Made by a program: the position numbers and the translations under genes. Below are positions 1-26,814 of a stretch of DNA of 26,814 nt, piece by piece. The notes below the pieces were generated by a model. The model was given only the letters and a program-made list of their open reading frames with translations, ran no database searches and was not told the origin of the DNA. The stretch is from a virus: positions 1-26,814 of the IMG/VR virus record IMGVR_UViG_3300005577_000074. One strand, 5' to 3'. How positions within the stretch are numbered: position 1 is the first letter of the stretch; each line of letters opens with the position of its first letter.

Positions 1-1530
1 GGTGCCGTAATCGATCGCGAGCACGCGCATCACGAGCTCCGAGATCTCATACTTGGCGTACGTCAGCTTGAACACGTCGCCCCGCTCCAAATCCCAGCCG
101 GCGCGTGTGGTCTTCATCTGGCCTTTCCAGAGGGGGACGGACGTCTTTCGAAGATCACGCGCGTTGAGTTTGAGCGCCGTCGCGCGGTCTGTGATACCGA
201 GATACTGCACGTTGGGCATCGCGCGCTCGCCGCCCGTCATCGCGATGTTGGCGTCGTTCCGGAGCGTGACGGTGTTCTTCTCGAGCAGCCGTTCGGCGTC
301 CGTGAACTCGACCGTCAGCACATTGAACGTGTCGATCCACTCCGACCTGTTGAGTTTGAGCCCGGTGATGCTCGATTCATCGAACGATCGGAGCGCGGCG
401 AACGACGGCGCGTCGGGCGCCTCGTCGCGAATGAGCTTGAACGTCCACTTGAACGTGAACGGGTCGCGATTCAACACGCCGTCGACGGTGCGTTCGATCT
501 CGCGGATGGCCTCCTCGACGGACGATCGGTCGCCGGCGAACTTCATCGACATGCCCAAGCCTTCGACGAGCACCAGCTGCGTGTGCGCGTCCTGGAAGCT
601 CGCGGTGTCGATCATGTCGGGAGAGAACCCGAGCCCGTAGATCGGATTCACCAGCATGTCGTAGAGGATCGCGACGGGACTGTAATCGACCATCTGCCAA
701 TCCGACTTGGCCCCGGCAATACTCCGCGTGCCGACGTTCGCGCCGACCCCGGCGAACGTGAACTGCGCTCCGCGGAAGAGGATGTAGTCGATCGCCGGCA
801 CTTGGGACGACTCGCCGACGTTGACGCCATCCCACACCATGTAGCAGAGATCGTTGTAGTTGGGCACGTTCCCAACGCCCAGTGCCGCCTCCATCACGGG
901 GTCCGGATCGGTGTTGCGATTCCCGATGTAGAAGCGAAGGAATCCGCCGTAGGGATTGTTCGCGTCGCCGCCGCCGGCGGTGAACCCGCCGCCCCGGCCC
1001 CGACCGCCGAAGATGTTGGGCAAGAAGAGCGTGGCCGCTGCCACGCCGCCGTGATAGATCTCGATCGACCCGACACTCCCGGGCGGGACATCGAAGATGT
1101 TGACGCCCCCGAACGTCGGGACAGGGACCACGACCCCGTCACCTAAATCGAACTGCTGCGACAGCGCCTGATCCGAGAGCGGGCGGTTGCCGAAGATCAT
1201 GTTCTTGATCTCCGTCACCTGGCCCCAGCACAGCACCTGCATCAGCGTGACTTTGTACTGATAGGCGAGCGTTCTCGTGCGGCCAATCCGGAACACGTTG
1301 TCGATCGTGCTCAGGTTGACTTCCACGAGCTCCGCGCCACCGAACCACGCGGTCACGCCTTGGAATCGGCACGTGCCGTAGTGCACCGTGATGGGCGTGC
1401 CGGTCGCGACGATCGGCGCCTGGAATTCAGGAAGGCCCGGCGGCTTCTGTCGCGCCTGAATCCACGACGTAATGGCGCGCGCCGCGAACGTCGTCAGGAG
1501 CAAGAGTCCGATCTGGACAAACCAGAACAT
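1..1530 (-). CDS. Tail-tip / tail attachment protein (J-like), 3' end cut by window edge
   Basis: This open frame starts at ATG 1530 and stays open for 510 codons to base 1, so the C-terminus is missing. It begins with a hydrophobic stretch (FWFVQIGLLLLTTFA, residues 2-16). A segment around residues 41-66 (GTPITVHYGT...GVTAWFGG) matches, from memory, the EG.PIPVVFGT...GPNVVWYG signature at the start of siphovirus tail-tip proteins. A glycine-rich loop (GGRGRGGGFTAGGGD) lies near residue 180. Later segments such as the one around ILYDMLVNPIYGLG fit the phage tail protein family that forms the tail tip and carries receptor-binding parts. GAGG lies about 10 bases before the ATG. It is the last gene of the tail block seen here, after the hub gene, which is the usual place. 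The family is well supported; receptor specificity cannot be judged without the C-terminus. Confidence 0.8.
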   Translation of the reverse strand, partial: MFWFVQIGLLLLTTFAARAITSWIQARQKPPGLPEFQAPIVATGTPITVHYGTCRFQGVTAWFGGAELVEVNLSTIDNVFRIGRTRTLAYQYKVTLMQVLCWGQVTEIKNMIFGNRPLSDQALSQQFDLGDGVVVPVPTFGGVNIFDVPPGSVGSIEIYHGGVAAATLFLPNIFGGRGRGGGFTAGGGDANNPYGGFLRFYIGNRNTDPDPVMEAALGVGNVPNYNDLCYMVWDGVNVGESSQVPAIDYILFRGAQFTFAGVGANVGTRSIAGAKSDWQMVDYSPVAILYDMLVNPIYGLGFSPDMIDTASFQDAHTQLVLVEGLGMSMKFAGDRSSVEEAIREIERTVDGVLNRDPFTFKWTFKLIRDEAPDAPSFAALRSFDESSITGLKLNRSEWIDTFNVLTVEFTDAERLLEKNTVTLRNDANIAMTGGERAMPNVQYLGITDRATALKLNARDLRKTSVPLWKGQMKTTRAGWDLERGDVFKLTYAKYEISELVMRVLAIDYGT

Positions 1531-1581
1531 TCAGCGAGTCCTCATCGTCGTGCCCATCGGGCCGTTCACGAGTGCGCTCAT
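1531..1581 (-). other. 16-codon micro-ORF bridging hub and tail-tip genes
   Basis: An ATG at 1581 overlaps the TGA of the hub gene as ATGA. It opens a frame of 16 codons that ends in TGA at 1533-1531, and the tail-tip ATG follows at once at 1530, in the same frame. The GAGG ribosome site of the tail-tip gene lies inside this frame. It could carry ribosomes from one gene to the next, or it may be chance. The peptide (MSALVNGPMGTTMRTR) shows no recognisable feature. Confidence 0.3.
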
Positions 1582-2402
1582 ACGACGATCCCCGTCACCA
1601 TCGGATCGGTCGATGGCAGTTCATTGAAGCCAAAGAAATTCGCGACGTTGTTGAACTTGTCCCGGCACGTATCGCGGGACTTGTCATCGCCCGCGATCAG
1701 TTTCACCGCGTCGCCGATCGCGACCCCGCTCGGCACTTGGCCGAAGATGAAGAACGTCGGACCCGTGAGCAGGCGCTTGGCGATGAACGCCCGCTCGCGC
1801 GTGGCCGTGAAGACGATCTGCCCCGCGTCGTAATACTCGGGTGGCACCAAGGCGGTCGCCGCGAGCGTGAGCTGTGAACGTCCAATGGCGGTGATCGTGG
1901 TATCGAAGCCAAAGTCGTCTTCGTTCACGCCGCACCGTGCGCTGCCAAACGCCAGTTGGCACGTCCGGTCAATGAGCAACTTCGGGAACGGCTGACCGAA
2001 GCGCGCTTCGTCCGAGATCACGTCCACCTCGACGAGTCCTTCGTTGAGCGTGACGTTGGCCACGTTGCCGTACATCATGAGCACGGGCAGCGACGACGGA
2101 TCGTCTTGCTGGCGGTGAATGCCCAACACCATCGGCATCGTGCGGAATTCTCGGAGCGCGGCGGCGACGGGCAGCGTGTGCGCGAGCGTGACGTGGACGG
2201 TCAGTGTCCCTGTTTCATTCGAGCGCTGAATCCGCCCGCGCGAGATCACGGCGGCGGGATAGATGGTCGGCGTGCCTTTGATCGGATATGTGACGCTGAC
2301 CGCCGTTGCTTTCGAGGCATAGCGCCAGAGCTGGTCCGAACGCGCGAACGTGTAGAGCTCGCGCGGTTTGCCGCCCGCTTTCTCAAGATCCGAGTAGCCC
2401 AT
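1578..2402 (-). CDS. Tail hub protein, DUF2163 / phage BR0599 family
   Basis: The 274-residue product resembles the DUF2163/BR0599 proteins that form the hub between distal tail and tail tip, such as the hub of the Rhodobacter gene transfer agent. The C-terminal signature is clear: a Cys pair at 148 and 157 (CQLAFGSARCGV), then C246 followed by KFNNVANFFGFNELPSTDP. In relatives I recall, four cysteines hold an iron-sulfur cluster, and the motif before the last one reads GCDK. Here that position reads GDDK, so one expected cysteine appears to be Asp239. The gene follows the DUF2460-like gene by two bases and has no strong ribosome site, so it is probably translated by coupling. Its TGA overlaps an ATG (ATGA) that opens a 16-codon frame leading to the tail-tip gene. 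Confidence 0.8.
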   Translation of the reverse strand: MGYSDLEKAGGKPRELYTFARSDQLWRYASKATAVSVTYPIKGTPTIYPAAVISRGRIQRSNETGTLTVHVTLAHTLPVAAALREFRTMPMVLGIHRQQDDPSSLPVLMMYGNVANVTLNEGLVEVDVISDEARFGQPFPKLLIDRTCQLAFGSARCGVNEDDFGFDTTITAIGRSQLTLAATALVPPEYYDAGQIVFTATRERAFIAKRLLTGPTFFIFGQVPSGVAIGDAVKLIAGDDKSRDTCRDKFNNVANFFGFNELPSTDPMVTGIVV

Positions 2403-2404
2403 CG

Positions 2405-3082
2405 CTAGGCCGAGAAGACGGCCATCTCTGGCGTCTCGATAATGGGGAGTGCGACGACGCCGCCGCCGTTGGGGCGCGTGTCGACCGAGAATTCATCCGT
2501 GTCGAACCGGAAGAATCGCAGCGGGAAGCAGAAGACACCGTTGCGTGGCACCCACGGCCGCCCGACCGTGAACCCCGCCGACTGCCCAACGCATTGCATG
2601 CCGAGTTGGTCGATGCCGGCGGAGGGAACACCCACCGCGACGTTCAGGATCTTGTGCGTCGAGAATTCGTCGCCGAAGACGAAGAGCACGCGGCGATAGC
2701 TCATGTTGCCCGTCGCGAAGAGCGCGTCATAGCCGCGCGAGTAGAACCACCCGTAGTCGAGCAATACGCCCGGATCGTTGTAGTCGTAGACCTCGAGGAG
2801 CTCGCCGCCCCACGTCGGAAACCAGAAGCCTTGCGCGCGGCCCTCGCGCGCGTCGAAGAACGCGCGGAGCGCCTTGAGCTCGACGCGATCGACGCAGAGG
2901 AATTCGAACACGTACCGCGCCGCGCCCTTCGCCAGATCCTTGTCGAAGAACTGCGCGCCGGATTGCACGCCAACCGCGGCGCCTTGGAGCGTCAACCCGT
3001 TCGATCGATCGACGCCATTGGGCTCCATCAATAGGAGCGGCTCGCCGGTATCGGTCAGCGTGGTCGCGTAGGTCGGCGGCAT
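2405..3082 (-). CDS. Distal tail protein, DUF2460-like
   Basis: The 225-residue product fits proteins that form the ring joining the tail tube to the tip. The segment LRAFFDAREGRAQGFWFPTW (about residues 70-89) resembles the DUF2460 motif of distal tail proteins, where an Arg-Gly-rich turn is followed by an aromatic-rich strand. Many aromatic residues and alternating hydrophobic residues indicate an all-beta fold. It lies directly before the DUF2163 hub gene, the same order as in the Rhodobacter gene transfer agent (DUF2460 then DUF2163). The start is ATG 3082; the stop TAG lies two bases before the next ATG. The fold assignment rests on this motif plus order and could be wrong in detail; a tail role is secure from context. 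Confidence 0.65.
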   Translation of the reverse strand: MPPTYATTLTDTGEPLLLMEPNGVDRSNGLTLQGAAVGVQSGAQFFDKDLAKGAARYVFEFLCVDRVELKALRAFFDAREGRAQGFWFPTWGGELLEVYDYNDPGVLLDYGWFYSRGYDALFATGNMSYRRVLFVFGDEFSTHKILNVAVGVPSAGIDQLGMQCVGQSAGFTVGRPWVPRNGVFCFPLRFFRFDTDEFSVDTRPNGGGVVALPIIETPEMAVFSA

Positions 3083-3104
3083 CAGCGGATCCTCATACGG
3101 CGAC

Positions 3105-4004
3105 TCATATGTTCTTGCTCGCCGAGACCGCGCCGTAGGTCGCCGTCACCGTGAAGTAGTCGAAGATCGAGGCGACGAATGCGAAATGCACCTGCTGTTT
3201 GTTTTGCGGGAACGTGACGACGACGCCGGGGTCACCGACGTGGAGTGAACCCAGCGGCGTGATCGTCCACGTGATATTCGGCTCGCGGATCTGCTGCCCG
3301 GATTCGTCGTACACGCGCGCCGTTAGGGTGTGGTATTTCTTCCCGATCCACTGCGTTTCGAAGTCGTCGCTCGAGAGCGTGATCGAATACCCAGCCGGTG
3401 TCGCCGCCGCGCCGATCGAGGAGTCCATCCCGGCGACCGATGGCAACTCTTCGTCGAACGTGAGCGCGATCTCTTCGATGTATGGCGTGCGCTGCGTGCG
3501 CGTCGGCGGCGTGAGCCATCCCGTCATCACGGGCGCGAGCGCGACTGACCCAACCGGGTACGATCCCCACGCGCCGACGATCGCGCCGACCGTGGTGATG
3601 TGATCGGCCGCCACGGTGTCGATCGTGACGAGTTCGGAGACGGTGTCCGAGAGCGAGAGCAGCGCCTGGGCGCCGGCGACGAAATCGCGGTTCGTCGTGT
3701 CGCACGTGATCGTGTGCGCGTCGGGGAACGCGGTGGGTTGCGTCACCTCGGGCCAGAGCGGCACCAGATACCGGAGCGCTTCGGTCGCCAAGAGCCAGAG
3801 CGAGATGAACTGCGATAGCTCATCGCCGTCGACGGTCGAGAGCGTGAACGTGATACGTCGGACCGGCACCGAGCGCCACGCCTGGCGAATCTCTTTCCCC
3901 GATCGCGTCCGCTGCACATCGGTGAGGAACGACCGCGAGTCCGTGATGCTCGCGCGCGAGTCGGGGCCGATCGGAAAGAGTGTCGGCGCCGCGAGCGTCG
4001 TCAT
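3105..4004 (-). CDS. Minor tail protein of unknown subtype
   Basis: I choose ATG 4004 (299 residues, MTTLAAPTLFPIGPDS...) over the in-frame ATG 4028, because GAGGG stands seven bases before 4004 and the upstream start would overlap the tape measure stop by 14 bases. The N-terminal part (TRSGKEIRQAWRSVPVRR..., then LSQFISLWLLA) resembles the start of tail-tip-proximal proteins in siphoviruses, but I do not recognise a named family. The last 80 residues (from about YSITLSSDDFETQWIG) alternate polar and hydrophobic residues like an Ig-like beta domain. It lies between the tape measure and distal tail genes, so it should be part of the distal tail or tip complex. Confidence 0.6.
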   Translation of the reverse strand: MTTLAAPTLFPIGPDSRASITDSRSFLTDVQRTRSGKEIRQAWRSVPVRRITFTLSTVDGDELSQFISLWLLATEALRYLVPLWPEVTQPTAFPDAHTITCDTTNRDFVAGAQALLSLSDTVSELVTIDTVAADHITTVGAIVGAWGSYPVGSVALAPVMTGWLTPPTRTQRTPYIEEIALTFDEELPSVAGMDSSIGAAATPAGYSITLSSDDFETQWIGKKYHTLTARVYDESGQQIREPNITWTITPLGSLHVGDPGVVVTFPQNKQQVHFAFVASIFDYFTVTATYGAVSASKNI

Positions 4005-4014
4005 TGACAAACCC

Positions 4015-7000
4015 TCATCGGCGGCCAAGCCCCGCGTTCACCGCGTTCGCGTGCCGCGTGACGATGCGCACGACCTGCTGCTCGGCCGCCGGCGAATCCA
4101 AATGCCGGAGGATGAACCCCGGTGGCACATCGAGCACAAAGTGATGCTCGAATGTCGTCGGGCCGCCGCTCGCGGATCGTCCTATCTCGCCTGGCGCGAG
4201 TAAACCGGACCCGGATGGTGTCGGGTCAAGCGAGACGACACCGCCATCCCGAAATCCGCGAATCACGCGAACCGCGTCGCGCGTGAGAATCGTCGCCTGC
4301 CCTGCGTTGAGCGCGTCCAGCTTGGCCACGCCCTCGCGCGACATCGCGCGCGCGGTCACGATCCCCTCGCCATTCGAGACGCGCGCGAGGATCGAATCCG
4401 ACGTACCGGTGCCTGGCCCGCGAATGACACCGCCGCCCGCGTGGCCAATGATCTGAATCCCGGGAATCGCTTGGCCCGCGATCGCGTTCACGAATGCCGA
4501 TTGTCCGCCGTCGCCTGCGCCTTGGAATCCGCCAAAGGCCTGCAGCAACCGCTGCACGGCGAGTTGCGCCAGCATCTGCGAGACGATGCGCTGGATCGAC
4601 TGCACGATGCTGAGCGCCGCCTGTCCGAAGACCTGGGCGAGCGTCGTCACGGCATGCTTGGAGTCGTTCAACTCTTGATTGAGCGCGCTCACCTGGCTCC
4701 GAAGATCGGTGATGCGCCGATCGTTCTCGGGTGTGCGTTGGCTCGCCGGGGCACTCAACAGCGCGTTCAACTCGTCGGTGGTCGACCGCAGCTCGTCCTT
4801 GAGCGCGCCGATCTTGGATTTCTGCTCGTCGGTCGGGCCGATGCTCGAGAGCGATTCGAAGAACCGCGCTAGTCCCTGCTGGAAGGCGTCGATGCTCGCG
4901 AGTTTGAGATCGTGGAACTGATCGGCCGCGGCGCCAATGTCGAGATTGAGACGGACGAGTTCCGTCCGGTACCGTTCGAGCTTCGCCTGGGCTTCGGCGT
5001 TGCCCGGGAGATCGACCGCGACGCGCTCCAGCGACGGCAGCAAGCTCGCGACCGCGTCGCGCTCTTTCGTGAGCTCGTCGACGATCTGCGACCGTCCGGC
5101 ACTCGGGGTGATCGCGCGCGCCTGCACCTGGAGGTTGATCCGCTGGAGCGCGGACTGGGCGGCGGTGATGGCCTCGGTCGCGGTCGTTTCGATCTCGCGC
5201 GCTTGCGCCTGATGAATGATCGCCGCGATCCGTTGCCGGATGGCCGACAGCGCTGCCGCGTCACCGGCCGCCGAGGCTTCGAGGATCGCGTCCCGAGACT
5301 CGCGCTGCACTTGGATCTTGGCGGCCTCCAAGAATCGCCCCTGCTCCTCGAGCGATTGCACGCTGACCTGTTCGACCTCTTGCCGGAGCTGTCGCGTGAC
5401 CGTGGCCGTCTCACGCGCCGCGTCCGTCTGCACTTTCGTGCGTTTTTGGTTCGCGTCCGTGACGACCTTGGTCTGTTGCGTCTCGAGATCTTCGATTCCT
5501 TTCGCGATCGCGCTCCGCTTCTCTGGGTCGACCGTGGCCGTGAGGAGTTTGTTCTGCGCAAAGATCTGCGTGCCGATCGACCGGAGGCGGGCCGATTCTT
5601 CGGCGTTGATCTCGGCCAACGTCGCATCGCGCCGGCGCGCAATCGCCTCGCGCTCGCTGATGTCCCGCGCATCGCGTGCGTGCTGCGTGACGGCGTCGGT
5701 TTCGGCCTCGGTGTCCTTGGCCGATGCGATCCGCGTGTCTTCGATCGCCTTGATCTGTTTGGTCTCAGCCGCGGCGCGCGACTCGGCCGCTTTCTGCGCC
5801 TGCTCGGCGTCGAACTTGGTCAGGTCGGCGACGTTCTTCTCGCGCGCGGCGCGAGTGGCGGACGCCTGCAGATCGGCGCGCGCGCCCGACGTCTTGATCG
5901 CTTGGAGTTCGTTGTCCAGGTCGAACTGGATCTGCCGGCGACGAGCGGCCGACTCGCCCTGGGTGGAGGCGATGCGCGCGACTTCGGCCGCTTGAATGTT
6001 GTGAATTTGCTGATCGAGAATCTCCGTGTCGGCCTTGGCCTGGGCCTCCTGCGCGGCCTTCGACTGTTTGAGTTGGAGGCCCGTGAGCTCGATCAGCTTC
6101 TCTTCGATCTTGTCGATCGCGTTCGAAATGTCGTTGGCGTCGATGATCTTCTTGGCGTCCAGCACGTGGCCGGACTTATCCGTGTTGACGAGCTTGAGAT
6201 CGTTCGCCAACCCCTGGATCGCTTCGCGCGTCTTGCGGCCTTGCTCGGTGAGCTGGGCCGACTGCGGATCCAAGGGCGCCGTTTTCGACAACTCGCGCAG
6301 CTGCGCCTGGAGGCGCGTGAGGGTCGCGATCTCCTGCCGCGTGTCGTTGGCGCGCTGCGCGATGATGTCGGCCGAGAGGCCTGCGAAGTTCTCGAGCTCC
6401 TTGTCGGCTTCCTTGGCGCTCTTTTTGGCGTCGTCCAGGACTCCGATCAATGTCAGGCCGATCGTGACAAGCCCGCCGACGACAGTCGACGCGAGTAGCG
6501 TTCCGCCGGCGAGAGACACAACGGCGGATGTCATGCTCCCAGCGCCAATACTCATATTCTGCAGACTGGCCCGCCCGGCGGTCGCGGCGAACGCCATGCT
6601 CGACATCGCGTCCGCGCCTCGGCGGATGGCGAACGTCGACGCGTTGACACGCGCTGGCAATTCATCAGGGACAACTCGTCCCACAACCGCGGCCGCGGCG
6701 CCGGCGCGCTGCTCAACGCTAGAGATGGTGGCGCCGATCTTGTTGAGCTCTGCATCGGTGGCGCCCAGCTTGGCGAGAAAGGCCGCGACGGCGTCGCCCT
6801 GTGCGCGAAACCCGGCGACGGTTTTTTGGCTATTGATGTCGACTTGCTGGCCCAGCTTCTGGAATGCGCCGATTGCGCGATTGATCGCGGTTGAATCCGC
6901 CGCGGCATCGCCGATCGTCGCGCTCTTCTGCGCCGCTTGTGCCAAGTCGGCCCGTAGCGCGGCGAGTTGTTGCCGAAACGCGGTGATGGTCTGCGCGGCG

Positions 7001-7056
7001 TCCGGGTTCGCGTGGACATTGACGCCAATGTCGATATCGTCGCCAGAGAAGCCCAT
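4015..7056 (-). CDS. Tape measure protein
   Basis: At 1013 residues this is the longest gene in the window. Most of it is Ala/Gln/Glu/Arg-rich sequence typical of long coiled coils (about residues 20-125 and 210-740). A hydrophobic segment lies at about 176-207 (SAVVSLAGGTLLASTVVGGL onward). The C-terminal part has the glycine-rich signature common in lambdoid tape measures, HAGGGVIRGPGTGTSDSI followed by VSNGEGIVTARA. The protein sets tail length; at the accepted figure of roughly 1.5 angstrom per residue this predicts a tail near 150 nm. The gene directly follows the frameshifted chaperone genes, the conserved order. Only a weak ribosome site (CGAGA) precedes ATG 7056. Long plus-strand open frames lie opposite it and are shadows. 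Confidence 0.93.
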   Translation of the reverse strand: MGFSGDDIDIGVNVHANPDAAQTITAFRQQLAALRADLAQAAQKSATIGDAAADSTAINRAIGAFQKLGQQVDINSQKTVAGFRAQGDAVAAFLAKLGATDAELNKIGATISSVEQRAGAAAAVVGRVVPDELPARVNASTFAIRRGADAMSSMAFAATAGRASLQNMSIGAGSMTSAVVSLAGGTLLASTVVGGLVTIGLTLIGVLDDAKKSAKEADKELENFAGLSADIIAQRANDTRQEIATLTRLQAQLRELSKTAPLDPQSAQLTEQGRKTREAIQGLANDLKLVNTDKSGHVLDAKKIIDANDISNAIDKIEEKLIELTGLQLKQSKAAQEAQAKADTEILDQQIHNIQAAEVARIASTQGESAARRRQIQFDLDNELQAIKTSGARADLQASATRAAREKNVADLTKFDAEQAQKAAESRAAAETKQIKAIEDTRIASAKDTEAETDAVTQHARDARDISEREAIARRRDATLAEINAEESARLRSIGTQIFAQNKLLTATVDPEKRSAIAKGIEDLETQQTKVVTDANQKRTKVQTDAARETATVTRQLRQEVEQVSVQSLEEQGRFLEAAKIQVQRESRDAILEASAAGDAAALSAIRQRIAAIIHQAQAREIETTATEAITAAQSALQRINLQVQARAITPSAGRSQIVDELTKERDAVASLLPSLERVAVDLPGNAEAQAKLERYRTELVRLNLDIGAAADQFHDLKLASIDAFQQGLARFFESLSSIGPTDEQKSKIGALKDELRSTTDELNALLSAPASQRTPENDRRITDLRSQVSALNQELNDSKHAVTTLAQVFGQAALSIVQSIQRIVSQMLAQLAVQRLLQAFGGFQGAGDGGQSAFVNAIAGQAIPGIQIIGHAGGGVIRGPGTGTSDSILARVSNGEGIVTARAMSREGVAKLDALNAGQATILTRDAVRVIRGFRDGGVVSLDPTPSGSGLLAPGEIGRSASGGPTTFEHHFVLDVPPGFILRHLDSPAAEQQVVRIVTRHANAVNAGLGRR

Positions 7057-7100
7057 ACGCTATCTCGCTTGACGTGTGGTGTTAGTAGCGTTCATAGCGC

Positions 7101-7508
7101 TCACGGCGGCACCTGACTGCTGGGCGACGCGAGAATGGGCGGCGGCGTGGGCGCGTCCTTCATCACGCGCCCGTGGTAGAAGCGATCGAGCTCCCGCGCG
7201 TACGCCTCGCGCGCGTCGCGCTTGAGCACCTCGACGTACGCCAAGAGCGCTTCCCGGATGGGCCACGACGCGACGACCGCGTACCGATCTACATCCCACT
7301 GGGCGAGCTCGCGGACGATGGGGTTGTAGATCCCGTAGTCGTGCTCGGGGTCGCCGCGGAATCGATCGGTGGCGGGCTCGATGTCGGGACGTTTGCGTCG
7401 GAATTCGAAGACGCGTCCGGCGTATCGCTCGTGCCGCGGGGTTGGTCGTCGCTCGGCTCGAACGACGAAGACTTCGCCAAAGTCCCGTTCAATCCCGCGG
7501 CTCGTGTG
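7101..7508 (-). CDS. Tail assembly chaperone extension (gpGT-like), read by -1 frameshift
   Basis: This frame has no plausible start of its own near its coding part and is reached by a -1 shift at TTTTTTC (7514-7508) within the short-form gene. The joined product would have 136 residues from the short form plus 135 from here, 271 in all. The extension reads as real protein (RVFEFRRKRPDIEP, YGIYNPIVRELAQWDVDRYA, LLAYVEVLKRDAREAYAREL) with strongly GC-rich third positions, unlike the low-complexity zero frame. In lambda and most siphoviruses the T domain recruits the tape measure protein. The TGA at 7103-7101 lies 44 bases before the tape measure start. The frame can be followed upstream to 8048, but there it is a shadow of the zero frame. 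Confidence 0.82.
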   Translation of the reverse strand, partial: HTSRGIERDFGEVFVVRAERRPTPRHERYAGRVFEFRRKRPDIEPATDRFRGDPEHDYGIYNPIVRELAQWDVDRYAVVASWPIREALLAYVEVLKRDAREAYARELDRFYHGRVMKDAPTPPPILASPSSQVPP

Positions 7509-7915
7509 AAAAAATCGAGCACGATCTCCGCAGCGAATTCGAAGAGCGGCGATTGCTCGTCGAAATCCGTGAGGCCTTCGATGATCTTGGCCGTGGCCAA
7601 GGCCTGCTGCTTGTCCCACCGCGTGCCATCCGCGACCAGGATCCCACCCAGGATCTCGTACATCGCCCCGCTGTCGAATGCGGCGAGTGTGGCCTCTTCG
7701 AAGTCCCGCGCGAGCGAGAACTGCGCGGCGGTATCGGTCGGATCGATCGGCACGCGGCCCGCGATGCCCGCTTTCCGCAACCGGACGCCGACGAACACTT
7801 GCTGCGCCATCGTCATCGCCTCGCCGGCGAGCCGATACGGCGCACCCTTGAGACGAAACACGACGGGCAGTTGCGGCGCTGGTGCATCCACACGATCGAG
7901 TAAAGCAGTGGCCAT
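7289..7915 (-). CDS. Tail assembly chaperone, short form (gpG-like)
   Basis: The position between major tail protein and tape measure, and the partner frame behind it, mark this as the gpG-like chaperone that guides tail tube assembly on the tape measure. I choose ATG 7915 (208 residues) because AGGAG lies eight bases before it; a GTG at 7921 is too close to that site. Residues 1-136 are ordinary coding sequence with charged and hydrophobic residues (FEEATLAAFDSGAMYEILGG...EIVLDFF). The frame stays open for 72 more codons after the slip site, but this tail is almost only Ser, Thr, Pro, Asp and Ala. That looks like a by-product of the strongly coding -1 frame beneath it. Confidence 0.82.
   Translation of the reverse strand: MATALLDRVDAPAPQLPVVFRLKGAPYRLAGEAMTMAQQVFVGVRLRKAGIAGRVPIDPTDTAAQFSLARDFEEATLAAFDSGAMYEILGGILVADGTRWDKQQALATAKIIEGLTDFDEQSPLFEFAAEIVLDFFTRAAGLNGTLAKSSSFEPSDDQPRGTSDTPDASSNSDANVPTSSPPPIDSAATPSTTTGSTTPSSASSPSGM
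7508..7514 (-). promoter_or_regulatory. Slippery heptamer T TTT TTC for -1 frameshift
   Basis: In the chaperone frame the codons are GAT TTT TTC ACA, so the heptamer is T TTT TTC, the X XXY YYZ form with both Phe codons able to re-pair after a one-base backward slip. The resulting frame is the one that encodes the extension. A hairpin with eight paired bases including one G-U (7466-7459 with 7455-7448) begins about 41 bases downstream, farther than usual for a stimulator. Confidence 0.8.
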
Positions 7916-7951
7916 GGTCACTTCTCCTTAAGAACGAACGAAAACGAATGC

Positions 7952-7996
7952 GGGGCGCCGCTGACGATGAGTTGCCTCTCGTCATACGAGCGCCCC
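7952..7996 (-). terminator. Long stem-loop after the major tail gene (attenuator or partial terminator)
   Basis: GGGGCGC (7952-7958) pairs perfectly with GCGCCCC (7990-7996). Inside it TGACGA plus GAG (7962-7967, 7969-7971) pairs with CTC plus TCGTCA (7976-7984), with a one-base bulge and a TTGC loop. On the transcribed strand a broken T-rich stretch follows (CGTTTTCGTTCGTTCTT). The chaperone ribosome site comes just after. It may lower expression of tail genes below the abundant tube protein, or protect the upstream transcript. Confidence 0.65.
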
Positions 7997-8064
7997 GGCC
8001 TTCATAACTCGCGGACAGCGTCTCTTGGTGAAGTCCTTCAGTTGTCACAAGCGAGACGTAGTGA

Positions 8065-8886
8065 CTACGCCGGCAGCTCGATCACGCGGCCGATCGGGTT
8101 CGTCGGATGGTTCGTGTAGTCCGTCTTCACCTGCGCGATCATGTTGAGCGGCGTGTTTTCATTCCCCGAAGTGATCAGCGGAAGCGCGCCGTTCGGACGA
8201 ATCGCGGTGAGCCACCAGTCCCACATGAGCCGCGGTCCGTTGGCCGGATCGCCGATGAACCGGATCGCGCATTCGACCGTCGAGATGGTGCCGATGTCGA
8301 ACTGCTTTCCGAGGCCGCCCGCGTACGCGGTCGGCGTGTAGCTCACCTTGAGCGTGTCGCCCGTCGCGATGCTGACCGCGCCCGGCAAGAGCCGAATCAC
8401 GCCGACATTCGTGTCGTCGATCGTGTAGTCGACGCCCGCCGTGAGCGACACGGTGCCGGTCGGACCGCCCTTGGCGGTGACGGCCGAGATCGGCCCGCGC
8501 TTGGCCAAGAGGTACGAGTCGCCGAGCACCGCGGCCGTCGTCACGACTTCGTCCACCACCGGCGTCGCGGCCTGCGTGCCTTCGTCGCTGATCGTCGCCT
8601 GGAGCCAGAGCCCCACGAGGAACGACGACCACTCGTCGAAGGCGAACTCGATCTGCGTGTTGCGGCGCAGCAAGAGATCCGCAGCCAGCGCGCGGTAGCG
8701 CGTCCGCGATTCGAACTTCTGGAATCGCTCGTCCGAGTTCGTCGGCTGGACGATCGTAGCGTTCCCCGCATCGCGGTAGCCGGTGAGGAGCCCCGTGACG
8801 GGGTCCTTCTGGTTGATCTCGACGATGCCCGCGCCAATCATGTAGAGGCGCGAGTCGTTGATGAGACTCATATCGACGGGCGGCAT
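8065..8886 (-). CDS. Major tail (tube) protein
   Basis: The 273-residue product is beta-rich, with an N-terminal part (SLINDSRLYMIGAGIVEINQ) and regular alternation of hydrophobic residues. Around residues 110-180 repeated short strands with Gly/Thr turns (TGTVSLTAGVDYTIDDTN, LPGAVSIATGDTLKVSYT) look like an added Ig-like or bacterial beta module. Location after the tail terminator candidate and before the frameshifted chaperones is the conserved place for the tube protein. GAGGA lies eight bases before ATG 8886. A strong stem-loop (7952-7996) follows the gene, as expected where a high-copy product is set apart from lower-copy genes downstream. The assignment rests on order and composition more than on a precise motif. 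Confidence 0.82.
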   Translation of the reverse strand: MPPVDMSLINDSRLYMIGAGIVEINQKDPVTGLLTGYRDAGNATIVQPTNSDERFQKFESRTRYRALAADLLLRRNTQIEFAFDEWSSFLVGLWLQATISDEGTQAATPVVDEVVTTAAVLGDSYLLAKRGPISAVTAKGGPTGTVSLTAGVDYTIDDTNVGVIRLLPGAVSIATGDTLKVSYTPTAYAGGLGKQFDIGTISTVECAIRFIGDPANGPRLMWDWWLTAIRPNGALPLITSGNENTPLNMIAQVKTDYTNHPTNPIGRVIELPA

Positions 8887-8934
8887 ATTCAGAATCCTCG
8901 CAAAGAGTGATTAGGCCAGAGGTGCGGCCCGTGA

Positions 8935-9465
8935 TTACGCGACACCGTCGACGACGGTCAGATGCACTTCGAGCCAGCCCCACAGTTTCGTTTGCTCCGC
9001 GACGACCGTCACGAATCGTTCAAGCGCTTTGGTCACCTTCATCACGCGAATGCCATTCAGCTCGCGATAGCCCGCGGACGCCGTCTGCGTGTTGTAGCGT
9101 CGGAGCGACCGCTTGGCGGCGCGAATGAGGATCGCGCACGCCGCCTGCGACGTGAGCTCGTCGGCCCCGTCGTTCGTCACGTACCCAATCGCAATCGTGA
9201 TCGGGTGCGGCGTCTGCGGCTTGTCATCGAACCCATCGGCGACTTCGCGCGTCTCGCCGAACACGATGATCGACGGGAACTCGGGTGGCGTGAGGTTCTT
9301 CGCGACCCCAGCGTCGTCGCGGTCGTTGTAGATGTTGACGGTCCCCGGCGCGTCCTCGGAGCCCCCGCCGATCTTGTCCCGCGGCAGATCCGCCGCCATC
9401 GCGTTGATGCCGTACGTGGCGTCCGCGAGGAAGGCCGCGATGAGCTGCACCGATTCGCGAATCAT
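8935..9465 (-). CDS. Tail terminator / tail completion candidate
   Basis: I place the start at ATG 9465 (176 residues, MIRESVQLIAAFLADATYG). The frame is open to 10044, but the upstream part is Arg-rich shadow sequence, and ATG 9465 overlaps the previous stop as ATGA. The protein has an N-terminal helix, a central strand (FPSIIVFGETREVADG), and a later alpha-beta part (AACAILIRAAKRSLRRYN, ERFVTVVAEQTKLWGWLEVHL). This size and secondary structure, together with its place between a Phage_tail_S-like gene and the tube gene, fit the tail terminator (gpU/gp17-like) group that caps the tail and joins it to the head. I see no decisive motif. Confidence 0.6.
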   Translation of the reverse strand: MIRESVQLIAAFLADATYGINAMAADLPRDKIGGGSEDAPGTVNIYNDRDDAGVAKNLTPPEFPSIIVFGETREVADGFDDKPQTPHPITIAIGYVTNDGADELTSQAACAILIRAAKRSLRRYNTQTASAGYRELNGIRVMKVTKALERFVTVVAEQTKLWGWLEVHLTVVDGVA

Positions 9466-10040
9466 TGCACAGCCCCTGCGGCCCCAGTCGTACCGAAGGC
9501 GACGAACTGCCCGCCGGCGCCACGAAGACGACCCGTGGCGATGAAGTCGTGCACGACCTGACGGCACGCGTCGCGGAACGATCGCGGCAGCGGACTGGGG
9601 ACGGGTTGCCGAGCCGGCATGCGCCCGTCGATGCCGCGAAAGTGAACGCGGAACTTCATGGCCTCGATCGGATCGGAGATGCCGGCTGAGCCCAAGTCGA
9701 GCCGATAGCCGCCGCGCGACGGCTGAATGCGTTGCCCGTTCGCCAGCGATTCGAAAATCGCGCGGAAGAGATGTCCGGTGTCGTCGAGGATTCCGTTCTC
9801 GAGCGTGCCACGTCGGAGCCGTTGCGCGATCGTCGACGGGGCAAGCGCGGCCCACGGATGGCCGAACGCCGCGCCTTGGGACTCCTTGTGGCGTTCGATC
9901 ATCGCGATCGCGAGCGGTGCGATGCCCTGCTCGACGACCGCCCGAAGATTGCGCAGCCTCGAGGGCAGGGCCGCCAGCTGCTGCTCGCCCCGCGTGAGCC
10001 GTGGCGTGTAGGTGACGGAGACGTCGAGATAGCCGGCCAC
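9462..10040 (-). CDS. Phage virion morphogenesis protein, Phage_tail_S-like
   Basis: The 192-residue product shows the Phage_tail_S pattern: GHPWAALAPSTIAQRL, then ILDDTGHLFRAI, which matches the G..W.PL.PST and ILxxTGxLxxS segments of that family, and a late PARQPVPSP segment that fits the PARPF motif. These proteins act in head-tail joining or tail completion, as in Mu gpG-like and HK97 gp10-like groups. The start is GTG 10040, with GGGAG eight bases upstream, three bases after the previous gene. It overlaps the next gene by four bases (ATGA). Confidence 0.75.
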   Translation of the reverse strand: MAGYLDVSVTYTPRLTRGEQQLAALPSRLRNLRAVVEQGIAPLAIAMIERHKESQGAAFGHPWAALAPSTIAQRLRRGTLENGILDDTGHLFRAIFESLANGQRIQPSRGGYRLDLGSAGISDPIEAMKFRVHFRGIDGRMPARQPVPSPLPRSFRDACRQVVHDFIATGRLRGAGGQFVAFGTTGAAGAVQ

Positions 10041-10043
10041 GCA

Positions 10044-10634
10044 TCAGACTCCCACCGTCGCCGGTTCGAACCGAACCGGCTTGGCACCCGTGACCAACGC
10101 GACGATCGCCGCGGCGTCGGGATCAACCCAGCGATTGCGATAGGTCGTCGTCGTGCCACGATTCCCATCAGCCGCGCTCTGGACCACGCTCGGCGTCACC
10201 CCATGCTCGAGCATGAAGTTGATTTGCCGAACGATCGCGAAACCGAGCATGTCAGCGTCATCGCCCGTGTAGACCGGGGCGACCAGGCCGAGCATCATTT
10301 CCGCCGCCAGATGGAGCGCCGTGCGATCGGCGTCCGTCTTGAGCTTGGCCCACTTCTCCGAGAGGAGCGGCGACGCCGAGGATCCAGCAATCGTCGCGAC
10401 GTCGCCCGCCACGAGCGCGGTCGGGAGCAGGTCCGTGGCCAGCGCGTCGTCACCGATCGCGGCGGCGAGCACCAGTTTGGCGAACTTGGCCGAGCCGAAA
10501 TCGACGATGGTCCCATTCGGGAGCGCGATCGTGAGCGAGTCGACCGGCACGGTCGCATCGCCCTGCGCAGCGCCCGGCGCGACGACGGTGATCGTCGCCG
10601 GCACATTCGCGATGGCGTAGAGTGGCGTGAGCAT
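10044..10634 (-). CDS. Head-tail connector candidate with N-terminal beta domain
   Basis: The 196-residue product seems to have two parts. Residues 1-60 are small and beta-like (ITVVAPGAAQGDATVPVDSL, then TIVDFG). Residues 80-196 are helical (KTDADRTALHLAAEMMLGLV, then FAIVRQINFMLEHGVTPSVV) and end in a strand. The helical part, with its regular hydrophobic spacing and the IVRQINFMLEHG segment, resembles head-tail adaptor proteins (gp6-like) that bind below the portal. ATG 10634 has GAGG about 11 bases upstream. A connector role is inferred from order and length; the N-terminal part could be a decoration-like or attachment module. Confidence 0.5.
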   Translation of the reverse strand: MLTPLYAIANVPATITVVAPGAAQGDATVPVDSLTIALPNGTIVDFGSAKFAKLVLAAAIGDDALATDLLPTALVAGDVATIAGSSASPLLSEKWAKLKTDADRTALHLAAEMMLGLVAPVYTGDDADMLGFAIVRQINFMLEHGVTPSVVQSAADGNRGTTTTYRNRWVDPDAAAIVALVTGAKPVRFEPATVGV

Positions 10635-10654
10635 CGGTCAGCGCGCCTCGGTGC

Positions 10655-11065
10655 TCACCACGTGAACACGGTGGGCACGCCGACCGATTGCGCGTGCGCC
10701 GGCTGCTCAGCGACGGGCAGCAGGCCGTCGAGCTGTTGATCGTATCCATCCGCCAACTGCTGCATCGCGCCGATCTGCGCGGCGGAATAGCCGTGTGAAC
10801 CTTTCTCGGTGACGCTGACCGTCAGCGGTTCGGTGTTCATCCGCTGCACCACCGCGCGGTACGCACGCCAGTACACATAGGCGCGCGTTGCGGCGTCCGT
10901 CTTCGTCGCATCGGCCGCGATGATGGCCTGGACCCGCGCGTCGTCGGGCGCCGCCTCGAGGTACGCCGACACGCGCACGCTCAGCGCATTCCGGTCTTCG
11001 TTCGGAAAGAGCGATGTCGTGAGGTCGCCAAGCGGCGAAATGAACCCGGTGGGCGCGAGTGCCAT
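10655..11065 (-). CDS. Head-tail adaptor / head completion candidate
   Basis: This 136-residue protein begins MALAPTGFISPLGDLTTSLFPNED, where a short N-terminal stretch is followed by helices (LSVRVSAYLEAAPDDARVQA, AATRAYVYWRAYRAVVQRM). The length, helix content and place right after the capsid group match small head completion proteins that stack under the portal ring. No family motif is clear enough for a name. It follows the 59-residue basic gene by three bases and precedes another connector candidate by 20 bases. Confidence 0.5.
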   Translation of the reverse strand: MALAPTGFISPLGDLTTSLFPNEDRNALSVRVSAYLEAAPDDARVQAIIAADATKTDAATRAYVYWRAYRAVVQRMNTEPLTVSVTEKGSHGYSAAQIGAMQQLADGYDQQLDGLLPVAEQPAHAQSVGVPTVFTW

Positions 11066-11068
11066 AGC

Positions 11069-11248
11069 CTACTTCCGTCCTTTCGCCGACAGCTTAGCAA
11101 ACCGCGTAGCGCCCAGCTTCTTTCTTCCGATATACGCCGCAAGGGCCCCGGGATCGCTCACTTTCTTCTTGCCACGGCGCGCCGCGAGGACGCGCCGGAG
11201 TTTCGCGAATCGGGCGCCGCTGCCGAGTTTGCCGAGTTTGGGTTGCAT
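11069..11248 (-). CDS. 59-residue very basic small protein with repeated RFAKL motif
   Basis: ATG 11248 is chosen because AGGAGA stands eight bases before it; the frame continues upstream only as Arg-rich shadow. The product is rich in Lys and Arg and carries a near repeat at its two ends: KLGSGARFAKL and KKLGATRFAKL. The middle part, DPGALAAYIGRKKLG, resembles a motif I have met in small proteins of many phage head clusters (P.ALAA.IGR.K.G...F..MA..GR), whose role I do not know. Its charge would allow binding to DNA or to acidic scaffold or capsid surfaces. It lies two genes after the capsid gene group. Confidence 0.7.
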   Translation of the reverse strand: MQPKLGKLGSGARFAKLRRVLAARRGKKKVSDPGALAAYIGRKKLGATRFAKLSAKGRK

Positions 11249-11265
11249 GAGGATTCTCCTACGGT

Positions 11266-11448
11266 CTACGGCTGTTCGTCGGGCGATAGCACGCGCGTCG
11301 CGGCGACGTCGTCGTGCGTTTTCTCTTGCTGCAGGGCGCGCGCGAAATCGCGCGGATCGCACGTGCCGGTGAAATTCTTTGGCCGATCAAACTCCAACGC
11401 GCCGCTCGGCAGCGGCGGCGCGTTGAATGGTCCGAGTGGTCGACCCAC
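11266..11448 (-). CDS. 60-residue hypothetical protein
   Basis: The start is GTG 11448, with a perfect AGGAGG six bases upstream, which is the main support. The product begins MGRPLGPFNAPPLPSGALEF and ends with polar sequence; it is Pro-rich at the N-terminus with no membrane segment or metal site. It sits between two other small genes in the capsid-connector interval. Function unknown. Confidence 0.6.
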   Translation of the reverse strand: MGRPLGPFNAPPLPSGALEFDRPKNFTGTCDPRDFARALQQEKTHDDVAATRVLSPDEQP

Positions 11449-11487
11449 GAGCGACCTCCTACTGCGTTAGCTGCGGATTACTGCTGC

Positions 11488-11754
11488 CTACTGCGGCGGG
11501 AGCGGCGACGGAATCTCGACGGGCGTCGGCGGCGCCTGACCCGGGAGCACTTTGCCGTTCTCGTCGATCAACTGCCCGTGCGCGTTCTTGAGCGAGCCGT
11601 CGGCGTTCCGATACTTCCCGCCGGGAATCGTTTCGTCGGGCTTCGCGACCTTCTCGACCTTCTCGACTTCGGTGAACGCGATCGAGTCCGGCGCGTCGCC
11701 TTGACCCGCTTGACTGGCTTGATCCGTCTGATCGGTTGCGTCTTTCTTCGCCAT
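11488..11754 (-). CDS. 88-residue low-complexity hypothetical protein
   Basis: I take ATG 11754 (MAKKDATDQTDQASQAGQ), with GGAG seven bases upstream, over the in-frame ATG 11781. The product is polar and likely disordered: Gln/Asp/Ala-rich start, a VEKVEKV repeat, then GGKYRNADGSLKNAHGQLID, which looks like a short beta-turn module, and a Pro-rich end. It is the first gene after the capsid gene and its strong stem-loop. Such small proteins in this place may be minor capsid or head-assembly factors, but nothing here proves it. Confidence 0.6.
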   Translation of the reverse strand: MAKKDATDQTDQASQAGQGDAPDSIAFTEVEKVEKVAKPDETIPGGKYRNADGSLKNAHGQLIDENGKVLPGQAPPTPVEIPSPLPPQ

Positions 11755-11803
11755 CGGTCCACTCCGTGAAAGTGCGTCCACGTGCGAGCATGATCACCAT
11801 CAC

Positions 11804-11837
11804 CACGCAGCGATGCGCGAATACGCATCGCTGCGTG
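11804..11837 (-). terminator. Perfect 14-bp stem-loop after the major capsid gene
   Basis: CACGCAGCGATGCG (11804-11817) is an exact inverted copy of 11824-11837, with a six-base CGAATA loop. It begins 11 bases after the capsid stop codon. No T-run follows on the transcribed strand (GTGATGGTGATC), so it is more likely an attenuator, a transcript-end protector or a processing site than a simple terminator. Confidence 0.7.
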
Positions 11838-11847
11838 CGTCATCGAA

Positions 11848-12912
11848 TTACAGGACGGCCGGATCCGTGTAGGAGCCGTGGCCGAAGTCCAGCACCGCGC
11901 CGTTGGTGCGCGTCCAGACGCCGAACCCGTATTCCGAGTTCATGTACTTGGCCTGGAGCGGGAACAACACGATCTCGGCGGCCGGCTGGAGCACGATCTG
12001 CGTGCCTTCGCGAACGCGCGCGACGAGCGGCTTCCCGGCATCGGCGCTCACGTCCATGCAGACCGCGTAGCCCGACACGGCCCACGGCTTGACCCAGACT
12101 TCGGCCGCGCCGTAGAGCCCGATCGGCCGGTTGTTCGTCTTGAACGGATTCAAGCGCGACGTCGGCTGGTTCGCGGCCGTGTTCAACGTCAGGCGCGAAT
12201 CGATGTACGGCTTGAAATTCGTGAGCGCGCGCCACGTCGCTTCGTCGGCGGCGTTGATGAAGATCTGCGGCTCGCCGTTCTGGTGATGCTCGGTCACGGT
12301 CGAGACGAGCGAGTCGGCGAGCGTGCCGGTGAGCGAGGCGCCGGCCAGATAGTGCGTGTGCGTCGAGCCGTCGAACGTCTCGCCATTGGGCCCGGTCGGA
12401 ATCTCCGCGCCATCGGCGTTCACGAATCGCTTGACGCCGATCGAGAAGTTCCGCACGAGGAAGTCGCGGAACGTGTAGTTCGACGAGCCGTAGATCGCGG
12501 CCTGGAGCTCCGAGCGAATCTGGAGCGCGTGGCCGTTCTGGACGGCGATCTGCGTCTGCGCCATGTCGCGCGGCGTGGCGCGTTTGAGATAGTCCGCCGT
12601 CCAGCCGATCGCCGCCTGGAAGCGGCGCAGCGGGAACCCGACCGCCGAGCCCGCGGTGGCCTTCTGCGTCGATGAGCGTCCGTACTCGTCGACCTGGCTA
12701 AAGCGGAGCGTCGAGCCCGAGCCATAGAGCCGCTGGATGTCGGTCGAGACGTCAGCGAACGTACTAACCATGTCCGTCATCAGGGCGTTGTGAATCGCCA
12801 TGTCGCGATTCAAGACCTGCTCGATGATATCGAGGCCGAACCGTTCGGCCGAGAGGAACCGGACCTCGAGCAGGTCTTTGATTCCGAGATTGCCTACGTT
12901 TGCGCCAGGCAT
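11848..12912 (-). CDS. Major capsid protein (HK97-like fold)
   Basis: The 354-residue product matches major capsid proteins of the HK97-fold type in size and layout. It has a short N-arm (NLGIKDLLEVRFLSAERFG), a helix-rich part with IQRLYGSGSTLRFSQVDEYG, a long middle domain with GWTADYLKRATPRDMA (helical, like the spine helix region), and a C-terminal domain with PQIFINAADEATWRAL and LVARVREGTQIVLQPAAEIV. The N-terminal region is short, so scaffolding is by a separate protein, which fits the scaffold-like gene upstream. AGGAG lies seven bases before ATG 12912. Stem-loops flank the gene on both sides. The gene order scaffold, decoration, capsid supports it. Confidence 0.88.
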   Translation of the reverse strand: MPGANVGNLGIKDLLEVRFLSAERFGLDIIEQVLNRDMAIHNALMTDMVSTFADVSTDIQRLYGSGSTLRFSQVDEYGRSSTQKATAGSAVGFPLRRFQAAIGWTADYLKRATPRDMAQTQIAVQNGHALQIRSELQAAIYGSSNYTFRDFLVRNFSIGVKRFVNADGAEIPTGPNGETFDGSTHTHYLAGASLTGTLADSLVSTVTEHHQNGEPQIFINAADEATWRALTNFKPYIDSRLTLNTAANQPTSRLNPFKTNNRPIGLYGAAEVWVKPWAVSGYAVCMDVSADAGKPLVARVREGTQIVLQPAAEIVLFPLQAKYMNSEYGFGVWTRTNGAVLDFGHGSYTDPAVL

Positions 12913-12964
12913 CGTCTAGCTCCTACCCGAAGGGGTGAATGCGACGGTGGTGTCTTCGGGAGCG

Positions 12965-13001
12965 CCCACGGCGGCTCCGCTGTTGGTGTTCGTGCCGTGG
13001 G
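12965..13001 (-). terminator. Stem-loop between decoration and capsid genes
   Basis: CCCACGGC (12965-12972) pairs with GCCGTGGG (12994-13001), loop of 21 bases; GCGC on each outer side can extend the stem past a bulge. It lies between the decoration stop and the capsid ribosome site. No T-run follows, so I read it as an intergenic regulatory or processing hairpin. Confidence 0.5.
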
Positions 13002-13007
13002 ATGCGC

Positions 13008-13415
13008 TTAGATGCGGCGCGTCAACTGGATGTTCGAGCTGTCGATCGCTTGGGCGAATCCGACCGCGTCACCGGTGGTCGCGATCGAGGAGAGCGCGCC
13101 CGCGGTTTCGCCGACGTAGAGAATCGCGCCGGGCGTCAGGCCGGCGTCGGAATACTTCGCGATCTGGCCGGGGCCGACCAGGATCGTGCACGGCTCGCCC
13201 GTGTTCGCTTGGCGCGGCGCGATGCCGACCGCTTTCGCGGCGGCGTTCGCGGCGGCGGCGGTGGCGCGCCACACCTTGCCGTCGCTTTTGATGTAGACCA
13301 GATCGCACTCGGCGATGTTCTCGCCGGCGAGGAGGCCTGTGATCGACTGGTTGACGAGCGCCGTGGTCGCGTCGATGGACGCCTTCGCGCTCTTGGTGAC
13401 GACTGTTTCGGCCAT
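13008..13415 (-). CDS. Head decoration protein
   Basis: The 135-residue product is of the small beta-rich type that trims the capsid surface (lambda gpD-like in role, DUF2190-like in look). Recognisable parts are SITGLLAGENIAECDLVYIK, then AVGIAPRQANTGEPCTILV, and LTPGAILYVGETAGALSS followed by GDAVGFAQAIDSSNIQL. This pattern of an early 'GE' turn, a Pro-Gly before a YVG strand, and a late VG.A...I.L segment is common in such proteins. GAGGAG lies eight bases before ATG 13415. It sits between scaffold and capsid genes, the usual place for a decoration protein. Confidence 0.8.
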   Translation of the reverse strand: MAETVVTKSAKASIDATTALVNQSITGLLAGENIAECDLVYIKSDGKVWRATAAAANAAAKAVGIAPRQANTGEPCTILVGPGQIAKYSDAGLTPGAILYVGETAGALSSIATTGDAVGFAQAIDSSNIQLTRRI

Positions 13416-13431
13416 GTGTGCGGCTCCTCGT

Positions 13432-13461
13432 GGGCGGTGCGTTGGGGAATGAGCACCGCCC
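13432..13461 (-). terminator. Stem-loop ahead of the decoration gene
   Basis: GGGCGGTGC (13432-13440) is an exact inverted copy of GCACCGCCC (13453-13461), with a 12-base loop. It starts just upstream of the decoration ribosome site (GAGGAG), so it may be a 5' stabilising element for that transcript segment or separate it from the scaffold message. Confidence 0.5.
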
Positions 13462-13526
13462 GGGTGCCGTCACTATGCTGCGATGTGTGTCGTCTTCGGT
13501 GTTACGGTCCTACGTGTTGATGCTAG

Positions 13527-13552
13527 ATCGCTCTAGCACGTTTTAGAGCGAT
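13527..13552 (-). terminator. Stem-loop across the scaffold stop codon
   Basis: ATCGCTCTA (13527-13535) pairs exactly with TAGAGCGAT (13544-13552); the loop holds part of the TAA stop. A second, competing hairpin (GCTAGA/TCTAGC, 13522-13537) overlaps it. No clean T-run follows. It marks the boundary between scaffold and decoration genes. Confidence 0.45.
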
Positions 13553-14505
13553 GCGTACGCGGGGTTGTTGCGCTTTTCCTCGTACGCCTCTTTCTGCCGC
13601 TTGGCCTCAGCCGAGCGACCGCTCGATGGACGGGCGTTGCGCGTGACGGGCATCGTCACACCGCCATTCCCGGTCTGTTGCGTTGCGTTGTTTCCGTTGC
13701 CGATCGCGGCAAGTGCAGTGCGTCGCGCGCCAGCATCACCAGCGCCGAACCGCGTGGCGCGTTGCGCAAAGCCCGCGGTGCCGGTCGCGGTGACTTCGGT
13801 CTCGTCGGCCGCATCGTCGCTTTCACCGTCGGCGGCTTCCGCCTCGAAGGCGGCGATGAACTCGGGGCCGAGCTCGCGATCGAGATAGTCGGACAACGAT
13901 TCGAGTTGCGCCTTGTCGTCGCCCTTGGGGCGCACCATCGGCACGTGCACCGTCTCGAGCTTGCCCGATTCGTCGTTCCGGATGCGCTCCTCTTTGAATT
14001 CCAAGTGCAGGCCTTCGCGCTGCATGGTGCGCATGAAGAGCGCGAGATTCTGGAATCCGAGGGCGTCGGCGGCATCGACGTATAGCTCTTCGTCGGATCG
14101 CTCGGCGTCCTTCTTCTTCAACTCGCCGTGTTCGGTGACGAGCGTCTTGAGTTCGGCCGGCTTCAGGTTGAGCGCCTTGAAGGCGTCGTAGTCGGCGGCT
14201 TCGTCTTTCGAGAGCACGCGCCCACCATCGTCCGGCGTCAGTTCTTCGAGTTCTGCGATGCGCGTTTTGTCATCGGCGCGGCGGCGGCGGAGTCGGAAGT
14301 TCTCACGTTCGAGTTTCCGAATCTCTTCGTGCGCGGACGCGCGGAAGTTGGGCGAATTGAAGATGCGATCCAGGACCCCGCGGGTCACGTCGCGCGGACT
14401 GCCCGACGGCAGCTCGTCGTCGAGATCGTCCAGATCGTCCAGATCGTCGTCGACGTCGTCTGATCGAGCCGCGCCTTTGCCGTTCTTGCCTTTGTCTTTG
14501 GCCAT
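13543..14505 (-). CDS. Capsid scaffold-like protein
   Basis: The 320-residue product (from ATG 14505, MAKDKGKNGKGAARSDD) has the features of a scaffold: an acidic disordered start (DDDLDDLDDLDDE), a coiled-coil stretch (EEIRKLERENFRLRRRRADD, then ELEEL), a soluble middle, and a disordered Gly/Ala/Asn-rich end with a basic tail (SAEAKRQKEAYEEKRNN). The basic C-terminus would bind the inner capsid wall. It precedes the decoration and capsid genes, the usual order. The frame remains open upstream to GTG 14682, but that part is Arg-rich and lacks a ribosome site. No clear ribosome site precedes 14505 either, which leaves the start uncertain. Confidence 0.72.
   Translation of the reverse strand: MAKDKGKNGKGAARSDDVDDDLDDLDDLDDELPSGSPRDVTRGVLDRIFNSPNFRASAHEEIRKLERENFRLRRRRADDKTRIAELEELTPDDGGRVLSKDEAADYDAFKALNLKPAELKTLVTEHGELKKKDAERSDEELYVDAADALGFQNLALFMRTMQREGLHLEFKEERIRNDESGKLETVHVPMVRPKGDDKAQLESLSDYLDRELGPEFIAAFEAEAADGESDDAADETEVTATGTAGFAQRATRFGAGDAGARRTALAAIGNGNNATQQTGNGGVTMPVTRNARPSSGRSAEAKRQKEAYEEKRNNPAYASL
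14424..14450 (+). repeat. 9-base tandem repeat encoding the acidic Asp-Asp-Leu run
   Basis: GATCGTCCA occurs twice in tandem (14424-14441) and a third copy differs only in its last two bases (14442-14450). On the coding strand it yields the repeated Asp-Asp-Leu part of the scaffold-like protein. Copy number could vary by slippage. Confidence 0.8.
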
Positions 14506-14707
14506 GCCGTGGCAACGCGAGAGGTGAACAGCATCACTGGCTGATGCTGCCCGAACGCGCGCCGCGCGCTCGATGGTCTTGCGCTGATCTGGAATCGTCT
14601 GAGCGATGCGAGCGGCAACGCGCTCGCGACTCCTGCGGCCTCTCGACATCGATCCGGAGTCGGATCCGACGAGGCGATGCACGGGACCAAAGCCCGTTAC
14701 GCCGAAC

Positions 14708-14737
14708 AGTCTACACTTTGGTCTATCGAATTGTCAA
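14708..14737 (-). promoter_or_regulatory. Sigma70-like promoter ahead of scaffold gene
   Basis: Read on the minus strand there is TTGACA (14737-14732), an 18-base spacer, and TAGACT (14713-14708, four of six matches to TATAAT). It lies in the AT-rich core of the gap, points to the scaffold, decoration and capsid genes, and would start transcription near 14700. Confidence 0.6.
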
Positions 14738-14738
14738 A

Positions 14739-14759
14739 TGTTGTCCACATTCGTCAACA
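14739..14759. promoter_or_regulatory. Inverted repeat TGTTG-N11-CAACA, possible operator
   Basis: TGTTG (14739-14743) and CAACA (14755-14759) form a symmetric pair 11 bases apart, immediately upstream of the -35 box. The placement suits an activator or repressor site. With only five bases per arm, chance is not excluded. Confidence 0.3.
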
Positions 14760-14805
14760 CTCGCTCAACAGCGTTCTCCACACATCTCGAACGATCAACG
14801 CCAGA

Positions 14806-14919
14806 TCACGGCTTCGAAACGAGCTTATTGCCGAACCACTTGCCGATCGCGAAACAGAATCCGACGATGAGCGCGGCGACGGCGATGAGTCCGAAGTCGG
14901 CGGCGGTGTGCGGGATCAT
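14806..14919 (-). CDS. 37-residue single-span membrane peptide
   Basis: ATG 14919 has a perfect AGGAGG five bases upstream, one of the best ribosome sites in the window. The product begins MIPHTAADFGLIAVAAL, continues through a hydrophobic span of about 18 residues (LIAVAALIVGFCFAIGKW), and ends with a basic, short tail. This is one membrane segment with a few residues on either side, so the basic tail would face the cytoplasm. It lies between the head morphogenesis gene and the scaffold promoter. Its role is unknown; a holin-like or membrane-tethering function is possible, but the head-gene setting argues against a simple lysis role. It is too short to be picked up by common gene-length cut-offs. 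Confidence 0.7.
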   Translation of the reverse strand: MIPHTAADFGLIAVAALIVGFCFAIGKWFGNKLVSKP

Positions 14920-14961
14920 TGGATCCTCCTAAGGCGAGTGTAAATGCGGTCGTAAATCCGG

Positions 14962-15570
14962 TTACGCGTAGGCCATGTGGCACTTGTCGTTCCCAAGGCA
15001 TGGACGTTGGCCGATCGGCGTGAGGGTGCCGATTGGCACCCAGCCCTTCGCGGCCTCGTCGATGCAGCCCTGGCAGTGTTCGGCCACGCTCAGCATCGAC
15101 CGTTCGCGCGTGAGTCCGGCGCTGGCGGCGACGTCGCCCATCGACCCGTAGAAGCCCGCGAGCGCGGAGCCGGCGTATGACTTCGCGCGATTGAGGAAGG
15201 CGCCATCCAACCGCACCGCGCCGCGGCGGAGATCCTCGGTGAACCCGGCGAGGAAGCGATATTGGGCGCGCACGCGTTGCCCCACACGACCGAAGTCGGC
15301 CGGCGTCAGCTGATTCCATCCCCCCCGCGCCAGTGCTTCCGCTGTCAGATGCGCGTCTTTGATCTCTTCGCGCATCGTCGCCTGCCATTCGTCGAGCGAG
15401 AGATTCCCGGCGCGGTAGGCGCTTGACGCTTCGAGGAGCTTGGCTTGGCTCGCGGCGATGAACTTGTCGATCCACGACCGCACCTGGACGCGCGTGATCC
15501 AGCGCCCGGTGTCAGGATCCCGAAACTGCGCCGCCCTCGTCACCCATGTCAGGCCGCGGCGTGGTGTCAT
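14962..15570 (-). CDS. Head morphogenesis / minor head protein (SPP1 gp7-like)
   Basis: The 202-residue product has a helical N-terminal two thirds (WIDKFIAASQAKLLEASSAY, then LRRGAVRLDGAFLNRAKSYA) and a C-terminal metal-site region: C166, C169, C191 and C197, around the segment GWVPIGTLTPIGQRPC. This resembles the C-terminal cysteine motif of phage head morphogenesis proteins linked to the portal. The N-terminal FRDPDTGRWITR segment also resembles a phrase shared by such proteins. ATG 15570 overlaps the previous small gene by 59 bases and has no clear ribosome site, so translation may be coupled. Assignment to the gp7-like group is by motif and order. Confidence 0.6.
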   Translation of the reverse strand: MTPRRGLTWVTRAAQFRDPDTGRWITRVQVRSWIDKFIAASQAKLLEASSAYRAGNLSLDEWQATMREEIKDAHLTAEALARGGWNQLTPADFGRVGQRVRAQYRFLAGFTEDLRRGAVRLDGAFLNRAKSYAGSALAGFYGSMGDVAASAGLTRERSMLSVAEHCQGCIDEAAKGWVPIGTLTPIGQRPCLGNDKCHMAYA

Positions 15571-15709
15571 CGCGGGTGGCGTCGAGCGCCCGTGTCGCCT
15601 GCGGCACGCGCTGCGTCGCCTTGCGTTTGGCGCGCATCACGTCCGCTTCGGTGATCTCGGCCAGTCGATCGAGCTCGGCGCCCGTTGGGGTCTCGTCGCG
15701 TTTCGGCAT
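15512..15709 (-). CDS. 65-residue hypothetical protein overlapping head morphogenesis gene
   Basis: From ATG 15709 the product reads MPKRDETPTGAELDRLAEIT, then VMRAKRKATQRVPQATRALD, and ends with acidic, Gly-rich sequence. It is charged and probably partly helical. The 3' 59 bases overlap the start of the next gene in another frame. No good ribosome site precedes it; it starts 11 bases after the previous stop. I judge it real because the codon pattern and composition fit neighbouring genes, but its function is unknown. Confidence 0.55.
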   Translation of the reverse strand: MPKRDETPTGAELDRLAEITEADVMRAKRKATQRVPQATRALDATRDDTTPRPDMGDEGGAVSGS

Positions 15710-15720
15710 GATTCACAAAT

Positions 15721-16020
15721 CTATTCCTCGAACCCCGCTTCCGCTTTCCGGGCCGCGTCGATCGCCCGCATCCGCGCGCGGATCTCGGGTGTCGTCATGC
15801 TCAGCGCTCCGATGCGACTCGCCGACAGTAAGAGTGGCGCGCCGGCATCGGTCGTAAACGACAGCACCCGATCAATGCGCCGCACGATCCAGTGGTGATA
15901 GGCGGCGTCGGCCTCGTCCCACATGTCCGGCGAGAGCCACCAGGACGAATTGTCGTCGGCCACCGAGAGGACCATGTAGGTCCCCAGTTCGACGTCGTGC
16001 GCCTGCGTCTCTGGCGTCAC
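15721..16020 (-). CDS. 99-residue hypothetical protein coupled to the portal gene
   Basis: The start is taken as GTG 16020, which overlaps the portal TGA as GTGA; the frame upstream is open but lies under the portal gene and is a shadow. An internal ATG at 15972 is a second choice. The product (VTPETQAHDVELGTYMVLSV...) has a strand-rich beginning with two tryptophans (SSWWLSPDMW), a middle HHWIVRRIDRVLSF, and an end with TTPEIRARMRAIDAARKAE as a helix. It has no signal or metal site. The tight coupling suggests it is made in step with the portal protein; function unknown. Confidence 0.6.
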   Translation of the reverse strand: MTPETQAHDVELGTYMVLSVADDNSSWWLSPDMWDEADAAYHHWIVRRIDRVLSFTTDAGAPLLLSASRIGALSMTTPEIRARMRAIDAARKAEAGFEE

Positions 16021-18224
16021 GCGGCCGTTCCACTCGCCGCGGCGCTCACGGCGCCGCCCGGCGCCGATCCCGACGTCGATCCTTGCTTGGTCCCGGTCGG
16101 CGCGCCCGCGGCGTTGACCCTCGCGGCATCGGTCGCCGGCGCATTGACCGCCCGCGTCGGCTGCTCGAGCGCGTCCTGCGGGTCGATGACTTCGCCGGGC
16201 TCGCCTGGTTTCGGCTGCTTCACCGAGACGCCGCCCGGGAGTGCCGCGTAGTCTTCCGGCGTGAGCAAGTCGTCGAGCTGCTCCTTCGTCAACCCTAAGA
16301 GCTTCGCTGCCCCTTTGAGCGTCGCGCCCGCCGTCGTGAGGTTCGTCAGCGCGAGCCCGAGTTCCTTCCCCCATTCGATCTTCGATGCCGGATCGTCGGC
16401 CATGCGCGACTGCTCGGCGTCGACGTCGTCCACGTCCAGCATGAGCATCGCGGTCTCTTGGCTGATCGTGACGCCGATCGATTCCTCGATCGCCTTCCGC
16501 TCTTCCGGCGTGATCGGTCCGGTGTCGAGCTTGCACGAGCCTTGGACGCGAAGCATGTCGGTGTAGAGGCCCGGCTGTTTCGCGATCGCTTCCGCCATCG
16601 CGAGCGCGGTTTCGATGAGCCACGTGAACGCGGCGTCGACCTCAGCCTTCGTCTTGAGCAGCGTGTTGAGATACTCGGCGCGCGCCTGGACACGCGAGAC
16701 TGCGGACGTCGTCGCATCGCCCGCGATCAACACATGCCGCTGGCCGACTTCGGCGAGAATCGCTTCGTAGTGCTCGGCCGCCGCGGCGATCGACGCGTCC
16801 GGCTTGACGGGCTCCCGAAACACGGCCGACGGCGAGCCACGTTTGACGACCGTCTCACCTTGGTCGTTCGTGACTTTGTATTCCGCGCCCTCAATGAAAT
16901 TCGTGGTGCTCGAGCCGAGCTTGAGCGGCGACGGCACAAAGACGCTGTTACCGGCGGCGTCTTTTTGGAATCCTCCCGGCACAGCGGCGTCGAGTAGCAG
17001 GCGTTCGGGGAATCCGCCCGTCGTGATGTTCCGCGGCACCATCGTCACCGCGTAATTGAGCGCGCGCTGATTCTGCTGCACCTGTGGGGTGGCCAGTGCG
17101 GGTCGACGCATCTCGAACATCGCGAGCCGGCCGCCGAGTTTGAGGACCGCGTCGCCTCGATGCGGTGTGGCGGGATCGGCCTCGGCGGAACTCTCGGAAG
17201 AATCGCTCGCGCTGTCTTCGCCACCGTCGTCGTCGGAGAGAATCCGAATGACCGTCTCGCCGACGCGATTCAGGAAACAGAGCCAGGCGTATTCGCGCGT
17301 CTCCTCGTTCTCAGCGTCCGAGTCCGACAGCTCGTCAGTATCGTCGTACGCGTCTTGTGCGCCTTCGTAGCGGATGACGCCGGCTTCCAGTTTCGTATCG
17401 GCGTCACAGGCAACCGTGGCCGTTTCGGGCTGGTTGTGCTCGGGCCAGATTTTCGAGAGGGCTTCCGAGATCGACGCGGCGCTGAGTGTCCGAAGTCCCT
17501 GCGAATCCGCCTGCGTCAGCCCATACGGCGTGTAGAGCCGGATGGACGACCGCTCGGCCAACAGCAGCGTGGCGACGGCGTCGAGCATTAGCGTCGGTAC
17601 TTTCCGCGCGGTGAGCCAGTCGCGCACCAATCCCGTCGCGGCGTCGATCGCCTTCTGCTCGTCCGCGGTCGGCTGTTGATCACCCGTCGTCCGGCGCGGC
17701 ACGAAGGACCAACGGAAGTTTTTCCCGATGACGCCGGCGGCATGTCGATCGACGACTTCCTTGACCGCATTCTTCGACGTGAAGATGTTCGCGATCTCCG
17801 TCATCACGTTCGTAAAGACGGAGTCGGTCACGTCGGGGTGCGGGCCGATCCAGCCGGAGCCGTCGAGCCAGTGATCGCCCTGGTACAGTCGGCGATTGAC
17901 GTTGATCGGGTCTTGCTGCCGGCGGGCCGCGGGGAATCGCGCTTCGCCCGGAGACGTCGCGACGCTATTCGATTCGCGCTGCGCGACGTCGATCGTCTGA
18001 TCGTCGACGGCCTTCGCCACCGCAGCGTCCGCGTCGTCGTAATCCCACACCGCGAATGGCGACGGCGGATAGAGCGGCGTGACCGTCGCACCCGACTTCG
18101 GTTGCCGCTTGAGTGCCCGCTTGACTCGCGCGATCAGCGAGAGCTTGCGCGCCGGATCGGTCGCCGTGGTAGCAGTGGCGGCGGGTGCGCTGGATGATGC
18201 GGACGGTTCGACGGACGTGGCCAC
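16017..18224 (-). CDS. Portal protein
   Basis: The 735-residue product fits phage portal proteins: a disordered Ala/Ser/Thr-rich start (about 1-30), a core that begins near residue 100 with DPINVNRRLYQGDHW, and the segment FTNVMTEIANIFTSKNAVKE followed by an aspartate-, serine- and glutamate-rich insert (about 285-355: DDTDELSDSDAENEETREYA, then DDGGEDSASDSSESSAEADP). The conserved stem and crown helices seem to lie in 470-560 (HYEAILAEVGQRHVLIAGDA, RVQARAEYLNTLLKTKAEVD). It ends in an Ala/Gly-rich tail. It is long for a portal, mostly due to the inserts and ends. The start is GTG 18224 with no good ribosome site and a hairpin just before it. Confidence 0.85.
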   Translation of the reverse strand: MATSVEPSASSSAPAATATTATDPARKLSLIARVKRALKRQPKSGATVTPLYPPSPFAVWDYDDADAAVAKAVDDQTIDVAQRESNSVATSPGEARFPAARRQQDPINVNRRLYQGDHWLDGSGWIGPHPDVTDSVFTNVMTEIANIFTSKNAVKEVVDRHAAGVIGKNFRWSFVPRRTTGDQQPTADEQKAIDAATGLVRDWLTARKVPTLMLDAVATLLLAERSSIRLYTPYGLTQADSQGLRTLSAASISEALSKIWPEHNQPETATVACDADTKLEAGVIRYEGAQDAYDDTDELSDSDAENEETREYAWLCFLNRVGETVIRILSDDDGGEDSASDSSESSAEADPATPHRGDAVLKLGGRLAMFEMRRPALATPQVQQNQRALNYAVTMVPRNITTGGFPERLLLDAAVPGGFQKDAAGNSVFVPSPLKLGSSTTNFIEGAEYKVTNDQGETVVKRGSPSAVFREPVKPDASIAAAAEHYEAILAEVGQRHVLIAGDATTSAVSRVQARAEYLNTLLKTKAEVDAAFTWLIETALAMAEAIAKQPGLYTDMLRVQGSCKLDTGPITPEERKAIEESIGVTISQETAMLMLDVDDVDAEQSRMADDPASKIEWGKELGLALTNLTTAGATLKGAAKLLGLTKEQLDDLLTPEDYAALPGGVSVKQPKPGEPGEVIDPQDALEQPTRAVNAPATDAARVNAAGAPTGTKQGSTSGSAPGGAVSAAASGTAA

Positions 18225-18337
18225 GGTCGGAGAGTTTGAAGAGAAACTCTGTGCCCTGTGTGGCGGCCAGGCCGGCGCACCGAATGGATCGAGTGGAGCG
18301 ATTAGAGCATACTACCGCGCGTCCGAATTAGTCAACG
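18225..18337 (-). promoter_or_regulatory. Portal gene leader with promoter and start-proximal hairpin
   Basis: The 113-base gap carries a promoter (18306-18335) and a hairpin made of AGAGTTT (18231-18237) and AAACTCT (18244-18250) with a six-base loop, ending six bases before the GTG start. Because no Shine-Dalgarno site is visible before GTG, the hairpin could affect portal translation. Transcription from the promoter would give a leader of about 75 bases. Confidence 0.45.
18306..18335 (-). promoter_or_regulatory. Sigma70-like promoter ahead of portal gene
   Basis: On the minus strand TTGACT (18335-18330) is followed by an 18-base spacer and TATGCT (18311-18306; four of six to TATAAT). The -35 box lies right after the preceding stop codon. 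Its spacer and the bases after the -35 (AATTCG) are like those of the scaffold promoter, suggesting shared control of late genes. Confidence 0.5.
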
Positions 18338-18640
18338 CTAGTCGTCGATTTCAAAACCGCCCGGCCCGTAGATTGGGCTATCAAGTTCGTCCTGATACAT
18401 TCGTCGAATGCGATCCGCGAGAATCGGGGCCGCGATGCGCGTTGCCTCACGCTCCAGATATTCCCGTACGCTCTGTGGCCCGGTGATACCCTCGCCCCGC
18501 GTTGGCCAACGGTCAAGGGCGACCGTGGGCTGAAGGGTGATCAATTCGGAGATACCGTACTCCGGGGCGTATACGTGGTACTGCACCAAGCGACGGCCGC
18601 CATCATCAGATTCGCCGACTAGAATCGCGCGTGTGTTCAC
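18338..18640 (-). CDS. 100-residue hypothetical protein
   Basis: The start GTG 18640 overlaps the previous stop as GTGA. The product begins MNTRAILVGESDDGGRRLVQ, has a strand-like first half (YHVYAPEYGISELITLQPTV) and a helical second half (VREYLEREATRIAAPILADR, then IRRMYQDEL). The pattern suggests a small alpha-beta fold. It is the last gene before the portal promoter. I do not recognise it. Confidence 0.65.
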   Translation of the reverse strand: MNTRAILVGESDDGGRRLVQYHVYAPEYGISELITLQPTVALDRWPTRGEGITGPQSVREYLEREATRIAAPILADRIRRMYQDELDSPIYGPGGFEIDD

Positions 18641-19053
18641 GGCGCCGGCGGCAGATACGACTCGATCACGTCGGCGAGGTCGTGCAGGAGATTCAGGCGC
18701 TCGCTGTCTGCGACGATCGCACGATATTGCGAATCGTCGGACGGGTTCGTGATGTCACCGGCCCGCGGTGCTGGTTGCTCGCCGATCCACTCGGCGATCT
18801 CTCTGAGCCGCGAGACGTGTTCGCGCGTGACCGCTCGGGGATCGTCGAATCGGCGCAGCAACTCGTTCAGCAACGCGATGAGCGCAGCGGCGTCCGACAC
18901 GTCAGCAATCCCAGGCTCATGGATCTCGCGGTCAACGATCTCGAGCGATTGGCCTTGGAGCGTTGCGCGCACACTGATCGTTCGGTATTCGCCTTTCGCC
19001 CACTGCTCGTCGCTCAAGGCTGGCGGGATGTCCGTCGTGTGTCTGTCGCTCAC
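18637..19053 (-). CDS. Tandem paralogue A, hypothetical (TTDIPPAL family)
   Basis: GTG 19053 overlaps the stop of paralogue B as GTGA, and AGGAGG lies four bases upstream. The 138-residue product shares with its neighbour the beginning MSD..TTDIPPAL..E.W, the middle DP..T.E.V.RLR, and the end DLADVIESYLP. The beginning (TTDIPPALSDEQWAKG) is a short disordered lead into a first helix. It carries no membrane segment or metal site. The shared ends suggest a two-part structure with an exchanged middle. It may be an accessory gene duplicated within the packaging-to-head interval. Function unknown. Confidence 0.7.
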   Translation of the reverse strand: MSDRHTTDIPPALSDEQWAKGEYRTISVRATLQGQSLEIVDREIHEPGIADVSDAAALIALLNELLRRFDDPRAVTREHVSRLREIAEWIGEQPAPRAGDITNPSDDSQYRAIVADSERLNLLHDLADVIESYLPPAP

Positions 19054-19484
19054 TCCACCTCCTTCGGCAGATAGCTCTCGATGACGTCGGCGAGGTCATC
19101 AAGCCAGTGGTCGAGGTATGCGATGTCGATCATGACCTCGCGATCGTCGTAGACTGGCTCTGATGGAGAACCGTGGCTGTCGCGTAGGTCGGCCGCAACC
19201 GTGCGAAGCCGACGAACGGTCTCGCGCGTGAATTTCCTCGGGTCCTCGTCGTTCATCGCCGCGTTGGCGATGGCGATCAGTGCGGCGAAGGCGTTTGCGT
19301 CGTCCTGGATCGGAATGCATTCTCCGAGACTGCTCGGCTCGCACACGTACATGGCTTCGCGTTCCTCGCGCCGACGATCGTCGTTGTAAATCCCAAAATC
19401 GGCGCCGCCTCGACGCGATCTGCGCGCTTTCCATTCCTCCGGCGTGAGCGCTGGCGGAATGTCGGTCGTGTTCTCGTCGCTCAT
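19050..19484 (-). CDS. Tandem paralogue B, hypothetical (TTDIPPAL family)
   Basis: ATG 19484 is chosen because GGAGGT lies six bases before it and because MSDENTTDIPPAL lines up with the start of paralogue A. The frame is open further to a GTG at 19589 that overlaps the preceding stop (GTGA); that start would add 35 residues, ending GKQVDSGGGR, with no match in paralogue A. The 144-residue product has ERREEREAM-like charged sequence after the opening, then DANAFAALIAIANAAMNDED, and the common end DLADVIESYLP. Function unknown. Confidence 0.68.
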   Translation of the reverse strand: MSDENTTDIPPALTPEEWKARRSRRGGADFGIYNDDRRREEREAMYVCEPSSLGECIPIQDDANAFAALIAIANAAMNDEDPRKFTRETVRRLRTVAADLRDSHGSPSEPVYDDREVMIDIAYLDHWLDDLADVIESYLPKEVE

Positions 19485-19585
19485 CCGGCCACCTCCGCTA
19501 TCGACCTGCTTACCCATGCTCTCGAAGTGCCCTGGCTCGTTCTCACGCATGATATATGTCAGATCCCTTATCGGAAAGCTGTCGC

Positions 19586-19837
19586 TCACTGGACCGCCAT
19601 CTTCTGCGCCGCCGCGACCGTCGTCGCATCGATCATCGCAATCTCTAAATCGCCCACGCAGTGGGGTGACACTTCGTGATGGGCGGTGATAGCCGCCCGC
19701 CGTACGGCCGAGCGATCCATCGCCTGGAAACTCCGGATGGCGTCTTTGGCTCCGCACGTGACGCAGCGCCAGGCCGCTCGCGGTCGTCCCGTTGTGCCGA
19801 TACTAGCAACCCGCTTGCCGATTCGTCCGCCGCCCAT
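19586..19837 (-). CDS. 83-residue Cys/His small protein
   Basis: I take ATG 19837 (MGGGRIGKRVASIGTTGRPR), four bases after the terminase stop, with GGAG nine bases upstream; the frame continues upstream only as Arg-rich shadow under the terminase gene. The product has a CVTC pair (C25, C28) and a HHEVSPHC group (H53, H54, H59, C60), which could hold a zinc ion. A helix with FQAMDRSAVRRAA lies between them. Its TGA overlaps a GTG of the alternative start of paralogue B. It could bind DNA or act as a small regulator; nothing more can be said from sequence alone. Confidence 0.62.
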   Translation of the reverse strand: MGGGRIGKRVASIGTTGRPRAAWRCVTCGAKDAIRSFQAMDRSAVRRAAITAHHEVSPHCVGDLEIAMIDATTVAAAQKMAVQ

Positions 19838-19841
19838 TCGC

Positions 19842-21392
19842 TCACGCTCCGTGTGTCGCGTACGATCCGCCGCGAGGCCTCGCGTTCTTGAGGCGTTCAT
19901 TCTCCGCTTCTTCCGCCTGAATCTGTTTGTCAAATCGCCGAAGCAGCTGCGTCAACGCGTCGGTCAAGTCGTCGTGCGCGCCGAGCGGGAACTGCAGGAG
20001 CTCGAGCGTCAGCGTCTTGACCCACGGCGCGATCGACGGATGCGGCAACCAGACATTCCCCGCCTCGAAAAGATGCGTGATTGCGTGCGCGCGCGCCACC
20101 TTATCCCCTTCGGGCTCGACGCCAATGAGCCCGGCGATCTCGGATTTGAGTGTCGAGATCACGGCCGGCCCGTTCGCTTTATCCTCGACGAGCTTGTGCG
20201 TGGCGCCGGGATTCCGCGCCGAGAGTCCGCGCACCGCTTTAATCGTCGCCGGGAAGTCGAGTCGATCGTGGATGTGGTCCGGCAAGATATAGCAATTCGC
20301 GCCGAGGCGGCCACCAGCCAACCCGGCGACATAATCGGACGTCGCCTTGTCCTTGAAGCTACAGTCGATCGAGATGGCTTGCGCGGTGAACTTCTCGGGT
20401 AGCATCGGGACCGCGAGTCCGCTTTCGATGATCGGATGCGCGCGCGTCGTGTAGTACCGGAACCATTCCGACTTGAAGACGAGTCCCGACGCCGGGGCCG
20501 GCCGTTGCTGTTGCATCGACGCGAACGCCGCTTCTCCGATCGCGCGCCGCATCTTCGCGTAATAGGCTTCGTCGAATCGTTCGGGACAGAGCGCTTCGCC
20601 TTCTTTCCGGCCGAGCGGATCTTCGGATTCCGCCAACGCTGGCAGCCGCGCCGTTTCCCAATCCGACGCTTCCTCGCTCGCCTGAATACGGCCCGAGAGA
20701 TCGTCTTCGTGGCGCCGCGCGTTGCACAGCACGATTTCGCCATCCGGCTCCAAGCGGGTATACAAGTCCTCGCGATACCACTCGTCGACCTTGTCGCGGA
20801 ACGCTTTCGAATAGGCGTCCTCGCGATTCTTGATCGGGTCGTCGATCGCGATGAGCTTAGCCGGCAACCCCGCGACACCAACGCCCACACCCACGGCACG
20901 GACGCCGCCGCCCGCTTCGGTTTCCCAATCCTCGGCTGACGTCCGATCGCGCGACAGCGGTATGCGTCCGACTAAGAGCCGTCGCACTTTCCGCGACAGC
21001 CGGAGCGCGAATTTCGCGTTGTACGCGCCGATGATGATCGGCATCTTGGGATCGAGCTCGAGCCGGTACGCGAGGTACCGGACGAGCAACTCGGTCTTCC
21101 CGATGCGCGTCGGCAGATTGATCTCGAGGCGGCCGAGCTCGCCCGCGACCATCCGATCGAGATACGCGTAGAGATAGACCAGGTGCCGCCACCACCAACT
21201 CCACGCGGGCGTGACGAGCTCGCAGTAGCGGCGAATGCCGATCGGCGAACCGTCGGAATTCCGCAACGGATTGCCTACCGGCTCTGAGGGAGTTTCGGGC
21301 TCGGTAGGGATTTGAGGCTCGGATTCCGCCGGTTCGGACGGCTTGGGCGCCGCGAAGGCACTCTCGAATCGGCGTTGGCGAAGGCGCAGCAT
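19842..21392 (-). CDS. terL: Terminase large subunit
   Basis: The 516-residue product is the ATP-driven DNA packaging motor with its nuclease. Residues 1-45 are Pro/Glu-rich and disordered. The Walker A site is at 93-101 (LPTRIGKTE; relatives usually have a PPRHGKS-like form, so the central residues differ). Walker B is LIAIDD (180-185). A coupling motif NARRHEDDL lies at 224-232, recalling TRWHEDDL of relatives. In the nuclease half D343 (SIDCSF), E403/D404 (LVEDKANG) and D474, D475, D478 (HDDLTDAL) are in place for metal binding. The start ATG 21392 has only a weak AGG upstream. It follows a small HTH gene and a small-terminase candidate, the normal arrangement. Confidence 0.92.
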   Translation of the reverse strand: MLRLRQRRFESAFAAPKPSEPAESEPQIPTEPETPSEPVGNPLRNSDGSPIGIRRYCELVTPAWSWWWRHLVYLYAYLDRMVAGELGRLEINLPTRIGKTELLVRYLAYRLELDPKMPIIIGAYNAKFALRLSRKVRRLLVGRIPLSRDRTSAEDWETEAGGGVRAVGVGVGVAGLPAKLIAIDDPIKNREDAYSKAFRDKVDEWYREDLYTRLEPDGEIVLCNARRHEDDLSGRIQASEEASDWETARLPALAESEDPLGRKEGEALCPERFDEAYYAKMRRAIGEAAFASMQQQRPAPASGLVFKSEWFRYYTTRAHPIIESGLAVPMLPEKFTAQAISIDCSFKDKATSDYVAGLAGGRLGANCYILPDHIHDRLDFPATIKAVRGLSARNPGATHKLVEDKANGPAVISTLKSEIAGLIGVEPEGDKVARAHAITHLFEAGNVWLPHPSIAPWVKTLTLELLQFPLGAHDDLTDALTQLLRRFDKQIQAEEAENERLKNARPRGGSYATHGA

Positions 21393-21401
21393 CGGCTGGC
21401 G

Positions 21402-21617
21402 CTACCTGCCCGAGGCGCGCTTTTGCATGCGGAAAAAGGCGATCAGGTGTTCGCGCTCTATGACCCACGCGCCTCGCGGGCCGGGTAATTTCCGTGCCGG
21501 AAGCTCGCCGGTCGCTATCGCTATCCGAATCGATACCCGATCGGATGGCAAGAATCCATTGGCCTTGGCGTAGAGGCTCGAGGCGTTGATGGTAAACAGT
21601 TCCGCGGTTGTCGCCAT
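21402..21617 (-). CDS. Small helix-turn-helix / excisionase-like DNA-binding protein
   Basis: The 71-residue product (MATTAELFTINASSLYAKAN...) shows the pattern of a short winged helix as in excisionase and MerR-like HTH_17 proteins: helix, turn, then SIRIAIATGELPARKLPG and WVIEREHLIAFF, matching the usual SGELPA.K...W.I...DL..F order. GGGAG lies about ten bases before ATG 21617. The gene stands directly before the large terminase, so besides a regulator it could be a DNA-recognition subunit of the packaging machine. No integrase is visible to support excision. Confidence 0.6.
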   Translation of the reverse strand: MATTAELFTINASSLYAKANGFLPSDRVSIRIAIATGELPARKLPGPRGAWVIEREHLIAFFRMQKRASGR

Positions 21618-21642
21618 GTGTTCAGATCTCCCAGTGAGTGTA

Positions 21643-22074
21643 TTAGATCCCCAGCCAGTGCGGCGCGATCTTCGCCATGAGCGCGTCGGCGTGGTCGCGG
21701 TTGCCGTCGAAGAACTCGATGATCTCGTCGCGCGTCGCGAAGAGACTGGCCGTCACGCGGCCTTCGCGGAGCGTGCGGTCCATCATGGCGATCATGCGCA
21801 GCTCAGAGATAGCCTTCAGTTGTGAGCCGACGCTGTACGGGCGCTTGAGTTTCGTCCGTTTATCATTCTTCCGAGCACGCGCTGGGGTGTTCCTGGCGAT
21901 GCGCGTTAGCCGTGGAATGACCGAATAGAGCACTCGACGCGCGGCCTCGGCGCAGTCGGTGTCGGTCGGCGCGTCCAAGCGTGGATGACGACCGCCAGTG
22001 CGAATCGCCCCGCCGTGCCGCTGGTGCACGAGCGCTGGCGCCGCCGGCTCGTCCGGCTTCTCGTCGTCGCTCAT
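21643..22074 (-). CDS. Terminase small subunit candidate
   Basis: The 143-residue product has an N-terminal phrase HGGAIRTGGRHPR, similar to the start of many small terminase or phage DNA-binding proteins (GGA.R.GG..PR). A basic middle (RNTPARARKNDKRTKLKRPY) and a helical C-terminal part (AISELRMIAMMDRTL, then RDEIIEFFDGNRDHADALMA) fit a DNA-binding and oligomerisation layout. ATG 22074 follows the previous stop by three bases. Position two genes before the large terminase supports the call, but the HTH gene between is a rival for this role. Confidence 0.5.
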   Translation of the reverse strand: MSDDEKPDEPAAPALVHQRHGGAIRTGGRHPRLDAPTDTDCAEAARRVLYSVIPRLTRIARNTPARARKNDKRTKLKRPYSVGSQLKAISELRMIAMMDRTLREGRVTASLFATRDEIIEFFDGNRDHADALMAKIAPHWLGI

Positions 22075-22077
22075 CAG

Positions 22078-22392
22078 TCAGCCGCCGCGTTCGTCGACAA
22101 AGGCGAAGAACTGGAGCGCATACGGAATCGCGCCTTCCTTGCCGCCGCGATCTAGCTCGACGTACACTCGGTGCCCGAGTGCTTCGCTTACTTGGATCGC
22201 CTCAAAGACATTGTCCCCCCTGATCGGTAGCTCGATCAGTAAGCAGTAGGCAATATCGACGCGTCGACGTCCGCTCTCCGGCTCTTTTGGCGTCGGGCGC
22301 CGATACATGTTGCTGAGAAGTATGAGTTGCTCCTCGATGGCGCTGAGTTGCGCTGGGTCGAGCTGCGCGAGTTCCTGGGGCTCTTGGCTCAT
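22078..22392 (-). CDS. 104-residue hypothetical protein
   Basis: From ATG 22392 the product reads MSQEPQELAQLDPAQLSAIE, a helical start, then VDIAYCLLIELPIRGDNVFE and RVYVELDRGGKEGAIPYALQ, which look like strands of a small alpha-beta fold. The charged loop PTPKEPESGRRR separates the parts. It lies between the resolvase gene and the small-terminase candidate. No motif gives a function. Confidence 0.62.
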   Translation of the reverse strand: MSQEPQELAQLDPAQLSAIEEQLILLSNMYRRPTPKEPESGRRRVDIAYCLLIELPIRGDNVFEAIQVSEALGHRVYVELDRGGKEGAIPYALQFFAFVDERGG

Positions 22393-22456
22393 GGCGTTCT
22401 CGATCTCTAGTGAGGCGAATCATCGGGCGCGTTGAAATGCGCGGGATGGCGCGTGA

Positions 22457-23020
22457 TCATACCGCCTCCGCCATGACGCCATCGCGGCGCATCGCTGGCC
22501 ATTGGATTTTTGCTAGCGAGCGCTTGACCGACTCCGAGACTCCATCCGGCCAGAGATCGCTATATCGGGTATGCGCCATCTCGAGTAGCCACAGCGCGTC
22601 GGCCTCGTTGTGATCGTGTCCGGCGTATTCGAGTTTCCGAATCGCGGCCGCGAGCACTTCGTCCTTGGGTGCGTTGCCCTTTCCGGTCGCGAAGAGCTTG
22701 ACGCAGCTCGGCGGAATCTCGACGTAGGGAATCCCACGATCCGCGATCGCCAACCGGACGACGCCGCCCAACTCCCCGAGCGAGATGTGGCCTTGCTGTC
22801 CTTGCACGCCGAAGGCGTAGCCCTCGATGACGACGAGATTGCTCGCGGCCACGATGTCGATCACTTTGGACCGCATCCAGCGCAAGCGGGCCATGCCGCG
22901 ATCGAGGCCCTTGGGCGGTGAGAGCACACCGCTCGTCGCATCGGTGACGATGGCATGCGTCGTGGCCCATCCGGCTGCGGTGAGCGAGAGGTCGAGCGCG
23001 GTGATGATCATGTGGCTCAT
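22457..23020 (-). CDS. RuvC-like Holliday junction resolvase
   Basis: The 187-residue product matches phage RuvC-like nucleases that cut branched DNA before packaging. The RNase H-like core begins IITALDLSLTAAGWA with D10, the second acid is E66 (LVVIEGYAFG), and the late HDHNEADALWL supplies D136, E139 and D141. The segment PSCVKLFATGKGNAPKDEV is also typical of the RuvC family. A second ATG at 23011 (MIITALD) is a possible start. The ATG 23020 lies two bases after the preceding stop, so translation may be coupled. The place at the end of the replication block suits debranching of replicated DNA before packaging. Confidence 0.85.
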   Translation of the reverse strand: MSHMIITALDLSLTAAGWATTHAIVTDATSGVLSPPKGLDRGMARLRWMRSKVIDIVAASNLVVIEGYAFGVQGQQGHISLGELGGVVRLAIADRGIPYVEIPPSCVKLFATGKGNAPKDEVLAAAIRKLEYAGHDHNEADALWLLEMAHTRYSDLWPDGVSESVKRSLAKIQWPAMRRDGVMAEAV

Positions 23021-23022
23021 GG

Positions 23023-23685
23023 TCAGAATGGGAGTTCGTCGTCAACGGCGAGATGCTGAGCGGAGCACGCGGCGCACTGGTGATGCGATCCGCGATTGAA
23101 CAGCCGCCAGAAATCCCGATGGCACATTATGCAGTTGCGCCGCGCGATCACAAACTGGCGGAATCGCGAGCGCGGCCGGAGCTCGAAGACGAGCGCTTGC
23201 AATGCGAGCATCGGCCGCCACAACTCGCGATGGCCGCGCGCCCGCGTCAATTGCTGCGAGAAGAATCGTCGATCGAACAGGAGCGCCAGCCATAGCAACG
23301 CGTCGTTGCTCGCTGCGTCGTTTCGGTCGGTGTGGTAAATCCGTCCTTCGACCGTCACCATGCCGTTCATCGGCGGCCACATATTGCCGATCGGACGATG
23401 GAAGATGTGGCCGCCGAATTCCCAGCGCTCCAAGCGAATCCATTTCTCGTCGTAGATACCAGTCCCGCCGCAGAGCCAACAGTCCTCGCCGGCGTAGTAG
23501 TATCCTGACCCGTCGCAGCTGTAGCATTCGCGCTTGATGTGTTGAATATCCTCGCCGACCAACCTGCCCCAGCGGCGCAGGATCCGCTCTTTGATCGCGT
23601 ACGCGGCGAACCGATCGACGGACGATCCCATCACAGCGTTCGCGTGCCACAGCAACCAGGCGAGGAATTTCGTCCAGGGTTTCAT
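23023..23685 (-). CDS. Hypothetical protein with two four-cysteine zinc sites
   Basis: ATG 23685 (MKPWTKFLAWLLWH) overlaps the previous stop as ATGA; the frame upstream is shadow. The 220-residue product has a short hydrophobic start (FLAWLLW). It then has CYSCDGSG and CWLCGGTG (C54, C57, C69, C72), the same CxxCxGxG form as the DnaJ zinc domain but only two copies. A middle part (IFHRPIGNMWPPMNGMVTVE) is unlike anything I know, and a second pair of pairs (C185, C188, C204, C207) lies near the end with basic residues. It could bind nucleic acid or fold other proteins. It is just upstream of the resolvase gene. Function unknown. Confidence 0.7.
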   Translation of the reverse strand: MKPWTKFLAWLLWHANAVMGSSVDRFAAYAIKERILRRWGRLVGEDIQHIKRECYSCDGSGYYYAGEDCWLCGGTGIYDEKWIRLERWEFGGHIFHRPIGNMWPPMNGMVTVEGRIYHTDRNDAASNDALLWLALLFDRRFFSQQLTRARGHRELWRPMLALQALVFELRPRSRFRQFVIARRNCIMCHRDFWRLFNRGSHHQCAACSAQHLAVDDELPF

Positions 23686-23966
23686 GCCAGGTCTCCCATG
23701 GCCGTGAATGTTCGCGCACACCCCTCTTTCCACTCTTCGTAGCTCGGAGCAACGACTTTGCCTGCCGCGATGCGCTTCGCGCGTTCCGCTCTCGCCAATG
23801 CGACCAACGCTGCCGCTTCCTCGGACCGCCGCGCGTCGAGCAACCGTTGGCGTTCCGCCCGCGATTGGGCGAGCCGCTGCATGTGCTGTCGCCGTTCTTC
23901 CCCTTCGGCGTTCGCTCTCGGGCGCGCGATGCCGCGTCCGGTGAATTTGAATCGTGAGGCGCTCAT
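23682..23966 (-). CDS. 94-residue charged helical hypothetical protein
   Basis: ATG 23966 overlaps the preceding stop (ATGA) and its own stop overlaps the next start (ATGA). The product (MSASRFKFTGRGIARPRANA...) is mostly Ala, Arg and Glu in one long helix (RRQHMQRLAQSRAERQRLLD, then ARRSEEAAALVALARAERAK), likely a coiled coil. A short C-terminal segment (PSYEEWKEGCARTFTAMGD) may pack on it. No function is indicated. Confidence 0.6.
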   Translation of the reverse strand: MSASRFKFTGRGIARPRANAEGEERRQHMQRLAQSRAERQRLLDARRSEEAAALVALARAERAKRIAAGKVVAPSYEEWKEGCARTFTAMGDLA

Positions 23967-24157
23967 GTCGTCTCCGCTTTGCGTTTATTCTCACTTCGGC
24001 GTTTCCGCATCGCACACGCTTTCCGATCGGCGCAGCGGCCGACTTTGTTCTCCGACCGCGAGCCGACCTCGACGACGATCGGTGCACGCGATTCCAAACC
24101 GCATTCGGTGCAACGCACCTTGGCCGTCTTCGCCGGCGTCGCGGTTGTCGAGATCAT
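23963..24157 (-). CDS. 64-residue zinc-ribbon-like protein
   Basis: I choose ATG 24157, which overlaps the stop of the preceding 56-residue gene as ATGA, over an upstream ATG 24199 lying inside that gene. The product begins MISTTATPAKTAKVRCTECG and has cysteines at 16, 19, 42 and 48 in a CxxC-x22-C-x5-C pattern, with a very basic end (MRKRRSENKRKAE). This would fit a small zinc ribbon that touches nucleic acid or a protein partner. Confidence 0.62.
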   Translation of the reverse strand: MISTTATPAKTAKVRCTECGLESRAPIVVEVGSRSENKVGRCADRKACAMRKRRSENKRKAETT

Positions 24158-24324
24158 TGCTTCTTGGGCTCGTCGCATGGATCGATCCCGAGCGGACATG
24201 GATCGTGTTCGGCGAGCAGCTTGCCATTGAGGGTGAAATACTGCGTGACCATGCGCGAGATATTCGTCGGCGTGCCGTCACCGCGAACGATCTCCGACTG
24301 AATGACCTTCATGACGCGCGGCAT
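24154..24324 (-). CDS. 56-residue conserved-type hypothetical phage protein
   Basis: This gene is below common length cut-offs. ATG 24324 has AGAGG eight bases upstream and shares a base with the preceding stop (TGATG); its own TGA overlaps the next ATG (ATGA). The product begins MPRVMKVIQSEIVRGDGTPT, then NISRMVTQYFTLNGKLLAEH, and ends with CPLGIDPC. The pattern (I.EI.RGDGT....R.VTQY....G.LLAE.DPC) is one I have met in many phage genomes as a small beta-rich protein of unknown function. Coding support is good on both ends. Confidence 0.7.
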   Translation of the reverse strand: MPRVMKVIQSEIVRGDGTPTNISRMVTQYFTLNGKLLAEHDPCPLGIDPCDEPKKQ

Positions 24325-24533
24325 CAGCGATTCCTCTCGTCGTGGGCTTCGTGCGTGTACGTGAGATCAACCCGGGTGAATGGCATGCGTCGTCTCGTCG
24401 CGTGATTCTCCGTGAGCCGCGCCATCGCTCGTCGAGCGTCGATACCCGACTGGATGCGATAGAGCCGATCGGCGGTGCGGTCGCATTTGGCACCGAGCCG
24501 GGCGAGGAATCGCGCGAGATAGAGCGTGATCAT
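24324..24533 (-). CDS. 69-residue basic hypothetical protein
   Basis: From ATG 24533 the product reads MITLYLARFLARLGAKCDRT, a short amphipathic helix with a hydrophobic face, followed by basic sequence (RRAMARLTENHATRRR). No ribosome site is clear. Tight spacing with the following gene (one shared base) supports it. It has no recognised domain. Confidence 0.5.
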   Translation of the reverse strand: MITLYLARFLARLGAKCDRTADRLYRIQSGIDARRAMARLTENHATRRRMPFTRVDLTYTHEAHDERNR

Positions 24534-24553
24534 GATTATCTGGGGCGGCTGTG

Positions 24554-24739
24554 TCAGTCTTTTGCTACAAACTTTGGGATGACACCCACGGCTAGCGCTG
24601 CATCAACGCACGCCTTGCAGACCGGCGCGGGCCGATACGCGCCGATCTTGTAGACGCCGGCCGAGAGTTGCTTCTGGCCGACGTGACTCGGGAGAGCGCA
24701 AAAGTGTTTCGGCAGCTCTGGCTGTGAGCGCCGGTTCAT
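24554..24739 (-). CDS. 61-residue small cysteine-pair protein
   Basis: ATG 24739 overlaps the previous stop as ATGA. The product (MNRRSQPELPKHFCALPSHV...) has H11, C14, H19 in the first third and a CKAC pair (C41, C44) in the second. The four- or five-ligand set could hold a metal ion. It ends in a short helix with VDAALAVGVIPKF. No function is clear. Confidence 0.55.
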   Translation of the reverse strand: MNRRSQPELPKHFCALPSHVGQKQLSAGVYKIGAYRPAPVCKACVDAALAVGVIPKFVAKD

Positions 24740-24957
24740 CGCCGCGCCCTCGCTTTCTTCGCCGGCTTCTTGCTACGCGCACGCCGCCGTGCGGTATCGG
24801 GTTTCCCCGTCGAGGCGTCGATCTGGTGCAGGATCGCGGTCAATTCGTCGCGGTCCTCCATCGGCAGCACATAGCCGCCCAGGTCGTTCCGGAATTGTGT
24901 CCGACGAACGAGATCGAGCGCGCGGGTGACGGGGCGTTTCGTGCCTTTCGTGGCCAT
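24736..24957 (-). CDS. 73-residue basic hypothetical protein
   Basis: ATG 24957 begins MATKGTKRPVTRALDLVRRT, followed by a compact middle (YVLPMEDRDELTAILHQI), a helix, and a Lys/Arg-rich disordered end (RRRARSKKPAKKARARR). The basic tail suggests contact with nucleic acid. Its stop overlaps the next ATG (ATGA). Function unknown. Confidence 0.55.
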   Translation of the reverse strand: MATKGTKRPVTRALDLVRRTQFRNDLGGYVLPMEDRDELTAILHQIDASTGKPDTARRRARSKKPAKKARARR

Positions 24958-24963
24958 GAGAGT

Positions 24964-25230
24964 TTACTCGCGTGAGAGGGTGGAACTGCGGTGCTGCGGG
25001 GGCTCGTGTGTGGCTTTTCGTGCGATGCCGTCGGCCCACTCGGCGACGTTCGCGTCGGTCGATCGGAGAGGAATGTCCGGGCGATAGCTGTCGTCCTTCG
25101 CCGTGCGCGGGTTCGCGAGCGCGCCGCCGATGCCGACTTCGAGGCCGCACTTGGCGCAGACAAACTCACGCTCGCCGACACATGGCACGTCACACATCGG
25201 GACGAAGTCGTGCACGCAGCGGTCGGTCAT
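24964..25230 (-). CDS. 88-residue cysteine-rich small protein
   Basis: I choose ATG 25230 (MTDRCVHDFVPMCDVPCVGE), which overlaps the stop of the STAS gene as ATGA. Cysteines at 5, 13, 17, 25 and 28 with H7 lie within 24 residues (C.H.....C...C.......C..C), which can make one or two zinc sites. The remaining part is polar and disordered (ANPRTAKDDSYRPDIP, then KATHEPPQHRSSTLSRE). GAGG lies ten bases upstream. It may partner the adjacent STAS protein, but that is only proximity. Confidence 0.6.
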   Translation of the reverse strand: MTDRCVHDFVPMCDVPCVGEREFVCAKCGLEVGIGGALANPRTAKDDSYRPDIPLRSTDANVAEWADGIARKATHEPPQHRSSTLSRE

Positions 25231-25610
25231 CGACGTGCGCCCTCGGCGATCACGAATCGCCTTGCCATGCCTGTCTGCTCCAACGTCGCCAGGAGGTCGG
25301 GGTCCGCACCCTCGATTGCCAGAGCCCCACCCGCGCGCCGTGCCGCATTCGCGATCGATAAGAGCACGCCCAGCCCGTTCGAATCCACCCAGCCACCGGC
25401 ACTCAAGTCGACGGCCAAGAACACATGCGACCGCGCGATGGCGTCGAGCGCTTTGGTCTTGAGCACTTTCCCGTTCCCGGCGTTGAGATTCGCCGTGACG
25501 TGGAACCGGACCGAGATGCCGGGACGATCGTCCTCGGGCGTGCACTCGGTGGCGTGGATCCCGAGCTGGACCCGTTCGTGATCCGCGACGGAGTAGGCGG
25601 CGTGTTTCAT
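25227..25610 (-). CDS. STAS-domain protein, anti-sigma-factor-antagonist type
   Basis: The 127-residue product from ATG 25610 has the second half of a STAS domain in good form: HVFLAVDLSAGGWVDSNGLG with the D-S-x-G-L motif at 76-80 (S77 would be the phosphorylated serine in SpoIIAA/RsbV proteins), then a helix (LLSIANAARRAGG), a strand (LAIEGADPDL) and the end (EQTGMARRFVI). The first half is less typical, with ISVRFHVTANLNAGNGKVLK in place of the usual strand-Gly-x-LD segment, and has an extra 30 residues in front. In bacteria such proteins free sigma factors by binding anti-sigma kinases. Here it stands in a phage early block, overlapping the loader and a cysteine-rich gene (ATGA on both sides). 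Confidence 0.75.
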   Translation of the reverse strand: MKHAAYSVADHERVQLGIHATECTPEDDRPGISVRFHVTANLNAGNGKVLKTKALDAIARSHVFLAVDLSAGGWVDSNGLGVLLSIANAARRAGGALAIEGADPDLLATLEQTGMARRFVIAEGARR

Positions 25611-26197
25611 CGCGCACCGCCGGCGGCAATGCGCTTCGACGGCTCGACGCCGAGCTTCGCCGCGGTCGCATTCGTGAGCGCTTCGACCTGCGCGCTTGCC
25701 GATGCTAACGCGAGCTGCGCGGCCTGCTCCGACTCCGCGGTCGCACACGTCGCCTCGTACGCCTGGACGAATCGCTTGCGAAGCCACGGGAGTTCCGACT
25801 CGAGCGGATTCGAGAAGTCTCGGAACCCGCCGGCCGCGCGGAATGCGCGCACCGTGTTGGCGCCGAGCCTCTGGATGTCCGGCATGCGCTGCGCGAAGTC
25901 GGGGCTGTGCACGTACCGACCCGCGATCGCGAGCACGCGCTCGAAGGCTTCGCCGGCAGACAGTTCGGGCTCCTCGACGGGCGCGATCAGCTCGACGAGT
26001 TGCTTGGGAGACGGCCAGTTCCGGTACTCGGCGCTCCACGTGTGAAACGCCAACGCCGTCGCGGCGACGAATTGCTGCGTCGTCAGCATGTCGGAGAGTT
26101 GCGTGTAATACTCCCGAAACACCGGCGCCTCGAGCTCGCGCCCGATGCGACCGGCGAGCAACCCCATGCGCTGCGCGAAAATCTCCTTGTCGATCAT
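25607..26197 (-). CDS. Replicative helicase loader candidate
   Basis: The 196-residue product from ATG 26197 (MIDKEIFAQRMGLLAGRIGR) is helical. The segment FREYYTQLSDMLTTQQF followed by ALAFHTWSAEYRNWPSPKQL (about 27-67) resembles phage helicase loader proteins, where a Y-x2-L...F...A...W....FP.P..L pattern marks the N-terminal domain. It is followed by helices (AGEAFERVLAIAGRYVH) and an Ala-rich end. It lies three bases after the initiator-like gene, the common pairing of initiator and loader in lambda- and SPP1-like replication modules. The assignment rests on pattern and order; I see no ATPase motif. Confidence 0.6.
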   Translation of the reverse strand: MIDKEIFAQRMGLLAGRIGRELEAPVFREYYTQLSDMLTTQQFVAATALAFHTWSAEYRNWPSPKQLVELIAPVEEPELSAGEAFERVLAIAGRYVHSPDFAQRMPDIQRLGANTVRAFRAAGGFRDFSNPLESELPWLRKRFVQAYEATCATAESEQAAQLALASASAQVEALTNATAAKLGVEPSKRIAAGGAR

Positions 26198-26200
26198 CGG

Positions 26201-26814
26201 CTAGAGCCCCTCCAAGGCTGCGACGCTGTTGCGGTAGCCGCGCTCGCCTGGCCCTGGCGGCGACTCGCGACGAGCTCCGTTAATCGGCGCGCCGTTCGGT
26301 GTGATCACGGCGTTACTCGCGTCCGAGGCCGCCAGGTGTTCCTGCCACGCGCGGATGGTGGCCGCGGCGAAGTAGCGGAGCGACTTCACTTCGCCGTCGG
26401 CGTTATGCGTTCGAGCCAAGCCGTAGATCCGCGATTCGGCAAAAGCGAGCGGGACGCCTGCCTGGAGGATCGTGTCTGCGGCTTGCAGCGAGCTCGCCTG
26501 ACCGGCGAAGAGACGCGGCACCGGTTGCGGTCGCGTCGGATGTTCGGCGAGCCCTTTGTTCGCGGCGACGACCAAGCGAATGTGCGGCGACGGGGCACCG
26601 CTTCCTGAGGCGACTTCGCTCGAATTCTCGCGCGCGGTACTAACAACCTCTACTTGGTTACTAGGTAAGGAACTGGTACTGGTAGTGGTAGCATCGTTTT
26701 CGTAATGCGGATTCGATGCGTCGGCATCTGCGTCCGCATTGCCGCCGCTCTGCCAACGCAAGGATGCGGCGTCTCGCGCTTGGACAGTCTTGATGCCCTT
26801 CTTGGCACGCTCTA
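26201..26814 (-). CDS. Replication-initiator-like protein, 5' end cut by window edge
   Basis: The frame is open from the right edge (first full residues ERAKKGIKTVQARDAASLRW) to TAG 26203-26201, so the N-terminus lies outside. A low-complexity stretch follows (ADADADAS, then DATTTSTSSLPSN), probably a linker. The C-terminal part has a pattern LQAGVPLAFAESRIYGLART, then VKSLRYFAAATIRAWQEHL, which recalls the end region of plasmid and phage replication proteins. The assignment depends on this weak pattern and on the loader-like gene directly after. It could also be another DNA-binding protein; the missing N-terminus should hold the deciding domain. Confidence 0.45.
   Translation of the reverse strand, partial: ERAKKGIKTVQARDAASLRWQSGGNADADADASNPHYENDATTTSTSSLPSNQVEVVSTARENSSEVASGSGAPSPHIRLVVAANKGLAEHPTRPQPVPRLFAGQASSLQAADTILQAGVPLAFAESRIYGLARTHNADGEVKSLRYFAAATIRAWQEHLAASDASNAVITPNGAPINGARRESPPGPGERGYRNSVAALEGL
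26675..26692 (+). repeat. 6-base tandem repeat GGTANY in an AT-richer patch
   Basis: GGTACT GGTAGT GGTAGC are three adjacent six-base units, with another GGTA at 26664-26667 and a GGTT at 26656. It lies within the linker of the initiator-like gene in an AT-richer patch (about 26637-26705). Confidence 0.5.

Follow-up and report, generated by a model that had tools for sequence, protein, structure and literature searches.

A STAS-domain protein shared by two sister phages, in which conservation lies away from the phosphoswitch serine

The STAS fold is used by bacteria as an 'anti-anti-sigma' switch. A gene for such a protein in a phage raises the question of whether the switch itself has been borrowed, or the fold put to another use. 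The gene considered here lies in a stretch of 26,814 nucleotides of viral DNA (IMG/VR record IMGVR_UViG_3300005577_000074), referred to below as the window. The original prediction held that its product carries a phosphorylatable DSxGL motif and could bind a host anti-sigma kinase so as to shift host transcription during infection. The relevant features of the window are these:

25227..25610, minus strand: STAS-domain-only gene, 127 aa, ATG to TGA (from translation, Pfam, AF2/Foldseek and orthologs)
25518..25610, minus strand: residues 1-31, with an N-terminal lead that contains helix 8-16, then strand 1 and the long loop to strand 2; strongly conserved between both phages
25482..25493, minus strand: A40-N41-L42-N43, where RsbV/SpoIIAA have a G-E-(I/L)-D docking loop; the same in both phages
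25371..25385, minus strand: residues 76-80, the DS77NGL phosphosite motif, to which TRAGF of the L014 ortholog aligns
25607..26197, minus strand: upstream 196-aa gene for a replication-side protein, in ATGA overlap with the STAS gene; its ortholog precedes the STAS gene in L014
26201..26812, minus strand: DUF1376 / 'primosomal protein' gene (Pfam PF07120, 4.6e-7; phrog_9327, 7.8e-9), which runs past the window end (289 aa in G001)
24964..25230, minus strand: downstream 88-aa gene with CxxC-type cysteines, in ATGA overlap with the STAS gene; not adjoining the STAS gene in L014
19842..21392, minus strand: terminase large subunit, a phage hallmark, 92% identical in L014
22457..23020, minus strand: RuvC-like Holliday junction resolvase; the start may be 23011

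The STAS gene occupies exactly the coordinates first given for it. Its product matches Pfam STAS (PF01740) over residues 30-120 with E=7.6e-11 and 42.2 bits against a cut-off of 22.6, and STAS_2 with E=6.6e-8. An AlphaFold2 model, for which the input was two phage sequences only, has a pLDDT of 80.6, a pTM of 0.75 and the STAS order of elements: strand 18-22, strand 34-38, helix 44-59, strand 64-68, helix 77-92, strand 96-100, helix 104-113 and strand 120-122. The best Foldseek match of this model is RsbV (6m36; E=7e-6, TMt 0.81), followed by SpoIIAA, TM1081/TM1442 and further antagonists with TM values of 0.6-0.8. The profile score above the curated cut-off and the predicted fold place the protein in PF01740, and the fold check proposed for the original prediction thus gave the STAS fold. 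About 30 extra residues had been noted in a first half of the domain described as atypical. The additions are real, consisting of a lead of some 16 residues before strand 1 (helix 8-16) and a longer loop between strands 1 and 2 (residues 23-33), and it is to these that the atypical appearance reduces. The GC content and codon-position composition of the gene resemble those of the other genes of the phage. A chance open reading frame is ruled out by the Pfam match, the fold, the ortholog and the codon pattern. The gene is a genuine phage-borne STAS gene within a replication-side block.

The same soil phage is present in two more IMG/VR contigs: G001 (56,399 bp), in which the window is 99.985% identical, and G002 (22,349 bp), 100% identical where compared. 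The STAS protein is 100% identical in both. G001, classed as linear, begins and ends with the same 110 bp in direct repeat (L006:1-110 and the end of L008), which points to a complete genome or a circular one; the genome is probably complete. The phage encodes terminase, head and tail proteins, a helicase, a methyltransferase, the RuvC-like resolvase and a primosomal-type protein. Its tail genes resemble those of siphophages, mostly with Gram-negative hosts; for host prediction, no tRNA was found in the phage and no close genome match was found. Among the Pfam families detected (E<=1e-3) in the 78 phage proteins there was none for a GHKL kinase, a PP2C phosphatase or a sigma factor, and no phage-encoded partner kinase was found. 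The overlaps reported for the STAS gene are present: it shares an ATGA with each neighbour, the upstream 196-aa gene and the downstream cysteine-rich gene. The upstream gene had been named as a helicase loader, which is at most a putative role: it matched no loader family, only DUF6475 weakly and PHROGs of unknown function, and the structure model of its product is of low confidence and without a fold match.

A sister phage, L014 (11.8 kb), encodes a 132-aa STAS ortholog that is 54% identical to the window protein and matches Pfam at 3e-10 and 40.2 bits. The terminases of the two phages are 92% identical, with little else alignable as DNA. In L014 the STAS gene again follows a 196-aa gene with an ATGA overlap, the two upstream proteins being about 31% identical. 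The gene after it differs from that of the window and is HD-like. This gene (L014:2770-3435), lying directly after the STAS gene, encodes 222 aa that look like a membrane protein and match an HD domain weakly. Since the upstream gene is the same and the downstream genes differ, the upstream gene and the STAS gene have been kept as a pair amid turnover. Because the ortholog follows the same upstream gene, the STAS gene is no one-off host fragment. A fragment unique to one genome, or contamination, is ruled out by the complete-looking genome with its 110-bp end repeat, the three assemblies and the sister phage.

The two phage proteins are conserved unevenly. Identities number 49/69 over residues 1-69 and 20/58 over residues 70-127 (Fisher p=7e-5), and within the STAS domain alone the N-terminal half is 71% identical and the half containing the phosphosite 38%. 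For comparison, bacterial STAS proteins were used, a background from one phylum that was reached by chance, favours high-scoring canonical proteins and yields pairs that are not independent, so that all numbers drawn from it serve as a guide and not as global frequencies: the N-minus-C identity difference is +0.33 for the phage pair, against a mean of -0.16 and a maximum of +0.05 in 367 bacterial pairs of 35-70% identity. Identity in the phosphosite window is 30% for the phage pair, against a mean of 84% among these pairs. At the level of sequence, constraint in the phage pair is inverted relative to all 367. Estimates of dN/dS, which involve few sites, high dS and two distinct sequences, either of which may be the derived one, are about 0.24 in residues 1-31, 0.86 in residues 70-84 and 0.47 across the whole protein.

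The half that diverges contains the motif on which the original prediction was built. The window protein has D76-S77-N78-G79-L80, its S77 aligns with the serines that are phosphorylated in RsbV (S56) and SpoIIAA (S58), and in the model S77 is predicted to start the second long helix, at the position of RsbV S56. The aromatic residue at -3 is also intact. In L014 the aligned stretch is ATRAGFD in place of VDSNGLG, with Arg for the serine and Thr for the aspartate; Ser or Thr occupies this position in 32/33 bacterial STAS proteins. The serine of DSxGL is therefore not kept among the orthologs, whilst S77 may yet be phosphorylated in the window phage, where the motif is intact.

The surface through which RsbV meets its kinase is altered in both phages. 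RsbV residues D23, Y53, S56, R84/R87 and I91 touch RsbW, and D23 has a docking role (PMC7340262). The RsbV/SpoIIAA counterparts of two acidic SypA residues, among them the neighbour of D23, help binding (PMC10120452). Both acidic docking positions are Asn in the window protein and in L014, a combination found in 0/33 of the bacterial proteins, and the basic and hydrophobic alpha3 contact residues (the R87 and I91 positions in RsbV) are lost in both phages. The RsbV contact residues (acidic 21/23, basic 87 and hydrophobic 91, in RsbV numbering) are accordingly missing. Of six kinase-contact features the window protein retains two and L014 one, compared with at least four in 31/33 bacterial STAS proteins, a set with less than 60% mutual identity. 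Scores against NCBIfam TIGR00377 (anti-sigma antagonist) are 36.8 bits for the window protein and 35.8 for L014, with a cut-off of 53.45. The phage protein belongs to the STAS domain family; on phosphosite conservation, contact residues and NCBIfam score it is not classed as an anti-sigma factor antagonist, although it may work like one. It shares with RsbV, SpoIIAA and TM1442 a single STAS domain, the same fold, the position of the window serine and the aromatic at -3, but has Asn for the docking acids, no alpha3 contacts and Arg for Ser in L014, as well as an N-terminal lead and a long first loop, and no kinase or sigma operon partners were detected for it in the phage.

The loss of the serine in L014 and of the kinase-contact residues in both phages makes a fixed binding module probable and a kinase-gated switch less likely. 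That the two sister phages have kept and adapted a STAS-fold protein as a phosphorylation-independent binding module is a proposal which, as a whole, we judge evenly balanced between right and wrong. From the gene arrangement, with its overlapping ATGA in both phages, translation of the STAS protein is probably coupled to that of the replication-side gene before it, and expression would be early. The conserved contact surface would be that of the N-terminal half (residues 4-69), away from the serine, and one partner would most likely be bound constitutively in early infection. A replication-side protein is a tentative candidate for this partner, slightly likelier than a host STAS-binding regulator. 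Somewhat short of an even chance, the two proteins may be the first members of a STAS family specific to phages, a non-phosphorylatable module, possibly coupled to replication, with its surface moved to the N-terminal half. If so, reuse of the STAS fold without phosphoserine would be a natural experiment on surfaces beyond the phosphoswitch, and the phage protein a candidate for control of host sigma or replication factors.

The main rival to a binding module of this kind is a constitutive anti-anti-sigma decoy, in which a poorly phosphorylatable or non-phosphorylatable STAS protein permanently holds a host RsbW/SpoIIAB-like anti-sigma factor through a remodelled surface and so frees a host sigma factor. 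The nearest solved relatives are RsbV, TM1442 and SpoIIAA, and lost phospho-control would lock the binding state. By analogy, phage spo0A homologs lack the receiver domain that takes host signals (PMC10294663), and phage sigma factors change host sporulation (PMC9429907). The phage-borne sigF/sigG homologs and truncated spo0A are likewise phage copies of host transcription regulators freed of host signals; they belong, however, to other protein families, and it is for the sigma factors that a function is known, in Bacillus. As the positions of D23, R87 and I91 are lost in both phages, the decoy is doubtful, with perhaps a minority share of the likelihood. The classical RsbV-type switch of the original prediction, in which S77 is phosphorylated by a host kinase that then lets go of its sigma factor, draws on the intact D76-S77-x-G-L motif and aromatic residue. 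It is improbable in view of the Ser and Asp not kept in L014, the Asn at both docking positions, the lost alpha3 contacts, the sub-threshold TIGR00377 score and a phage in which no kinase or phosphatase was found, the motif region being moreover the least conserved part between the phages. The further suggestion that the protein may escape its kinase fits these observations better than a phosphoswitch on an RsbW/SpoIIAB-type kinase.

Two readings appear less probable again. CapS is a STAS-wHTH repressor of immune operons and VapS a STAS antitoxin, and both govern anti-phage systems via phosphoserine (PMC13373217). By analogy, the phage protein might disturb host CapK/CapS or VapK/VapS-type immunity, for example through mixed dimers with the STAS repressor. 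The likeness is that of a STAS domain as regulator in phage-bacterium conflict. In contrast to CapS, the phage protein ends five residues past the last STAS strand with no C-terminal wHTH, and its neighbours are not kinases; in contrast to VapS, no PIN or GHKL family was among the Pfam families found in the phage, and no VapC-like toxin or VapK adjoins the gene. The phosphosite is not conserved, there is no repressed operon, and PADLOC gave no match for the protein; anti-defence is thus quite unlikely. A shade less likely still is a moron gene in decay, derived from a single acquisition of a bacterial STAS gene and losing function from its C-terminal half. Divergence is indeed rapid, 54% identity in STAS against 92% in terminase, and the motif region is near-neutral. 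Both copies are nevertheless intact, at 40-42 bits to Pfam STAS, and the N-terminal half remains 71% identical despite heavy gene turnover nearby. MlaB, the STAS subunit of the Mla lipid transporter, is also a short STAS-only protein, but the NCBIfam score is weak (16.1 bits against a cut-off of 90) and no Mla-type transporter family is listed in the phage.

Other phage STAS proteins were sought in the GenBank phage set, PHROGs and BFVD, which cover part of what viromes contain. There is no PHROG for the window protein; the GenBank phage collection gave no match at E<=10 except chance matches of 26% coverage, and BFVD no phage match at E<=1e-3. At the sensitivity used, these three collections showed no stand-alone STAS protein in any verified tailed phage. 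A SpoIIAA query of the GenBank phage set returned 17 records, all without annotation among those listed. Five were examined (MT835652.1, MT835480.1, OR845010.1, MT837115.1 and MT835993.1), all of them 'UNVERIFIED' 'Bacteriophage' scaffolds, and reading of their ORFs revealed in 5/5 a STAS gene with GHKL-like and sigma-factor-like ORFs behind it. This is the gene order of bacterial spoIIA/sigB operons, so the five are probably bacterial DNA and likely represent contamination of the phage collection. A spirochaete match (L098) was spurious, with stops within the frame. No paper was found in the literature that identifies a phage STAS protein from its sequence as an anti-anti-sigma factor; in phage DLP4 a protein has been likened to an anti-anti-sigma protein by I-TASSER only.

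The N6/N4 DNA methyltransferase of the phage (L003:7495-8544), a neighbour of the STAS gene, has at least 598 relatives among viral contigs, of which the 80 kept, own contigs of this phage aside, are 68-78% identical. In the flanks examined of these approximately 80 soil-type phage loci, no STAS gene was found. Outside the window, two adjacent genes run against nearly all the others (L006:7595-8407 and 8404-8844, minus strand), one for an IrrE/M78-like peptidase and one for an HTH repressor. The pair resembles ImmA/ImmR or CapP/CapH (PADLOC capP, E=9.7e-7) and suggests DNA-damage-responsive lysogeny control. Taken with the repressor pair, a 352-aa protein (L003:4768-5826) with a weak integrase match (phrog_1, E=9.8e-6) hints at a temperate phage.
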